DNA of 64,000 bases from Pseudopedobacter saltans DSM 12145 (GTDB taxonomy: Bacteria; Bacteroidota; Bacteroidia; Sphingobacteriales; Sphingobacteriaceae): assembly GCF_000190735.1 (NCBI RefSeq), contig NC_015177.1, forward strand, positions 1,302,001 to 1,366,000. The letters run 5' to 3'. Shown here in pieces: positions 1 through 64,000 of this stretch. A program made the position numbers and the translations under genes. The notes under the pieces are model-generated. The model searched no databases. It saw only the letters and a list, made by a program, of their open reading frames with translations, and was not told the DNA's origin. Each line of letters opens with the position of its first letter. Within the stretch, counting starts at the first letter, position 1.

Positions 1-57
1 GGCTACCCCAAGTTTAGCAAACAATGCAAAGCCAAAAAGTAAAAGTGTTCTTTTCAT
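1..57 (-). CDS. N-terminus of a secreted protein (truncated by window edge)
   Basis: An ATG at 57 opens a reading frame that runs off the window after 19 codons (MKRTLLLFGFALFAKLGVA). Lys/Arg followed by a long hydrophobic stretch is a typical signal peptide. It lies 40 nt downstream of the SUMF1/sialidase fusion gene in the same direction, so it is probably the next gene of the glycan-utilisation operon. Function cannot be judged from this fragment. Confidence 0.6.
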   Translation of the reverse strand, partial: MKRTLLLFGFALFAKLGVA

Positions 58-97
58 ATTGATTTATTTTAGTTATAAATTGATTACATACTGTATA

Positions 98-2083
98 TTA
101 ATCCATTAGCCATTTCATATTAAACCTATAGTGCAATGCGCTACTAAACAAATGAATCATGTTATCGGGGCTTTGTGTAGCTGCCAGATATCCTTTAGGT
201 TCAGCATATTGTGCATTTATTTTGAAATAACCTGTAAAGCCTCCGCCGTTCAAAAAACCTTCTTTTCCATCGGTAATCAGTTTTTTTACCGGCCAGGTTT
301 TACCATCATCAAATGAAACAGCAGCATACATACCATAACCTGTATAAGTTGTTCCGTCTTTTCGGGTAAACTGCATTCCTTTTCTATCAGTAACACTTGC
401 ATCTGTAAATGAAACCAGCAATAAAGCTCCTTCATTTAACCTTCTCAGAATTAATCGCTGACCACTGGATATGGGAGGGAACTCTGTAGCATGATAAGTC
501 CAAGTCTGTCCACCATTCTTCGATAGACTCATAGGCATGTAATAATTATTACCGGCCTTAATGTTGTCATCTCTGCCAAACGCCATTAAGTCTCCATTTT
601 GTAGTTGTACAACGCCAGCATGTATTCCTGCTATTATAGTGCCTTCTCCTCCTTGTTTAAAAACAGGTATTTGATTTGATATTACAGAAGGACTGCTCCA
701 GGTTTTTCCATTGTCTTTAGAAATATGAATGACACTGCCCCCTCTTACTTTTGGTGTAGCATCACAGGGTTGTACCAGCCAGCCTTCTTTTGTTTTAAAC
801 ATCCCGGCAATAACCTGATTTCCCAATTCATGTTCAGGATTGGCAAATTCTGGTTTAGACCAGGTGTAGCCGTTATCTTTACTTTCTCGCTTTACCATGG
901 CGAGATTTTGCCAGGTGCCGGTTGCTTCAACACCATTCATATGGTAAACAACATTTCTTTGCTGGTCATAAAACAGTGAAGATCCGGTCATATTACGATC
1001 GGGAACCTTAAAAAATAGTTCAGGATCAGTCCATTTTTGTTCTCCAACCTTCAAACGGCTGGATAAAATGGTCATTTCCCTACCTTTTTCATCTTCCGTA
1101 GAAAACCATATTGCAAGCAAATCTCCATTAGGCAACCATGTTGCCGCCGGACAATGATTATGATGGTACATAAAATCATTCTTACCTGCATTATTGGTAT
1201 GTAGGTAAGTCAAAGGTTCCATAAAAACAGGTTTATCCGTCACGTTCCATTTAAATATGGACGCCTTTGGAATTCCATTCTTCGGTATAGGTTCTGAAAT
1301 AAAAGAAGCAGGTTTCAGCTTTTCTGTTACTTCTACAATTCTAAAACCGGTGTAAAGTGTCTTATCTTCGGGAATAAGGGCAGACCTGTTCGACGAGCGT
1401 AAATACCTCACAGGTGTTCCATGACTGCCACCTCTTGTAATTCTATATAAACCCTTTTCATAACCGGCCGGATCTGTTTTTTCAGATACGGTATATTTCC
1501 CATACCAATCCAAACACCATTCCTCTACATTCCCATGCATATCATAAATTCCCCAGGCATTAGGTTTAGTTTGCTTCACTTTTAATGAAACCGGTTTAGG
1601 TTCCCAGATAATATCCTGATTCTTGAGATACTCTTTAGGTAAAACCCTGTCACCAATGGCATAAGGAGTTAATGTACCTGCCTTGCATACATATTCCCAC
1701 TCCGCCTCAGTAGGTAAACGGTATTGTTTACCTTCCTTTTCCGAAAGCCATTCGCAAAAATTAACTGCATCTTGGTAGTTCACATAAATAACTGCTTCGT
1801 CGTCTTCTGTAGAGAAACCATTTTTACGCCTTAGTTGTCGATGCGCGGGATCGAATTGCTCATATTGCGCATTGCTAATTTCTGTTGACGAAATTTTGAA
1901 CGGTCTGGATATATTTACAATATGTGTCGGGCTCTCATCTTTATTTTCACCATAGGCATAATCGCCCATTAGAAATCTACCGGGTTTTATATCAACCATT
2001 TCTAAGCCAATAGAATTAAGCTGTTGGGCATTAACAGTCAGAACAAATGCAAACAGGTAATAAATCAGAATTAACTTTTTCAT
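98..2083 (-). CDS. SUMF1/FGE-like domain fused to sialidase-like BNR domain, secreted
   Basis: 661 aa. Residues 1-19 are a signal peptide. Residues about 25-252 form a SUMF1/formylglycine-generating-enzyme-like (C-type-lectin fold) domain, seen in YRLPTEAEWEY (121-131), GNVEEWCLDWY (184-194), TRGGSHG (216-222) and the terminal GFRIV. The paired cysteines that true formylglycine-generating enzymes carry after the GGS motif are absent (GGSHGTPVRYLRSSNR), so sulfatase activation is unlikely. Residues about 285-661 are a sialidase-like beta-propeller with four Asp-box motifs (SKDNGYTW 401, SKDNGKTW 455, SKNGGQTW 521, SFDDGKTW 590). The ATG overlaps the stop of the upstream acetylesterase by 4 nt, indicating translational coupling. 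Probably a periplasmic or surface enzyme acting on the glycan imported by the neighbouring SusCD pair. The substrate is not determined. Confidence 0.8.
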   Translation of the reverse strand: MKKLILIYYLFAFVLTVNAQQLNSIGLEMVDIKPGRFLMGDYAYGENKDESPTHIVNISRPFKISSTEISNAQYEQFDPAHRQLRRKNGFSTEDDEAVIYVNYQDAVNFCEWLSEKEGKQYRLPTEAEWEYVCKAGTLTPYAIGDRVLPKEYLKNQDIIWEPKPVSLKVKQTKPNAWGIYDMHGNVEEWCLDWYGKYTVSEKTDPAGYEKGLYRITRGGSHGTPVRYLRSSNRSALIPEDKTLYTGFRIVEVTEKLKPASFISEPIPKNGIPKASIFKWNVTDKPVFMEPLTYLHTNNAGKNDFMYHHNHCPAATWLPNGDLLAIWFSTEDEKGREMTILSSRLKVGEQKWTDPELFFKVPDRNMTGSSLFYDQQRNVVYHMNGVEATGTWQNLAMVKRESKDNGYTWSKPEFANPEHELGNQVIAGMFKTKEGWLVQPCDATPKVRGGSVIHISKDNGKTWSSPSVISNQIPVFKQGGEGTIIAGIHAGVVQLQNGDLMAFGRDDNIKAGNNYYMPMSLSKNGGQTWTYHATEFPPISSGQRLILRRLNEGALLLVSFTDASVTDRKGMQFTRKDGTTYTGYGMYAAVSFDDGKTWPVKKLITDGKEGFLNGGGFTGYFKINAQYAEPKGYLAATQSPDNMIHLFSSALHYRFNMKWLMD

Positions 2084-4053
2084 AACTGCTGTCTCCAGGG
2101 TTTATCTGTTCTGAATGGTGATGCAGGCAGACCTTCTTTATTAATCAGATTACTTTTATAAGGGTTATCTTGCCATGCGTATCTAACCGCTACAGGTTTA
2201 GAGACGCTATTATGCCAAACCACTACCTGATTATTTTCAATTCGTGCATTCGCCTGTACAAAAACTCCATTTTCCCCTGCTATAAAAAAGCCTTGTAACA
2301 AGTTGCTATCCCTTATGGCAAGTCCAGAACCTGTATGATCGAAAGTTATCTTTGCTTCTGTACCAGATACTTTCATTTCTTTATAGATCGGGCCCGAATA
2401 AACTATTTTATTATTTCCATAGGCCACTTTTTGTGCGGCTATAGCAAGCCTCTTTCCTACATCCCATTTATTTTTAGGATGTAAATCTTTTTCCTCTCCC
2501 ACATCTATTGTAACAGCCATTCCTGTATTGGATACAGCAAGTGTCTTCAACTGTGATTCCCTCAGGTTTGCCCAGTTGCTGGATAATACATTCAGACTGT
2601 ATGGGCCATAATTAGGTAACTGTACATATAAAAAAGGAAAGTCTCCCAGATTCCATTGTTTTCGCCAGTCCTTTATAAGAGCCGGTAATAGTCTGCCGTA
2701 TTCCTCAGCTTTATCTGTATTAGATTCTCCCTGATACCATATAACTCCCTTTATAGCATAATTCGTTAAAGGAGCTATCATGGCATTGTACAGTAAAGAC
2801 GGCTCATATTGCAGTACAATTTTATCTGTACGCGGGTATTTAGGCATGTCTTTCAATGGCAGACTCTCTTTATAAGCCCACTCGTTATTCAGGCCAACTA
2901 CCCTTTCACCAATAACTATCTTCATACCATCCGGACCACTACTAAATCCTCCAGGACCACCCCAATCCGTTACTCTTACGGTTATTACATTTTTTCCTTC
3001 CACCAACAAATCTTCCGGGACCGCGTATTTTCTAATGTTATTCCTTCCATAGGTAGCTCCAATCAGTTTTCCGTTTATATAAGTACTGTCCAGCTCGTCC
3101 ACATAAGAAAGAAATATTGTACTGCGTTTCCCTAAATCTGCTTTAGTAAGCTCAATTTCCTTCCTGAACCACACTACGCCGTCATAATTTTTTAATTCAG
3201 GCTGTTTTTCCCAGTAAGCGGGCAGAATAACTCGCTTCCATGATGAATCGTCAAAATCAACAGCATTCCATGTTTTTAACGATTGAAAGCCTTTGTCTAA
3301 TCCCATAACCTGGTCTGACCATGATTTTATTTCTTGCTGTTCCTTTTGTAATACTGATTCTCTGAACGCCGGTTCGCTTACATTTTTATATCTATTAATA
3401 TAATCAGGAAAGTCTTTCAATCCTTCCAGACTTACCCAGGCCTCAGCTTTTGTACCACCCCAACTGGTACTTATTAAACCTATTGGAACCTGATTTTTTT
3501 TGTACAGTTCTTTAGCAAAGAAATAAGCAACCGCTGAAAATGCAGGAAGATGCATGGGCATAGCTTCCCGCCATCCTATACTTTTAAAATTCTCTTCGGG
3601 CTTAAAACTGGTTACTTTAGAAACCTCTATAGACCTTATTTGGGGAATATTATCATCTATCTTCAATGGATAAGCCTCTCCCAAATCCTTCATTTTCATA
3701 TACATATTGGATTGCCCGGAACATACCCATACATCACCTATCGCAATATTTTTAATAACTATCTCTTCCTTTTCGCCTCTTATAAGCATTTGAAGAGGAA
3801 TCGATGCAGGCTGTTTATCCAAAGACAATGTCCATTTTCCTTGCCCATTAGCCTGTGTCTTATAAACTTTGCCTTTAAATTCAATCCGAACAATCTCACC
3901 AGGATCTGCCCATCCCCAAACAGGAATCGCAACATTTCTCTGCAAAACCATACCATCGCCCACTAAGGCAGGCAAAATAATTTTAGCTTCTGAAGCTTGC
4001 GGAACGGCTAAGAATAGTAATGGAAAATATTTTCTAAAAAAACGCTTTAACAT
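2080..4053 (-). CDS. Sialate O-acetylesterase, SGNH family, secreted
   Basis: 657 aa with an N-terminal signal peptide (1-23). SGNH-hydrolase landmarks are visible: GQSNM at about 113-117 (nucleophile Ser), the SWGGTKAEAW block, IWYQGESN and a late DLHP supplying the Asp-His pair. Between blocks there is a jelly-roll insertion typical of this family (FDDSSWKRV, VWFRKEIEL, YINGKLIG). The family removes O-acetyl groups from sialic acids or other glycans such as acetylated xylan or pectin, making them accessible to exo-glycosidases. It sits between the DUF5017-type lipoprotein (4-nt gap) and the SUMF1/sialidase fusion (4-nt overlap), so it is part of the same operon. Substrate assignment is by family and context only. 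Confidence 0.88.
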   Translation of the reverse strand: MLKRFFRKYFPLLFLAVPQASEAKIILPALVGDGMVLQRNVAIPVWGWADPGEIVRIEFKGKVYKTQANGQGKWTLSLDKQPASIPLQMLIRGEKEEIVIKNIAIGDVWVCSGQSNMYMKMKDLGEAYPLKIDDNIPQIRSIEVSKVTSFKPEENFKSIGWREAMPMHLPAFSAVAYFFAKELYKKNQVPIGLISTSWGGTKAEAWVSLEGLKDFPDYINRYKNVSEPAFRESVLQKEQQEIKSWSDQVMGLDKGFQSLKTWNAVDFDDSSWKRVILPAYWEKQPELKNYDGVVWFRKEIELTKADLGKRSTIFLSYVDELDSTYINGKLIGATYGRNNIRKYAVPEDLLVEGKNVITVRVTDWGGPGGFSSGPDGMKIVIGERVVGLNNEWAYKESLPLKDMPKYPRTDKIVLQYEPSLLYNAMIAPLTNYAIKGVIWYQGESNTDKAEEYGRLLPALIKDWRKQWNLGDFPFLYVQLPNYGPYSLNVLSSNWANLRESQLKTLAVSNTGMAVTIDVGEEKDLHPKNKWDVGKRLAIAAQKVAYGNNKIVYSGPIYKEMKVSGTEAKITFDHTGSGLAIRDSNLLQGFFIAGENGVFVQANARIENNQVVVWHNSVSKPVAVRYAWQDNPYKSNLINKEGLPASPFRTDKPWRQQL

Positions 4054-4057
4054 TTGA

Positions 4058-4987
4058 TTATGGTTTTACAGTAATCGTAATTGTTTTGATTATTTCTTTA
4101 TGTTTATTGATATTCTGAACAGAGCCAATAAATTTCACTTCGTAAGTACCTGGTTTTGTAAATTTGTGCGTAAAAACATCTGGCATAGGGTTTTCACTTC
4201 CTTTTAAAGCCTGAGCCCGGTCTGGTCCCAAGTTCAGAACGTCAAGATAAAGCGGTTTACTAATTGCCCAATGGTAACCACCTGGAGACCAATTGTCAGT
4301 ATACAAGTTACCTTGCATTGTAATTCTTGATGTAGTCACTACAGACCTGGCAGGATGAGTTGTGGGATTTTCATCTATAATTCTAAAACCTGCTTCGTTT
4401 AAACCAAGTACTTTCAGTTTCCCTTCCGCTGTTTGTCCCTGAATTTTGAAATCCTGTATCATCCATATTCTGGCATCACCGTAATCTAACTGAGAAAGGG
4501 TATTGTATTTATATGCGATGAAAAGAGGCTTTCCAGACTTATAAATGTCTGTAATATCCTTTTCTCCGGACGTTACAAATGTATTCGTTGTAGCAAGAGT
4601 AAAACGGTTGGTTATATCTGTCCAGGTAGCCTGATGAATGCTTTCTAAATTCTGATAATTTCCATCAAAATCGGTACTTGCCCAAACCGATAATTGATTT
4701 GTCTGGCTTCCCTTGTCTACAGCTGATGTAAAAGAGATGCTTTGTCCGCCTGTAATATCAAGCATCCGGCCTTCTTTAAAATTATAGTCATTTAAAAATT
4801 CGCCCGAATAGAAGCTTAATAACTCGGCATCCCCGCTAAAATAAAAATCTACCGTTTTATTTACCTGCACCTCAGTAGCACTGGCCTGCACATCAAAATC
4901 CAGTTTATCGAGTTTTAAACGATTTTCTTTTTTACAGGAAACCACAGCCAATAGCATAGCCATGAAAAAGAAATGCTTTAATTCCAT
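4058..4987 (-). CDS. DUF5017-like surface lipoprotein of the SusCD locus
   Basis: 309 aa. The signal ends in a lipobox (LLAVVSC, Cys about 18), followed by charged KKEN, so the protein is lipid-anchored. The sequence FYFSGDAELLSFYSGEF near residue 55 and the all-beta, PKD-like character match the DUF5017 lipoproteins often placed directly after susD in Sphingobacteriaceae. It lies 18 nt downstream of susD and 4 nt upstream of the acetylesterase. By analogy with SusE/F-type proteins it probably binds glycan at the cell surface. The family name is from memory; the role is inference from position. Confidence 0.7.
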   Translation of the reverse strand: MELKHFFFMAMLLAVVSCKKENRLKLDKLDFDVQASATEVQVNKTVDFYFSGDAELLSFYSGEFLNDYNFKEGRMLDITGGQSISFTSAVDKGSQTNQLSVWASTDFDGNYQNLESIHQATWTDITNRFTLATTNTFVTSGEKDITDIYKSGKPLFIAYKYNTLSQLDYGDARIWMIQDFKIQGQTAEGKLKVLGLNEAGFRIIDENPTTHPARSVVTTSRITMQGNLYTDNWSPGGYHWAISKPLYLDVLNLGPDRAQALKGSENPMPDVFTHKFTKPGTYEVKFIGSVQNINKHKEIIKTITITVKP

Positions 4988-5005
4988 TGTATTTATTTAA
5001 AAAGT

Positions 5006-6847
5006 TTACCAGTTATTATTTTGCTTCAATTTGCTGTTCAGGCTTAATTCCCTTGATGGAATAGGCCATAGCAAATGTTTACTGTTTACATTTTGATACC
5101 TATTGATATAGTTGGCATAGTTTGCCGGAGGTACTTGCTGGCTGATTGTATTATAAACATCCTGCATATTTTCAAGAAACTTCTCCCAACGAATAAGATC
5201 TGCCTTTCGCAAACACTCAAACGCCAGTTCTCTAGATCTTTCTTCCTGAATAAACTTCCTTAGCGCTTCCTGATTGACTGTTGCTAAAGCGGGCACCTTA
5301 TGCTCCGTTCCGTCAAAAAGTACTGCTGTTGCTATACCTCCCGATCCTGTCGCGCCCGCAGGAGTGGTTATGGTAACGGTAGGAACAGAAGTATATCCTT
5401 CCCCGAAAACCGAGCCTATTACGCCGTCCCTTTCTAAAAGAATTCCCGATATCTGTTTAGATCCATTTAAGACCGCATAGGCTTTAGCGCCCGAGCCGCC
5501 CCCGCCTGTAATAGTAATAGTTGGTGCAACAGAATAATTGCTACCTCTATTATTAACCGTTATAGATTTTACACTACCTTTTTTCATAAAGGCTCTTTCC
5601 CTAACCATTTCAAGGTATTTCACCACTTCAGATTTATTGGCGAAAGAAATTTCATTCAAAGCTTCCGCATACATCAGAAGTATATCCGAAAATCTTAGAA
5701 TCGGAAAATTTTGAGGGGTAGCATATGCTTTTTTCACCGGGTTCAATTCATATTCCCTTCTAAATTTCGCTGCCGGACGCACAAACAATGAAGCATATGA
5801 GGTTGAGTTTGAATAGGTTTTTCCACCGGTAGCATTGTAGCTAAAATTAGCTATATTCCAATCCCTCCGTGTATCTCCCAAATCATACTTGTTATACAAA
5901 TTAGCAGTTGCTGCCACAAACGAAAGGCTTTTTATATTATCAAGTGTAGAGCTTGGCGAATTAACGTAACCATTCCACCCGGTTTCGTCAAAACCATTCG
6001 CTATATCACCGTAGAACTCTACTTCCCAAATGCTCTCCTTTACGTCATAAAAATCTTTAGCATAATTGATGAAAATCTGTGAATAAGAAGCATTTAGCCG
6101 ATGTCCCGAGTTTCCATCATTTATGACCTTCAATGCCCAGTTTTTTGCATCTTCATATTTCGATACATCTTTCAGCGGATATCCTGCCATAAATAGACAA
6201 ACCCTTGCCAAAATCCCTCTTACCGCAGATTTGTTGACACGACCTCCACCTGCTTCGTTTATATCCCTTACATGCTCTTCGGCATACTCCATGTCCTTCA
6301 AAATCACATCATAAACTTCTTTTATAGAAGATTTTTCGATATCTGTATTTGAGGTAGATTTAGTCGAAGCAAGGACAATAGGTACCTCTCCATAAGTTTG
6401 CACCAACAGAAAATAAAAATAGGCTCGTAGAAAAGACGCTTCCCCCCGTACTCTGTTTCTGATGTCCTTAGATATAGATGGATTGCTATCTATATTTTCC
6501 AGCAAAAGATTTGCGCGATTAATACCAATATATAAGGTATTCCAATGATTGGTTACAAAAGGATCCGAAGAAGTAAAATCATATAACATAGGGCCTGTAG
6601 TTGTAGAAACCCTGCTGCAATAACCGTCATCTCCATCTAAAGCATAATTAAATAAAATCTGCCCGCCATATAAAACATTGTTACCTAAAACATCATAAAT
6701 ACCCGCCAGTGAATGTTCAAGATCTTTTTCGGTTTCATAATAGGCTTCTGGAGCCAGAATATCCTGGGGCTTTACATCCAGAAATTTCTCACAACCCGAA
6801 AAGAATATTTGCGAAATTACCAGTACTGTTAAAATTCTCAATTTCAT
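5006..6847 (-). CDS. SusD/RagB-family glycan-binding outer-membrane lipoprotein with inserted repeat
   Basis: 613 aa. Lipobox ISQIFFSGC near residue 19. The SusD fold is shown by KFLDVKPQD just after the Cys, the TPR-like helices (FLRAYFYFLLVQTYGEVPIV) and the C-terminal signature IQEERSRELAFE...DLIRW. SusD caps the SusC channel and captures oligosaccharide. Residues about 427-517, just before the C-terminal signature, are an insertion built from two similar glycine-rich beta segments (SNYSVAPTITITGGGGSGA and EGYTSVPTVTITTPAGATG). This lengthens the protein beyond the usual 500-560 residues. The gene follows susC by 13 nt. Confidence 0.92.
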   Translation of the reverse strand: MKLRILTVLVISQIFFSGCEKFLDVKPQDILAPEAYYETEKDLEHSLAGIYDVLGNNVLYGGQILFNYALDGDDGYCSRVSTTTGPMLYDFTSSDPFVTNHWNTLYIGINRANLLLENIDSNPSISKDIRNRVRGEASFLRAYFYFLLVQTYGEVPIVLASTKSTSNTDIEKSSIKEVYDVILKDMEYAEEHVRDINEAGGGRVNKSAVRGILARVCLFMAGYPLKDVSKYEDAKNWALKVINDGNSGHRLNASYSQIFINYAKDFYDVKESIWEVEFYGDIANGFDETGWNGYVNSPSSTLDNIKSLSFVAATANLYNKYDLGDTRRDWNIANFSYNATGGKTYSNSTSYASLFVRPAAKFRREYELNPVKKAYATPQNFPILRFSDILLMYAEALNEISFANKSEVVKYLEMVRERAFMKKGSVKSITVNNRGSNYSVAPTITITGGGGSGAKAYAVLNGSKQISGILLERDGVIGSVFGEGYTSVPTVTITTPAGATGSGGIATAVLFDGTEHKVPALATVNQEALRKFIQEERSRELAFECLRKADLIRWEKFLENMQDVYNTISQQVPPANYANYINRYQNVNSKHLLWPIPSRELSLNSKLKQNNNW

Positions 6848-6860
6848 GGTTTTCTAATTT

Positions 6861-9800
6861 TTAAAAGGTTGCATTAATACCAAAAACAATAGTTCTAGCC
6901 ATTGGGTAGGCCGAATAGTCAAATCCCGGAGTAGTTGGAATACTACTTCTTACAGAAACCTCAGGATCCATACCCGAATACCTTGTCCAGGTAATCAGGT
7001 TTTGCACAGCTACATTCAATTTCAGTTCATCCAAATAGGCCGACTTAATAAGTCTTTTTGGTAATGAATAAGCTAAAGCAAGGGTCTTCAATCTTAAAAA
7101 AGAACCATCCTCCAGAACTCTGGATGAATGAATTCCCTGAGGTCCTTGTCCACCAGTCCTATAATTGGTATTCGACGGGTTTTCAGGTGTCCATCTATTA
7201 CTATAAGAAGCATATTGATTTAAATCCAGCGCTTTAATTCCATTTCCATCAAAAATCAATCGGTTTGCATTATAGATCTGATTGCCGTAAGACCATTGGA
7301 AGAATACGTTAAGATCAAAGTTTTTATACGTAAAATTATTATTGAAACCACCGGTATGTATGGGCAAAGCCCTTCCAATAACAGTCATGTCATTTGAGTT
7401 GATAACCCCGTCACCATTAAGATCTTTATACCTAATATCGCCTGGCTGTATATTATCTCTTTCAGTGGCGCTGGCATTACTTGGAAACTCTTTTTTGAGG
7501 ATATATTTTCCCGGTGCAGGATTATCAAACTGATCCAACTGATATATACCATCAAAAACATAGCCGTAAAACTGGCCCATAGGCTGGTCCACCCTTGCCA
7601 GATATAAAGCACTACCATTATATTGCGAGAAAAAACTCACTGTACTGAACAGGTTTTTATCTCCATTGGCCAATTCCAATACCTTGCTATCGTTAAAACT
7701 GATATTAAAGTTACTCGACCATGAAAAATCCTTCTTACGTACATTATTCGTATTTAAAGAAAACTCCATTCCCCTGTTTCGCACCGATCCAACATTTTTA
7801 TAGGCTTGCAAATACCCCGTAGTGGCAGGGAAGTTTGCATACAATAAAAGATCCTTCGTTGTCTTCGAATACATATCTATTGTAAGCTGTATTTTATCCT
7901 TAAAAAAACCTAAGTCCCATCCGATGTCAGCTTGCGCGGTACTCTCCCATTTCAAATCCGTATCACCAAGGTTGGTAGAAATTGTCCCCCTTACAGGCGA
8001 CTGGTTGTTAAAAGAATAAGCATTACCAACAAGCATGTTCAAGCTGGGTAAATAAGCAAAATCGGCTATTCGGTTATTTCCGGTTGCCCCATAACTAACC
8101 CTGAGTTTAGAGTTCGATATAAGAGAGATATTTTTCACAAAGTCCTCCTCATGCATGTTCCATGCAAACGCTGCTGATGGAAAGTATCCCCAGCGATGCC
8201 CTTTGGCAAATTTGGAAGAACCATCAGCCCGGAATGTTGCTGTCAATAAATACTTAGATTTGAAACCGTAGTTAACCCTACCATAAAAAGATGCTAAAGT
8301 ATTTCCCGTGGCAGTTGCTATGGCACTATATAAATTACCTGTTTCCAAACCAGGCATGCCCAGTTGTTCTGTATTGATATCTATTGTACCATAGCCATAT
8401 TGGTCAAACTTATTCTCCTGTATAGAAGTTCCTCCCATTAAGGTTAACTTATGTATCCTATTAAAAGTCTTATTCCACGTTAAAGTATTCTGATTAGACC
8501 AATTGAAAGTGTCCGAATAACGAATACTACCATTTACACCAAACTTATTCGAAGGATTTAGTGAAGAGCCCTGCGTTGTATTAGAGTTATAAAAAAGACT
8601 TCTTCTCTGGTTATTTCCTTTAGCACTACCCGTTAACCTCAAAGTCAGACCTTTGGATATATCATATTTAACGTATCCATTAGCAACTAAATCAATTATC
8701 CTGTTTCTGGTATAATCATTACTGCTGGTGATATAGGGGTTTAAACGGATATCGGCCAATTGCAGATTATCAGGATCAGCCATGTCATTTTCCAAATCGA
8801 AATCTGCATTGCCGCTTACCGGCCTGTATCCCCAGGTTCTATAAAGTAAATAAGTTGAAGAAGCTCCTTCCCCGACTGCAACTACCTGACCGTAATTCAT
8901 CAGGCTTCCAAAATTAGCATTAAACCCAACAGTTATCTTTTTACTGATGGTTTGATCTAAAGAAGCCCTAAATTGTGTTCTATTAAAACCTGTATTATTT
9001 ATAATTCCGGGTTGCTTAAATAAAGAGCCCGATAAAGAATATTTTGTCTGTGCATTCCCACCTCTTATTGCAAGATTATGATTTTGTATCAGTGTTGTTT
9101 TAAGAATTTTCCCCTGCCAGTCTACCCCACTTATATTTTTGTAATCATCAAGCGTTTTGTCAGACAGATACCTGTTTGTTGCTCTGCCTTCATTTAATTC
9201 CAATTGATATTTAACAAAATCATAAGAAGACATCATTTCCATCTGCTTGATTACCTTATGCATTCCCAAAGAGCTATTGAAAGTGATAACCGGCTTCCCG
9301 ATTTTGCCCTTCTTGGTTTCTATAACAACAACGCCATTAGCTGCCCTTGAGCCATAAACTGCAGTAGATGACGCATCTTTCAAAATGTTTAAAGTTTCAA
9401 TATCGTCCGGGTTAATAGCCGCGCTGGAAATATCTTCCACAGGGAATCCATCGATCACATATAATGGAGAATTGTTCTGAGTAAGAGAATTAGCTCCACG
9501 AATTACGATATTCATTTCCGAACCCGGCTGACCATCATTGGCTGATACCTTTACGCCGGCAACCCTGCCCGCTAGTGCGTCGATAAAAGAAGGCACCGGT
9601 GCTTTTACAATATCTTTTACATTTACTTCACTAACAGCACCTGTAAGATCTTTACGACTAACTTCTCCATAACCAATCACCACTATCTGATTCAAAGCAG
9701 TGTTTTGTTCTTTCAAAGTGATATTTATTGTTTTATCATTACCAACTTTGCGTTCTTGCTGAGAAAAACCAATAAAGGAGTATACTAAAACAGCTTCTGT

Positions 9801-10319
9801 ATTAATTACGGTTATTTTATATATGCCACTGGCATCTGTTACTGCGCCAGTTTGAGCATTTTTTACTTTAACAGCCACTCCCGCCAGAGGATCGCCATTC
9901 TCATCAACTACTTTACCCGTTATCGGTATTGTCTTGGGTTGCCTGGGAACTTCTTCCTGTAATTTTGATATGACGACATTTTTATCTACTATCTTATAAG
10001 TGAGGCCAAAAGAACCTAAGCTCTTGTTCATAGCTTCTTCAATAGAAGCATTAGACAAATCAATAGATTGAATAACCTGATTTTTTACGGCTCCCCCCGT
10101 AAACAGAATATTATAACCGCTTTGTTTCCTGATCTCTTTTAAAACATCCATTAACAGGATATTTTTCTTATTCAGGTTGATTTTTTGAGCAAAACCGGCG
10201 GCGCTAACGTGTAAAAAACCAATTAACAATAGTGCGAAAGCTAACTTCATGGTGAGTAAGATTTTCGATAAGAGAGCACAGCGATTCCCGCAAATGCTTG
10301 TTTTTATTTTTTTGTACAT
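6861..10319 (-). CDS. SusC/RagA-family TonB-dependent outer-membrane transporter
   Basis: 1152 aa. The N-terminus has a long leader before the hydrophobic signal (MKLAFALLLIGFLHVSA), as is usual for SusC proteins that carry an STN domain. STN lies at about 50-115 (LMDVLKEIRKQSGYNILF), a carboxypeptidase-regulatory-like domain at about 132-215 (GKVVDENGDPLAGVAVKVK), then the TonB plug (VIRGANSLTQNNSPLYVIDGFPVED) and a 22-strand-type barrel ending in aromatic IVFGINATF. The STN domain normally contacts FecR, so transport and the sigma/anti-sigma pair upstream are probably one signalling unit. I keep the ATG at 10319; an internal ATG just before the signal sequence is also possible. Confidence 0.95.
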   Translation of the reverse strand: MYKKIKTSICGNRCALLSKILLTMKLAFALLLIGFLHVSAAGFAQKINLNKKNILLMDVLKEIRKQSGYNILFTGGAVKNQVIQSIDLSNASIEEAMNKSLGSFGLTYKIVDKNVVISKLQEEVPRQPKTIPITGKVVDENGDPLAGVAVKVKNAQTGAVTDASGIYKITVINTEAVLVYSFIGFSQQERKVGNDKTINITLKEQNTALNQIVVIGYGEVSRKDLTGAVSEVNVKDIVKAPVPSFIDALAGRVAGVKVSANDGQPGSEMNIVIRGANSLTQNNSPLYVIDGFPVEDISSAAINPDDIETLNILKDASSTAVYGSRAANGVVVIETKKGKIGKPVITFNSSLGMHKVIKQMEMMSSYDFVKYQLELNEGRATNRYLSDKTLDDYKNISGVDWQGKILKTTLIQNHNLAIRGGNAQTKYSLSGSLFKQPGIINNTGFNRTQFRASLDQTISKKITVGFNANFGSLMNYGQVVAVGEGASSTYLLYRTWGYRPVSGNADFDLENDMADPDNLQLADIRLNPYITSSNDYTRNRIIDLVANGYVKYDISKGLTLRLTGSAKGNNQRRSLFYNSNTTQGSSLNPSNKFGVNGSIRYSDTFNWSNQNTLTWNKTFNRIHKLTLMGGTSIQENKFDQYGYGTIDINTEQLGMPGLETGNLYSAIATATGNTLASFYGRVNYGFKSKYLLTATFRADGSSKFAKGHRWGYFPSAAFAWNMHEEDFVKNISLISNSKLRVSYGATGNNRIADFAYLPSLNMLVGNAYSFNNQSPVRGTISTNLGDTDLKWESTAQADIGWDLGFFKDKIQLTIDMYSKTTKDLLLYANFPATTGYLQAYKNVGSVRNRGMEFSLNTNNVRKKDFSWSSNFNISFNDSKVLELANGDKNLFSTVSFFSQYNGSALYLARVDQPMGQFYGYVFDGIYQLDQFDNPAPGKYILKKEFPSNASATERDNIQPGDIRYKDLNGDGVINSNDMTVIGRALPIHTGGFNNNFTYKNFDLNVFFQWSYGNQIYNANRLIFDGNGIKALDLNQYASYSNRWTPENPSNTNYRTGGQGPQGIHSSRVLEDGSFLRLKTLALAYSLPKRLIKSAYLDELKLNVAVQNLITWTRYSGMDPEVSVRSSIPTTPGFDYSAYPMARTIVFGINATF

Positions 10320-10375
10320 TTGAATGTTAGGTGTTTAATTAAGATTATCTAGGTTTTAATAAAGGCTCAACAACC

Positions 10376-10402
10376 ATCAGGGGCGGTCGCAACGTCCCTG
10401 AT
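10376..10402. promoter_or_regulatory. Strong hairpin between fecR and susC
   Basis: ATCAGGG (10376-10382 region) and CCCTGAT (10396-10402) are inverted repeats. With an inner G-U, C-G and G-C pair they make a stem of about 10 bp around a 7-nt loop (GTCGCAA). It lies in the 111-nt gap between the fecR stop and the susC start. There is no T-tract on the minus-strand side, so it is not a classical intrinsic terminator. It may be an RNA processing or stabilising element that sets SusC level apart from FecR. Confidence 0.5.
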
Positions 10403-10430
10403 AACTTTATGAATTGCCTGCTATAACTTT

Positions 10431-11615
10431 TCAGGGCATAACAACCACCTTTCTTCTTTTCTTATTGGAATTATCTGATATTTTAAAATGAACGATTCCG
10501 GTTAACTCTATCGTTCTCAATAGTTTTTCAATATCCTCGAAGCGGGAAACAGTCCCTATAAACACTTCATTCTCTGTTTTTCCCTGATACTCCACCTCTA
10601 TATCGTACCACCTGCTTATCATGGTCATAACCGTTTTTATATCCATGTTATTAAACATAAAATAGCCATTCTTCCATGCCATAGCCTCTTCAGTATCTAC
10701 GTTGGTAATATCTATAGCAGACTGATTATTAAGTATAAGTGCCTGCTGTCCCGGTTTTAGTAATTTTGAAGTCTTCTCTTTAGCTATTGAAACCAGCCCT
10801 TCAGCAAGTGTAGTTTTTGTGAAATTATCGTCAGAATAGGCACTGACATTAAATTTAGTCCCCAAAACTTTAATTTCCGAGTCTTTCGCCTTCACCACAA
10901 AAGGTTTTTCTTTATTTTTGGCAACTTCGAAATACGCTTCCCCGTTAAGTTCTACCAAACGCTTATTACCAATAAAAGCAACCGGATATTTCAACGAAGA
11001 TTCTGCGTTTAGCCAAACCTTTGTACCGTCAGGAAGGTTGATTTGAGAAAGCTGCCCGTTTGGGGTACTAATCGTATTAAACCTATTTTCTTTTGTATCG
11101 AAAAACGTGCTTTCACTTGCAGTGTATACAATAGTTCCATCTGCTTTCTTTTCTATCTTCGTCCCACTTTCTTCAGCTACAATTCCCGACTCGATGTCCT
11201 GCAGTTTCACTTTCTTTCCGTCCGATAAAGTCAGCATTACCACATTTTCACCCGAATCCAATAAGCGTTCATCAATCCTAGCGATCTGATCTGGAATCGA
11301 TTTTTCACTTCTAACATGATAAATAGCATAAAGCCCAACAATCAATAAAACAGCAGCTGCCACATATTTATATGGAAACAATTTAATCCATTTAGGACGC
11401 TCTCCATGTCTTTTTAGTTTCAACAGAATATTATGTTCCATTGCATCCTCTAAATCGGTAATCTGTTTAACAGACAAACTGTCCAGCGCATTCTTTTCAC
11501 TATTGAAAAAACTATAATATTTCTCTAAAAAGGCCTTTTCTTCTTCAGACGCCTTGCCCTCCAGATATTTTTTAACTATCCTTTTTAAATCAGATTTAAA
11601 ATTGTATTTAGCCAT
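10431..11615 (-). CDS. FecR-family anti-sigma/sigma regulator
   Basis: 394 aa. A cytoplasmic N-terminus (1-80) is followed by one transmembrane helix (about 89-106, YVAAAVLLIVGLYAIYHV). The periplasmic FecR domain (about 180-280) has FNTISTPNGQLSQINLPDG, VWLNAESSLKYP and ELNGEAYFEVAKNKEKPF, and a C-terminal DUF4974 domain covers 325-390. FecR receives the signal from the STN domain of the SusC-like transporter and controls an ECF sigma factor. The matching sigma gene is probably 16691-17260, about 5 kb away. A conserved 29-nt motif sits 22 nt upstream of this ATG. Confidence 0.9.
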   Translation of the reverse strand: MAKYNFKSDLKRIVKKYLEGKASEEEKAFLEKYYSFFNSEKNALDSLSVKQITDLEDAMEHNILLKLKRHGERPKWIKLFPYKYVAAAVLLIVGLYAIYHVRSEKSIPDQIARIDERLLDSGENVVMLTLSDGKKVKLQDIESGIVAEESGTKIEKKADGTIVYTASESTFFDTKENRFNTISTPNGQLSQINLPDGTKVWLNAESSLKYPVAFIGNKRLVELNGEAYFEVAKNKEKPFVVKAKDSEIKVLGTKFNVSAYSDDNFTKTTLAEGLVSIAKEKTSKLLKPGQQALILNNQSAIDITNVDTEEAMAWKNGYFMFNNMDIKTVMTMISRWYDIEVEYQGKTENEVFIGTVSRFEDIEKLLRTIELTGIVHFKISDNSNKKRRKVVVMP

Positions 11616-11637
11616 TTTTAGAGTTTATACTAATAAG

Positions 11638-11666
11638 ATGTACCCGAAATCATTATAAGTCCCAAA
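11638..11666 (-). promoter_or_regulatory. 29-nt motif upstream of fecR (copy 1)
   Basis: Read on the minus strand this is TTTGGGACT-N12-CGGGTACAT; it matches the motif at 12974-13002 at 24 of 29 positions with no gap. The two G-triplets are 18 bp apart in both copies. It lies 22 nt before the fecR ATG, a distance that suits a promoter for the ECF sigma factor or an activator site. The assignment is inference. Confidence 0.55.
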
Positions 11667-11672
11667 TTTTAT

Positions 11673-12923
11673 TTAAATAAGATTTTTCATTGGGATTCTT
11701 GTTATTTCTACATCCTCTTTATTGGTAGCATAAGCTACATACAGATTATTTTTCCATATAAAACTACCGGGATAACTATATCCCTCCGTTTTGCTAATAC
11801 CATCATATCTTCTGGTTTGTGGTATATCTCTCAATAGAAAGGATTTATCGAATATTTTTCCGTCTTTACTAATAGTTACCGTTAATGGAACACGTCGTCT
11901 TGTAGGAACAGGATTATTCACAAAATAAGCCGTTGATTCGTTCAGGTTTCCGGCACACTGCATCGAATCCGAATCCGGAATATTGGTAAGTTCAGGTTTA
12001 GACCAGGTTGTACCATTATCTTTACTGGTAGCAGCCAGCAATTTCCACGTTCTTGTATTCGCTTCAAAATGCAAATCTCTAAATAACATAACCAATGTAC
12101 CATCCTTTCGCCTGTACCAGCTTGCCTCTACCGGTCTGGCAACTTTCTCTTTATCATTGGCATTATAATCGGGTAAATCGGGTAGAAAACCTTGCTTCCA
12201 GTCCGATAGTCCATCTACCGAATCGCTGTACATAATTCTGGTTCCTCTTACCTCTTTAAATTCTCCTGTGCCCAAACCATGACAAACCATGACGAACCTC
12301 CCGTTCGGCAAACGCCTTGCACTTTCGCTAGCACTGGCATTTTGAATAAGCACTTTAGGTGCCAACCAGTTTTGTCCATCCGTAGAAACACATGCTTCAA
12401 TTACAGAAGTTTTATTTGCCTTATCTCCTGCAATAAGTAAGCAACTTAATTGCTTTCCATCAGTTAGCCAGCCGCCACTTGCCCTATTGGCGGGACCTAC
12501 CTGCTTTGGCGGAGCCCAGCTGGAACCATCTTCAGATACACTGTAATAAACATAAGATTCATCACTGGGTTCATGCAAAGGATGGCCAACCCAGGTAGCG
12601 TACAGCTTTCCTTTGAACTCCACTAACTGCGGATGATTATTAAATTTCATATCCAAAGCCCTTTCAGGCCTGAAAATGGTAATCTGCTCGGTACCCACCG
12701 CATAGTCCAGACCAAGATCATCAGGCCTGCTTTGGTTAAAAAGTTTATCAATTATTTTAACCTCAGGGTCAGCTTCAGTAACGGGATTATTTTTACGCTC
12801 TAAAATTCCATCATTCTTTTTTGCACATGCTATAAGTGTACTTCCTGCAGTAATAGCCAATGTAGAAAGCGTTACCTTTTTGACGAAACTCCTTCTGCTT
12901 TCGGCTTGTTTAGTTAATTTCAT
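11673..12923 (-). CDS. Sialidase-like (BNR beta-propeller) exported lipoprotein
   Basis: 416 aa. The N-terminus carries a twin-arginine motif (SRRSFVKK, residues 8-15), a hydrophobic core and a lipobox-like LIAC, suggesting Tat export with lipid anchoring. The rest is a six-bladed sialidase-like propeller: FRPER resembles the RIP motif, and Asp-box-like segments are SEDGSSW, STDGQNW and SKDNGTTW. The family includes exo-alpha-sialidases and relatives of unknown specificity, so the substrate is uncertain. It lies 57 nt upstream of fecR in the same direction but has its own copy of the 29-nt motif, indicating co-regulation with the glycan locus. Confidence 0.78.
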   Translation of the reverse strand: MKLTKQAESRRSFVKKVTLSTLAITAGSTLIACAKKNDGILERKNNPVTEADPEVKIIDKLFNQSRPDDLGLDYAVGTEQITIFRPERALDMKFNNHPQLVEFKGKLYATWVGHPLHEPSDESYVYYSVSEDGSSWAPPKQVGPANRASGGWLTDGKQLSCLLIAGDKANKTSVIEACVSTDGQNWLAPKVLIQNASASESARRLPNGRFVMVCHGLGTGEFKEVRGTRIMYSDSVDGLSDWKQGFLPDLPDYNANDKEKVARPVEASWYRRKDGTLVMLFRDLHFEANTRTWKLLAATSKDNGTTWSKPELTNIPDSDSMQCAGNLNESTAYFVNNPVPTRRRVPLTVTISKDGKIFDKSFLLRDIPQTRRYDGISKTEGYSYPGSFIWKNNLYVAYATNKEDVEITRIPMKNLI

Positions 12924-12973
12924 TATTTAATAGGTTTATTGTTTTCCAGGCCGTCTTTGCGCCTTTTAACAAT

Positions 12974-13002
12974 ATGTACCCAAAATCGTAAATAGTCCCA
13001 AA
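12974..13002 (-). promoter_or_regulatory. 29-nt motif upstream of the sialidase-like gene (copy 2)
   Basis: Minus-strand reading: TTTGGGACT-N12-TGGGTACAT, with the same spacing as the copy before fecR. It lies 50 nt upstream of the sialidase-like ATG. The remaining DNA between 13003 and 13218 shows no other clear signal; a short minus-strand reading frame there has no coding character. Confidence 0.55.
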
Positions 13003-13218
13003 ACAAAAAAGAGAAAAAACTTTTTGAAGAATTAAGGTTGCAATGAGATGTTTAAAGCCTGAAATAAATTCTCGTAAGAAGACCTTTGGACGGAATGAAT
13101 TTTTATAAGAAGCTTGAAAAGATGTGAATTGAGGATTATATGAAATCACCAACTTGGGTTCGATAATATTTTGACTTATGGAAAACTAATTTTACATTTA
13201 TCAGATAAAAAACTAATA

Positions 13219-14211
13219 ATGAACCCATTACTACCTAAAGAAAATTCCATACTGCTATATATATCAATGATCGTCTTCTGTGCTTGCAATGAAATTAAAG
13301 AGCAAAATCCCCTTGTAATTGATAGTTTATCCATCACACAACAACAAGCCTCAAATGATGAGCTTAATTGGCAAGACCAGATAAGTCTGGATTCTAGTAT
13401 TGCTAACGGTTCACAAGAATTAGCAACCAATGTTACTTTTCCTGAGCTTAACCAATCCCTAGCGGACTTTGACAGCGTAAAAGTAAAAGGTGAGACTTAT
13501 TATATAGCGGAAGGCGATCTCTTACTTTCGAGACAAGAACTTATCCAAAGACTAAATTTTGAGAATCTTCTTGGACCTATAGAGGGGATAGAAAAAAAAG
13601 ACACACAAAAAGCGGTTGTAATTAAAGACCATAAGACTGGAAACATTATTAAATGGACGAAATTTCCATTGTCCTTTGCTATAGACCAACATTCCTTTTC
13701 TACTATTCCAAATGGCTACCCCAATGTAAGAGCGGCCATACTGAAAGCAGTCCAAGACTGGCAGTCGGCATGTGGCGTGAAGATGATTTATCTCGAGCAT
13801 TTGGACAATCGTCCAGGTATTCAAGCTGGTAGCGAGGTAGATTTTGTGGTATCCTACCTACCCTCCGACAAAAAGGAAACCATAGCTACTTCCTTTTTTC
13901 CTACAACACCAATCGAGAGAAGAGCTATACATATTTATCCTTTATATTGGAACACTAACTATGACCAGACCGGCATATTCAGACATGAAATTGGGCATAT
14001 TTTTGGATTCAGACACGAAGAAACTGCTAGATTTAGAACTCTGCCTACCTCCTGCGAAAAACCTACAGAACAGGGACAATACAGCATAGGTGTAAAATAT
14101 GACAACGTTTCTGTGATGCATTATTTCTGTGGACGGGATAACGGAACCAAAACACTTGCTTTTTCTAAGAATGACGTTAAAGCTTTCAATATACTATATC
14201 CTAAAAATTAG
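13219..14211 (+). CDS. Metzincin-type zinc metalloprotease lipoprotein
   Basis: 330 aa from the ATG at 13219; a TTG 48 nt upstream would add 16 residues that only precede the signal. The signal ends in the lipobox IVFCAC. The catalytic signature HEIGHIFGFRH is at about 256-266 (three Zn-binding His, general-base Glu) and a Met-turn candidate SVMHYF is at about 300, so it is a metzincin related to the astacin/matrixin group. Residues 25-130 are an acidic, propeptide-like region without a recognised domain. It is the first gene of a plus-strand trio (8-nt gap to the next) lying inside an otherwise minus-strand glycan locus, which suggests it was inserted. The substrate is unknown. Confidence 0.8.
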   Translation: MNPLLPKENSILLYISMIVFCACNEIKEQNPLVIDSLSITQQQASNDELNWQDQISLDSSIANGSQELATNVTFPELNQSLADFDSVKVKGETYYIAEGDLLLSRQELIQRLNFENLLGPIEGIEKKDTQKAVVIKDHKTGNIIKWTKFPLSFAIDQHSFSTIPNGYPNVRAAILKAVQDWQSACGVKMIYLEHLDNRPGIQAGSEVDFVVSYLPSDKKETIATSFFPTTPIERRAIHIYPLYWNTNYDQTGIFRHEIGHIFGFRHEETARFRTLPTSCEKPTEQGQYSIGVKYDNVSVMHYFCGRDNGTKTLAFSKNDVKAFNILYPKN

Positions 14212-14219
14212 ACTACTAT

Positions 14220-15743
14220 ATGAAGATTAAAAATTTACTTTTTGCAATAGGTATGATGTTGTATGCATTTAATAACTTATATGCCGAAAAACCATCTAGA
14301 GATACCACTTTCAAGGGAAATTTGATAGATGGTATAGCTCCACCTAGTTTTTTTTATATTAAAAAAGGCAATGAAGTGAGGTTTAGAATTGACGATATCA
14401 ACAGAAACCTCTATGATATAACAGTAAATAATGAGTATAAATCCTTACACACTACCCAACCGGTGTTGTTCAATGCACTTACGGAACTAGACGTATCTAA
14501 ACTAAATGCCCTACTTCAATCGGAGACAACTACTGGTGACTCTTCTCTAAAAGAAATAGGTTTGCAATTCGAAAACAAAGAACTTAAATCCCTACTGCCT
14601 GCAAAAAGAGAATACTATGAAAAAAGAAAAGCCCTTGTTGATGCCATTGATCTGTATTCAAAAAGCTATAAATCGATCAGAAGGTTGAACAGGACCTACA
14701 ACGATTTGCTTGATCTTTCTTTAAACAGCACCTCAAAATATTCAGAGATTAAGCAGGCAAAAATTGATCTTACAGAAAAACTATTGGAAGAAGAGTTTGG
14801 GATAACACCTTCGGAAACAGATGTTGGACTGGGGTTAACACTTAAAAATAATACGGAAGCTTTATTTGAAGAACTAGAAGAAAAACATAAAGAAATTACA
14901 CAATACTATATTGATTACCAATCTTTAAAAGCAAAATATGAGCAACTACTTACCGCTGAACTGTCTAAAGTAAAAAAAGGAAAGAATACAATTACAGAGG
15001 AGATTATGGAAGAACTGAGTGGAAGCACTATATTTCATAAAACATTAGAGCAGGCTATTGCCAATGTAGAGAAAGCCAAGACAAAAATCGATGCATTAGA
15101 AGCAGCTGCTTTTAGTTCTCAATTGAAAAAAGCATATGACAGGATAAATGTGTCGGCTTTCAGTTATGTATCTCCTGCCTTTTTAGCTAAAGAAGATCTT
15201 ATGGAAATTACATGGCGTATAAATCCAAAACCTGAAACAAAAGATTATATGAACCACTATGCCAACTTCAATAAAACCTTAACAGGACATGTTACTGGCT
15301 TCAAGATCAATTTCAGTACAGGTATCTTTGGCATTTTAGGAAAAGATGTATTTGACCAAAGTTATAAACTACAGGCTATTGAAGGTGATACTATAAACAA
15401 CATGATTATTAAGAATAAAAACAAGACATGTATTTTACCAGCAATAGGTGCTTTAATGCATTTCTATTATCAAGGTAAGACAAACTTTAATTTAGGAGGT
15501 GCGCTAGGTATCAGCGTCAATAATGAAACGAACTTAAATTATCACGGCGGCCTATCTGCCTTATTTGGTCAAGAGCAACGAATTATTATAAGTGCGGGTG
15601 CCACCTTGGCAAAAGTTCAACTGTTGAGCAACGATTACGAAGAAAATGAGCTGATTCCTAAAACCATAACAACGGTTCCTTTAAACGATTTCTATAGGTG
15701 GGGAGGATTTGTTAGTATCACTTATAACTTAAGTAAGAAATAA
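14220..15743 (+). CDS. Exported coiled-coil protein with beta-barrel-like C-terminus, unknown function
   Basis: 507 aa, not recognised. Residues 1-22 form a signal peptide ending in YA. Residues about 90-290 are Lys/Glu-rich and strongly helical, probably coiled coil (for example YEKRKALVDAIDLYSKSYKSI). From about 335 the sequence changes to alternating beta strands with glycine and aromatic residues (FNLGGALGISVNN, GGFVSITYNLSKK), as in outer-membrane barrels of this phylum. It lies 8 nt after the metalloprotease gene and 1 nt before the next lipoprotein gene, so the three are almost certainly one operon. Confidence 0.72.
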   Translation: MKIKNLLFAIGMMLYAFNNLYAEKPSRDTTFKGNLIDGIAPPSFFYIKKGNEVRFRIDDINRNLYDITVNNEYKSLHTTQPVLFNALTELDVSKLNALLQSETTTGDSSLKEIGLQFENKELKSLLPAKREYYEKRKALVDAIDLYSKSYKSIRRLNRTYNDLLDLSLNSTSKYSEIKQAKIDLTEKLLEEEFGITPSETDVGLGLTLKNNTEALFEELEEKHKEITQYYIDYQSLKAKYEQLLTAELSKVKKGKNTITEEIMEELSGSTIFHKTLEQAIANVEKAKTKIDALEAAAFSSQLKKAYDRINVSAFSYVSPAFLAKEDLMEITWRINPKPETKDYMNHYANFNKTLTGHVTGFKINFSTGIFGILGKDVFDQSYKLQAIEGDTINNMIIKNKNKTCILPAIGALMHFYYQGKTNFNLGGALGISVNNETNLNYHGGLSALFGQEQRIIISAGATLAKVQLLSNDYEENELIPKTITTVPLNDFYRWGGFVSITYNLSKK

Positions 15744-15744
15744 A

Positions 15745-16248
15745 ATGAAAGCCTCTATTCTACTACTTTTTTCAGCAAGTATCTTTTCATTAGTGGCGCT
15801 TACTTCTTGTGACCTTTTTAAAAAATCGGGCATACAAAAACCAGCTGAAATTCTAGAGATATGGGCAGATGAACCAAGCGCTAGTACAAATAAAATTAAG
15901 GTAATCACCAATTTGAGTAATGATGCTTTAAAGCGAGCATATATTAGTCGTTTATTAAAGGCTAATTTTAGAATCGACACCAACAGAAGCCTTAATCCTT
16001 TAACCACAGTAATGAGAAGGCATGAAAATTATTACATCCAGTTGTTCATTGACTTTAAAGATAGTGTAGCTACAGTTTATGGTAGACAAGGAAATATTGG
16101 ATTAAACAGACCCGATGGCGAACCGAGCGAATATCATATTAATTGGCACGATATTACTCACAACGGTAAGGGTTGGGAAATCATGAATGCTATAAGCAAT
16201 TATCCAGATCGTCTTAATAAATCATACAACACCAAACTGAAAGAATAA
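15745..16248 (+). CDS. Small lipoprotein of the metalloprotease cassette, unknown function
   Basis: 167 aa with a lipobox at VALTSC (Cys about 23) followed by DLFKKSG, so it is probably anchored in a membrane. The remainder is a mixed alpha/beta domain without a family I recognise (RRHENYYIQLFIDFKDSVATVYG). The start lies 1 nt after the stop of the coiled-coil gene, so the two are translationally coupled. It may act with the metalloprotease and the barrel-like protein as a cell-envelope complex. That is inference from gene order only. Confidence 0.7.
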   Translation: MKASILLLFSASIFSLVALTSCDLFKKSGIQKPAEILEIWADEPSASTNKIKVITNLSNDALKRAYISRLLKANFRIDTNRSLNPLTTVMRRHENYYIQLFIDFKDSVATVYGRQGNIGLNRPDGEPSEYHINWHDITHNGKGWEIMNAISNYPDRLNKSYNTKLKE

Positions 16249-16690
16249 ACCAAAAGATAACTGATCAAGTTGTCCGGGATATTGCTAAAGGGCTATCTTG
16301 AACAATTAATCAACTATTATTAAATACCTTGATCCTGCCGTTCAAGAGATCTGAAAGATTTCTTAGAGTTACACCTCCCAACAAAACACAGATCTGAAGC
16401 AAATTCTCCTTAGGGAGTCCTTACAGGATGACTAATTGTAAAAAATAAAGTGGTAAAATTGAGATTGCCACAACCGCCGATCACAAGTCTAAACTTCTGG
16501 TTTCGCAATGACAAATTTGTGTATTAATAACCATTATGAAAACTCCAATAAATGTATTTATATCTTCTTAAGGTTCGCTAAACAGGTTGAGAAAAATTAA
16601 TACATTATTAGAAGCTCTATTTTTAGGGAAGAAAATAAAGTACACGAAAAGTGAAATAAAAGTGCCTATCTGTATTTGAGCAGGTTTGAT
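16249..16690. other. Gene-free stretch between cassette and sigma factor gene
   Basis: 442 nt without a credible reading frame, tRNA or strong hairpin. AT-rich sequence with many stops in all frames. It marks the right edge of the plus-strand cassette. Confidence 0.5.
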
Positions 16691-17260
16691 TTATTTAAAA
16701 TGGAGCAGAATCAATAAAGAAAGTATCTGAGTGAGTCTGAGCCTAAGATGAGTACTCGCTGTGTTGAGCTGGTTCTGAACAGTTTTCCTGGAAACCTTCA
16801 AGAGATCTGCTATTTCAGCAGTAGTTAATCCGTCATGATAATGCAATAGAAAAATTTCTCTCCGTTTTTTAGGCAGGGCATCTATCCACAATTTCACCAA
16901 ACCCAGAATCTCCTTTTCCAGCATCGAGTTTTCCGGAGAAACTGGCGAGACAAGGATATTTTCAAACGCGCTTAAAAATTCAGAAGTATCAGGACTTCTG
17001 GCACTGTGTTTAAAAACCTGAAATTTAACCGAAGTATGTAAATATGCTTCTATATTATTAATATCTACCACTTCTCGTCTGTCCCACAGAGAAATAAATA
17101 CATTTTGAACGATGTCCTGACTTTGCTCAATATCCTTCAGTCTTTTATACGCAGCATTAAACAGCTCCTTCCAAAAGGCCTTATAAATCAGGGAAAACGC
17201 AGCTTCGTCTCCCGACTTTAATCTGGACAATATATCGCCATCAACGATGAAATCGGACAT
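16691..17260 (-). CDS. ECF RNA polymerase sigma factor
   Basis: 189 aa. Sigma region 2 is visible as LIYKAFWKELFNAAYKRLKD followed by IEQSQDIVQNVFISLW. Region 4 is LPKKRREIFLLHYHDGLTTAEIADLLKVSRKTVQNQL, a helix-turn-helix that reads the -35 element. ECF factors of this type in Bacteroidota are controlled by a FecR protein and a SusC transporter with an STN domain; both lie downstream at 6861-11615 on the same strand. The gene does not have a copy of the 29-nt motif in front of it. Confidence 0.9.
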   Translation of the reverse strand: MSDFIVDGDILSRLKSGDEAAFSLIYKAFWKELFNAAYKRLKDIEQSQDIVQNVFISLWDRREVVDINNIEAYLHTSVKFQVFKHSARSPDTSEFLSAFENILVSPVSPENSMLEKEILGLVKLWIDALPKKRREIFLLHYHDGLTTAEIADLLKVSRKTVQNQLNTASTHLRLRLTQILSLLILLHFK

Positions 17261-17364
17261 TCAGGTTTAAATTATACAGCTACCAATTTAAGAAATTCAA
17301 ATTTACAATGAATTTCTCGAGAAGTATCAAATATATTTTCTTTATTCTGACTGTTATTATCCAG

Positions 17365-18546
17365 TTAATTAATACCCAAAATCTCTTTAGCCAGATTTAT
17401 GGTCTCAGGATTACCTGTATATTTACCTTTTTCATCCGATAGTTTAACCACTTCAGTCCAACCGTCATTATCGGCATTCGTTTCCGTCATTTTTATCACA
17501 ATATTCATTGGTTCTGGCCCGGCATCATTGGTTAAATTAGTTCCTATTCCAAAAGACATCTTAATCCTTCCCTTACAATAAGAAGCTATTCTTTCTACTT
17601 TTTCATAGTTTAAAGCATCAGAAAAAATAATAGTCTTCGAAAGCGGGTCAATTCCCATATTCCTGTAATGTTCAATTACTTTATCTGCAAAAACTAACGG
17701 GTCACCGCTATCATGGCGTACACCGTCAAAAAGCTTAGAGAACATTTTATCAAACTGTTTCAGAAACACATCAGTTGTATAGGTATCCGAAAGCGCTATC
17801 CCCAAATCTCCCCGATAAACGTTGACCCAGTTTTCTAAACTCATAGCATTAGACATCTTAAAGCCATAACGGGCTGCATGGAACATAAACCATTCATGCG
17901 CATGCGTACCAATAGGCTTTTCATTGTAAATCATAGCCATGTGTACATTGCTTGTACCAATAAAAGAACCTTTTCCATATTTCTGCATCGTATGCAGTAC
18001 CAGTCTGTGTACCTCATAAGAATACCTTCTTCTGGCGCCAAACTCTGCTACCGTAACATCCAGTTTCTTAAACTTCTCTATTTTCTCCCTGCTTTTTTCT
18101 ACAATCACCTCATTACTTTCCCGTATCGCACCCGTAGCTATATAAAATAACTCAGAAATAAGAGACATCAAAGGTACTTCCCACAATATAGTTCTGTACC
18201 ACAAACCTTCCACTTTAACTGTCAAGTCGCCCCCATCCTGTGAAATATGCACTTCTTCTGGGTTGAAACGATATCCGTCCAGGAAATCCAGATAAAGCGG
18301 ATCCAGATAGGGACAGGTCACTTTCAAAAACTTCTTCTCTTCTCTAGTTAGCTGCAATAAAGCCATCTGGTCAACAGATTTTCTCAGTAGAGCGGCAAAT
18401 CCTTCTGGAAATACATGCTTTCCTCTATTTATAAACTGATATCTTGCTTTGGCATATGGAAACAGGCGAATAACGCCTTGCTGCATGGTAAATTTGTAAA
18501 AATCGTTGTCTAAAATTGAAATCAGAGAAATAGGATGAAGATTCAT
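17365..18546 (-). CDS. pncB: Nicotinate phosphoribosyltransferase
   Basis: 393 aa, the usual length for PncB. It converts nicotinate and PRPP to nicotinate mononucleotide in NAD salvage, in the cytoplasm. Recognisable segments are NDFYKFTMQQGVIRLFPYA near the start, THAHEWFMFHAARYG (the regulatory/catalytic His region), GVRHDSGDP and SFGIGTNLTND (phosphoribosyl-binding loop). The ATG at 18546 gives the conserved N-terminus MNLHPISLISILDNDFY. It stands alone on the minus strand, divergent from the VOC gene. Confidence 0.95.
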   Translation of the reverse strand: MNLHPISLISILDNDFYKFTMQQGVIRLFPYAKARYQFINRGKHVFPEGFAALLRKSVDQMALLQLTREEKKFLKVTCPYLDPLYLDFLDGYRFNPEEVHISQDGGDLTVKVEGLWYRTILWEVPLMSLISELFYIATGAIRESNEVIVEKSREKIEKFKKLDVTVAEFGARRRYSYEVHRLVLHTMQKYGKGSFIGTSNVHMAMIYNEKPIGTHAHEWFMFHAARYGFKMSNAMSLENWVNVYRGDLGIALSDTYTTDVFLKQFDKMFSKLFDGVRHDSGDPLVFADKVIEHYRNMGIDPLSKTIIFSDALNYEKVERIASYCKGRIKMSFGIGTNLTNDAGPEPMNIVIKMTETNADNDGWTEVVKLSDEKGKYTGNPETINLAKEILGIN

Positions 18547-18622
18547 ATCGTAAACTTATATCACTGTAACCATTTTTTTCAATTATAGTTTGCTGTTGTT
18601 AACGTCAGTATATTAAGATTTA

Positions 18623-18630
18623 TATATTTG
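18623..18630 (+). promoter_or_regulatory. Candidate -7 box (TAnnTTTG)
   Basis: TATATTTG matches the Bacteroidota -7 consensus 18 nt before the ATG of the VOC gene. No well-spaced TTTG -33 box was found. Confidence 0.35.
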
Positions 18631-18647
18631 GATACGAGATTATAATT

Positions 18648-19004
18648 ATGCTAAAATTAAAAAAGACAGACCATATTACCGTAAATTATCCTGAAGGCGA
18701 AGCTGAAACCGCTATAAATTTCTACAAAAACATATTGGGATTAAAGGAAATACCCAGTTTGGTAGATAAAGCTACCTGGTTTTTAATGGGCGATATTGAA
18801 TTGCATTTAACAGCAGGAGATATTGACAATAAACTATCATCCAGACATACAGCCTTTGAGATAGAAAGCTTAGATGAAGCAAAAAAGCTGCTGGCCGATA
18901 ATAACATCGAGATAAAATATTCTTCGAAAATAACCGGCAGAGAACGTTTGTTCTTCAGGGATCCATTTGGAAATAGATTCGAATTGGTTGAATACGAAGT
19001 TTAA
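18648..19004 (+). CDS. VOC (glyoxalase/bleomycin-resistance fold) protein
   Basis: 118 aa, one VOC module pair. It begins KTDHITVNYPEGEAETAINFYKNILGL and ends ERLFFRDPFGNRFELVEYEV, both standard for the family; HITV and ELVEY carry the His and Glu that usually bind a divalent metal. Family members are dioxygenases, glyoxalases or drug-binding proteins, so the specific activity cannot be given. It is followed 47 nt later by a small lipoprotein gene on the same strand. Confidence 0.8.
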   Translation: MLKLKKTDHITVNYPEGEAETAINFYKNILGLKEIPSLVDKATWFLMGDIELHLTAGDIDNKLSSRHTAFEIESLDEAKKLLADNNIEIKYSSKITGRERLFFRDPFGNRFELVEYEV

Positions 19005-19051
19005 AACTTTCCCAAGCTTATCTTGTTAACCCAATAATGCTATAACAGATA

Positions 19052-19537
19052 ATGAAAAAACTATTTACAGTATTCGGCTTGTTGGTCCTGCTAAGTGCCT
19101 GTTCACAAAATAAGAAAGCCAATAAGGCCGATAATCAAAGCGACACTGTTGTAAATTCAATGAGTGAAAAACATCACAACATGCAATTAGAACATTGTTA
19201 TTTAGCCACTATAGGTAGGGATTCAGCTTATTTGGATATCACCCAAAATATAGGCAATATATCCGGCAAGCTAACTTATAAACCATTTGAAAAAGATAAA
19301 AGGGATGGGACTTTTACCGGAACTTTTTCGAATGACACCTTAAAGATTGATTATACTTTCAACGCCGAAGGTAGCCAATCAGCTCAGGAAATATATTTCA
19401 AATTATCGGATGGTAAACTGATAGAAGGTATTGGCGAATATCAGGAAAAGAACGGCAAGTTTGTTTACAAAAACCCAAAAGCGATAGACTTCTCTGGTAA
19501 AAGCTTTGTCTTTACCCCATCCGAATTTGTTAAATAA
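19052..19537 (+). CDS. Small lipoprotein, unknown function
   Basis: 161 aa. The signal ends in the lipobox LLSAC (Cys about 17), followed by a polar Lys/Asn linker. The body is beta-rich (NISGKLTYKPFEKDKRDGTFTGTFSNDTLKIDYTF), a pattern of small lipocalin-like lipoproteins common in this phylum. I do not recognise a named family. It converges with the photolyase gene with only one base between the stops. Confidence 0.7.
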   Translation: MKKLFTVFGLLVLLSACSQNKKANKADNQSDTVVNSMSEKHHNMQLEHCYLATIGRDSAYLDITQNIGNISGKLTYKPFEKDKRDGTFTGTFSNDTLKIDYTFNAEGSQSAQEIYFKLSDGKLIEGIGEYQEKNGKFVYKNPKAIDFSGKSFVFTPSEFVK

Positions 19538-19538
19538 C

Positions 19539-20840
19539 TTATCCAGCCAAAGCCTTTTTGTAAACGTTCAAAGCCCTTTCTCGGGCAAATTTATGTTCAA
19601 CAATTGGTTTTGGATAATCTAAACTATCCAATTCAGGAATCCATTTTCTGATATATGCTCTGTTTGGGTCGAATTTCTTTGTTTGCTCTTCGGGATTAAA
19701 AATTCTAAAATAAGGAACCGCATCACATCCCGAACTTGCGGCCCACTGCCAGCCCCCGTTGTTTGCACTTAGGTCGTAATCATCTAACTTTTCTGCAAAG
19801 TAGGCTTCTCCCCAGCGCCAGTCTATCAGTAAATGTTTGGTCAAGAAGCTCGCCACAATCATCCTCACTCGATTATGCATAAAGCCGGTTGTATTTAATT
19901 CTCTCATTCCGGCATCTACAATCGGATAGCCGGTTTTACCCTCGCACCATGCTTTAAAGTCCTTCTCATTATTTAACCAGGGAATTTTATCATAATCCGC
20001 TTTAAACGAATGCCGAACAATTTTAGGATAATGATAAAGAATCATCATGTAGAAATCACGCCAGATTAATTCGTTCAAATAAGTTTCATTATAATCTAAT
20101 GCATAGCGGGCCAGCTTTCTAATACTAATGGTCCCAAAACGCAAATGCATACTTGCTCTGCTTGTTCCTTTTAATGCCGGGAAATCCCTGGTTTTATCAT
20201 AATGACGAACAATTTCCCTGGAAAGAACGAACTTATTATAAACAATGTCTGTTTTGCTAAAACCTAAAGATTCTAAATCAGGAAACTTAAAATCGTCTCC
20301 TTGATAAAAGTGATGATAATATTTTTTACACGGATAAGATTTCAGGTAGAAATCGTTTAGCTTGCTTTTCCATTTCCTGCTGTACGGTGTAAAAATACTA
20401 TAGGGCGAACCATCATCTTTAACAATTTCCGACTGTTCGAAAATACACTGATCTTTAAACGTTTTAAACGCGATGCCTTTACTTTCTACCAGCTTCTTTA
20501 CAGATTCATCTCTTGCTATAGCTGTAGGTTCGTAATCCCGATTGGTATAAATGGCTTTTATGGTAAATCTGTCTATTAATTCACTAAAAACATCTATCGG
20601 ATCACCATACTCTACTAATAGCGAGCTATTAATAGCATCTAATTCCTTCTTCATATCCGATAAAACCTGATGTATAAAATCTACCCTTCTATCAAATTTG
20701 TTTGGTAAAAGGTTCAGAATCGTAGTATCGAAAATAAAAAGAGGCAGTACATTTGTCTCATTTTTGAGCGCGTGGTATAAAGCTGCCTGATCATCCAACC
20801 GTAGATCCCTTCTTAACCAAACTAAGCTGATTTGTTTCAT
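19539..20840 (-). CDS. phrB: Deoxyribodipyrimidine photo-lyase (class I CPD photolyase)
   Basis: 433 aa from the ATG at 20840 (MKQISLVWLRRDLRLDD); upstream in-frame starts only add an unconserved leader. It repairs cyclobutane pyrimidine dimers with blue light using FADH-. The N-terminal alpha/beta antenna domain (1-130) and C-terminal FAD-binding domain are clear: LIWRDFYMMILYHYP, TGYPIVDAGMRELNTTGFMHNR, and NNGGWQWAASSGCDAVPYFR, which carries the tryptophan path and flavin contacts. Length and motifs indicate photolyase rather than a DASH cryptochrome. Confidence 0.93.
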   Translation of the reverse strand: MKQISLVWLRRDLRLDDQAALYHALKNETNVLPLFIFDTTILNLLPNKFDRRVDFIHQVLSDMKKELDAINSSLLVEYGDPIDVFSELIDRFTIKAIYTNRDYEPTAIARDESVKKLVESKGIAFKTFKDQCIFEQSEIVKDDGSPYSIFTPYSRKWKSKLNDFYLKSYPCKKYYHHFYQGDDFKFPDLESLGFSKTDIVYNKFVLSREIVRHYDKTRDFPALKGTSRASMHLRFGTISIRKLARYALDYNETYLNELIWRDFYMMILYHYPKIVRHSFKADYDKIPWLNNEKDFKAWCEGKTGYPIVDAGMRELNTTGFMHNRVRMIVASFLTKHLLIDWRWGEAYFAEKLDDYDLSANNGGWQWAASSGCDAVPYFRIFNPEEQTKKFDPNRAYIRKWIPELDSLDYPKPIVEHKFARERALNVYKKALAG

Positions 20841-20960
20841 AGTGATAGTATTGAGAAAAGAAACCATTCCAATCCCATAAAGCAAAGCTAATATTTACTT
20901 CGCGATTTATAATAATTTCTCGCACTTTGGAGGGAAAAGATACTATCCTCCCTCCTCCAC

Positions 20961-21003
20961 GCGTCATTTCGAGCGAACGTAGAGAGCCGAGAAATCCCTG
21001 ACA
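20961..21003. repeat. REP-like intergenic repeat
   Basis: GTCATTTCGAGCGAACG followed by TAGAGAGCCGAGAAATCC. An imperfect inverted repeat of the type seen throughout Sphingobacteriaceae genomes, with the GTCAT start shared by the IS110 insertion targets below. It lies 0.1 kb to the left of IS copy 1 and is intact. Confidence 0.65.
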
Positions 21004-21151
21004 TAGCAGCATTTATAAGGCAAAAAGCTTAAAGCTTAAGGCCGAAAGCAATTACATAGGCTAGCCCCTTCCACGTCATCGTAAGTTTGTAGGAAGAAGT
21101 TTGGAAAAGATTAAACGGAATATAATTTTGTTCAGTTAATAAGATCCAGCA

Positions 21152-21293
21152 GAGAGAAGGAATAAGACTTTAATTTGTCATTAGTCATTATAGACTCTTC
21201 GAGATGTTAGTCCCCTTCTCTCATTCTTATTATAACTTGGACAGTTCATTAGGCCTCAGGAGCCTGTTTTTACGATTGATAAGTCACGATAAG
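21152..21293 (+). ncRNA. Predicted IS110 bridge RNA (copy 1)
   Basis: Two stem-loops precede the transposase. The target-binding loop (21152-21222) is closed by GAGAGAAGG/CCTTCTCTC and GACT/AGTC, with an internal loop and a terminal AGTC/GACT hairpin. The 5' side, TTTGTCATT (21174-21182), matches the target GTCATC. The 3' side, CTTCGAGATG (21197-21206), can pair with CATCTTGAG of the right target through 9 consecutive positions including two G-U pairs. The donor-binding loop (21226-21293) is closed by CTTAT/ATAAG and ACTT/AAGT with an AGGC/GCCT hairpin. ACAGTTCAT (21241-21249) equals the element's right end, and TTTACGAT (21269-21276) is complementary to ATCGTAAG at its left end. RNA ends are not determined. 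Confidence 0.75.
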
Positions 21294-21327
21294 AAAGCTG
21301 TGATCCTCATTTTACGATTTTACAAAT

Positions 21328-22275
21328 ATGATAACAGGGATCGATTGTTCAAAGGATTATTTTGACATTGCAGTTTTAAAAGAAGGCAAATCAGCTTTCA
21401 AAGGCAGATTTACAAACAACTTAAAAGGTTTTAAGGATATGCTGCCGCATATTCTGGATACCCATGTGGCGATGGAAGCCACAGGCCCATATTATTTCCA
21501 ATTGGCAAGATTTTTATATGATTCAGGAATAAGAGTTTCGGTAGTCAACCCATTGGTTATACGCAGGTTTGCACAGATGCGAATGTCCAGGGCAAAAACA
21601 GATAAGAAAGATGCAATGGTCATAGCAGAGTTTGCACAGATGACCAGCCCCAGGTTATGGGAGCCGCCCACGGCGGCAATACAAAGCATCCGTAACCTTG
21701 AGACCTATCTTGAAGGACTAAAACAACGAAGGCATATGTTGTCCAGCCAGTTGCATGCATTTGAGGCAGCAGGTACAATAGATAAGTTATTATACAATGA
21801 GATCAAGGAGGAAGTGGAAAGCCATGATAAAAGGATTAAGGAGAAAGAGCGCCAGATAGATGGATTGATAAAGCAGCATTATGAAGAAATGGCTGGTAAT
21901 ATCAGAAGTATACCAGGTATAGGGCCAAGAAGTGTCTCTATGCTGATTATTGCTACAGATGGTTTTAGTATGTTTGAAAACTATAAGCAGGTCATATCTT
22001 ACTTTGGACTAGCCCCAAGGATATATGAATCAGGTACAAGTGTGAAAGGCAAAGGGCATATCTGCAAAATAGGAATGGGACAGGTTAGAAAAGTATTATA
22101 CATGGCTGCTACTTCTGCAATACGTTGCAACAAGGCCTGTAAAGATCTCTACGAAAGGTTGAGGGATAAAGGAAAACCTTACCGGGTAGCACTGATAGCA
22201 GCAGTAAATAAACTTATTAAGCAAGTATTTGCCATAGCTAAATCAGGAGAACCTTATAAAGCACAATTTGGCTAA
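21328..22275 (+). CDS. IS110-family transposase/recombinase
   Basis: 315 aa. An N-terminal RuvC-like DEDD domain has ITGIDCSKDYFDIAV (first Asp), VAMEATGPYYFQLARFL (Glu) and AKTDKKDAMVIAEFA (Asp pair). A coiled-coil linker spans about 130-190. The C-terminal Transposase_20 domain (SIPGIGPRSVSMLI, then SYFGLAPRIYESGTSVKGKG) holds the catalytic Ser. IS110 recombinases are guided to target and donor DNA by a bridge RNA encoded in the element, here the upstream non-coding region. The copy at 57152 differs by one residue (Ile here, Met there, about residue 248). The frame is intact and probably active. Confidence 0.95.
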   Translation: MITGIDCSKDYFDIAVLKEGKSAFKGRFTNNLKGFKDMLPHILDTHVAMEATGPYYFQLARFLYDSGIRVSVVNPLVIRRFAQMRMSRAKTDKKDAMVIAEFAQMTSPRLWEPPTAAIQSIRNLETYLEGLKQRRHMLSSQLHAFEAAGTIDKLLYNEIKEEVESHDKRIKEKERQIDGLIKQHYEEMAGNIRSIPGIGPRSVSMLIIATDGFSMFENYKQVISYFGLAPRIYESGTSVKGKGHICKIGMGQVRKVLYMAATSAIRCNKACKDLYERLRDKGKPYRVALIAAVNKLIKQVFAIAKSGEPYKAQFG

Positions 22276-22343
22276 TGCTAAATTAAACAGAATATTATTT
22301 TAGTGAATTTTAACTTTTTATTTGGATTTAAACACAGTTCATC

Positions 22344-22542
22344 TTGAGCGATCCCGAACGCTTTCGGGAGAGTCGAAAGATCTCTAACATAGTTGCACAA
22401 ACTGCTTCAACTTCCATAGCCAACAGATGTTTCCATTACGTTCCACTACAGCACACATACATTCTACTTACATAGCCAACAGATGTCTCCATTCCGTTTC
22501 ACTCAGTCGACGTGACTTCTTTAAAATGGCTAATACAATGAT
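22344..22542. repeat. REP-like repeat split from its start by IS110, plus a 56-bp-period duplication
   Basis: 22344-22385 continues the REP-like repeat interrupted by the IS (TTGAGCGATCCCGAACGC, TTTCGGGAGAGTCGAAAGA). Further right, CATAGCCAACAGATGT followed by TCCATT and CGTT occurs twice, at 22415 and 22471. No gene is visible. Confidence 0.6.
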
Positions 22543-23043
22543 TTAGGGTTTATCTCTGCCTACAAATCTTCCTTTTCCCAGCAGAAAGTCTATCGCTTTA
22601 TCTATGTTCTTATTAATGGTCTCCTCGGTTTTAAGGAATGAAATGTACCTGACGATTTCTTTTCTAAGCGAAGGCGAGATTCTGTCGAATTTCTCCCGGG
22701 CCGCTTTATTTTTATCAAGTGCAGCCAATAATTTGGGATGCGGGTGGATGGTTCTGTCTGAAGCATCGAAGCCGATAGTCACCTGAATTAACTCCCCTAT
22801 TCGTTTTGGCGAATCTTTCAGCATTTTGGTGTTGATATACAGGCGCCATTGGCCGGCATACTTTACCAGGGTTTGCTGATAAGCCAGATTGTTGACTGTC
22901 CCCTTGACAGGGATGGTTCCCTTATCTTTTTGAGCAAGTTTAAAAATCTCGTTCAGGATCTGCCCGGGCACATTAACGTAAGGGTTAATTCCTATGATTG
23001 CTATTTCGGCTTCGAATGCGAATGTCTGTTCTTTCAGATGCAT
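22543..23043 (-). CDS. YdeI/OmpD-associated family protein with DUF1905 domain
   Basis: 166 aa. Residues about 8-90 match the DUF1905 beta-barrel-like domain (INPYVNVPGQILNEIFK, GTIPVKGTVNNLAYQQTLVK). Residues about 105-160 match the YdeI/OmpD-associated helical domain (LDKNKAAREKFDRISPSLRK, EIVRYISFLKTEETINKNID). Members are cytoplasmic and poorly characterised; one homologue has been linked to bacteriocin tolerance. It lies 50 nt downstream of lutC on the same strand but has a different codon context and no functional link that I can see. Confidence 0.75.
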   Translation of the reverse strand: MHLKEQTFAFEAEIAIIGINPYVNVPGQILNEIFKLAQKDKGTIPVKGTVNNLAYQQTLVKYAGQWRLYINTKMLKDSPKRIGELIQVTIGFDASDRTIHPHPKLLAALDKNKAAREKFDRISPSLRKEIVRYISFLKTEETINKNIDKAIDFLLGKGRFVGRDKP

Positions 23044-23094
23044 TATTGAAGTTACTGAATTGTTATTCTTCCCTGAATTTACAAAACTTCCTTC

Positions 23095-23682
23095 TTATTC
23101 TCTGATTAAATAAACGGTTAAACTTCTTGCTCCGTGGGCACCAATAACCAAGCTCTGTTCAATATCTGCAGTTTTAGATGGTCCGGCTATAAAAGCGCCA
23201 TAGCCTAAATCATCAAAAGTAACTTTTTCGTATGCATGATGCATGGTAGGAACAATGTCTTTGGCATTTAATACCAAAACCAGATGTTGTGTTATAAAAG
23301 GCAATATTCGGTGAGGAAGTGCGTTTTCGGCTATCCAAATAGCCCCATTTTCTGCCACTCCCACATTTCCTTTGATATAAACACGCTCCAGCTGCTCTAA
23401 TTCCCTTGAAGTTTTATGGTACAAATCAGACTTTTCATCTTCAGATAAATTAAAGGTATTGATCACGAAAGAGCCGTTATTTTCAGATGCTATCGCTTGC
23501 TGAACTTCGTCCATACTGGCAAATATTTTAAATTGTCCCCCAATCTTCAACAATGTTTCGCAATATTGCTCTATCGGGTTTTCAAAAGCCATCAGCATAC
23601 CAAAATCAATATCTGGCAATTCTACTTTTTCTGGCTTATTTGCTTTGATAGTTGATAAAATTAAATCTCTTGAATTAGCCAT
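23095..23682 (-). CDS. lutC: Lactate utilisation protein C (LutC/YkgG family)
   Basis: 195 aa. An alpha/beta domain with the family's GNVGVAENGAIWI and the closing GAHGARSLTVYLI. LutC is the third component of the LutABC L-lactate oxidase that converts lactate to pyruvate. Its start codon overlaps the lutB stop by one base, so translation is coupled. Length and ending are typical of LutC. Confidence 0.9.
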   Translation of the reverse strand: MANSRDLILSTIKANKPEKVELPDIDFGMLMAFENPIEQYCETLLKIGGQFKIFASMDEVQQAIASENNGSFVINTFNLSEDEKSDLYHKTSRELEQLERVYIKGNVGVAENGAIWIAENALPHRILPFITQHLVLVLNAKDIVPTMHHAYEKVTFDDLGYGAFIAGPSKTADIEQSLVIGAHGARSLTVYLIRE

Positions 23683-25052
23683 TATTTATTGTTTTTGTTA
23701 TACCAATCTCTAAAACTTTCTTTCGGTGCCTCCGGCATTTCCCTCTGCTTATACCATGCATTTAGCTTATTATTTACCATAAAAGGCAAATTTCTCATGA
23801 CAGAAAGCCCAACTTTTGCCACGGTTCTGTAAACTGCTGGTTTAGAAAATAACCAGGCAGCACCTTTCATAGCTATAGATTTACTTTCTGCTACATATCC
23901 TTCTTTAACAATCTCCTGACGCCATTTCCATAGCTGATCGTGAATGTCTATCTTAACGGGACAAACATTGCTGCAGGAACCACATAGCGTGGACGCAAAA
24001 GGCAAATCGGCATTGGCTTTCATATCCAGATTCGGGTTGAGGATAGAACCAATTGGACCCGCCACCGCTGTATGATAGCTATGCCCGCCACTTCTTCTGT
24101 AAACCGGACAGGTATTGAAACATGCCGCACATCGGATACATTTTAAAGAGTTACGGAAATCTTTACGGCCTAGCTGCCTGCTTCTGCCATTGTCGACAAT
24201 AACGATATGCATCTCCTGTCCCTCCCGAGGTTTTAGAAAATGGCTGGAATAAGTAGTGATAGGTTGCCCGGTAGCACTTCTGGTTAGCAATCTTAAAAAC
24301 ACACCTAAATGCTTTGCTTTGGGAATGATTTTTTCGAAACCCATACAGGCAATATGAACCTTAGCGGTGTGCGCTCCCATATCTGCATTACCTTCGTTTG
24401 TACAAACCACAAAGCCACCAGTTTCTGCTACAGCAAAATTCACCCCGGTAATAGCCAGGTCAGACTCTATAAAATGATTTCTAAGATGCTGTCTCGCTGC
24501 TTCGGTTAGATATTGCGGATCATTATTTCCCTTTTCCGTACCGAGATGTTCATGAAAAGTTTCGCTGACATCCTGTTTTTTTAAGTGAATAGCCGGAAGA
24601 ACGATATGGCTTGGAGGTTCATGTCGGAATTGTACAATCCTTTCTCCTAAATCGGTATCTACCACATCAATGCCATATTTCGCCAAATAATGATTTAAAT
24701 GGCATTCTTCGGTAAGCATACTCTTACTTTTTACCACATTTTTGATATTGTGCTTTTTGATAATATCGTGGATAATCTGGTTATGCTCTTCGCCATCCTT
24801 TGCCCAATGTATATGAACACCGTTTTTTCTGGCATTTTCTTCAAACTGCAGGAGGTATTCGTCCATATTGGACAGGGTGTGATTTTTGATTTGAGAACCC
24901 CAGGCTCGCAACGTTTCCCATTCGGGAACACCATGAGTCGCGATATCTCTTTTATGTCTGACAAACCAAAGGGTCTCGTCATGCCAGTTGGTTCTTTCCT
25001 CGTCTTTGATGAACTCGGCCGCAGCCGACGCGTGATCTAAAACCTTACTCAT
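23682..25052 (-). CDS. lutB: Lactate utilisation iron-sulfur protein LutB
   Basis: 456 aa. The N-terminal LUD domain (about 60-290) is followed by a ferredoxin-like part with two 4Fe-4S clusters: CIRCAACFNTCPVYRRSGG at about 305-323 and CGSCSNVCPVKIDIHDQLW at about 355-373. It carries electrons from lactate to the respiratory chain with LutA and LutC. It overlaps the lutA stop by 8 nt. Gene order A-B-C with overlaps indicates one transcript. Confidence 0.93.
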   Translation of the reverse strand: MSKVLDHASAAAEFIKDEERTNWHDETLWFVRHKRDIATHGVPEWETLRAWGSQIKNHTLSNMDEYLLQFEENARKNGVHIHWAKDGEEHNQIIHDIIKKHNIKNVVKSKSMLTEECHLNHYLAKYGIDVVDTDLGERIVQFRHEPPSHIVLPAIHLKKQDVSETFHEHLGTEKGNNDPQYLTEAARQHLRNHFIESDLAITGVNFAVAETGGFVVCTNEGNADMGAHTAKVHIACMGFEKIIPKAKHLGVFLRLLTRSATGQPITTYSSHFLKPREGQEMHIVIVDNGRSRQLGRKDFRNSLKCIRCAACFNTCPVYRRSGGHSYHTAVAGPIGSILNPNLDMKANADLPFASTLCGSCSNVCPVKIDIHDQLWKWRQEIVKEGYVAESKSIAMKGAAWLFSKPAVYRTVAKVGLSVMRNLPFMVNNKLNAWYKQREMPEAPKESFRDWYNKNNK

Positions 25053-25779
25053 GATTTAATATTTCTGCGATGTGGATTGTTTTAACCTTGCTTCCCTTTC
25101 TCTTCAGGATACCTTCCAGATGCATTAAGCAACTAACATCTGCTCCTGTGATATAGTCAACGTCATTATCTTCATGTTCGGCGACCCTGTCTTTACCCAT
25201 TTTTACACTTACGGCTTCTTCGAAAACGCAAAATGTACCTCCAAATCCGCAACATTCGTCGTTACGTTTTGGTCTGGACAGGCTTAAGCCCTCGACCTGA
25301 TTTAGTAAATCTTCAACCTTGGAAAAAGTTGGTAAGTTTCTTTCAGACATGGAAGAAAGTCCCAATCCCCTTTGTCCGTGGCAGCTATTATGTAAACCTA
25401 CTTTATAAGGAAATTTCGAGTTTAAGTTGCCCACCTTTAGTATATCGGTAAGAAACTCGGTAAGCTCGTAAATATGTTTTCTGATATGAATGGCTTTTTC
25501 CGGATTATTCTGATCTTGCAGATGATCCTTTATATGTAAAACACAGCTTCCGGATGGCCCAACGATATAATCGTATTCGCTGAAGTTGTTCACAAAATTC
25601 TGATCGCAACCGCTGTTTAAATGTGAAAAACCGCTGTTTGCCATTGGCTGGCCACAACAGGTTTGGTTTTGAGGATAATCTACATCGCAGCCCAATTTCT
25701 TAAGCAACTGGTAAGTCGCTATCCCTACTTTGGGATATAGCTGATCGATATAACATGGGATAAACAACCCAACTTTCAT
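25045..25779 (-). CDS. lutA: Lactate utilisation protein A (CCG-domain Fe-S oxidoreductase)
   Basis: 244 aa. Two CCG (cysteine-rich) domains are visible: NQTCCGQPMANSG at about 39 and HNSCHGQRGLG with NDECCGFGGTFCVFEE in the second half. These bind Fe-S clusters in heterodisulfide-reductase-like proteins. It is the first gene of lutABC. The promoter must lie in the 156-nt gap shared with the divergent AraC-type regulator, which makes that regulator the likely controller. Confidence 0.93.
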   Translation of the reverse strand: MKVGLFIPCYIDQLYPKVGIATYQLLKKLGCDVDYPQNQTCCGQPMANSGFSHLNSGCDQNFVNNFSEYDYIVGPSGSCVLHIKDHLQDQNNPEKAIHIRKHIYELTEFLTDILKVGNLNSKFPYKVGLHNSCHGQRGLGLSSMSERNLPTFSKVEDLLNQVEGLSLSRPKRNDECCGFGGTFCVFEEAVSVKMGKDRVAEHEDNDVDYITGADVSCLMHLEGILKRKGSKVKTIHIAEILNHE

Positions 25780-25915
25780 ATTCTATATCTTTTAAAATTA
25801 ATATTCTGATAACAGAATGATAAAATTAGCAAATCACAGGCCTTTGTTTTTACCTATATTTAGCAAATTCTTATGGTATTTTAACATTCATAATTAAAAA
25901 TTAGTCTAAATAACG

Positions 25916-25923
25916 TATTTTTG
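25916..25923 (+). promoter_or_regulatory. Candidate -7 box for the AraC gene
   Basis: TATTTTTG fits TAnnTTTG and lies 12 nt before the ATG at 25936, implying a very short leader. No convincing -33 partner was seen. Confidence 0.35.
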
Positions 25924-25935
25924 ACATCAATAAAT

Positions 25936-26808
25936 ATGAGGCCCCATTTATTAAAAATACCATTAAATCCCGAACATTCCTTTAATGTACGCTATGATAT
26001 TGTTTCGCATTTCTATAAAATGTGGCATTTTCATCACGAGATTGAATTGGTTTATATCATTAAAGGGTCTGGACTGCAATTTACCGGCGACCATATCCAC
26101 CCCTTTAAGCCCGGCGATTTAATTATGTTCGGCTCACAGCTTCCGCACCTTTGGCGCAGCGACGAAATCTACTTACAGCCCAATGCCTCGGAAAAGCTGG
26201 AGGCCATTGTCTTGCATTTCTCTCCGGATTGCTTTGGCAGGGATTTTTTCAGCCTGGCGGAGAATAAACAAATTGCCAAACTACTCGATACTGCAAAAAA
26301 AGGTATCCGGGTAAACGGAAAATCAAAAGAAAGTATTGCTGCTATAATGCATCAGTTGCTGGGGAGCGAAGGATCAAGAAGAATTATTTTATTACTGCAA
26401 ATACTTGAAGTACTTTCGATTTCCGCTGAACTGGAAATTGTAAACCAGCAAAGTAATATCGAGTTTAACTCGGCTACGGAAATAGACCGGCTAAACAATG
26501 TATATCAGTTTTTATTGGATAATTATACCAGAGAGATTGAATTGAAGGAAATTGCGGAAATAGCCAATATTACACCTCATGCCTTTTGCAGATATTTTAA
26601 ATCGAGAACGCGTAAAACTTTTTCAGGATTTTTGATTGAGTTAAGGATTAACCATGCTGCTAAATTATTGATTGAGAGCAATAAAAGTGTGTCTGAAATC
26701 TGTTATGAAAGCGGTTTCAATAACTTCTCGCACTTTAACAAGAGCTTCAAGAGTATTATAGGGCGTACGCCACTACAACACAGAAAATCGATGCTTAATT
26801 TAACGTAG
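25936..26808 (+). CDS. AraC-family transcriptional regulator with cupin sensor domain
   Basis: 290 aa from the ATG at 25936; a TTG 15 nt upstream is less likely. The N-terminal cupin (about 15-140: MWHFHHEIELVYIIKGSGLQF, HPFKPGDLIMFG) probably binds a small metabolite. The C-terminal pair of helix-turn-helices (about 190-288: LKEIAEIANITPHAFCRYFK, then SVSEICYESGFNNFSHFNKS) binds DNA. It is divergent from lutABC with a 156-nt intergenic region, so control of lactate use is a reasonable guess. Alternatively it responds to a sugar. Confidence 0.88.
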   Translation: MRPHLLKIPLNPEHSFNVRYDIVSHFYKMWHFHHEIELVYIIKGSGLQFTGDHIHPFKPGDLIMFGSQLPHLWRSDEIYLQPNASEKLEAIVLHFSPDCFGRDFFSLAENKQIAKLLDTAKKGIRVNGKSKESIAAIMHQLLGSEGSRRIILLLQILEVLSISAELEIVNQQSNIEFNSATEIDRLNNVYQFLLDNYTREIELKEIAEIANITPHAFCRYFKSRTRKTFSGFLIELRINHAAKLLIESNKSVSEICYESGFNNFSHFNKSFKSIIGRTPLQHRKSMLNLT

Positions 26809-27773
26809 ATAAGGTTCCCGACTTGTCGGGATCGAAGCCTTTGCGAATAACCTTTCGAGAGCTACCATTGATATTTTGTTATAAGGAAGGATAACCGGTC
26901 CTGAACTTGATTCAGAAATGAAGCTATATTTCATTTCGTTGATAAGAGATTGCTTCGCAGGCTCGTTCCGAAAGGAACTCCTTTGGAGCAATGACGCTCT
27001 CTACTTTTTTCATTGAGAGGAGGAACGACTTGGCAATCTATTTCTATTTGCCTTTTTACTTTATAGAAGGATAGATTGCTTCCCGGCTCGCAATGACTAC
27101 GTTTTTTGTAATTGCAAGACAAAAGGTAGCCCGTTTCCGGGCTCGCTTCGGGCGATATCATTATGAAAAGTGCGTCACCTTGCGTGAACCGAAAGGTCTC
27201 ACAAGCAAATAAGATCCTTATACAGGTATTCTGTCTGTAGTCTTGTGTGAAGGAAAAGAGCTAAAGGGGGGACTATGGATTATTAAATAACGAAGAGTCT
27301 CCGACTCGTTATCGGTTCAAAATCACTGTGCCTGATATGATTTAAGAACTCGAATAAGATAAGGGGTTGCTCAAAAAGGCTGGATAGCTCCTTTCTTTTA
27401 CAATTTTATAAGTTCCTCGAACAATAACAAATCCCACTGTCCGAGCAGTGGTCTCTCATAGAGGACCCTGCGATAACATTGACTAAAAATATACACATAC
27501 TAAAAAGGGATACTGTTTCAATGCTCCGGCGCAAGAGATTGCTTCGCAGGCTCGCAATGACCCCGTTTTTTTGTCATTGCAAGACACGAGGTAGCCCGTT
27601 TCCGGGCTCATTTCTGGCGATATCATTATAAAAAGCGCGTCACCTTGAGTGAAACGAAAGGTCTCACAAACAAGTCTGCTCTTTACAGCTAAAACTTACT
27701 TATTCAGACCAACCCTTGACAGGCCGTTCTCCAAAATGATAATGACTTTAACTTTAAGACAGCCCTCTTTTAT
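26809..27773. repeat. 965-nt gene-free block of REP-like repeats
   Basis: It opens with the palindrome TCCCGACTTGTCGGGA (26816-26831), possibly also the terminator of the AraC gene. AGATTGCTTCGCAGGCTCG occurs at 26947 and 27537, with a variant at 27073. A longer unit is duplicated at about 27072-27205 and 27535-27673: AGATTGCTTC, GCTCGCAATGAC, ATTGCAAGAC, GGTAGCCCGTTTCCGGGCTC, GCGATATCATTAT, CGTCACCTTG, CGAAAGGTCTCACAA. These read as several REP-like families side by side. No credible reading frame. Confidence 0.7.
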
Positions 27774-28079
27774 TTATAAAATGATAATTAATAAAATGAT
27801 GATTAATATAGCTGTTGCAGAAATGTAAATACCTCCGCCACCTAATTTATTGGCTTCATTTTTTATCTGTTTAAGTTCTGATTTCAATGCTTTTCTTTCG
27901 GAAAAAGACAAGTCGGATTTATCCATTTTTCTGATTTCCTCTACCCTGTTACTGATTTCTACGATTCTTTTTTGATCCTTCTCAGAAATTTCAACTTTCT
28001 CCTTTTTATCGAAAGCCATTGTGTTGGCAGACGTCAACATCGCGACAGCCACAAATAACGGTACAAATAATTTTTTCAT
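27774..28079 (-). CDS. Small exported protein with coiled coil and C-terminal membrane anchor
   Basis: 101 aa. Residues 1-22 are a signal peptide (ending NTMAF). Residues 28-78 are a charged helix, probably coiled coil (EISEKDQKRIVEISNRVEEI). After a GGGG hinge the protein ends in one very hydrophobic helix (ATAILIIILLIIIL). This plan is common in unannotated Bacteroidota envelope proteins. No function is known to me. Confidence 0.7.
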   Translation of the reverse strand: MKKLFVPLFVAVAMLTSANTMAFDKKEKVEISEKDQKRIVEISNRVEEIRKMDKSDLSFSERKALKSELKQIKNEANKLGGGGIYISATAILIIILLIIIL

Positions 28080-28301
28080 GTGTTTCCAGATTTATGTAGT
28101 ACTTTAACACTCGAGCTAAAGAAAGGTTTTTCTACTCTTTCATATTTCTACGGTTAAAGAAAATTGATACACCTGTTTAAAAACTGTAAGCATTATCTTC
28201 AAATTAAATCTAACCGATCTTATATATCCAGTTTTAATGATTTTATTTTAAAGTTTCGGCTTTCAACTTATTTCCTATCTTTAGCAAATTTTTAGAAGTT
28301 G

Positions 28302-29021
28302 ATGAATAAGAAATATACATTAATGGCATGTTTGCTACTGGGTAGTTTGGTAGCAAATGCACAATTGGGAAAAAAGAAGAAAATTAATAAAAAACAGGCT
28401 GCTGCCGAACTGGTACAACCAGGTTTAAACAGAATAGATTCTGCCAGTTATTCTTTTGGTTTGAAAATAGCACAGGGCTTAAAGTCTGATGGTGTGGATT
28501 CGTTAAACTATCAGCTTTTCTCTAAGGCTTTACAGGATGTATTTGGCGATGCGACTACCTTATTGAACGATGAGGATGCTTATAAAGCCATCAACGTATT
28601 TCTTACAGAAAAGCGTGAAGCAAACATGAAAAAGCTTACTGAAGAAGGTAAAAAATTCTTAGAAGAAAATAAAGCTAAACCTAATGTTAAGACTACAGAA
28701 AGTGGTTTACAATATGAAGTGATTACTTTAGGTAACGGTGTAAAACCTAAAGCTACAGACAACGTTACGGTACATTATAAGGGAACTTTGCTAAACGGAA
28801 AGCAGTTTGACAGCTCTTACGACCGTGGTGAGCCGGTTACTTTTCCTTTAAATCAGGTTATCCCTGGTTGGACGGAAGGTGTACAGCTAATGCCTGCAGG
28901 ATCAAAATACAGATTCTACATTCCATATAACCTGGCTTATGGAGAAAGAGGAGCCGGACAGGATATCCCTCCTTATAGTACCCTTATTTTTGATGTGGAA
29001 TTACTGAAAGTTGGAGAATAA
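28302..29021 (+). CDS. FKBP-type peptidyl-prolyl cis-trans isomerase, exported
   Basis: 239 aa from the ATG at 28302; a TTG three bases upstream is redundant. The signal peptide ends at VANAQ. Residues about 45-120 are an FKBP N-terminal dimerisation domain (SASYSFGLKIAQGLKSDGVD). Residues 130-238 are the FKBP domain with VTVHYKGTLLNGKQFDSS, VIPGWTEGVQLMPAGSK, IPYNLAYGERGAG and FDVELL, all active-site positions being present. It is a periplasmic protein-folding catalyst. A strong hairpin terminator follows at 29041. Confidence 0.93.
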   Translation: MNKKYTLMACLLLGSLVANAQLGKKKKINKKQAAAELVQPGLNRIDSASYSFGLKIAQGLKSDGVDSLNYQLFSKALQDVFGDATTLLNDEDAYKAINVFLTEKREANMKKLTEEGKKFLEENKAKPNVKTTESGLQYEVITLGNGVKPKATDNVTVHYKGTLLNGKQFDSSYDRGEPVTFPLNQVIPGWTEGVQLMPAGSKYRFYIPYNLAYGERGAGQDIPPYSTLIFDVELLKVGE

Positions 29022-29040
29022 GGAGTAAGAAATAAAATTT

Positions 29041-29074
29041 AAAAGCCCTGTAGATTATTCTACGGGGCTTTTTT
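29041..29074. terminator. Intrinsic terminator after the FKBP gene
   Basis: GCCCTGTAGA and TCTACGGGGC form a 10-bp stem (one G-U) with a TTAT loop and T6, flanked by A4 on the left, so it may work in both directions between converging genes. It overlaps the 3' end of the PAP2 gene. Confidence 0.8.
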
Positions 29075-29716
29075 AGTGTAGAACATATTATCGAGCACCA
29101 TATTGGCTATATAAAACCAAATATAGCCGAAACACAAACCTGCCAGAACGTCGGTAAAGAAGTGCACTCCTATATAAATTCTACTAAACCCGATTAGTGT
29201 GGGTATAAAGATGAATAGAACTAAAAAGAAATTTCGGGTTGCCCGATCTTTTATAAACCGATTGGATAAATATATCAGTAAAAAGAAGAGCACAAAACTG
29301 TTCATGGTATGCCCGCTGGGGAAACTATAACCATCGGCCTCCAGCATAAAATCTGATAAAGGTCTGTCTCGTCTGAACACTATCTTTAAAATATGCATTA
29401 AACTTACTGTCGACAAAGCAATCAGGGTCATTTTAATTGCCAGCGTTTTATCTTTTACATAAAATAACACTGCAGAAATGACAATAAGATAAAGGATGAT
29501 CATTGTTTCCTGGTTTCCGACCCGGGTAAATAAAAACATGATTTTACTTAAGGTGTCTCCCCTATGTACAATGGCAAGGTTTGCAAAATAAATGTCCAAC
29601 CGGTCGTCCTTATCTATAAAAACAAGTTTCAACAAGATGAATATGATGATTACAGCCAGTACCAAACCGGCCTTAGCAAACGAGTCGACTTTTAGTACAT
29701 TCTTATCTTGCCGCAT
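29060..29716 (-). CDS. PAP2-family membrane phosphatase
   Basis: 218 aa from the ATG at 29716 (MRQDKNVLKVDS), which overlaps the upstream transporter stop by 14 nt; a longer frame to 29749 is less likely. About five transmembrane helices. The three phosphatase motifs are present: KIVFRRDRP, YSFPSGHT and SRIYIGVHFFTDVLAG. Such enzymes dephosphorylate phosphatidic acid, undecaprenyl pyrophosphate or phosphatidylglycerophosphate in the membrane. The substrate cannot be told from sequence. Confidence 0.88.
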   Translation of the reverse strand: MRQDKNVLKVDSFAKAGLVLAVIIIFILLKLVFIDKDDRLDIYFANLAIVHRGDTLSKIMFLFTRVGNQETMIILYLIVISAVLFYVKDKTLAIKMTLIALSTVSLMHILKIVFRRDRPLSDFMLEADGYSFPSGHTMNSFVLFFLLIYLSNRFIKDRATRNFFLVLFIFIPTLIGFSRIYIGVHFFTDVLAGLCFGYIWFYIANMVLDNMFYTKKAP

Positions 29717-30467
29717 TTTCCAACATTTTTTTTGATAAATCGCTCCCAAGGTAATTATCTATCACCTTATGCGATATATAAAGTATTGGGGTCATAAGCA
29801 AGGCAATCAGGAATTTATAGGTGTATCCCACCAATCCGATGGCAGCTACCATTTTCCAGCTCCAATTATAGTCAGGATTTAGATAAAAAGCGATATAAAT
29901 AACCACAAAACTATCTACAAGCTGTGAGATTACGGTTGATCCCGTTGCTCTGAGCCAAAGCTTTTTCTCCCCGGTTACCATCTTTATTCTGTGAAATATG
30001 CTGACATCGGCGACCTGACCGATTAAAAATGCGGTAACTGAACCTGCTATAATCCACATGCCCTGTCCGAAAATAGCTTCGAAAGCGTGATTCATGTTTA
30101 CCCGTTGTCCGCCGATCTCTCTGAAAACCCAAAAATCGGAAGAGGTTAAGGACATGGCAAAGCCTACTGTTATAAACGCAAACACTACAAGTATTGCCGT
30201 TAGGTATGAAAGAAAGCGGACTCCTCTCCGTCCGTAATATTCGTTGATGATATCTGTCATGATGAATACAAATGGCCAGTTTAAAACACCTGCAGACATA
30301 TTATAGGATAAGCCTTTTACACCAAATAAATTGACATTCAGTTTTGAAAAACCCAATGACTCTTCTACCGAAAAAATCTTAACACCAATAAATTCGGCCA
30401 GAATAGCATTTGCTACAAAGAAACAGGAAATTACTAAAAAAAGTTTTTGTTGTTTACTGAGCTCCAT
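29703..30467 (-). CDS. Queuosine precursor transporter (YhhQ/VUT family)
   Basis: 254 aa with about six transmembrane helices. The family pattern is recognisable in FFVANAILAEFIGVKIF, FVFIMTDIINEYYG and QLVDSFVVIYIAFYL. It imports preQ0/preQ1 or related 7-deazaguanines for queuosine synthesis; queA, the later tRNA-modifying step, lies 7 kb away at 37306. It is coupled by overlap to the PAP2 gene, a link without obvious biochemical meaning. Confidence 0.85.
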   Translation of the reverse strand: MELSKQQKLFLVISCFFVANAILAEFIGVKIFSVEESLGFSKLNVNLFGVKGLSYNMSAGVLNWPFVFIMTDIINEYYGRRGVRFLSYLTAILVVFAFITVGFAMSLTSSDFWVFREIGGQRVNMNHAFEAIFGQGMWIIAGSVTAFLIGQVADVSIFHRIKMVTGEKKLWLRATGSTVISQLVDSFVVIYIAFYLNPDYNWSWKMVAAIGLVGYTYKFLIALLMTPILYISHKVIDNYLGSDLSKKMLENAAR

Positions 30468-30655
30468 GTGGTAAGGTTGTAAGTTTTAAATGTTAAAAGT
30501 AGAAAGTTAAAAGTAGAAAGTTGAAGGTTAAATATTGAAGATTGTAAATTTTGGCTTAAAAGTAAAGAATCATCCTAATTTCTAAATCAAATCTAAGATA
30601 GAATTGTACGCTATTAAAAATATTAATTACTTTGTTTTTTATTAGACAGAGAACA

Positions 30656-31801
30656 GTGATTAACATTATTTCAAAACTACCGAACACTAAAACAACCATT
30701 TTTACAGAAATGAGTGCTCTTGCAAGGGAGTATAACGCTATTAATCTTTCTCAGGGTTTTCCTGATTTTGATTGCGACCCTGAATTGGTGAAGTTAATTA
30801 GTAAAAAAATGGAAGCGGGACATAATCAGTATGCTCCTATGGCTGGTGTGCCCGAATTGAACAGGATTATATCAAATAAGATAGCCTCCGCGCATCAGTC
30901 TGTTTACGATCCGGAAACTGAAATAACCATTACTGCTGGTGGTACACAAGCCATTTTTACGGCTATTGCATCCATTATCAGACAAAATGATGAAGTGATC
31001 ATCTTCGAGCCTGCATACGATTCTTACGCTCCTACGGTAAAAGCCTTTGGTGGTCTGGTAAAGCCGTATGAAATGGCTCCGCCACATTTTGAGATAAACT
31101 GGGATGTGGTAAAAAAGTTGATTTCTGTGAATACAAAAATGATTATCATCAATTCTCCGCATAACCCAACGGGCAGAATTTTAAATGATACGGATATTAA
31201 AGAATTAATTAATATCACGAAGAACACAGATATCCTGATATTAAGTGATGAAGTGTACGAACATTTGATATACGACGAGAATGAGCATAAAAGCTTATGT
31301 AAATACCCCGAACTGAAGGAAAGAACTTTTATTACTGCAAGCTTCGGAAAGCTTTTTCATGCTACAGGCTGGAAAGTTGGCTATTGTTGTGCTCCGGAAC
31401 TTTTAATGAAAGAGTTCAGAAAAATCCATCAGTTCCAGGTTTTCTCTGTAAACGCGCCTATGCAATACGCTTTCGCTGAATATTTAAGTAAAAATGATAT
31501 CTTTTCTGAATTGCCGAAATTTTTTCAGGAGAAGCGTGATTACTTCAGAAAATTAATGTCGGAAACAAAATTCACATTGCTGCCCTGTGATGGCTCTTAT
31601 TTCCAAAATGTGACGTATGAAAACATCACTAACTTGAAGGATATTGACTTCGCAATTAAGCTGGTTAAGGAAAATCAGGTGGCCTCGATCCCTAATTCGG
31701 CCTTCTATAGTAAGACGACAGATTACAGAAGTTTACGTTTTTGCTTTGCCAAAAAACAAGAAACTTTGGAAAAAGCCGTTGAAAGATTAATAAAACTTTA
31801 A
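30656..31801 (+). CDS. PLP-dependent aminotransferase (methionine/glutamine aminotransferase type)
   Basis: 381 aa if started at the GTG at 30656 (MINIISKLPNTKTTIF); a TTG at 30632 is the alternative, and no in-frame ATG precedes the conserved region. It is a class I/II fold: NLSQGFPDFDCDPEL, INSPHNPTGRIL, SDEVYEHLIYD and TASFGKLFHATGWKVGYC, with the PLP-binding Lys in SFGK. It is related to YbdL/kynurenine-type aminotransferases that use methionine or glutamine. The next gene, 9 nt away, is an omega-amidase-like nitrilase. Together they fit the glutamine transaminase/omega-amidase route of 2-oxo-4-methylthiobutanoate salvage. Confidence 0.88.
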   Translation: MINIISKLPNTKTTIFTEMSALAREYNAINLSQGFPDFDCDPELVKLISKKMEAGHNQYAPMAGVPELNRIISNKIASAHQSVYDPETEITITAGGTQAIFTAIASIIRQNDEVIIFEPAYDSYAPTVKAFGGLVKPYEMAPPHFEINWDVVKKLISVNTKMIIINSPHNPTGRILNDTDIKELINITKNTDILILSDEVYEHLIYDENEHKSLCKYPELKERTFITASFGKLFHATGWKVGYCCAPELLMKEFRKIHQFQVFSVNAPMQYAFAEYLSKNDIFSELPKFFQEKRDYFRKLMSETKFTLLPCDGSYFQNVTYENITNLKDIDFAIKLVKENQVASIPNSAFYSKTTDYRSLRFCFAKKQETLEKAVERLIKL

Positions 31802-31810
31802 AGTATTACT

Positions 31811-32593
31811 ATGAATCCACTGAAGATCTCGACATTTCAGGCTTATCTCTTTTGGGAAAACATAGAAAAGAATCTCCAAAACCTGGAACTTAAACTATCT
31901 GGTTTAAGAGAAAAAACCGATTTAATTGTTCTTCCGGAGATGTTTAATACCGGTTTTACCATGAATGCGGCAGAACTTGCTGAAGATATGAATGGCAAAA
32001 CGGTTAACTGGATGAAAAGAATTGCAGCAAAACATAAAGCAGTGGTTACCGGAAGTCTTATTATAAAAGAGGACGGAAATTTTTACAACCGATTGGTTTG
32101 GATGAAACCTGACGGGAATTTCGAGATCTATAATAAGAGACATCTTTTTGGCTTTGCCCACGAGGATAAAACTTTCACCAGTGGTAACGAGCAAAAAACA
32201 GTTGAGTTAAATGGCTGGAAAATACGCCTGGCTATATGTTACGACCTGAGGTTTCCGGTTTTCTTACGGAATAAGAATCCGGAATATGACTTATTGCTTT
32301 TGGTTGCCAGCTGGCCAGACAGCCGCTCTTCGCATTGGCGCAGCCTGATTCAGGCCAGAGCCATTGAAAACCAATCTTTTGTTATTGGTGTCAACAGGGT
32401 TGGACATGACGGAAATCAGGTTTACCACAGCGGACATTCGATGTGTATTAATCCTTTGGGCGAAACGGTTTATTACAAGCCGGAAGATGAAGATCTTTAT
32501 ACTTTCAGCATTAATTATGAGGATTTGCTAAAGGCGAGAAAATACTTTCCGTTTTTGAAGGACGCAGACGATTTCGAACTTAAACTGAAATAA
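31811..32593 (+). CDS. Nitrilase-superfamily omega-amidase
   Basis: 260 aa. The Glu-Lys-Cys triad is visible in LPEMFNTGFTM (Glu), YNKRHLFGFAHED (Lys) and LAICYDLRFPVF (Cys). The sequence is close in style to YafV, which hydrolyses 2-oxoglutaramate or 2-oxosuccinamate. It follows the aminotransferase by 9 nt, a pairing that removes the 2-oxoglutaramate product and drives the transamination. The ATG at 31811 gives a normal family N-terminus. Confidence 0.9.
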   Translation: MNPLKISTFQAYLFWENIEKNLQNLELKLSGLREKTDLIVLPEMFNTGFTMNAAELAEDMNGKTVNWMKRIAAKHKAVVTGSLIIKEDGNFYNRLVWMKPDGNFEIYNKRHLFGFAHEDKTFTSGNEQKTVELNGWKIRLAICYDLRFPVFLRNKNPEYDLLLLVASWPDSRSSHWRSLIQARAIENQSFVIGVNRVGHDGNQVYHSGHSMCINPLGETVYYKPEDEDLYTFSINYEDLLKARKYFPFLKDADDFELKLK

Positions 32594-32641
32594 AAACTAA
32601 TTTTTTTAGTATTTTTACTTCCGGATTTTTGAAAGGAAATT

Positions 32642-33742
32642 TTGGAAGCGCAAGAGAACAACTCTCTCAGGAAAATCATACATATTGATATGGACGCATT
32701 TTATGCTTCTGTAGAGCAGCGTGATTTTCCTGAATTAAGAGGCAAAGCAATTGCAGTTGGAGGTTCTCCTGACGGCCGGGGCGTAGTAGCCACCTGCAGT
32801 TACGAAGCCAGAAAATACGGTGTCCGATCAGCCATGTCTTCCCGAACAGCGATTAAGCTGTGCCCTCATCTGATCTTTACAAGACCAAGATTTGACGTTT
32901 ATAAGGAAGTATCCTCACATATCCGGTCTATCTTTTACAGATATACGGATATTATAGAACCCCTTTCTTTGGATGAAGCCTATTTGGATGTTACCGACGA
33001 TAAGCAGAACATCGGCTCGGCTATTGATATTGCCAAAAAGATAAAGCAGGAAATTAAAGATGAACTGGATTTGACAGCTTCGGCCGGTATTTCAACCAGT
33101 AAATTTATTGCTAAAATTGCCTCTGACTTTCAGAAACCTGACGGACTGACTTTTATAGGCCCATCTAAAATTGTTCCTTTTATTGAAGCACTTCCTATAG
33201 AGAAATTCTTTGGTGTTGGTAAAGTTACTGCTGCCAAGATGAAAAAACTGGGCATATTTAATGGGGCGGATTTAAAAAAGTGGAAGCAGAATGATTTGAC
33301 AAAGCAGTTCGGGAAATCGGGTAAATTCTTTTACGAAATTGTAAGAGGAATTGATAATCGGAGTGTTAAACCCAATAGAATAAGCAAATCTGTTGGAGCT
33401 GAAGATACCTTCGAAAATGATATTGATGATATAGAGATATTAAATGAAGAACTGCAAAAGCTCTCTGAGCGGGTTTCGCGACGTTTGAATGATAAAGAGT
33501 TTAAAGGAAAAACAATGACCTTAAAGGTGAAATTCTCTGATTTTACACAGATAACCAGGAGTACAACGCTTGATTTTTACACCAATAGTTTCGACATTAT
33601 TTTTGAGCATGCTTCTTCCCTGCTTGAGCATGTAGATCGCGAAGAAAAAAGAATCAGGCTATTGGGTGTTTCGGTCTCTCACTTTTTTCACGAAAAGCCA
33701 GCAGACAATATAGTAGGCCAACAATTAACACTCTTTCCATGA
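32642..33742 (+). CDS. dinB: DNA polymerase IV (Y-family)
   Basis: 366 aa. It starts with TTG at 32642: the next ATG lies inside the catalytic motif HIDMDAFYASVEQRD and cannot be the start, and AAAGGAAA lies just upstream of the TTG. Translesion polymerase with the palm motif SLDEAYLDVT (catalytic Asp-Glu), thumb, and little-finger domain at 240-345. It ends in QQLTLFP, a typical clamp-binding peptide. It overlaps the DUF763 gene by 4 nt. Confidence 0.94.
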   Translation: MEAQENNSLRKIIHIDMDAFYASVEQRDFPELRGKAIAVGGSPDGRGVVATCSYEARKYGVRSAMSSRTAIKLCPHLIFTRPRFDVYKEVSSHIRSIFYRYTDIIEPLSLDEAYLDVTDDKQNIGSAIDIAKKIKQEIKDELDLTASAGISTSKFIAKIASDFQKPDGLTFIGPSKIVPFIEALPIEKFFGVGKVTAAKMKKLGIFNGADLKKWKQNDLTKQFGKSGKFFYEIVRGIDNRSVKPNRISKSVGAEDTFENDIDDIEILNEELQKLSERVSRRLNDKEFKGKTMTLKVKFSDFTQITRSTTLDFYTNSFDIIFEHASSLLEHVDREEKRIRLLGVSVSHFFHEKPADNIVGQQLTLFP

Positions 33743-34950
33743 AAAGATCAGGAATTGCAGATTTACCTTTACACTACGGCCATGTACCTAAATGGCTGGC
33801 GGAACGCATGGCTAAACTTGGCCTGGCGATAACCGAAGCTATTATTACTGATTTTGGTAAGGACGAATATCTGAAACGTATGAGCGACCCGTTTTGGTTT
33901 CAGAGTTTGGGATGTGTTTTAGGTATGGATTGGCATTCCTCAGGTATAACAACTTCGGTTTTAGGCGCATTAAAAAGTGCCATAAACCCACTTTCTAAAG
34001 AACTTGGGATTTACTTTTGCGGAGGAAAGGGTAAATTTTCGAGAAATACCCCGCATGAACTGTTAGTTTATGGCGAAAAAAACGGGTTAAATTCATCAGA
34101 ACTTATAAGATCTTCCAAATTGGTAGCCAAAGTTGATAATACAGCCATACAAGACGGACATCAGCTTTACCTGCATTCTTTTATTGTAAGCAATACCGGA
34201 GAATGGACTGTTGTTCAACAAGGTATGCATGATACAAATTCCAGTGCAAGACGCTATCACTGGCATTCTAAAGATTTTCAATCCTTTACGGAAAAACCCC
34301 ATGCAGGCATTTGTGGCACTAATCAGGGATTGATTCTGGATATGACAGCTGTTGACTCTAAGCCTGCAAAAACTGCGGTTATGAATATGACAACTGAAAA
34401 ACCGAATCATCTTTTGGCTGAAATAAGCCATTTGGTAATGCCTAAACATCATGACGTAAAATCAAAAGATGTTGATTTAAAAAGATTAGGGGCCATGTTG
34501 TGGCTCGCGCATGAAAAGCAACCTAAAGATTTTGATGAGCTGCTGCTCCTGGAAGGATTGGGCCCCAGAACCTTACAATCTCTTGCTTTGGTAAGCGAAG
34601 TAATTTATGGAACGCCTACCAGATTTCAGGACCCTGCCCGGTTTTCTTTTGCCCATGGCGGAAAAGATGGCCATCCGTTTCCGGTATTAACCAAAGTGTA
34701 TGATGAAACTATTGATGTTTTAACAAAGGCTATTACACAATCAAAACTGGGAAACTCGGATAAAAAGTCGGCTATAGAATCTTTAAGTCGTATGGCCTAT
34801 AAATTTGAGAAGGATTTTACGCCGAATAATAATTTCGAACAACTGCTTCAGAAAGAGCGGGATGAAGCCTGGAAATATGGAGGCAAGACTGTTTTTGGAG
34901 ACGCTAAACCTCCTGTTAAAAATCAACAATTAAGTTTATTCGATAACTAA
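33739..34950 (+). CDS. DUF763 protein
   Basis: 403 aa. The start, KRSGIADLPLHYGHVPKWLAERM, and the HDTNSSARRYHWHS, EKPHAGICG and LLEGLGPRTLQSLALVSEVIYG segments match DUF763, a widespread family with no established function. The GLGPRTLQSLA piece resembles a helix-hairpin-helix DNA-binding turn. The ATGA overlap with dinB indicates coupled translation, so a role in DNA repair or synthesis is plausible. The C-terminus QQLSLFDN resembles a sliding-clamp binding motif much like DinB's own. Confidence 0.85.
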   Translation: MKRSGIADLPLHYGHVPKWLAERMAKLGLAITEAIITDFGKDEYLKRMSDPFWFQSLGCVLGMDWHSSGITTSVLGALKSAINPLSKELGIYFCGGKGKFSRNTPHELLVYGEKNGLNSSELIRSSKLVAKVDNTAIQDGHQLYLHSFIVSNTGEWTVVQQGMHDTNSSARRYHWHSKDFQSFTEKPHAGICGTNQGLILDMTAVDSKPAKTAVMNMTTEKPNHLLAEISHLVMPKHHDVKSKDVDLKRLGAMLWLAHEKQPKDFDELLLLEGLGPRTLQSLALVSEVIYGTPTRFQDPARFSFAHGGKDGHPFPVLTKVYDETIDVLTKAITQSKLGNSDKKSAIESLSRMAYKFEKDFTPNNNFEQLLQKERDEAWKYGGKTVFGDAKPPVKNQQLSLFDN

Positions 34951-34965
34951 TATTATTTTTGTGTT

Positions 34966-35184
34966 ATGACACCAGAAGAATTAGCCGAAATTAAAGCTTA
35001 TTTTGCGAACAGAGAGCTTCCACAGACTTTACAATATAACGAGTGTACATTTATGACTGATGTGCGAAAAGCTGTCAATTCAGATATTATGGTTCTGGAA
35101 CGCTTTGGTTCCAAGTCTACCTTCTCTGCTCCCTGGGAACGTTTGCTTAATATTAAGAAAATACTGGAGGAAAACGAAGGTTAG
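34966..35184 (+). CDS. Small conserved-type protein, unknown function
   Basis: 72 aa, soluble and mostly helical (MTPEELAEIKAYFANRELP at the start, PWERLLNIKKILEENEG at the end). It lies 15 nt after the DUF763 gene on the same strand, so it may belong to that transcript. I do not recognise a characterised family. Confidence 0.6.
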   Translation: MTPEELAEIKAYFANRELPQTLQYNECTFMTDVRKAVNSDIMVLERFGSKSTFSAPWERLLNIKKILEENEG

Positions 35185-35266
35185 AATATTTAATATCAGA
35201 GAATGTATATGCCACTTATAATATTTTTCGTAAATCCAGTTTGGAAATAAGAAATTGTATTTGGAA

Positions 35267-35497
35267 ATGAAAACAGCCCTGCAAATAGATATAACATTTG
35301 ATCAAATCCTTTCCATAGTAAAACAGTTACCTAAACAACAAAAGATTAGGCTAACAAAAGAATTGGAAAAGGAAGTCATAGACTCTAAACTTTCTCGGTT
35401 ATTAAGCACTTTCAAAACAGAAGAGCTTAATTTAGATACAGTAAATGCTGAAGTAGAGCGTGTAAGACAAGAGATATATGATAAACAAAAGCGTTAA
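35267..35497 (+). CDS. Antitoxin-like protein of a decayed PIN toxin pair
   Basis: 76 aa from the ATG at 35267; a TTG 12 nt upstream is possible. It is helical and charged (LPKQQKIRLTKELEKEVIDS), of the size and style of small antitoxins that precede PIN-domain toxins in Bacteroidota. Its 3' end overlaps the start of the PIN reading frame by 20 nt, a normal toxin-antitoxin arrangement. The toxin reading frame is broken, so this gene is probably an orphan. Confidence 0.6.
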   Translation: MKTALQIDITFDQILSIVKQLPKQQKIRLTKELEKEVIDSKLSRLLSTFKTEELNLDTVNAEVERVRQEIYDKQKR

Positions 35498-35887
35498 AGT
35501 AATCTTTGACACTACTGTTCGGATCAGCTTGGTGAAAAGTTAGCAAAGATCAAACGACATATTGTAAACAGTAATATTACTATTGTCATAACAGATCAAT
35601 TATTAACCGAACTCAAAACTGTAACATCCAGAGAAAAACTGAAAAAATATTTTCCTAAAAATAGTGTTAAAGAATTAATTGAGCTTTTGGTAGCTATTGC
35701 AGAAAATATTGAAATCAAACCAACTCATTTTATTAACCGGGATCCTAAGGATAATTTTTTGTTAGACTTAGTTGATTTTTCAAAAGCCGATTATTTGGTA
35801 ACGGGAGATAAAGACCTGTTAGCGCATAATCCATTCAAAACGGCAAAAATTCTGACGCCAACCGAATTTGAAAACGAATTTGTATAA
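35478..35887 (+). pseudogene. Frameshifted PIN-domain toxin
   Basis: ATG at 35478 encodes MINKSVKVIFDTTVRISLVKS and stops at 35541. The expected continuation (GEKLAKIKRHIVNSNITIVI) is in another frame from 35531 to the stop at 35887. Joined, they form a PIN protein of the COG1569 type (ITDQLLTELKTV, INRDPKDNFLLDLVDFS, DYLVTGDKDLL keep the acidic residues). The usual FDTNVWIS is FDTTVRIS here, so an active-site neighbour has also changed. Frameshift plus substitution indicate decay rather than a single sequencing error, but an error cannot be excluded. Confidence 0.7.
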
Positions 35888-35890
35888 ATT

Positions 35891-37141
35891 CTATTTCGAC
35901 CTGATTGCATCTACCGGATTTAATCTGGAAGCCGTGTAAGCAGGCCAGAAACCAGAGATAACACCTATTATTACAGATATACTTATTCCTCTTATAATAT
36001 TACCGGCATTTAATACAACTTTGAAGTCGAAAAGATGGGTACTTATTTGGGTAATGCTAAAAACAAACAGAAGTCCAATTATACCTCCTAATAAAGAGAG
36101 GGCGATGGATTCGAATAAAAACTGCATCAGAATAAAATAGTTCCTTGCGCCCAGGGATTTCTGGATACCAATAATATTGGTTCGTTCCTTAACAGAAACA
36201 AACATGATGTTGGCTATACCAAAACCGCCAACTAATATGGAAAACCCTCCTATTATCCAGCCAGCTATATTGATAATAATGAACATCTGGTCTAATTGCT
36301 CTGAAAGAATAGTGCTTTTATTTAGTGCGAAATCGTCTTCCTGACTGGGTTTAAGTTTCCGGATGGACCTCATTGTCCCCCGAAGTTCATCTTCCAGCTG
36401 GTCTATGTTTAAATTTTCCTTTCCTCTAACTGTTATTTGGGGCGAATACCGATCGCTTCTGATATCTATCAGGTTACGGGCAAAATTTAAAGGAAGCACT
36501 ACATGATTATCAAAAGACATTCCCAGCATATCTTCGCCCTCCTTTTCCAAAACACCTATTACGATTACATTTCTTCCCATTAATTTGATGGTCTTCCCAA
36601 TGGCTTGCTGATTAGGAAATAAGCCATTGGCAATAGAAGCACCAATTACCGCAAGGGCACTTCCCGATTTTGATTCCGTCTCGGTAAAATAACGTCCCTC
36701 GCTAAAATCAAAAGTCCAGGTTTTATAGGCATCATGGGAAACTGCTATAACATTCGCGCCATCTATAGAATTACTTTGGTACTTTAGGGTTTTATTAGCA
36801 ATATTCAACTCGAAAGATATACCGTCTACATCATCCAGCCTCTCTTTCAATAAATTCGCCTCATCCAGATTGGCTTCGGGCCTTTGCATATATTTCCACC
36901 AGGGATATTCACCAAAACCTCCCCATGGCCATTTTTGTACAAATATTGTTTTGGAACCTAATTTATCTACGCTTTCCTGAAGCTTCCCCCGAAACGTATC
37001 AACCATAGCAAATACCGAAATAATGGTAACAATGCCTATGGTTATCCCCAATAGAGATAAAAATGTCCTTGTTTTATTTTGTCGCAAGGCATCATAAGCA
37101 AAACTTAAGCTTTCTTTTAGCAGTTTAATAAAAAGCACCAT
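35891..37141 (-). CDS. ABC transporter permease (MacB/FtsX type)
   Basis: 416 aa. One transmembrane helix lies at about 22-45 (TFLSLLGITIGIVTIISVFAM), then a large extracytoplasmic MacB-PCD domain (50-270). Three helices form the FtsX domain (about 290-410), with the family signature ERTNIIGIQKSLGARNYFILMQF and the closing ASRLNPVDAIRSK. No ATPase gene is adjacent, so its partner must be elsewhere. Such permeases work in mechanotransmission or efflux of peptides and lipoproteins. Confidence 0.88.
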   Translation of the reverse strand: MVLFIKLLKESLSFAYDALRQNKTRTFLSLLGITIGIVTIISVFAMVDTFRGKLQESVDKLGSKTIFVQKWPWGGFGEYPWWKYMQRPEANLDEANLLKERLDDVDGISFELNIANKTLKYQSNSIDGANVIAVSHDAYKTWTFDFSEGRYFTETESKSGSALAVIGASIANGLFPNQQAIGKTIKLMGRNVIVIGVLEKEGEDMLGMSFDNHVVLPLNFARNLIDIRSDRYSPQITVRGKENLNIDQLEDELRGTMRSIRKLKPSQEDDFALNKSTILSEQLDQMFIIINIAGWIIGGFSILVGGFGIANIMFVSVKERTNIIGIQKSLGARNYFILMQFLFESIALSLLGGIIGLLFVFSITQISTHLFDFKVVLNAGNIIRGISISVIIGVISGFWPAYTASRLNPVDAIRSK

Positions 37142-37270
37142 ATAACCTAAGACATAAAAAAAGGGTTTCTGTTACACCAAATCTAAACTAATGTAAATTA
37201 AGAATTCTATCCTTATAATGGATGTTTTTTTGTATTTACAATGAATTGAGGTTTTGTGAATATAATTTCG

Positions 37271-37278
37271 TAAATTTG
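37271..37278 (+). promoter_or_regulatory. Candidate -7 box for queA
   Basis: TAAATTTG fits TAnnTTTG, 27 nt before the queA ATG. A TTTTG at 37252-37256 is 14 nt upstream, closer than the usual -33 spacing. Confidence 0.4.
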
Positions 37279-37305
37279 CACTCCAAAATATTTGTCTTAA
37301 AACAT

Positions 37306-38355
37306 ATGAAACTATCGCAGTTTAAATTCCATTTACCAGATTCTTTAATAGCACATTACCCTGCTGAAACACGTGACGAATCTCGTTTAATGGTTTTGCA
37401 TAAAGATACTGGAGAAATCGAGCATAAACTATTCAAAGATGTTCTTGGTTATTTTGATGACAAGGACGTGATGATTTTAAATAATACTAAGGTATTCCCT
37501 GCTCGTTTATACGGAAATAAGGAAAAAACTGGTGCTACAATTGAAGTTTTCTTATTAAGAGAATTAAATAAGGAATTGAGATTGTGGGATGTTTTAGTAG
37601 ACCCTGCCAGAAAAATCAGAGTCGGAAATAAACTATATTTCGGCGATGACGATTTATTAGTTGCCGAAGTTGTTGACAATACTACTTCCAGAGGTAGAAC
37701 CATCAGATTCTTATTTGATGGAACTGATGAAGAATTCCGCCAGAACATCGAAATCTTAGGTGAAACTCCACTTCCTAAATACATCAAACGTAAGCCAACG
37801 GCAGAAGACAAAGAGCGCTACCAAACTATCTTCGCTAAAAACGAAGGTGCCGTTGCTGCTCCTACTGCAGGTTTACACTTTAGTAGAGAACTGATGAAAA
37901 GACTGGAGCTAAAAGGTGTTGAGTTTGCTGAAGTTACGCTACATGTTGGTTTGGGTACTTTCAGACAAGTGGAAGTTGAAGACTTGACTAAACACAAAAT
38001 GGACTCTGAGCAATTCATCATTGCTGAAAAAGATGCCAATATTGTGAACAAAGCTATTGAAGAGAAAAGGAGAATCTGTGCTGTTGGAACTACAGTAATG
38101 AGAGCTGTAGAGTCTGCAGTTTCTGCAAGCCGTACTTTGAAACCGATGAACGACTGGACTTCCAAGTTTATCTTCCCTCCTTACGATTTCAGTATCGCGA
38201 ACAGCATGATCACTAATTTCCATACTCCTGAATCAACTTTATTGATGATGGTTTCGGCTTTTGGAGGATACGAACATGTAATGCATGCTTACGAAGTAGC
38301 AGTAAAAGAAAAATACAGATTTTATAGCTACGGAGATGCTATGTTGATTATATAA
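37306..38355 (+). CDS. queA: S-adenosylmethionine:tRNA ribosyltransferase-isomerase
   Basis: 349 aa from the ATG at 37306 ([20 protein letters not shown]); a longer frame begins with a non-conserved leader. It transfers the ribose part of SAM to preQ1-tRNA, making epoxyqueuosine. Landmarks are [57 protein letters not shown] and [17 protein letters not shown]. Length is normal. A terminator follows directly. Confidence 0.95.
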
Positions 38356-38377
38356 TCAATTTATTGATAAAAAACTT

Positions 38378-38412
38378 AAAGCCTACCCATTTTTGAGTAG
38401 GCTTTCTTTTTA
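38378..38412 (+). terminator. Intrinsic terminator after queA
   Basis: AAAGCCTAC and GTAGGCTTT form a 9-bp stem with a 10-nt loop, followed by CTTTTT. It lies 22 nt after the queA stop. Confidence 0.8.
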
Positions 38413-38435
38413 ATACTAATTCCCTATTTTTGAGC

Positions 38436-39134
38436 ATGCCCAACCAATACTTTGCTATAATAGTTGCCGGAGGATCAGGAAAAAGAATGCACAGTTCTAT
38501 TCCGAAGCAGTTTCTATTGCTTAACGGAAAGCCCATCCTTATGCACACTATAGAGAAATTCCATAAGTCATCCTATCATCCTGAAATCGTGTTGGTATTG
38601 TCGGAATCTGATATTGAATTATGGCATGAACTGACTAAAAAACATCAGTTTTCTATTCCTCATAAAATTGTCCCGGGTGGGGCTGAACGTTTTTTTTCTG
38701 TTAAAAATGGCTTAGCGATACTGGATGATTTGGCAAGCCAGGAAGAAAGTGCTATTGTTGCTATACATGATGCCGTTCGCCCACTGGTATCAATAAGTAC
38801 AATAGACAGAAGTTATGAAACTGCAAAAAAACATGGAAATGCGGTAACCGCTGTAGCTTCAAGAGATTCTGTAAGATTGCAAAATCAAAACGGAAATCAA
38901 TCTGTTTCCAGAGAAAATGTTTACTTAATACAAACGCCACAAACATTTAATTATAAACAACTTAAACAGGCTTATCTAAACAAATACAATACCAACTTTA
39001 CAGATGATGCCTCTGTTGTAGAAGCCAGTGGTTATTCCATTTTTATTGAAGAAGGTGATCAGTTTAATATAAAAATAACTTTTCCTGAAGACATTATATT
39101 TGCCGAATCTTTTCTTAAACTTAATGAAAAATAA
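38436..39134 (+). CDS. ispD: 2-C-methyl-D-erythritol 4-phosphate cytidylyltransferase
   Basis: 232 aa from the ATG at 38436 (MPNQYFAIIVAGGSGKRMHS). It makes CDP-methylerythritol in the MEP isoprenoid pathway. The nucleotide-binding loop AGGSGKRM, KQFLLLNGKPILMHTIEKF, VAIHDAVRPLVS and LIQTPQTFNYKQL are all present. The CTP-binding and metal residues are intact. The 3' end overlaps the next gene by 11 nt. Confidence 0.95.
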   Translation: MPNQYFAIIVAGGSGKRMHSSIPKQFLLLNGKPILMHTIEKFHKSSYHPEIVLVLSESDIELWHELTKKHQFSIPHKIVPGGAERFFSVKNGLAILDDLASQEESAIVAIHDAVRPLVSISTIDRSYETAKKHGNAVTAVASRDSVRLQNQNGNQSVSRENVYLIQTPQTFNYKQLKQAYLNKYNTNFTDDASVVEASGYSIFIEEGDQFNIKITFPEDIIFAESFLKLNEK

Positions 39135-39513
39135 CAACAAACTTTCTTTTGGCTTTTATCTATCAAATGGTTTAATGGGTATTCTGATATATTTATCATA
39201 CCATATTTTCCAATCTGCTTTGTTTTTAAGTATACAGCCTTATCTGCTGATTGCTTTCTTTATTGCCTACTCATTTGTAGTGTATAAAAAAACAGAATCT
39301 ATGGAAATATGGCGGTATATCCCCATAGTAGGCACTTATATCGTTTTGTTTGCCCTTGTAATGGCTTATGAATATATCAAAGGAAGAGGTTCTGAATTTT
39401 GGATTTACGAATTGCTTATTCAGTTAAGTATTGCAGGTACTTCGTTATTTATTGGATATGGTTTAGTTTATATCACGCTAAGAATTAAAGAATTAAGAAA
39501 CAACAATAAATAG
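39124..39513 (+). CDS. Small integral membrane protein, unknown function
   Basis: 129 aa from the ATG at 39124 (MKNNNKLSFGFYLSN), which overlaps the ispD stop by 11 nt; longer starts would only extend into ispD. Four transmembrane helices are visible (for example LMGILIYLSYHIFQSALFL and PYLLIAFFIAYSFVVY). No family is recognised. It is probably co-transcribed with ispD and ends at a shared hairpin terminator. Confidence 0.72.
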   Translation: MKNNNKLSFGFYLSNGLMGILIYLSYHIFQSALFLSIQPYLLIAFFIAYSFVVYKKTESMEIWRYIPIVGTYIVLFALVMAYEYIKGRGSEFWIYELLIQLSIAGTSLFIGYGLVYITLRIKELRNNNK

Positions 39514-39545
39514 AAAAGCCTTCTTTAAAAGAAGGCTTTTCTATT
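39514..39545. terminator. Bidirectional terminator
   Basis: AAAAGCCTTCTT, TAA loop and AAGAAGGCTTTT form a perfect 12-bp stem with A and T tracts on either side. It lies between the converging genes 39124-39513 and 39550-39699. Confidence 0.85.
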
Positions 39546-39549
39546 TGTG

Positions 39550-39699
39550 TTATGCTCCTCGGATTACCCTCAATAATACGGCTATTATAGCAATAACCAG
39601 TAAAATGTGAATCAATCCTCCACCAAAAGGTGTTACAAATGCTCCGAAAATCCAAATTATCACTAGAATAATTGCGATTAAATAAAGTAAGTTTCCCAT
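39550..39699 (-). CDS. Lmo0937-family small membrane protein
   Basis: 49 aa, found by reading the minus strand; ATG at 39699, TAA at 39550. The sequence begins MGNLLYLIAIILVIIWIFGA and continues with a glycine-rich turn (TPFGGG) and a second helix (ILLVIAIIAVLLRVIRG). This two-helix plan with the central glycines is that of the lmo0937/DUF5670 family, found in many phyla and often stress-linked. It stands alone, in front of an AT-rich promoter region. Confidence 0.8.
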   Translation of the reverse strand: MGNLLYLIAIILVIIWIFGAFVTPFGGGLIHILLVIAIIAVLLRVIRGA

Positions 39700-39821
39700 A
39701 GTTAATTAGATGATTTTAGTTAAGTTATTAATATACTTAACTATATATCTAAAACCAGGCCAAATTACTCGATTGAAGAAAAAACATTAAACCAGGATTC
39801 GTAACCGTTTTAAGGTGAAAT

Positions 39822-39846
39822 AAAAAAAGCGCCAACCAGGCGCTTT
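39822..39846 (-). terminator. Intrinsic terminator after fabV
   Basis: AAAGCGCC, AACCA loop and GGCGCTTT, followed on the minus strand by a run of T. It lies 20 nt after the fabV stop. Confidence 0.8.
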
Positions 39847-39866
39847 CCTTTAAATCATCTATACTA

Positions 39867-41057
39867 TTATTGTAAATTAGGTATTTCTACAATCTCATTT
39901 ACATCTTTATCATAATCTATTCCAGGAAGTTCAAATCCGAAAAGATTAAAGAAATCTACTCTATAGCCTTCCAAATCTCCTATCTCGGCAAGATTTTCTG
40001 TAGTTGCTTCGTCCCAAAGCTTAGCAACCTCAGCCTGTACATCTTCTCTCATTTCCCAATCATCTATTCTGATTCTGCCTTTTTCGTCAACAGGAACCTG
40101 ACCATCACTATAAAGCCTATCTTTAAACAGTCTGCCAATTTGTTCTATACATCCTTCATGGATTCCTTTTGCCTTCATCACTTTAAACAGTAGAGACATA
40201 TATAAAGGAATTACAGGAATTGCAGAACTTGCCTGTGTAACCAATGCTTTATTTACAGAAACATAAGCTTCACCGTGGATATCTTTTAGACTATCGGCAA
40301 TTGTAAACGCTGTCGCTTCCAAATCATCTTTTGCACGGCCAATTGTACCTTTTCTGTAAACGGCTTCTGTTAATTTGGGACCGATATAAGAATATGCGAC
40401 TGTCTTGGCACCATCAGCTAAGACACCAGCCTCTTTCATAGCATCAATCCACATTTTCCAATCCTCTCCTCCCATAACTGCGATTGTATTCTCAATCTCT
40501 TCTTCATTTGCAGGATTAATTGTTACTGTAGATACATTTCCGCTATGAAAATCTACTGTTTTATTGCTAAAAGTAGTTCCAATAGGCTTTAACACAGAGT
40601 TATAGGTAACACCTGTAACCGGATGAGTTCTTCTTGGTGACGCCAAGCTATAAATAACCAAATCAATCTGACCTAAATCTTTTTTGATTAAATCTATTGT
40701 TTGTTGTTTTATCTCATTCGAGAAAGCATCTCCATTGATACTTTTAGCATATAATCCTGCTTCCAGAGCATATTTCTCGAAAGCAGCAGAATTATACCAA
40801 CCTGGTGATGCAGGTTTACCTTCGGCAGAAGGCTTTTCAAAAAACACGCCGATTGTAGATGCACCAGAACCGAATGCGCTCGTTATTCTGGATGCCAGAC
40901 CGAAACCTGTAGAAGCCCCGATAACCAGAACTCTCTTAGGCCCGTTATTTGGTCCAAGACCTTTTATATAATTAATCTGATTAAGAACGTTACGATCACA
41001 ACCTTCCGGGTGTGAAGTGAGGCAAATAAAACCTCTTACTCTTGGTGTAATAATCAT
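39867..41057 (-). CDS. fabV: Enoyl-ACP/trans-2-enoyl-CoA reductase FabV
   Basis: 396 aa, the family length. It carries out the NADH-dependent last reduction of fatty-acid elongation and is the triclosan-tolerant type. The N-terminus [20 protein letters not shown], the cofactor loop [31 protein letters not shown] and the catalytic Tyr...Lys segment in [14 protein letters not shown] match FabV. I found no other enoyl reductase gene in the window. Confidence 0.94.
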
Positions 41058-41186
41058 GAAATGTCTTTTTATTTAACAATATTCAATAAATTCTATTTTA
41101 TAAACAGAGTCGCAAATCTACTGTATTTTGAGATAAGTAGAGATGAAATCTAAATTATAAAAAATAAAGCATTAATTACTAAGTGA

Positions 41187-42098
41187 TTAAATCTCAAATA
41201 CCTGTCCCTGATTCGCTATTTGGGTATTACTAAATACGCTTCTGGCTTCCTGCAACAATGCTCCCAGATCTTTATATCTCGCAGAAAAATGCCCTATTAA
41301 AAGTTTTTTCGCACCAATTTTCTTCGCTACCGTCGCCGCTTCCAGGGCGGTTGAATGATGGGTTTCCTTAGCTCTATCTATCATATCATGAAGAAATGTA
41401 GCTTCGTGATATAAAGTGTCCACCTTAGTTAGTTTATTGATATAGCGCTCATCAAGAAGGGTATCAGAACAATAAGCATAGGCTTTCGGGACATCCGCTT
41501 CTGTAGTTAGGTCGAAAGCTTTATAAACATACCCTGAACTGTCCGTATAATCTATACCTCTTTTTATCAAAGGATAATATTCGGGTGGAATATTTAGCTT
41601 TTCTACCTTCTCTTTTAATATTTTTCTTTGGCGTTGTTTCTCCCTAACAATAAATCCCGTACACGGTATTCTATGATTTAAGGGAATAGTCTCCACAGTA
41701 AAATCTCTTGTTTCGTAAACTAATCCAGTATTATTGGGATCTAAAGCTGTAAAGTTTAAGTCGAATATCAGTCTTGTATCAGAATATTTAAGCTGTATCT
41801 GTATAATATCCAATAATCCCTGAGGGCCAAACAGATTCAAGGGTTTCCTTCTTCCATTCAGATTCATAGAAGATATTAAACCGATTAAACCGAAGAAATG
41901 ATCCCCATGTAAATGACTAATAAAAATATCACTTATCCGGTTATACTTGATTTCATACAACAACATCTGCTGCTGGGTTCCTTCCCCACAATCAATCATG
42001 AGTAGAGACTCATTGATATTTAAGATTTGTGAAGTTGGGTTTCTACTGAAAATAGGCGTAGCAGAGCTGTTGCCCAAAATGGTAACCTCAAACTTCAT
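41187..42098 (-). CDS. rnz: Ribonuclease Z
   Basis: 303 aa. A metallo-beta-lactamase fold with the zinc motif ISHLHGDHFFGLIG near residue 60, MIDCGEGTQQQML before it and GIDYTD, YCSDTLLDE and HSTALEAA later. It cleaves the 3' trailer of tRNA precursors. It lies 26 nt downstream of the STAS gene on the same strand, an arrangement I believe is common in Bacteroidota. Confidence 0.94.
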   Translation of the reverse strand: MKFEVTILGNSSATPIFSRNPTSQILNINESLLMIDCGEGTQQQMLLYEIKYNRISDIFISHLHGDHFFGLIGLISSMNLNGRRKPLNLFGPQGLLDIIQIQLKYSDTRLIFDLNFTALDPNNTGLVYETRDFTVETIPLNHRIPCTGFIVREKQRQRKILKEKVEKLNIPPEYYPLIKRGIDYTDSSGYVYKAFDLTTEADVPKAYAYCSDTLLDERYINKLTKVDTLYHEATFLHDMIDRAKETHHSTALEAATVAKKIGAKKLLIGHFSARYKDLGALLQEARSVFSNTQIANQGQVFEI

Positions 42099-42124
42099 AT
42101 TCTCCGTATTAAGATAAATTCTAT

Positions 42125-42502
42125 TTAAGATTGCTCGCGATTAAGCTCTTTCTCTATTTCTTCCATAAAAATTATATCTATGGCTTCTTCTACCTTAGGC
42201 ACCGCGGTTATGATGGTATCTAATTGAGAAATTGATAAGAGCCTGGACACCGCATCGCTTAAACCTGTTAGTATAAATACCCCATCAGAGTTTTTACACA
42301 ATCTGTGTCCAACCAGGATACTGCTTAAACCAGATGAATCTACATATTTTACAGCAGATAAATCCAAGATTATATTTCTTTGACCTTCTGTATTTGTTAG
42401 AATCAACTCCGATTTTAGCTGAGGAGATACCAAAGTATTCAACTTGGGTTCTTCCAGTTTTATCAGAACATACTTTTCGTGTTTATCGACAGAAAATTTC
42501 AT
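42125..42502 (-). CDS. STAS-domain anti-sigma-factor antagonist
   Basis: 125 aa. A single STAS domain with the phosphorylatable Ser in LSAVKYVDSSGLSSILVG (about 48-65). Such proteins release a partner protein or kinase when unphosphorylated. No kinase or phosphatase partner is in the window. The gene precedes rnz by 26 nt. Confidence 0.88.
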   Translation of the reverse strand: MKFSVDKHEKYVLIKLEEPKLNTLVSPQLKSELILTNTEGQRNIILDLSAVKYVDSSGLSSILVGHRLCKNSDGVFILTGLSDAVSRLLSISQLDTIITAVPKVEEAIDIIFMEEIEKELNREQS

Positions 42503-42577
42503 ACGGTTTGGATTTTCCGCAAAATACTAAATTTATATTAAAACACTGCAGCTGCAAAATTAAACTTAAATAGCAGG

Positions 42578-43522
42578 CTACAGTTTATTTAATGCAAAAA
42601 TAATGTTTTCTTCTACTCTTTTATAAACATTATCTGTGCCAGCTTTTATAAATTTTTCGCCAGTAATTTTCTCGTATAGCTCTATATATCTTTCGGAGAT
42701 TGCTTCTACTCTTTCGGCATTCATTTCAGGAACCTGTTGTCCTTCTTTTCCCTGAAAGCCATTTTCGATAAGCCACCTTCTTACAAATTCTTTGGAAAGC
42801 TGTTTTTGAGGTTCGCCTTTTGCCTGTAGCTCCTCGTATCCTTCTTTATAAAAATAACGTGAAGAATCTGGTGTATGTATCTCGTCAATCAGGTATATAG
42901 TTCCTTCTGTTTTTCCAAATTCATATTTTGTATCTACCAGAATAAGCCCTTGTGAAGCTGCAATCTCGGTACCTCTTTGATAAAGCTTTCTGGTATAATT
43001 CTCTAATTGAATATAATCCGCTTCGGTTACAATACCTCTTTTTAGGATTTCTTCTCTTGAAATATCTTCATCATGTCCGACAGCTGCTTTAGTTGTTGGG
43101 GTTATAATGGGTTCAGGAAGCTTATCATTTTCTTTAAGTCCTTCGGGTAAAGCTACCCCACATAATTCGCGCTTACCTGCGGCATATTCTCTTGCAACAT
43201 GCCCTGCCAGATATCCCCTAATTACCATCTCTACTTTAAACGGTTCGCATATTCTTCCTATTGTAACGTTTGCGTCCGGCACAGTAACGACCCAGTTGGG
43301 AACTATATCCTTTGTTGCGTTAAGAAATTTAGCCGCTATTTGATTTAAAACTTGTCCCTTAAACGGAATGGGTTCGGGCAAAACTACATCGAAAGCGGAA
43401 ATACGATCTGTAACTACCATTACCAGATATTTATTATCAATGGTATAAACGTCTCTAACTTTTCCTTTATAAAAACTGGTCTGTCCCGGAAAATTGAAGT
43501 TTGTTTCTTTTATTGCTTTCAT
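42578..43522 (-). CDS. purC: SAICAR synthase
   Basis: 314 aa, the longer form usual in Bacteroidota. ATP-dependent condensation of CAIR with aspartate in purine synthesis. Conserved pieces are [68 protein letters not shown] and [13 protein letters not shown]. All substrate-binding regions are present. It lies downstream of phoH by 90 nt. Confidence 0.95.
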
Positions 43523-43612
43523 TCTTTTTTTAGTAGTGAGTATTAGGAATTGAGTAATGAGTTTAAAACCTTATACATTAAATAGGTATCGCACTCTCAA
43601 CTAAATCTACAA

Positions 43613-44572
43613 TTACTGTATATCTCCGTAGGCTTCAAGTATCCGTTTAACCAATTTATGTCGCACAACATCTTCTCCACTTAGATATATAATGCTGATT
43701 CCTTTAATACCTTCCAATATTCTAAGTCCATTGAATAATCCAGACTGTTGCTTTTTCGGCAGATCTATCTGGGTAACATCACCGGTTACAATAAATTTGG
43801 CCGATGGTCCCATACGCGTTAGAAACATTTTCAATTGCATGTCTGTAGCATTCTGCGCTTCATCCAGGATAACGAAACAATTATCTAAAGTTCGCCCTCT
43901 CATGAATGCCAACGGAGCTATTTCGATCGTCCTGTTCTCTATGTACGTTTTCAAACGCTCTGCCGGAAGCATATCATCCAAAGCATCATAAAGCGGCCTT
44001 AAATATGGGTCAACCTTTTCTTTCAGATCTCCAGGTAAAAAACCAAGGTTTTCTCCAGCTTCAACAGCTGGTCTGGTTAAAATTATTCGTTTTACTTCTT
44101 TGTTTTTTAAAGCCCGTACAGCTAAAGCAACCGCAGTATAGGTTTTACCGGTACCAGCAGGACCTATCGCAAACATGATATCGTTTTCAACAATACTGCT
44201 CACCATTCTTCTTTGGTTAGCTGTTCTTGCTTTTATCAAAAGTCCATTCTGGCCATAAACAATAACTTCCGACGATCCTCCTCTTCCGCTCTGTGTAGCC
44301 TCTTCTTTTGTAATTACAGCATCTTCTCCGAGTATATTTTCAATATCCCCCGTCGATAAATTCTGGTACTTATCTAAATGATTGATTATTGCTGTAATTT
44401 TTTGGTTAAATCTCTTAAGCTCTTTTTCGTCTCCCAGGGCTTTAAGTTCGTCGCCTCTTGAGACAATTTTTAGTTTTGGAAATGAACGCTTTATCAGTTC
44501 AAAGTATTCATTATTTGGGCCCCATAATATCAATGGGTTTACTGTTTCTAAGGTAATTTTAAGTTCGTTCAA
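43613..44572 (-). CDS. phoH: PhoH-family ATPase
   Basis: 319 aa. The start is TTG at 44572, preceded by an in-frame stop, so no ATG is available. Walker A is AIGPAGTGKTYTAVALA at about 136-152 and Walker B is NCFVILDEAQNATDMQLK, followed by the sensor FIVTGDVTQIDLP. PhoH proteins are RNA-binding ATPases linked to RNA processing with YbeY. YbeY itself is not nearby. Confidence 0.93.
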   Translation of the reverse strand: MNELKITLETVNPLILWGPNNEYFELIKRSFPKLKIVSRGDELKALGDEKELKRFNQKITAIINHLDKYQNLSTGDIENILGEDAVITKEEATQSGRGGSSEVIVYGQNGLLIKARTANQRRMVSSIVENDIMFAIGPAGTGKTYTAVALAVRALKNKEVKRIILTRPAVEAGENLGFLPGDLKEKVDPYLRPLYDALDDMLPAERLKTYIENRTIEIAPLAFMRGRTLDNCFVILDEAQNATDMQLKMFLTRMGPSAKFIVTGDVTQIDLPKKQQSGLFNGLRILEGIKGISIIYLSGEDVVRHKLVKRILEAYGDIQ

Positions 44573-44675
44573 GCTTTACTTTTTAATGTTTTGAGTATGT
44601 TATGTAAATTAAAAACTTAATTTTGCGCTACTCGTTCTTGTAATGCAAGAATAAGAATAAATATTCACAAATTTA

Positions 44676-45452
44676 ATGGCAATTATCACTTTAACCACAG
44701 ATTTAGGGTATAAAGATTTTTACCAAGCGGCGCTCAAAGGCAGTATCTTAAGTACATTGCCTAATGTGAATATTATTGATATTACACACGAAATCCAGGC
44801 ATTCAATATTTCAAGAGCAGCATTTATTTTAAAAAATTGTTTTTCATATTTCCCTAAAAACACGGTTCATTTAATCGGGATTGATACGGTTTACAGTGAA
44901 GACAACAAATATATTGCCGTAAAATATCGCGATCACTTCTTTGTGGGCTCCGATAACGGGATTTTTTCATTGATTTTTGACGAGGAACCTCAAGAAATTG
45001 TGGAAATAAATATCATGCAGGATTTAAAGTTTCTGCATTTTCCATTAGCGGATATCTTTGTAAAAGCTGCTTGTCATTTGGCGGCCGGTGGTTCACTGAA
45101 AGAAATAGGTATCCCTACAGATGGCGTGGAAGAAAGAATGAGCCTGCAGCCGATTATCGAATCTGACCAGATTAAGGGCAGTGTTATTTTTGTTGATTCT
45201 TTTCAGAACGTCGTTACTAACGTAACCAAAGATTTATTTACTAAAGTACAGCAAGGTAGAAAATTCACCCTTTCTTTTAGAAGGAATGAGACAATCAACC
45301 AGCTAAGCTGGCATTATAATGAAGTTCCTGAAGGCGAAAAGCTTTGTTTGTTTGGTATTTCCGATCATCTGGAAATAGCAATTAATAAAGGAAATGCCAG
45401 CGGTTTACTGGGGCTAAATATGGGAGATATTGTGAGAATAGATTTTCACTAA
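44676..45452 (+). CDS. SAM hydrolase / SAM hydroxide adenosyltransferase (DUF62 family)
   Basis: 258 aa. The N-terminus IITLTTDLGYKDFYQAALKG carries the DUF62 Asp residues, followed by NIIDITHEIQAFNISRAAF and FFVGSDNGIFSLIF. The C-terminal barrel has VIFVDSFQNVVTNVT. The family splits S-adenosylmethionine to adenosine and methionine using hydroxide. It is divergent from phoH. A strong terminator follows. Confidence 0.88.
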   Translation: MAIITLTTDLGYKDFYQAALKGSILSTLPNVNIIDITHEIQAFNISRAAFILKNCFSYFPKNTVHLIGIDTVYSEDNKYIAVKYRDHFFVGSDNGIFSLIFDEEPQEIVEINIMQDLKFLHFPLADIFVKAACHLAAGGSLKEIGIPTDGVEERMSLQPIIESDQIKGSVIFVDSFQNVVTNVTKDLFTKVQQGRKFTLSFRRNETINQLSWHYNEVPEGEKLCLFGISDHLEIAINKGNASGLLGLNMGDIVRIDFH

Positions 45453-45466
45453 AAACTCTGGTAAAT

Positions 45467-45501
45467 AAAAAAGCCGCGTATTTATGATACGCGGCTTTTT
45501 T
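45467..45501. terminator. Bidirectional terminator between SAM hydrolase gene and guaB
   Basis: AAAAAAGCCGCGTA, TTTATGA loop and TACGCGGCTTTTTT form a perfect stem with flanking A and T tracts between converging genes. Confidence 0.88.
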
Positions 45502-45516
45502 ATATTTCTACTCTAA

Positions 45517-46986
45517 TTATCTGCTATAATTTGGAGCCTCTTTAGTAATTGTAATACCATGCGGATGTGATTCCCTGATACCTGAAGCCGTAATTCTTAC
45601 AAATTGTGCTTCCTGTAAAGCTGGAATATCTTTAGCTCCACAGTATCCCATACTCGCTCTTAAACCACCGATATACTGGTGCATTACTTCGGCCAAAGTT
45701 CCTTTGTAAGGTACTCTTCCTACAATTCCTTCGGGAACAAGCTTCTTAATATCAGCTTCTACATCCTGAAAGTATCTGTCTTTAGAACCTTGCTCCATTG
45801 CCTCTACAGATCCCATTCCTCTATATGACTTAAACTTTCTTCCTTCGTAAATGATGGTCTCTCCAGGAGCTTCCTCTACACCTGCGAAAAGAGATCCTGC
45901 CATAATAGTACTTGCTCCGGCTGCAATCGCTTTTGCAATATCACCAGTTTGTTTGATACCGCCATCGGCAATTAATGGTACTCCGGTGCCTTTTAATGCT
46001 TTTGCAACTTCGTAAACCGCATATAATTGAGGAACACCAACTCCTGCTATAATTCTTGTAGTACAAATAGATCCCGGGCCAATACCTACTTTTACAGCAT
46101 CTGCGCCAGCTTCAACCAAAGCTTTTGCTGCAGCACCTGTAGCTATATTTCCAGCGATAACATCTAATTCAGGAAATTTAGCTTTAACTTCTTTTAATTT
46201 GTCTATAACACCTTTGGAATGTCCGTGAGCTGTATCAATTGTAATAACATCTACACCAGCCTTCACCAAAGCTTCAACACGCTCCAGCGTATCAGTCGTT
46301 ACGCCTACCGCAGCCCCTACTCTCAACCTTCCGTGTTCGTCTTTACATGCTGAAGGGTAATTTCTGAATTTCTGAATATCTTTAAATGTAATTAAGCCGG
46401 ATAAAGTTCCGTCTTCTTTTACAACTGGTAGCTTTTCAATTTTATGATCTTGCAAAATAGATTCTGCTTGTTTCAGGGTAGTTCCTTCCGGAGCAGTAAT
46501 TAAGTTCTCTTTTGTCATTACATCAGAAACCTTAATACTTAAGTCTTTTTGAAAACGCAGATCACGATTGGTTACGATTCCTACAAGTTTATTACCTTCT
46601 GACACGATAGGAATTCCTCCAATTTGGAATTCTTTCATCATTTTAAATGCTTCGCCTACCGTAGCAGATTGCGATAGTGTTACAGGATCCTGGATCATCC
46701 CACTTTCAGAACGTTTAACTTTTCTAACTTCGTTAGCCTGAGCCTCGATAGTCATGTTCTTATGAAGAAAACCTAATCCTCCAGCTTGCGCAATTGCAAT
46801 AGCCAAATTGGCATCGGTTACTGTATCCATAGCCGCTGAAACAATAGGTACATTTAAACGAATATTTCTGGTAACGAATGAAGAAGTATCAACTTCTCTT
46901 GGTAAAACTTCTGAATAAGCCGGAACTAATAAAACGTCATCGTATGTTAATCCTTCGGCAATAAATTTATGTGGATCTAACTGCAT
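45517..46986 (-). CDS. guaB: IMP dehydrogenase
   Basis: 489 aa. It oxidises IMP to XMP in GMP synthesis. A TIM barrel is interrupted by two CBS domains (about 93-205, [41 protein letters not shown]). The catalytic loop [20 protein letters not shown] holds the nucleophilic Cys, and [11 protein letters not shown] with KDRYFQ forms the flap. The length is that of the standard bacterial enzyme with CBS domains. Confidence 0.96.
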
Positions 46987-47078
46987 AGCAAATAAATTAA
47001 GGGTCTTTATTTGCGATACAAAATTACGACTTTCTGATAAAAAACGAAAAATATTTTGTCATTTGAAAGAAATAAACA

Positions 47079-47113
47079 TAGAAGCGATGTTTAAGTATCT
47101 TTAATCGCTTCTA
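47079..47113 (-). terminator. Terminator after the M16 peptidase pair
   Basis: TAGAAGCGAT and ATCGCTTCTA form a perfect 10-bp stem with a 15-nt loop, 7 nt beyond the stop at 47120 and with a T-rich tail on the minus strand. Confidence 0.65.
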
Positions 47114-47119
47114 TATTTA

Positions 47120-48391
47120 CTAATATTTCCCAACAACCACTTTTACAAAGTCGTTAAATACAAGGTACTTATTGGCTAAATCCCTTAGCTCTTCTGGTGT
47201 TAAACCTTTTATAGTTTGGATTTGCTTATCTAAATGATCGTAGCTTAATCCGTAGAAATAAATATTTTTGAATTTGTCGGCATGGGAGAAAATATTCTCC
47301 AAACTACCTAAAATACTGCCAACAAAATAATTTTTAACCAGTTTCAACTCATCTTCTGGAATAAGTTCGGTTTTAAGAATATTGATCTCTTTTTCAATTT
47401 CTTCAAATGTATTTTTACAAACATCTGCTCCAACTTCTGAGGCTATAAAAAATGTCCCTGCATATTCCAAAGACATATTAGCTGCTCCTATTCCATAAGT
47501 ATAACCTTTATCCTCCCGGATATTAGACATCAGCCTGCTACCAAAATAACCTCCCAAAACAGTTGTTAAAAGCTGCATACCAAAAAAGTCAGGGTGTGTT
47601 CTGTTAACCGTTTTTATACCTAGCCTTATAGCAGACTGTAAAGCCTGATCTTTTTCTACCAATTCGAATTTCGAACTAACTCGGGGGATATCAAACCTGT
47701 TCTCTTGGAAATTCTCCGTACTCTCCCATTCACCAAAAAGTTCATCTAATAGTGTGAGAACAGAATCTTCCACTTTACCGGCAATAACAACTGTACAATT
47801 CTGTGGATGATACGCTTTTTTATAATACGCAATTAAATCTTCTCTTTCCAGCTTATCAAAATCATCAATATTTGCAGTGTAACCATATAAGGTATCACCA
47901 AAAACCTCTTTATTGAAAACTTTTTTGGCTAGAAAATCATTTTTCTCAAAAGACACCTTTAATCTTTGCTTCTGTGTATTTATTAAAGTGTTGAGCTCTT
48001 TTTCTGGAAATATAGAATTGAATAAGACATCCTGTACAACAGGTAGCGTACGCTCTAAATGTCTGTTCAAGCTATATAATGTTACTGTCGAACGGTCAAA
48101 ACCAAACTCTGTTTGAAAAAAGGCACCATAAAAGTCTATTTTATCGGCTATTTCGGCGGCGGTCAAATTTTGAGTCCCTTCACTTAGCATTGAATTGGTC
48201 ATGCTCCCCAGCAGTGGCTTAGACGAATCCCAATTCACATTTTTAAATATAAACTCAACTCTAACCAGATTTTGTTCGCCTCCGTTCAGTATAAAAACGG
48301 GGATTCCGTTTTTAAGTCTCTTTTCTTCGGCATGTACAAAATGTATATTTTCTACTTCTTTAAATAACGGGGCCTCTTTTCTATTTAGCAT
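47120..48391 (-). CDS. M16-family peptidase, non-catalytic partner
   Basis: 423 aa from the ATG at 48391 (MLNRKEAPLFKEVENIHF); the longer frame reads back into the upstream gene. It has the insulinase fold (two M16 halves, SAIRLGIKTVNRTHPDFFG, SRLMSNIREDKGYTYGIGA) but no HxxEH zinc motif at the usual place, where MTNSMLSEGTQN stands. It retains the R/Y pair typical of the non-catalytic subunit. It overlaps the active subunit gene by 11 nt, so the two probably form a periplasmic or cytoplasmic heterodimer. Confidence 0.88.
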   Translation of the reverse strand: MLNRKEAPLFKEVENIHFVHAEEKRLKNGIPVFILNGGEQNLVRVEFIFKNVNWDSSKPLLGSMTNSMLSEGTQNLTAAEIADKIDFYGAFFQTEFGFDRSTVTLYSLNRHLERTLPVVQDVLFNSIFPEKELNTLINTQKQRLKVSFEKNDFLAKKVFNKEVFGDTLYGYTANIDDFDKLEREDLIAYYKKAYHPQNCTVVIAGKVEDSVLTLLDELFGEWESTENFQENRFDIPRVSSKFELVEKDQALQSAIRLGIKTVNRTHPDFFGMQLLTTVLGGYFGSRLMSNIREDKGYTYGIGAANMSLEYAGTFFIASEVGADVCKNTFEEIEKEINILKTELIPEDELKLVKNYFVGSILGSLENIFSHADKFKNIYFYGLSYDHLDKQIQTIKGLTPEELRDLANKYLVFNDFVKVVVGKY

Positions 48392-49625
48392 TGTTTGACA
48401 AATAATATAAGGTTGTAGACTTTTCTTTTTGAAACATAAACTGAGAAATATGCTGAATATCCTCTCTATTAACTTTTTGATACTTTTCAATTTCCATATT
48501 CAGCTCATCAGCATTTCCCAAAAGTTCATAGAAAGCCAGGTTCATTGCTTTATCCAGCAAACTCATCTCAGCAAACTCAAAGGTTGATTCGTATTTATTT
48601 TTCACCTTTGTTAGTTCATTTTCCGACACCAGATCGGCTTTCAATTGATTCAACACTTCCCATATGGCGTTGTCAGCATCTTGAGGATCGACATTTTCAT
48701 TCAGACGGCCTTCTATTACAAACATCCCTGTATCTATACTTCCGTAATTATATGCATTGATATCTGAAAACAATTGGCGTTCTTTAACCAACTGTCTATA
48801 AAGTCTGGAGGACTTTCCCTGCGACAGAATATCTGATATCAAGTCATAAACAGGATACTTTTCATCTGCCTTTCCAACCATTTTGAACACTTTATAAATC
48901 GCATTTAAGGGAACATCTGCATAAACCGTTTCTTTAACTTCCACAGTCTGCTCATCTTCTTCAGGCAAATTTCTGATATATTTAACGCCTGATTCTATTG
49001 GCTCGAACCACTTCTCTGCCAATCTTTTGACCTCCTCCACTTCAACATCCCCTCCTACAACTAATATTGCATTTTGCGGGTTATAATGCTTTTTAAAGAA
49101 TGCTTTCACATCCTCCATTTTTGCATTCTCTATATGGGAAAGCTCTTTGCCTATAGTAGCCCATTTATAGGGGTGCTTTTTATAAACCAGAGGCCTTAGC
49201 TTTAACCATGCATCGCCATAAGGCTGATTTAAATAACGTTGTTTAAATTCTTCGCAGACAACATTTCTTTGCACATCCAGACTTTTTTCAGAAAAAGCCA
49301 GGCTTAACATCCTGTCAGATTCTAACCAAAAAGCTGTCTCAATATTTGCAGTAGGCAGGGTTAAATAATAATTGGTAATATCGTTACTTGTAAAAGCATT
49401 GTTTTCACCTCCTACTCTCTGCAGTGGCTCATCATAAGAAGGAATGTTTATGGAGCCACCAAACATCAAATGTTCGAATAAATGTGCAAAACCTGTTTTA
49501 TCTTCTTGTTCATCTCTGGCACCAACGTCATACAGTATATTTAACACTGCCATTGGTGTATTGTGATCTTCATGGACTAAAACACGCAGTCCGTTTTTCA
49601 ATACAAATTTTTCGTATTTCAACAT
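48381..49625 (-). CDS. M16-family zinc peptidase, catalytic subunit
   Basis: 414 aa. The inverted zinc motif is AHLFEHLMFGG (HxxEH at about 48-52), with the distal Glu expected in the following helix (RNVVCEEFKQRYLNQPYG). It degrades peptides in a closed chamber formed with the non-catalytic partner encoded directly downstream. No signal peptide is apparent, so a cytoplasmic location is likely. Confidence 0.9.
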   Translation of the reverse strand: MLKYEKFVLKNGLRVLVHEDHNTPMAVLNILYDVGARDEQEDKTGFAHLFEHLMFGGSINIPSYDEPLQRVGGENNAFTSNDITNYYLTLPTANIETAFWLESDRMLSLAFSEKSLDVQRNVVCEEFKQRYLNQPYGDAWLKLRPLVYKKHPYKWATIGKELSHIENAKMEDVKAFFKKHYNPQNAILVVGGDVEVEEVKRLAEKWFEPIESGVKYIRNLPEEDEQTVEVKETVYADVPLNAIYKVFKMVGKADEKYPVYDLISDILSQGKSSRLYRQLVKERQLFSDINAYNYGSIDTGMFVIEGRLNENVDPQDADNAIWEVLNQLKADLVSENELTKVKNKYESTFEFAEMSLLDKAMNLAFYELLGNADELNMEIEKYQKVNREDIQHISQFMFQKEKSTTLYYLSNNAK

Positions 49626-50006
49626 ATCTTATTTGGCGGAATCTTATACAATCTTGTCTCAAAAGTAGGGTTTTAAAATCAATTATGGGGGCTAAATTCA
49701 AAAGTAAAAAATCGATGAATCCGCTTATCCTCAAAATCATAATTCGGAATTCGAAGAAACAGTAATTGTTTATATTATTCACTATATCTGAACCTAATTA
49801 ATCTACAACACATTTTGTTAAATAATGTTAACAGCCATTGCAGACCGGTACTTTCGCCTTATCTTTGGATCAGGTTTATAATTGGTTAGTTTAGGCTCCA
49901 TTCTCCCCGTTTGGAGCTTAAACATTTTTAAGATCTTCCATTTTTCCAATACTTTTCTTAAATTGAACAAATGCAATAATTAAATTTATTCTATCTACCA
50001 TCGATC
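49626..50006. other. Gene-free divergent promoter region
   Basis: 381 nt between divergent genes. TGTTAA-N6-TTAACA (49816-49833) is a small inverted repeat, and GGCTCC/GGAGCT near 49894-49918 can form a weak hairpin. No reading frame or RNA gene is evident. Confidence 0.4.
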
Positions 50007-50570
50007 ATGAAACGTCAATCTGCCTGCTTAATGATTCTTATTCTTGTATACACGGTTTGTTCCTGCAACAGTCCTTCTAAAACCAATACGAATAAAAATG
50101 AGGATACTACCGCTACAATAAAAGCGGAAAGCACAGATTCCGTCCATTTAGCACAGATCTGGTTAAAAAGAAGCATCGAAGGATTCTTTAAAGATTTTGA
50201 TCAGTTAAAGGGAAATTTTTCATCGATAACCACTCCCGGTTATTATGAATTTAAAATGGATGCTATACACATTGATTATGACGGAGGTTTGTCAGAAACG
50301 GAATTCAAAAATAAATGGTCTCAAAGATATTCTGAATTTGCAGGTGTAAACGAAGGTTTTATGATTGGCGGAAACGACTTTGGAACTGTTAAAGTTAAAG
50401 AATGTAAATTTATAAACCGGACAAAACAGCATGGCTATCTGTTCCATACAATTATAGAAGATACAGAGTTGCATAATGAATTCATTAGGGACATTACAGT
50501 AGTCTCACATCAAGGCTCCTTTTTAATCGATGATGTAAAAGAAATAGAAGATATCTTCCCAAACGATTAA
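50007..50570 (+). CDS. Lipoprotein, unknown function
   Basis: 187 aa. The signal ends in a lipobox (TVCSC, Cys about 20) followed by an Asn/Thr-rich linker. The rest (about 45-187) is a mixed domain with ITTPGYYEFKMDAIHIDYD and TVVSHQGSFLIDDVKEIED, which resembles small NTF2-like or DUF3828-like folds. I cannot assign a family with confidence. It is a single gene between convergent and divergent neighbours. Confidence 0.7.
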   Translation: MKRQSACLMILILVYTVCSCNSPSKTNTNKNEDTTATIKAESTDSVHLAQIWLKRSIEGFFKDFDQLKGNFSSITTPGYYEFKMDAIHIDYDGGLSETEFKNKWSQRYSEFAGVNEGFMIGGNDFGTVKVKECKFINRTKQHGYLFHTIIEDTELHNEFIRDITVVSHQGSFLIDDVKEIEDIFPND

Positions 50571-50651
50571 CAACCGTATTGCTAACGCCCCTTCGGGAAA
50601 TTTGCCGAAGGAGTCAAAGGCTTCCATTTGGACATCCCTTAGGGGAACTAA

Positions 50652-51704
50652 CTACAAATAAACAGGTTTTCCGGTTCTCGCGCTTTCGTAAATAGCTTCA
50701 ATTATTCTGACTGATTTCCTGCCTTCTTCTCCATCAATAAACGGTTTAGCAGAGGCATTCAATGCATTAATAAAATCTGTGATTTGTAATTGGTGTCCCA
50801 AAGAACTTATAGCCATAGGATTAGAAACACCTCCGTTTGCATCTTTAGATTCATCCTTAGCTTTAACAGCATAGTAAGCATTGGCATCGGCATTCATAAA
50901 TTCCCACTTTGTAATGTCAGCATCTTCAATAACCGCGGAGCCTTCCGTTCCTGTAATTTCTATCCGCTTTAAGAAACCCGGGTAAAGCGCAGTAGAACAC
51001 TCTATGGTACCTAAAGCTCCATTTTTAAAACGAAGTATAGCAACAACGGTATCTTCGACCTCTATTTCCTCGTGTCTGAAATTTCCAGTCATCGCCTGCA
51101 CACTTTCTACCTCGCCCATGTACCATTGCAAAACATCAACAGCATGAATTCCCTGATTCATTAAGGCACCTCCACCGTCAAAAGCCCAGGTTCCGCGCCA
51201 TGCATTTTGTTTATAATAAGCCTCAGTTCTGCTCCATTTTACATATGCGCTTCCAATAGCCAGCTTTCCAAACCAGTTTCTATCTATAGCTTCCTTAATA
51301 GCTCTGCTTTCCGGATAAAATCTGCTCTGAAAAACAACACCTAACTGTACGCCATTTCTTTTTGCCTCACTAATCATTTGATCGCAACGCATGGTATTAA
51401 TTTCCAATGGCTTCTCTATCAGACAATGTTTACCTTTTCGAATCGCTAGCAATGCCATTTCCTCATGCAAACCAGACGGGGTACAAATACAAATAATATC
51501 TATGTCCGCTCTATCTAAAAAAGTATCTAAATCTTCGAAAGACTCGCCACCATGCTTCTCAGAAAAAGACTTTGCTTTGTCGTAATTTCTGTTGTAAACA
51601 CCTATCAATTTAGCTCCAGCAACACTTTTGATGGCATCTGCATGTATATCGGCAATTGCGCCAGTTCCTACAATTCCAAAACCGTAAATTTTATCCGTAT
51701 TCAT
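50652..51704 (-). CDS. Gfo/Idh/MocA-family NAD(P)-dependent oxidoreductase
   Basis: 350 aa. Rossmann fold with FGIVGTGAIADIHADAIKSV at the N-terminus and the signature HCLIEKPLEINTMRCDQM (EKP, catalytic Lys). The C-terminal sheet domain has WDGGGALMNQGIHAVDVLQWYMG-like residues around 175-195. Substrates are usually sugars or inositols; none can be named here. It follows mutS by 11 nt on the same strand. Confidence 0.88.
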   Translation of the reverse strand: MNTDKIYGFGIVGTGAIADIHADAIKSVAGAKLIGVYNRNYDKAKSFSEKHGGESFEDLDTFLDRADIDIICICTPSGLHEEMALLAIRKGKHCLIEKPLEINTMRCDQMISEAKRNGVQLGVVFQSRFYPESRAIKEAIDRNWFGKLAIGSAYVKWSRTEAYYKQNAWRGTWAFDGGGALMNQGIHAVDVLQWYMGEVESVQAMTGNFRHEEIEVEDTVVAILRFKNGALGTIECSTALYPGFLKRIEITGTEGSAVIEDADITKWEFMNADANAYYAVKAKDESKDANGGVSNPMAISSLGHQLQITDFINALNASAKPFIDGEEGRKSVRIIEAIYESARTGKPVYL

Positions 51705-51715
51705 AACATATAAAT

Positions 51716-54328
51716 TTAAGAGTTCTTCAATACTTTTTGTATTTCATCCAGTTTCATTAAAGCATCCACGGGTGTCAGGGTATTAACATCCAGATTATTC
51801 AGTACATCTCTGATTTTAATCAGGATCGGATCTTCCAATGCAAACATTTGTAATTGCACAGCCTGTTTCTGCATTTTCATGATACTGGCTTTCACATGTT
51901 CACCACCAGTTCGTTCGTTCTCCAATCTCCGCAATATCTCATTAGCCCGCAAAAGAACCCTTGGAGGCATACCCGCCATTTTCGCTACGTGGATACCAAA
52001 ACTATGTTCACTTCCTCCGGGAACTAACTTCCTCAGGAAGATCACTTTATTCCCTACTTCTTTAACCGTTACATTAAAGTTCTTGATACGTGAAAAAGAA
52101 TTCGAAAGTTCATTCAATTCATGATAATGCGTGGCAAACAAAGTCTTTGCGTTCGCATTCGGATGATTATGTAAAAATTCTACAATAGCCCATGCTATAG
52201 AAATACCATCATAAGTAGAAGTACCGCGACCAATTTCGTCCAGCAGAATCAAACTTCTGTCCGACAAATTGTTTAGAATGCTTGCGGTCTCATTCATCTC
52301 CACCATAAAAGTAGATTCCCCTGACGATAAATTATCCGATGCACCTACTCTGGTAAAAATCTTATCTACAATTCCTACATGCGCCTCTTTTGCAGGAACA
52401 AAACAGCCCATCTGAGCCATCAACACAATCAGCCCGGTTTGCCTCAATAAAGCTGACTTACCGGCCATATTAGGCCCTGTAATAATGATAATCTGCTGCG
52501 TTTCGTCATCCAGATAAACACTATTGGTAATATATTCCTCGCCAATAGGCAGGTTTTTCTCAATAACAGGATGGCGCCCACCTTTGATATCCAATACCTT
52601 GTCATCACTGACAACCGGTCTTACATAATAATTTTTCTGAGCGATCGTAGCAAAACATAAGAGTACATCCAGTTGTGCTATCAATGTCGCATTCAGCTGA
52701 ATCGGACGGATAAACTCAGCCACAGAAGCCAGCAAATCGCTAAAAAGTTTTGTTTCCAAAGCATGGATTTTCTCTTCGGCTCCCAAAATCTGATCTTCAT
52801 ATTCCTTCAGCTCCGGCGTAATATAACGTTCCGCATTTACCAAAGTCTGCTTTCTTATCCATTCCGTTGGCACCTTATCCTTATGCGTATTACTCACCTC
52901 CAGATAATATCCAAAAACGTTATTGAAAGCGATTTTTAAAGAACTGATTCCCGTTGCCTCGGCTTCTTTCCGTTGCAGTTCCAATAAATAGTCCTTACCG
53001 CCATAAGATATCTTCCGCAGTTTATCCAGTTCTTCATTGAAACCATCTGCAATAACCTTTCCCTTGGCTACCGCTACTGGTGGGTCAGCCTGAAGTTCCT
53101 TATCAATTTTTTCACTGATAGAGGCACATGGATTTATCTGTTCCGCAATACGTTTCACAGATTCCTGATCTACGTTTTCGCATAATTTCTTAATCTCTTC
53201 AATAGCTCGAAGAGCTCTCTTTAGCTGTACAATCTCTCGTGGATTAGCCTTCTGCAAACCAATTTTAGAAACCAAACGTTCCAGATCCCCAATTTGTCGG
53301 ATATGCTGTTCCAAGGTTTCTCTCAATTCATTATGTTTGAAAAAGAAAGAAACAACATCCAGACGCTCCTCTATCGGCTTCCTGTTCTTCAAGGGCATTA
53401 AAACCCACTTGCGCAACATTCTGGCTCCCATAGCCGAAGAAGTATGGTCCAGAACATCTATCAGCGTTTTAGCATCTTCGTTAGACGATCCCACCAGTTC
53501 CAGATTTCGAACAGTAAATCGATCTAACCACATATATCGGTCTTCCTCTATCCTGGATATATTCGTAATATGCTGCAACTGCCTGTGCTCGGTTTCGTTC
53601 AGGTAATGTAAAGCAACTCCCGCTGCAATAATCCCTAAATTCAGTTTCTCTATACCAAATCCTTTTAAGGAATTTACCTCGAAATGCTTCAGCAGATTTT
53701 CCTGGGCATAGTCATTAGTAAAAGCCCAATCATCCAGAATAAATGTATAGAAACGTCCACCAAAAAGCTCCGTAAATTCTTTCGATTTACTCTTTGCAAA
53801 AATAACCTCACTGGGTTTGAAACTTTGTAAAAGTTTATCTATGTATTCTGCATTACCCTGTGCAGTTAAAAACTCGCCCGTAGAAATATCTAAAAAAGCC
53901 ACGCCAATTGTGCCTTTGTCAAAATGCAGTGTGGCTAAATAATTATTGGATTTTTGCTGAACAATATTGTCATTATAGGCTACACCCGGAGTTACCAATT
54001 CGGTAACACCACGCTTTACTATTCCCTTTACAGATTTAGGATCCTCCAACTGGTCACATATCGCCACACGCTGGCCTGCCCGCACCAATTTGGGTAAATA
54101 GGTTTCTATAGAATGGTGTGGAAAACCGGCCAGTTCTATGTGCGAAGCCGAACCGTTAGCCCGTTTTGTTAATACTATCCCTAAAATCTGAGATGCTTTC
54201 ACAGCATCTTCCCCGAAAGTCTCGTAAAAATCGCCTACCCTAAATAACAGCAATGCACCCGGATATTTTGCTTTGATCTGGTTGTATTGTGTCATTAAAG
54301 GAGTTTCCTTTGTTCCTTTTCCTGCCAA
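51716..54328 (-). CDS. mutS: DNA mismatch repair protein MutS
   Basis: 870 aa. The start is TTG at 54328 ([19 protein letters not shown]); an ATG 33 nt inside is the fallback. Domain I has the mismatch-reading [11 protein letters not shown] (Phe-x-Glu). Connector, lever and clamp domains follow ([14 protein letters not shown]). The ATPase has Walker [35 protein letters not shown] and Walker [17 protein letters not shown]. It scans DNA for mispairs. Length is typical. Confidence 0.95.
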
Positions 54329-54582
54329 TGTTCTTTATTTTTCGATTGGCTAAGATATAAAATTAACACTTAGGCTTAAAGCAATGTGGGGAATTATATC
54401 ATTTGGGATTTGAAGAGCATCTCTCGGGTGTAGAAGATTATATAAAACTCGGGATGTTACAACGAAGCCGAAATGTAGTGTATTGGGAATATCGAGATTT
54501 AAAAATTTGACTATAAAAAGGGAATAGAGTAATGTCAACGACATTACATCATAATTTATTGACTTTTAATACCATACACTAT

Positions 54583-54810
54583 TTACTTCATCTGTAAAAT
54601 GCACAATTGCCACATAATAAGCTTTACTGCTGTTTTCGCTACAGCGGATATAGATAATCCTACAACGACTAGATAACTGGCAATTTTCACTAGCAGTCTT
54701 AAATCAAGTTCTTCAGTTCCTGAAATTTTATTGTAAGCCGTTGGTACTCCAATTAAAGCTATTCACGAAGCAAATGCCCAATTACCAAATCCTATTAACC
54801 TGAGTTCGGG
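54583..54810 (-). pseudogene. Remnant of a small membrane protein gene
   Basis: Reading minus from 54810 gives PELRLIGFGNWAFAS, then TGA (54763-54765), then IALIGVPTAYNKISGTEE, LDLRLLVKIASYLVVVGLSI and a stop at 54583. The two parts are in one frame and look like consecutive transmembrane segments, so an in-frame nonsense codon has probably broken an older gene; an in-frame TAA also lies just upstream. The family is unknown. The remaining 54329-54582 has no credible gene. Confidence 0.4.
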
Positions 54811-54879
54811 TTAAGCAGCTAATAATAATTGCTTATAATTAAAAAACTAAACAATTAACTAATAAAATAATACCACAAC

Positions 54880-55392
54880 ATGAAATCTATTAAATTACTT
54901 CTATTTATTTCGCTGATTACTTTTGCGGTTACATCATGCAAAAAAGATGATAGTGATGCAAAAGACGAAGAACTACAATCAGAATACTATTTCACTTATA
55001 AGGTAAATGGTACAACAGTGACCTCTACAGAATTTTCTGCACTAAGAGGCAATGAAGGAGACAGCAAAACTTTCACACTTCTGGCTTCAGGAAAAGAAGG
55101 AGCCAATCCAAAGTTTAAATTTTATTTCGTTGAGAACTTTATTGGTATTGTACTGGGATTAACCATAGGTGCTGATAAAACTTCCGGCATCAGCTTTCTT
55201 GAATATACAAACAACGCCGGGCTTTTATTTACCACCGAAAACGATAATGAAGGCGGAAGTCTTTCTTTGTTTGATGTTACCTACAAAAAAGATGGAGTAG
55301 CCGCAGGTATCTTCCATGGATACGTCACTTCAAAAAATAATGATAGAGTAGAAATAACCGAAGGAAAATTCAAAGTGAAATTTTCCAACTAA
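54880..55392 (+). CDS. Small lipoprotein, unknown function
   Basis: 170 aa. Lipobox VTSC (Cys about 20) followed by KKDDSDAKDEE. The beta-rich body contains EYYFTYKVNGTTVTSTEF and VDITEGKF-like strands, similar in style to the small immunoglobulin- or lipocalin-like lipoproteins of Bacteroidota. No family is recognised. It is followed by a short lipocalin-like fragment at 55434. Confidence 0.7.
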   Translation: MKSIKLLLFISLITFAVTSCKKDDSDAKDEELQSEYYFTYKVNGTTVTSTEFSALRGNEGDSKTFTLLASGKEGANPKFKFYFVENFIGIVLGLTIGADKTSGISFLEYTNNAGLLFTTENDNEGGSLSLFDVTYKKDGVAAGIFHGYVTSKNNDRVEITEGKFKVKFSN

Positions 55393-55433
55393 TAGACCTT
55401 TGTTTAAACTGATTACACATAAATGGAGACAAC

Positions 55434-55571
55434 ATGAAGATAACTTTAGAAGACAGTGCATTAGCCCTTAATCTGACTATTATAGAACTTAGCGAAACTA
55501 CGCTTAAGTACAGCGGAAAACACCCTTTCTACGATAATTTAACAGTGGTATTTACATTTACAGCCCAATAA
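55434..55571 (+). CDS. 45-residue orphan frame, probable C-terminal remnant of a lipocalin-like protein
   Basis: ATG at 55434 preceded by GGAG 9 nt upstream; stop TAA at 55569. It reads MKITLEDSALALNLTIIELS, ETTLKYSGKHPFYDNL and TVVFTFTAQ. The alternation and the closing VFTFTAQ look like the last strands of a lipocalin-like lipoprotein, so this is probably the end of a gene that lost its front. It could also be a genuine small protein. Confidence 0.4.
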   Translation: MKITLEDSALALNLTIIELSETTLKYSGKHPFYDNLTVVFTFTAQ

Positions 55572-55608
55572 AAGACTATTAATGACTGCGTGTGTACCTC
55601 CATACGCA

Positions 55609-55641
55609 AACCTGCATTTCCAATGAACGGAAATGCAGGTT
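55609..55641. terminator. Perfect 13-bp hairpin
   Basis: AACCTGCATTTCC, loop AATGAAC and GGAAATGCAGGTT. It follows the fragment at 55434 by 37 nt. There is only a weak T-tract, so it may be a terminator or an RNA-stabilising structure. Confidence 0.55.
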
Positions 55642-56198
55642 ATTATAAATATTCTCATTAAGCATCCAACATTAACTCCGCTCCCAACTTCGATCTCCAG
55701 ACTTACTACTTCCACACCCCAACAACGTCACTCTGAGGCTCTCGAAGGGTTCCTCTTTAAACTTTCCTCTTTTTACTGACTATCAACTACCCGACTTCCG
55801 TCCCCCCGACCCCGGACTTACTACTTATCACTTCTGTCCCTTCATTTTTTGGCCTTCTCCATGAGGGAGAAGGTGCCCAAAGGGCGGATGAGGGGGCCGG
55901 ATTGCGCCATTTAAAGATTTATCCAGAAAGCTAAGTTTGCCCAGGGTCTTCTTTCAGAAAGCCCCCCGCTCGGACAACAATCTAAAACATAGTGAACTAT
56001 TTCAACTAATGAACTATATTGCTACTCCCACTATACCAGCACTATACTCCCAGTATATTCCCACCTTAGTACCACTCACCCATACAGGTGTTATAACATA
56101 CTCCTATTCCCCCTTATAAACAGACTATATAACACTTAAACAATTACTAAAATAAAACAACAATAATAAACTGTTTTACAGCATTAATATAAAACAAA
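55642..56198. repeat. Gene-free stretch with REP-like repeats and a fragment of the 61-kb palindrome
   Basis: CGTCACTCTGAGGCTCTCG (55725-55743) is REP-like. CCTTCTCCATGAGGGAGAAGG (55853) leading into TGCCCAAAGGGCGGATGAGG is a repeat type found in many bacteria. GGATTGCGCCATTTAAAG plus ATTTATCCAGA (55899-55927) matches the right half of the nested palindromes at 61-62.8 kb. The plus-strand frame at 55937-56119 has no coding character. Confidence 0.6.
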
Positions 56199-56229
56199 AA
56201 AAGCCGAAAGAAAATCCTTCGACTTTTGT
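56199..56229 (-). terminator. Terminator after the CpxP-like gene
   Basis: On the minus strand AAAAGTCGAAGG and CTTTCGGCTTTT make an imperfect stem with a T7 tail, 19 nt after the stop at 56248. Confidence 0.6.
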
Positions 56230-56247
56230 ATCCTGATTACCTAAGGA

Positions 56248-56613
56248 CTATTTCTTCCCGTCTTTTTTCATGTGCTTTTCATTTTCCATTTTCCAGGCAT
56301 CGTATTTTTGCTTTTGAGATTCATTTAGTTCAGACCTGATCTTAGCATCAGTTTCTTCATGAATTTTCATCATTTCGGCTTTATTACTCATGCCTTCCTT
56401 ATTTCTTTTAGCCATCGACATAGACTCTTCCAAATAGATATCCTCTATTCTTTTCGTCTGATCTCTATTCAGATCCAATTTTTGAGCTAATTTCTCAGCT
56501 TTCATTTTTGCTTTGGCTTCAGAGCTTTCTGCTTTTTTATGACCCGCATTTTGTGCTTGTGCAAATGTTACTACACCGAATAACAATCCGCAGATAATTA
56601 ATAACTTTTTCAT
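56248..56613 (-). CDS. Small periplasmic CpxP/Spy-like helical protein
   Basis: 121 aa with a signal peptide ending QAQ (about 21). The mature part is Lys/Glu/Met-rich helix (KAKMKAEKLAQKLDLNRDQ, ELNESQKQKYDAWKMENEKH). LDLNRDQTKRI and LNESQKQKY are LTxxQ-like repeats, as in the CpxP/Spy chaperone family. It may sense or buffer envelope stress. This is a fold-level assignment only. Confidence 0.65.
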   Translation of the reverse strand: MKKLLIICGLLFGVVTFAQAQNAGHKKAESSEAKAKMKAEKLAQKLDLNRDQTKRIEDIYLEESMSMAKRNKEGMSNKAEMMKIHEETDAKIRSELNESQKQKYDAWKMENEKHMKKDGKK

Positions 56614-56975
56614 CTTATTTTAATTAATTTTTGAAATACACTGATAGCCGCAACTAATTACATACCAAAATATTAGGAATTTCATTTTTGTATACCTGAT
56701 TAAGGAAGATTGTAAACCGGATGTAATGCATAAAGCATATGAGGCGGTAAGGAGTAAAGAGCAAGGAACAATGACTAATGTGCCTAAAGCATTCCTTTGG
56801 AAAACTAAAAAACCAGTTAACACCCCATTAAACATTAAACATCAAACATTCAACATTATATCCGTTCCTACTTTCTTGACAATGAACTCCCCCATCGTGT
56901 CATCGTAAGTTTGTAGGAAGAAGTTTGGAAAAGATTAAACGGAATATAATTTTGTTCAGTTAATAAGATCCAGCA

Positions 56976-57117
56976 GAGAGAAGGAATAAGACTTTAATTT
57001 GTCATTAGTCATTATAGACTCTTCGAGATGTTAGTCCCCTTCTCTCATTCTTATTATAACTTGGACAGTTCATTAGGCCTCAGGAGCCTGTTTTTACGAT
57101 TGATAAGTCACGATAAG
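56976..57117 (+). ncRNA. Predicted IS110 bridge RNA (copy 2)
   Basis: Same sequence as the predicted bridge RNA of copy 1: target-binding loop 56976-57046, donor-binding loop 57050-57117. Against the flanks of this insertion the left guide again matches GTCAT, while the right guide pairs with CATCCCGA with one mismatch, so the fit is weaker than for copy 1. Confidence 0.72.
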
Positions 57118-57151
57118 AAAGCTGTGATCCTCATTTTACGATTTTACAAAT

Positions 57152-58099
57152 ATGATAACAGGGATCGATTGTTCAAAGGATTATTTTGACATTGCAGTTT
57201 TAAAAGAAGGCAAATCAGCTTTCAAAGGCAGATTTACAAACAACTTAAAAGGTTTTAAGGATATGCTGCCGCATATTCTGGATACCCATGTGGCGATGGA
57301 AGCCACAGGCCCATATTATTTCCAATTGGCAAGATTTTTATATGATTCAGGAATAAGAGTTTCGGTAGTCAACCCATTGGTTATACGCAGGTTTGCACAG
57401 ATGCGAATGTCCAGGGCAAAAACAGATAAGAAAGATGCAATGGTCATAGCAGAGTTTGCACAGATGACCAGCCCCAGGTTATGGGAGCCGCCCACGGCGG
57501 CAATACAAAGCATCCGTAACCTTGAGACCTATCTTGAAGGACTAAAACAACGAAGGCATATGTTGTCCAGCCAGTTGCATGCATTTGAGGCAGCAGGTAC
57601 AATAGATAAGTTATTATACAATGAGATCAAGGAGGAAGTGGAAAGCCATGATAAAAGGATTAAGGAGAAAGAGCGCCAGATAGATGGATTGATAAAGCAG
57701 CATTATGAAGAAATGGCTGGTAATATCAGAAGTATACCAGGTATAGGGCCAAGAAGTGTCTCTATGCTGATTATTGCTACAGATGGTTTTAGTATGTTTG
57801 AAAACTATAAGCAGGTCATATCTTACTTTGGACTAGCCCCAAGGATATATGAATCAGGTACAAGTGTGAAAGGCAAAGGGCATATCTGCAAAATGGGAAT
57901 GGGACAGGTTAGAAAAGTATTATACATGGCTGCTACTTCTGCAATACGTTGCAACAAGGCCTGTAAAGATCTCTACGAAAGGTTGAGGGATAAAGGAAAA
58001 CCTTACCGGGTAGCACTGATAGCAGCAGTAAATAAACTTATTAAGCAAGTATTTGCCATAGCTAAATCAGGAGAACCTTATAAAGCACAATTTGGCTAA
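57152..58099 (+). CDS. IS110-family transposase/recombinase (copy 2)
   Basis: 315 aa, the same as the protein at 21328 except Met for Ile at about residue 248 (GHICKMGMG). DEDD and Ser motifs are intact. Both copies are full length, so either can act on either element. Confidence 0.95.
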   Translation: MITGIDCSKDYFDIAVLKEGKSAFKGRFTNNLKGFKDMLPHILDTHVAMEATGPYYFQLARFLYDSGIRVSVVNPLVIRRFAQMRMSRAKTDKKDAMVIAEFAQMTSPRLWEPPTAAIQSIRNLETYLEGLKQRRHMLSSQLHAFEAAGTIDKLLYNEIKEEVESHDKRIKEKERQIDGLIKQHYEEMAGNIRSIPGIGPRSVSMLIIATDGFSMFENYKQVISYFGLAPRIYESGTSVKGKGHICKMGMGQVRKVLYMAATSAIRCNKACKDLYERLRDKGKPYRVALIAAVNKLIKQVFAIAKSGEPYKAQFG

Positions 58100-58167
58100 T
58101 GCTAAATTAAACAGAATATTATTTTAGTGAATTTTAACTTTTTATTTGGATTTAAACACAGTTCATC

Positions 58168-58499
58168 CCGACCGCAGCGGAGGGATCTCCGCGTTCATCT
58201 ACGCACACCGTTAATAAAAACAATGACCAAAGAACAAGGAAGAAAGATAAAGACTAATGACACTAATGAACTCAATAAACTAATATGCCAAAGACATCCC
58301 TTTGGAAAATTCTCAACCATGTACAATCAACGCTCTACTTTCAACTCCCTATTCACTAATGACTAATGTGCCGAAGGTTCCAAAGGAATCCATTTGGAAA
58401 TACATTCGGACATCCCTTGGAAAACTAATGAACCAATGAACTTTTCTCTCTTTCCGGAATAAATCGTAAATTACCTTAATCACTAGAAAAACATACAAA
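58168..58499. repeat. REP-like repeat interrupted by IS copy 2, and mosaic intergenic sequence
   Basis: CCGACCGCAGCGGAGGGATC (58168) continues the repeat whose GTCATC start lies left of the IS. GTGCCGAAGGTTCCAAAGG, ATCCATTTGGA and CATCCCTTGGAAAACTAA (58369-58423) echo segments at 50597-50650 and 56780-56815, so they are small dispersed repeats. No credible gene. Confidence 0.55.
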
Positions 58500-59249
58500 A
58501 TGGGAGAATTAGAAAACAAAGTAGCCCTTGTTACCGGAGCGGGCTCTGGCATAGGCTTAGCAGTTGCCTTGGCATATTCAAGACAAGGTGCTAAAGTAAT
58601 GATTTCGGATATCAATGAAAATGCAGGACAAGCGGCAGTAAAGCGAATTGAAGAAGCGGGTGGAACTGCGGCTTTTTTTAAAGCGGATAGTTCGCTTCCT
58701 CAGGACAACGAAGCGCTGGTAAACGCAACATTGGATAAGTTTGGTAAGTTGGATATCGCTTGCAATAACGCAGGTATAGGTGGAGAGCTGGCTTTAACCG
58801 AAGCTTATGGCATAGATAGCTGGAAGAAAGTAATAGACATCAACCTGAATGGCGTTTTCTACGGTTGCAAATACCAATTGCTGGCGATGGAGAAAAATGG
58901 TAGCGGCGTTATCGTCAATATGGCTTCTATACACGGTATGGTAGCTGCCCCAATGTCCTCTGCTTATACTGCCGCCAAGCATGCGGTTGTTGGATTAACT
59001 AAAAATATTGGTGCAGAATACGGACCAAAAAACATTAGGTGCAATGCTGTTGGACCAGGCTATATTGATACACCTTTGCTTAGCCAGCTTGATGAAAGCC
59101 ATAAAAAAGACTTAATAGCCAAACACCCTATAGGACGATTGGGAAAAGCAGAAGAGGTAGCCGAACTTGTTTTATTTTTAAGCTCGGAAAAATCTTCTTT
59201 TATGACCGGCGGGTATTATTTAATTGACGGTGGTTATACCGCAGTTTAA
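58500..59249 (+). CDS. Short-chain dehydrogenase/reductase
   Basis: 249 aa. Classical SDR: cofactor loop VTGAGSGIGLAVAL (about 11-24), NNAGIGG, catalytic Ser in VNMASIHGM, and YTAAKHAVVG (Tyr and Lys). It ends LSSEKSSFMTGGYYLIDGGYTAV, the standard C-terminus. The class covers FabG-like ketoreductases and sugar dehydrogenases; the substrate is not predictable. A terminator follows at 59274. Confidence 0.92.
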   Translation: MGELENKVALVTGAGSGIGLAVALAYSRQGAKVMISDINENAGQAAVKRIEEAGGTAAFFKADSSLPQDNEALVNATLDKFGKLDIACNNAGIGGELALTEAYGIDSWKKVIDINLNGVFYGCKYQLLAMEKNGSGVIVNMASIHGMVAAPMSSAYTAAKHAVVGLTKNIGAEYGPKNIRCNAVGPGYIDTPLLSQLDESHKKDLIAKHPIGRLGKAEEVAELVLFLSSEKSSFMTGGYYLIDGGYTAV

Positions 59250-59273
59250 ATCAAAGAGCGTTTATTAATTACT

Positions 59274-59305
59274 CGGCTTGTACGAAAAGGACAGGCCGAT
59301 TTTTT
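59274..59305 (+). terminator. Terminator after the SDR gene
   Basis: CGGCTTGT and ACAGGCCG (one G-U) with a 9-nt loop, followed by ATTTTTTG. Confidence 0.7.
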
Positions 59306-59405
59306 GTTTAAACTCTCGTATTCCTTAAAAAGATCAATAACACATATAACCTTTCGCAATCCTTATTTAGAAGCAGGAATCACCACGCAAGATCAATCAG
59401 AATCT

Positions 59406-59413
59406 TATCTTTG
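59406..59413 (+). promoter_or_regulatory. Candidate -7 box for the DinB-like gene
   Basis: TATCTTTG fits TAnnTTTG, 23 nt before the ATG at 59437. Confidence 0.4.
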
Positions 59414-59436
59414 CTATAAACTAGATTTAAAACAAT

Positions 59437-59940
59437 ATGGGTATCAAACAAAGCTTTTTAACTGAATTTGAAAAAGAGATTGCAAGCACTAAAAAACTAA
59501 TAGCCTGCATACCAAATGACAAATGGGACTGGAAACCTCATGAAAAATCTATGAGTCTGGGAGAATTAGCGAAACACATTACCGAGCTTACCTCCTGGAC
59601 AGCGAATATTACAGAAAAAGATAAGCTCAATTTTCATACAGATTATGCTCCTCTTACAGCAACAACAGCGGCTGAATTATTGGATTTACTAGACCAATAC
59701 CAAGCCTTATGTAAGAATGCGCTTGAGAATTTTGATGATAACAGGTGGATGGAGAACTGGGCTTTAACTGCCGGCGACCATGTTATAGCCAACTTACCCA
59801 AAGTTGTAGCCAACAGATTCATTGTAAATAACCATATTTATCATCACAGAGGACAGCTTTCAGTATATCTTCGTATACTTGATGTTCCGATTCCTGGAAT
59901 GTATGGCCCTTCTGCTGATGAAAGTAAAAAGAGCTTATAA
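59437..59940 (+). CDS. DinB-superfamily (DfrB/YfiT-type) protein
   Basis: 167 aa, a four-helix bundle. The metal-binding His triad is suggested by LAKHITELTSW (about 46) and NNHIYHHRGQLSVYLR (about 127-142). The family includes thiol transferases and many uncharacterised stress proteins; despite the name it is unrelated to DNA polymerase IV. It is a single gene with a hairpin terminator at 59954. Confidence 0.85.
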   Translation: MGIKQSFLTEFEKEIASTKKLIACIPNDKWDWKPHEKSMSLGELAKHITELTSWTANITEKDKLNFHTDYAPLTATTAAELLDLLDQYQALCKNALENFDDNRWMENWALTAGDHVIANLPKVVANRFIVNNHIYHHRGQLSVYLRILDVPIPGMYGPSADESKKSL

Positions 59941-59953
59941 TAAGCTTAGATTT

Positions 59954-59993
59954 ATCCGTAGAGATGTATCTTATATAACTCTACGGATTCTTT
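59954..59993 (+). terminator. Terminator after the DinB-like gene
   Basis: ATCCGTAGAG and CTCTACGGAT form a perfect 10-bp stem with a 15-nt loop, followed by TCTTT. Confidence 0.7.
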
Positions 59994-60055
59994 AATCAAA
60001 GACCTGTTTTGAAGAGCCTCGTATTTTATTAAACTGAACCTATCCTCTGCTCACC

Positions 60056-60799
60056 CTACTTACAAACCTCATCTAAAAACAGTAAAGTATGCTGCCATGA
60101 ACGTCTAGCCATTTCAGGATTATAGTCCTTTGATTCCGGATTGGTAAAGGTATGCTTACTGTTAGCATAGTAAATCATTTGCCAATCAGCTTTGGCCGAG
60201 TTAAATTCCGTATACAGGTTCTCGATATCGCTTTTAGATACAGAAGCATCATCGGCGCCGTGTAACACCAGAATTTTTGTATTTAACTTTCCATTTGGTC
60301 GGGCTTTATCTTTGGACAGACCGCCATGTATAGAAACTACACCGGCAACCGGTAAAAGGCCCCGGGCTGCCTCTAAAGCTCCGCTTCCACCGAAACAGTA
60401 GCCAATCACCGCCAGCTTATCTGGTTTCGCTCCGGCTTTCTTCAGCTGCTCCAAAGCCAGACTGATTCTTTTCTGATAAGCACTGAAATCAGTTTTGTAT
60501 TGAGTAGCTATTTTCGAAGCTTCTTCTCCGTTTTTTGGGATATTCCCTTCGCCATAGATGTCAGCAATAAAGGCAATATATCCTTTCTTTTCCAATTCCA
60601 AAGCGGCATTTTTAGCCTCCTGATCTATTCCCATCCATGCGGGAAGTATAAGAACGCCCGGTAATTTTTTTCCGGTATTAGCAGTAACCAAACCATTTAG
60701 CTTTTGTTGCCCATCGGCATAAGAAACCGCTTTTAAAGATTGCGCCGTTGCAGCATGTGCCATAGCAAGAAGGATTAGAAGATTGAATATTGTTTTCAT
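60056..60799 (-). CDS. Dienelactone-hydrolase-family protein, exported
   Basis: 247 aa with a signal peptide ending TAQS (about 20). Alpha/beta hydrolase with the Cys-Asp-His triad of dienelactone hydrolases: VIGYCFGGSGAL (Cys), VLHGADDASVS (Asp) and YANSKHTFTNPES (His). GVLILPAWMGIDQEAKN is the oxyanion-side strand. In Bacteroidota such proteins are mostly of unknown substrate. Export suggests hydrolysis of an ester or lactone in the periplasm. Confidence 0.88.
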   Translation of the reverse strand: MKTIFNLLILLAMAHAATAQSLKAVSYADGQQKLNGLVTANTGKKLPGVLILPAWMGIDQEAKNAALELEKKGYIAFIADIYGEGNIPKNGEEASKIATQYKTDFSAYQKRISLALEQLKKAGAKPDKLAVIGYCFGGSGALEAARGLLPVAGVVSIHGGLSKDKARPNGKLNTKILVLHGADDASVSKSDIENLYTEFNSAKADWQMIYYANSKHTFTNPESKDYNPEMARRSWQHTLLFLDEVCK

Positions 60800-61037
60800 G
60801 GTAATCTTATTTGTTAATTATAGCAATTTACTGATTTTCAATGGATGATAAAAGTATTTCATATTGATGTAAAACTATGCCAGTGAGACCCTGCCCGCCA
60901 ACACAAGCTCACTACTAAGGCAGGCAGGCTTGGAGTACCTCAGATTAGTACCAACTAACCACAAACCATTCCCAAGAACGCTTTATGGCATTATAAGATT
61001 TGGAGACCCTGTCCCGACTTTACGTCGGGAGTAATCA

Positions 61038-61156
61038 GATAAATCTTTGTGCACTAACAACCAATAAGCAAATCCAAGCAATCCAATGTGCAGTAGAGAG
61101 CAACATAAAGCAATGACATTCACACATATCCGGATTGCGCAAATGAGAGATTTATC
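61038..61156. repeat. Nested palindrome unit 1
   Basis: Outer stem GATAAATCTTT (61038) with AGAGATTTATC (61146, one G-U), middle stem GCAATCC (61078) with GGATTGC (61132), inner ATGTG with CACAT. Confidence 0.7.
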
Positions 61157-61544
61157 CAGATGGAGCGACAAATGTTATACGCCACGGCTTTTTTGGATAC
61201 TTTTTCAGCTAAAGGAAAAATGCTTCAGCATTCTTGAAGGCCAAACAGAAATATAAAGGCCTTCTGAAAAAAGTTTCTAGGCCTGCTGGCTCCGAAGCGA
61301 GTTCGGGACAAGCTAATGAAGACGGAAAGCCCTGTGCAAGGGGAAAGAAAAGAGTAAAACAATGAAATATCGACGACAGAAGTCATTAACACAGAGATCC
61401 CTGCTGGCCGATACAAGACAGAGCTAAGGCAGGTAGGCTTCGACTGCTCAGGATGACAGCGTGGAGATGAGACAACGAAGATTAATTCACAGAACCATTC
61501 CCAAGAACGCTTTATGGCATTATAAGATTTGGAAGCCGTAATCA

Positions 61545-61665
61545 GATAAATCTTTGTGCACTAACAATAAAGCAAGAACAGGTCAAGCAATCCAATGTGT
61601 CGCAGAAAGTAACATAAAGCACTAACAAACATACATATCCGGATTGCGCTAATGAAAGATTTATC
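61545..61665. repeat. Nested palindrome unit 2
   Basis: Outer stem GATAAATCTTT (61545) with AAAGATTTATC (61655), a perfect 11 bp; middle stem GCAATCC (61587) with GGATTGC (61641). The inner stem is degraded (ACATACAT). Confidence 0.7.
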
Positions 61666-61820
61666 CAGATGGAGCGACAAAGATTATACGCCGAAGCATT
61701 TTGGTACTTTTTTGCTAAAAAGGACTAGACCTGTCCGGTCATTGAGGACGGAAAGCCTTGAGCGAGGGAAAAAGTTATAAGCAAAAATTTAAAAAAATCT
61801 ACGGCAGAAGCTATTAACAC

Positions 61821-61933
61821 AAATCTTTGTGCAGAAACAATAAATAAGCATAACCAAGCAATCCAATGTGCTGCAAAAAACAACATAAAGCAGTAGCATT
61901 CGCACATATCCGGATTGCACCAATTAAAGATTT
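61821..61933. repeat. Nested palindrome unit 3
   Basis: Outer stem AAATCTTT/AAAGATTT (61821, 61926), middle GCAATCC/GGATTGC (61858, 61912), inner ATGTGC/GCACAT, plus CTGC/GCAG. The inner stem replaces the T-A pair of unit 4 by C-G. Confidence 0.7.
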
Positions 61934-62290
61934 ATCCAGATGGAGCGACAAAGATTATACGTCGACGGCTTTCCTGCCTGCCGGCAAGGCAGGTTTGGTT
62001 CTTTTCAGCTGAAGGGAATTGCTTTAGCATTCTTGAAGGCCATTATAGAAACGTCAAATACTTTCCGAAAAAAGAACTAGTGTGATGTCAACAATAATAT
62101 ATCGTATTTGATTGTCGCCATGAGCGGGGTCTAAGGGGCATTCGCAAAGGCTTCGACTCCGCTCAGCCTGACAAAACACGGTTTGACACAACACGCAGGG
62201 TAACGAAAAGAGGGTTAAGATAAGTACAAACTAACCACAAACCATTCCTAAGAACACCCTTGGCATTATAAGATTTGGAAGCCGTAATCA

Positions 62291-62411
62291 GATAAATCTT
62301 TGTGCACTAACAATAAAGCAAGAACAGGTCAAGCAATCCAATGTGTCGCAGAAAGTAACATAAAGCAATGATATTCACACATATCCGGATTGCGCAAATG
62401 AAAGATTTATC
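62291..62411. repeat. Nested palindrome unit 4
   Basis: Outer stem GATAAATCTTT/AAAGATTTATC (62291, 62401), middle GCAATCC/GGATTGC (62333, 62387), inner ATGTGT/ACACAT. All three stems are perfect. Confidence 0.72.
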
Positions 62412-62566
62412 CAGATGGAGCGACAAATGTTATACGCCGAAGCATTTTGGTACTTTTTTGCTAAAAAGGACTAGACCTGTCCGGTCATTGAGGACGGAAA
62501 GCCTTGAGCGAGGGAAAAAGTTATAAGCAAAAATTTAAAAGAATCTACGGCAGAAGCTATTAACAC

Positions 62567-62679
62567 AAATCTTTGTGCAGAAACAATAAATAAGCATAAC
62601 CAAGCAATCCAATGTGCTGCAAAAAATAACATAAAGCAGTAGCATTCGCAAATATCCGGATTGCACCAATTAAAGATTT
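62567..62679. repeat. Nested palindrome unit 5
   Basis: Outer AAATCTTT/AAAGATTT (62567, 62672), middle GCAATCC/GGATTGC (62604, 62658), inner ATGTGC/GCAAAT with one mismatch. Confidence 0.7.
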
Positions 62680-62884
62680 ATCCAGATGGAGCGACAAATG
62701 TTATACGCCACGGCTTTTTTGGATACTTTTTCAGCTGAAGGGAAAATGCTTCAGCATTCTTGAAGGCCAAACAGAAATATAAAGGCCTTCTGAAAAAAGT
62801 TTCTAGGCCAGCCGCCGGCCATGAGGCGGACTAACTTTCATAATTTGCATAAGCAGCATCCCTTTGTCCAGAAACAACTAAACA

Positions 62885-63622
62885 CTACAACTCCTTCATA
62901 TACTGATGAAAAAGAGCCAGAGCCTCTTTCTTTTTATCATTAAGATGAAAATCTAAATCAGAGTGAAGATATTGACGCAAGTCGAAGCCCTCATAAGGGG
63001 GTAAATCCGATAAAACGTCATCAATATGGTCAATGCCGTACTTAAAAGCTTCGTTCAGTTCTTTAATAAAATCATCAGGAAGTTTTTTATTACTTACCCA
63101 GGCGGCAAAAACAAAAGGCAATCCGGTAAACTTCATCCACTCTTCGGCTAAATCATATACATATTTAAATTGCTGCTTTTTACCGAATGTCCTGTCTCCT
63201 ATTTGTACAAAAGCGGTATGCTCCTGTATGGAAGCACCATAGTCTTCCGCATTGATAATCTTAACCGGATTAATCTTCCAGAAATTCTTCATCAAGACCA
63301 AGGCTAGATTATTGGACGACCGCGATTCCGGGTCCAGTTGAATAAACTCCACCTCTTCAATTGGGCAATTGCTAAATACAAAGACCGAATTAACTTTCCC
63401 GGTAGCGCCAATACAATAATCAGAAATAATATGGTATTCTTCCAGTTTTAAAATAGCTGCTACCGGAATTAGCCCGACATCGGCCTTGTCTTCAATGAGT
63501 TTTTGCGCACATAAAGCCGGATAATCCACCTTCAAATCTATTTTCTCTCTAAGGGGAGAATTCTCTAAGCCGTACAAAAAAGGTTTGGTATTCGTATAGC
63601 TAACTACCGAAAAACGAATCAT
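62885..63622 (-). CDS. mqnA: Chorismate dehydratase of the futalosine menaquinone pathway
   Basis: 245 aa. It begins IRFSVVSYTNTKPFLYGLE and contains DVGLIPVAAILKLEEYHII, then SRSSNNLALVLMKNFW and FVFAAWVSNKKLPDDFI, all typical of MqnA. MqnA dehydrates chorismate to 3-[(1-carboxyvinyl)oxy]benzoate, the first step of the futalosine route. This fits a respiring Bacteroidota member. It lies 21 nt downstream of a truncated phosphatase gene's stop on the same strand. Confidence 0.9.
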   Translation of the reverse strand: MIRFSVVSYTNTKPFLYGLENSPLREKIDLKVDYPALCAQKLIEDKADVGLIPVAAILKLEEYHIISDYCIGATGKVNSVFVFSNCPIEEVEFIQLDPESRSSNNLALVLMKNFWKINPVKIINAEDYGASIQEHTAFVQIGDRTFGKKQQFKYVYDLAEEWMKFTGLPFVFAAWVSNKKLPDDFIKELNEAFKYGIDHIDDVLSDLPPYEGFDLRQYLHSDLDFHLNDKKKEALALFHQYMKEL

Positions 63623-63643
63623 AAAAAAGCAATTAAAATAAAC

Positions 63644-64000
63644 CTAATCTTTGATTAGCTCCAAATGTTCCAAACTGTTAAAAGTTTCTATTTCATACTT
63701 CCCATCAGCATAATTTAAAATATACAGGGATGTATTCTGGTGAGGGAAATGATCCATTTCCTTTAGTGGTCTTCCGGTAAGCTGGCATAATAACAAGCGT
63801 ATAGCCCTGCCATGCATACAAATTAATATTGTTTTCTCGTTTTCCTTTTCTTCGGAAACGATATAATTCATAGCTTCCTCTTGTCTGGCATAAACATCAA
63901 GTGGACTTTCTCCACCTTGCGGCTTAACACTATAATCACCACTATTCCATGCTTCGACTATTTTCTCGAATTCATTTCTGATTTCTGTTGAAATACTTTG
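63644..64000 (-). CDS. Histidine phosphatase (phosphoglycerate-mutase-like), truncated by window edge
   Basis: The frame is open to the right edge: 118 residues visible, N-terminus missing. GGESPLDVYARQEEAM carries the conserved Glu region and TILICMHGRAIRLLLCQLTG the second active-site His of the branch. The first catalytic His (RHG) lies outside the window. An internal Met at 63871 is not the start, as the conserved sequence continues upstream. Substrate unknown; members include alpha-ribazole phosphatase and small phosphoglycerate mutases. Confidence 0.82.
   Translation of the reverse strand, partial: QSISTEIRNEFEKIVEAWNSGDYSVKPQGGESPLDVYARQEEAMNYIVSEEKENEKTILICMHGRAIRLLLCQLTGRPLKEMDHFPHQNTSLYILNYADGKYEIETFNSLEHLELIKD

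What the first reader, a model, noticed from the sequence alone, without database searches (positions are those of the whole stretch)
21075..22343. IS110 element with a readable bridge RNA: guides match the element ends and its insertion target
Seen: the 5' non-coding region folds into two loops. The target loop carries GTCATT on its 5' side and CTTCGAGATG on its 3' side around a terminal AGTC/GACT hairpin. The donor loop carries ACAGTTCAT (equal to the right end, 22334-22342) and TTTACGAT (complementary to ATCGTAAG at the left end, 21078-21085). Known: IS110 recombinases, typified by IS621, use a bridge RNA in which left guides match the top strand and right guides pair with it. Applied here, the right target guide pairs with CATCTTGAG of the target over 9 positions, two of them G-U. 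All four guides are therefore accounted for with a common TCATC core. The assignment of strand and loop order follows the IS621 model from memory.
Basis: partly seen in the sequence, partly recalled or inferred. Interest (0 to 1): 0.85.

Follow-up and report, generated by a model that had tools for sequence, protein, structure and literature searches.

The report
REP-targeting IS110 with legible bridge RNA

Summary
Confirmed. 21078-22342 is an IS110-group element: a 315-aa DEDD/Ser recombinase whose only PDB relatives are IS621 and ISCro4, preceded by a bridge-RNA gene. The right target guide (RTG, CTTCGAGATG here) changes with the inserted-into sequence. Fifteen distinct guides pair with 4.92 of the 5 bases after CAT, against 2.88 for swapped guides (0 of 20,000 permutations as good). 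Donor guides stay constant with constant ends and change when the ends change. RNA helices show compensatory changes. A sister type (84%) in the same genome differs in its RTG and sits in a different repeat class. The targets are left arms of REP-like palindromes GTCAT-NNY-GA..., and unoccupied copies that complement the guide better than the occupied sites exist in this genome. The circle junction would create a Bacteroidota promoter, TTTG-N20-TAAGTTTG. Corrections: the core is probably AT rather than TCATC, and conserved RTG pairing covers 8 positions rather than 9. RNA expression and recombination are not shown. Novelty: a new member of a known kind; natural retargeting of such elements has been described before.

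The parts
21078..22342 (+). IS110-group element, AT core to AT core (shared TCAT 21076-21079 / 22339-22342); an almost identical second copy lies at 56899-58167
21328..22275 (+). IS110 recombinase, 315 aa; DEDD residues D6, E50, D92, D95 and catalytic Ser S235 (IS621 D11, E60, D102, D105, S241)
21096..21308 (+). predicted bridge RNA (5' end inferred from the junction promoter, 3' end from the basal helix; neither measured)
21116..21130 (+). 5' stem-loop CGGAAT-ATA-ATTTTG
21177..21181 (+). left target guide (LTG) GTCAT, same letters as the left target
21183..21196 (+). terminal hairpin AGTC/GACT of the target-binding loop, with compensatory changes in relatives
21197..21206 (+). right target guide (RTG) CTTCGAGATG; pairs with CAT + NNYGA of the right target
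21241..21249 (+). left donor guide (LDG) ACAGTTCAT, identical to the right end 22334-22342
21269..21276 (+). right donor guide (RDG) TTTACGAT, complementary to ATCGTAA at the left end
22321..22324 (+). TTTG, -33 box of the promoter predicted across the circle junction
21082..21089 (+). TAAGTTTG, -7 box of the junction promoter (TTTG-N20-TAAGTTTG only when RE joins LE)
21075..21079 (+). left target half GTCAT
22343..22384 (+). right part of the interrupted REP-like palindrome, CTTGAGCG...GTCGAAAGATCTC; its right arm AAGAT pairs with ATCTT of the left arm
56899..58167 (+). second copy of the same type, in the REP-like site GTCAT|CCCGACCGCAGCGGAGGGATC

Best explanation
An IS110-group insertion sequence encodes a bridge recombinase and, in its left end, a bridge RNA. 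The element excises as a circle (inferred). The RE-LE junction then forms a Bacteroidota-type promoter, TTTG-N20-TAAGTTTG, that drives the RNA (sequence shown, use inferred). One loop of the RNA recognises the circle junction: LDG ACAGUUCAU matches the right end and RDG UUUACGAU pairs with the left end. The other loop recognises the left arm of REP-like palindromes: LTG GUCAU matches the left half, and RTG CUUCG-AG-AUG pairs with CAT-CT-YGA. The recombinase then exchanges strands at an AT core. Target choice is set mainly by the three RTG letters next to AUG. In this genome two types carry different letters and sit in different REP classes: the guide here complements the CTC class, that of the sister type the TGC class.
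For: Protein: Pfam PF01548 + PF02371; IS621 8wt6 E=7.9e-39 and ISCro4 9t56, catalytic residues aligned. Guide covariation: a scan of every leader column, not told where the guide is, picks the RTG column (mean 6.06/7; best of 300 permutations over all columns 5.17). For 15 distinct guides, 4.92/5 pairs against a null of 2.88, maximum 4.02, p<5e-5. Natural pair in one genome: RTG CTTCGAGATG in CATCTTGAGC/CATCCCGACC versus CTTCGCAATG in CATTGCGAG(G/C), with identical ends. Donor guides: ACAGATCAT in both RE and LDG of L104; LE CCTA with RDG TAGGAT in L051, L052, L104, L105. RNA structure. REP census: 117 GTCATNNYGASS sites versus 28 for the reversed-pattern control; unoccupied CTC-class sites fully complementary to the guide over CAT+NNYGA, one sharing the inner sequence of the interrupted site. 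Junction promoter in nearly all relatives.
Against: No RNA or recombination data could be obtained. The second copy (L002) sits in CATCCCGACC, with a mismatch at the second guided position. L067 and L109 also deviate. The LTG is short (GTCAT) and varies little in this clade, so its covariation rests mainly on L106. The predicted fold pairs part of the LDG with the RDG side (helix 8, nearly invariant), so the free state of the donor loop is not certain. Related elements are not statistically independent.
Confidence: 0.95

Rival explanations
1. The recombinase protein alone recognises REP palindromes, and the leader similarity to flanks is a by-product, for example of captured REP fragments.
For: REP-targeting by transposases was earlier attributed to the protein. 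The recombinases differ by about 15% between the two types in this genome.
Against: The matching letters sit in one aligned column of a conserved RNA loop in all relatives, as the complement and not as a copy, with G-U pairs tolerated; swapped guides do not fit. Hairpins around them show compensatory change. The closest solved relatives are RNA-guided.
Confidence: 0.03
2. The leader structure regulates the recombinase mRNA, as reported for small RNAs of ISPpu9, and does not guide insertion.
For: The structure lies in the 5' region of the gene; sRNA regulation is known for an IS110 relative (search result, PMC8450116).
Against: Regulation does not predict that loop letters follow the insertion site and the element ends. 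A dual role is not excluded.
Confidence: 0.02

Closest known systems
IS621 bridge recombinase/bridge RNA (IS110 group; Durrant 2024 PMC11208160, Hiraizumi 2024 PMC11208158; PDB 8wt6)
   Same: DEDD + Ser protein; bridge RNA in the left end with 5' stem-loop, target loop, donor loop; LTG/LDG match the top strand and RTG/RDG pair with it; REP target; promoter created at the RE-LE junction
   Different: Likely AT core instead of CT; leader of about 250 nt instead of about 190; conserved RTG pairing of 7 bases from the core (IS621: 4); Bacteroidota sigma-A type junction promoter instead of sigma70; different REP family; recombinase only distantly similar
ISCro4 bridge recombinase (PDB 9t56)
   Same: Homologous recombinase, E=1.3e-37
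   Different: RNA and target not compared here
ISEc11/ISXne4 and ISEc21 seekRNAs (Siddiquee 2024, PMC11187229)
   Same: Natural redirection of closely related elements by change of the target-matching RNA letters
   Different: ISEc11/ISXne4 are IS1111 type, with the RNA at the other end; a two-member comparison, whereas here 15 guide types share one architecture
ISPa11, ISPpu9, ISPpu10 (IS110 elements in REPs; Tobes & Pareja 2006, PMC1525189)
   Same: IS110 family, associated with REPs in all copies counted there
   Different: Proteobacterial REPs; guides not compared here

Membership tests
[quoted passage not shown]
   D6, E50, D92, D95, S235 invariant in the alignment
IS110 family, IS110 group | long non-coding end upstream of the recombinase gene (LE longer than RE) | tested here: met
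   LE about 250 nt, RE about 70 nt
IS110 family, IS110 group | scarless insertion at a specific site with a short shared core | tested here: met
   fixed junctions in all copies; a homologous unoccupied site reads GTCATCTCGAGCGATCCCGAACG; an orthologous empty locus was not found
IS110 family, IS110 group | circular intermediate | not testable with these tools
   needs junction PCR or reads
Bridge RNA (IS621 type) | 5' stem-loop, then two stem-loops with internal loops | tested here: met
   both-side changes in helices 2 and 4-9; helix 1 (5' stem-loop) varies on one side only; not in Rfam
Bridge RNA (IS621 type) | first loop: 5' side matches and 3' side complements the target, covarying with it | tested here: met
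   RTG; LTG covariation weaker
Bridge RNA (IS621 type) | second loop does the same for the donor (RE-LE junction) | tested here: met
   variation limited to a few relatives
Bridge RNA (IS621 type) | promoter reconstituted across the RE-LE junction | tested here: met
   sequence only: TTTG-N20-TAAGTTTG in most relatives, consensus from PMC7366714; transcription untested
Bridge RNA (IS621 type) | RNA transcribed, bound by the recombinase and required for recombination | not testable with these tools
   needs RNA sequencing and in vitro recombination
IS1111 group | RNA gene in the right end downstream of the recombinase | tested here: not met
   RNA in the left end
IS1111 group | subterminal inverted repeats of 7-17 bp | not tested
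   no inverted-repeat search was run on the ends
REP (target) | many extragenic imperfect palindromes of a common sequence | tested here: met
   inverted arm found in 27 of 40 scanned flanks (two of the 40 are artefacts of contig ends; per-flank chance mostly 0.05-0.15); 117 sites versus 28 control in the genome; REP-associated transposase (RAYT) not looked for

The most novel reading that the evidence does not exclude
A lineage of bridge-RNA elements follows the evolving REP classes of its hosts. The recombinase, donor half and RNA scaffold stay fixed, and retargeting happens through only two or three RTG letters. The next guide position often uses G, which pairs with both C and T and so covers the YGA variation of REPs. 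Two such programmes coexist in one genome.
Probability: 0.55. Interest if true: 0.5.

Novelty: new member of a known kind. Interest (0 to 1): 0.42.

Why it matters
It gives an independent natural test of the bridge-RNA model in Bacteroidota. Fifteen guide types on one scaffold pair with their own targets. The series shows how such elements retarget by two or three letters while keeping the donor side, and offers a probably AT-core recombinase with a host-type junction promoter as a candidate tool for Bacteroidota. It does not change the mechanism already published.

Tried and rejected
Rfam: no family reaches threshold, even at E<=1; no bridge-RNA family matched, so a family-made alignment was used instead. 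Two REP searches used a pattern with one N too many (GTCATNNNYGA...) and found no more than chance; the corrected pattern is the one used. An orthologous empty site in congeners was sought with joined flanks and not found; only paralogous REP sites matched. The plasmid collection held nothing useful. The inverted-arm test includes two artefact rows, L068 and L069, whose right flank is a contig end. DNA folding of three target sites gave only weak hairpins, so the palindrome claim rests on the inverted arms and on repetition. TCATC as core was rejected in favour of AT. A calibrated covariance model was not built: the alignment evidence was already decisive.

Full report
What is there. The window holds two near-identical IS110 elements, 21078-22342 and 56899-58167. 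The same chromosome carries four copies of a sister type at 84% DNA identity. The 315-aa product matches PF01548 and PF02371. Among solved structures only IS621 (E=7.9e-39) and ISCro4 (1.3e-37) are hit, and the IS621 catalytic residues D11, E60, D102, D105 and S241 fall on D6, E50, D92, D95 and S235. These are invariant in the relatives aligned. Relatives at 57-89% protein identity were found mainly in Sphingobacterium and Pedobacter, and at 41-47% elsewhere in the phylum.

The observation. The leader folds into two stem-loops in a common basal helix. The alignment of 12 relatives gives a 5' stem-loop, a target-binding stem with the AGTC/GACT terminal hairpin, and a donor-binding stem. 97.5% of cells pair and 11 pairs have both-side changes; none of 500 shuffles reaches either value, and slid controls pair at 38-48%.

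The decisive test: right target guide. For each element the sequence after the right CAT was compared with every position of its own leader. Without being told where the guide is, the scan picks the RTG column: mean 6.06 of 7 positions paired, against at most 5.17 for the best column in 300 permutations. Collapsed to 15 distinct guide types, 4.92 of 5 positions after CAT pair, against 2.88 on average and 4.02 at most in 20,000 permutations. Per position, 25 distinct guide-target pairs give 25, 23, 25, 24 and 25 paired at positions 1-5 after CAT, and only 15 and 9 at positions 6-7. So the conserved RTG reach is CAT + 5, not the nine positions read by eye.

Examples: CTTCGAGATG with CATCTTGAGC (this element); CTTCGCAATG with CATTGCGAGG (sister type, and 11 copies in Sphingobacterium sp. 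CZ-2); CTTCGCTATG with CATAGCGAAC; CTTCAGGATG with CATCCTGAGC; GTGTTCTATG with CATAGAACCT; GCTCACCATG with CATGGTGAGC; CTCGAGAATG with CATTCTCGTG.

Donor side and left target guide. In the close clade the ends (CGTAAGTTT... / ...ACAGTTCAT) and the donor guides are constant. Where the ends differ the guides differ with them: RE ACAGATCAT with LDG ACAGATCAT (L104); LE ATCCTATG with RDG complement ATCCTA (L051, L052, L104, L105). The left target guide GTCAT matches GTCAT targets, and becomes ACGACAT in L106, whose left target is ACGACAT. LDG and RDG overlap in exactly AT, and the first base after AT differs between donor and target in most elements. By analogy with IS621, where the cut follows the core dinucleotide and the T is nearly invariant, the core is AT. 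IS621 accepts an engineered AT core.

Target. The insertion point is the left arm of REP-like palindromes, GTCAT-NNY-GA... with the inverse of ATNNY downstream (27 of 40 flanks scanned). This genome has 117 GTCATNNYGASS sites against 28 for the reversed control; of the first 100 listed, 41 are TGC class and 10 CTC class. The sister type is programmed for TGC. The window type is programmed for CTC, of which an unoccupied array lies at G000:C1:1495283-1498024; one member shares the inner sequence GATCCCGAACGCTTTCGGGAGAG with the interrupted site. The window insertion itself is in a CTT-class palindrome, read through one G-U pair. The second copy is in a CCC-class site with one mismatch in the conserved reach. 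That a guide G covers both C and T of the YGA in REPs follows from the counts but is an interpretation.

How it would be expressed. Joining RE to LE gives TTTG-N20-TAAGTTTG (TATGTTTG in some relatives) in nearly all members of the lineage. It fits the TTTG/TAnnTTTG consensus of the Bacteroidota primary sigma factor (PMC7366714). IS621 does the same with a sigma70 promoter. Transcription is inferred.

Comparison. It works like IS621 and meets the features of the IS110 group and the bridge RNA that could be tested; circle formation, RNA expression and catalysis could not be tested. REP-targeting IS110s are known, covariation of guides and targets is the basis of the published model, and natural redirection was reported for ISEc11/ISXne4. 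Whether this lineage was among the thousands of elements in the published analysis is not known here. What this adds is a clean retargeting series in one lineage, two programmes coexisting in one genome, and a probable AT core. Interest is moderate.

Noticed in passing
L004 1501-2900 (G000:C1:702289-703668): A full sister-type copy stands next to a fragment of another copy's left end that stops exactly at AGTCAT inside that copy's bridge-RNA gene. It looks like insertion into a bridge gene's own guide-like GTCATT, followed by loss of the rest of the older copy, probably by homologous recombination.
   Followed up: partly
L108, L112, L114-L116 (G455:C1:111081-138739): Five copies of a 46%-identical relative within 28 kb, with a CT-like core and flanks AAACC(A/G)C | TTGTTA that resemble integron attC ends; possibly an IS110 that targets gene-cassette sites.
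   Followed up: no
G000:C1:1494900-1498300 (L134): Array of alternating REP-like palindromes, GTCATCTCGAGC on one strand and GTCATTCCGACC on the other, unoccupied by the IS.
   Followed up: partly
window 20963-20997, 27561 and 27097 (minus strand): Further REP-like palindromes of other classes (TTC, TGC), one about 110 bp upstream of the element.
   Followed up: partly
window 57152-58099: The recombinase of the second copy differs from that of the first in one residue (M instead of I at position 248); relatives have M.
   Followed up: no
window 21114-21128 and about 22285-22301: A direct subterminal repeat AAC(G/A)GAATAT(A/T)ATTTT occurs in both ends; only the left copy forms the 5' stem-loop.
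   Followed up: no
L073 2246-3430: This relative (Sphingobacterium micropteri) has an in-frame TGA in the recombinase and three extra bases at its left end that spoil the N20 promoter spacing; probably a decayed copy.
   Followed up: no
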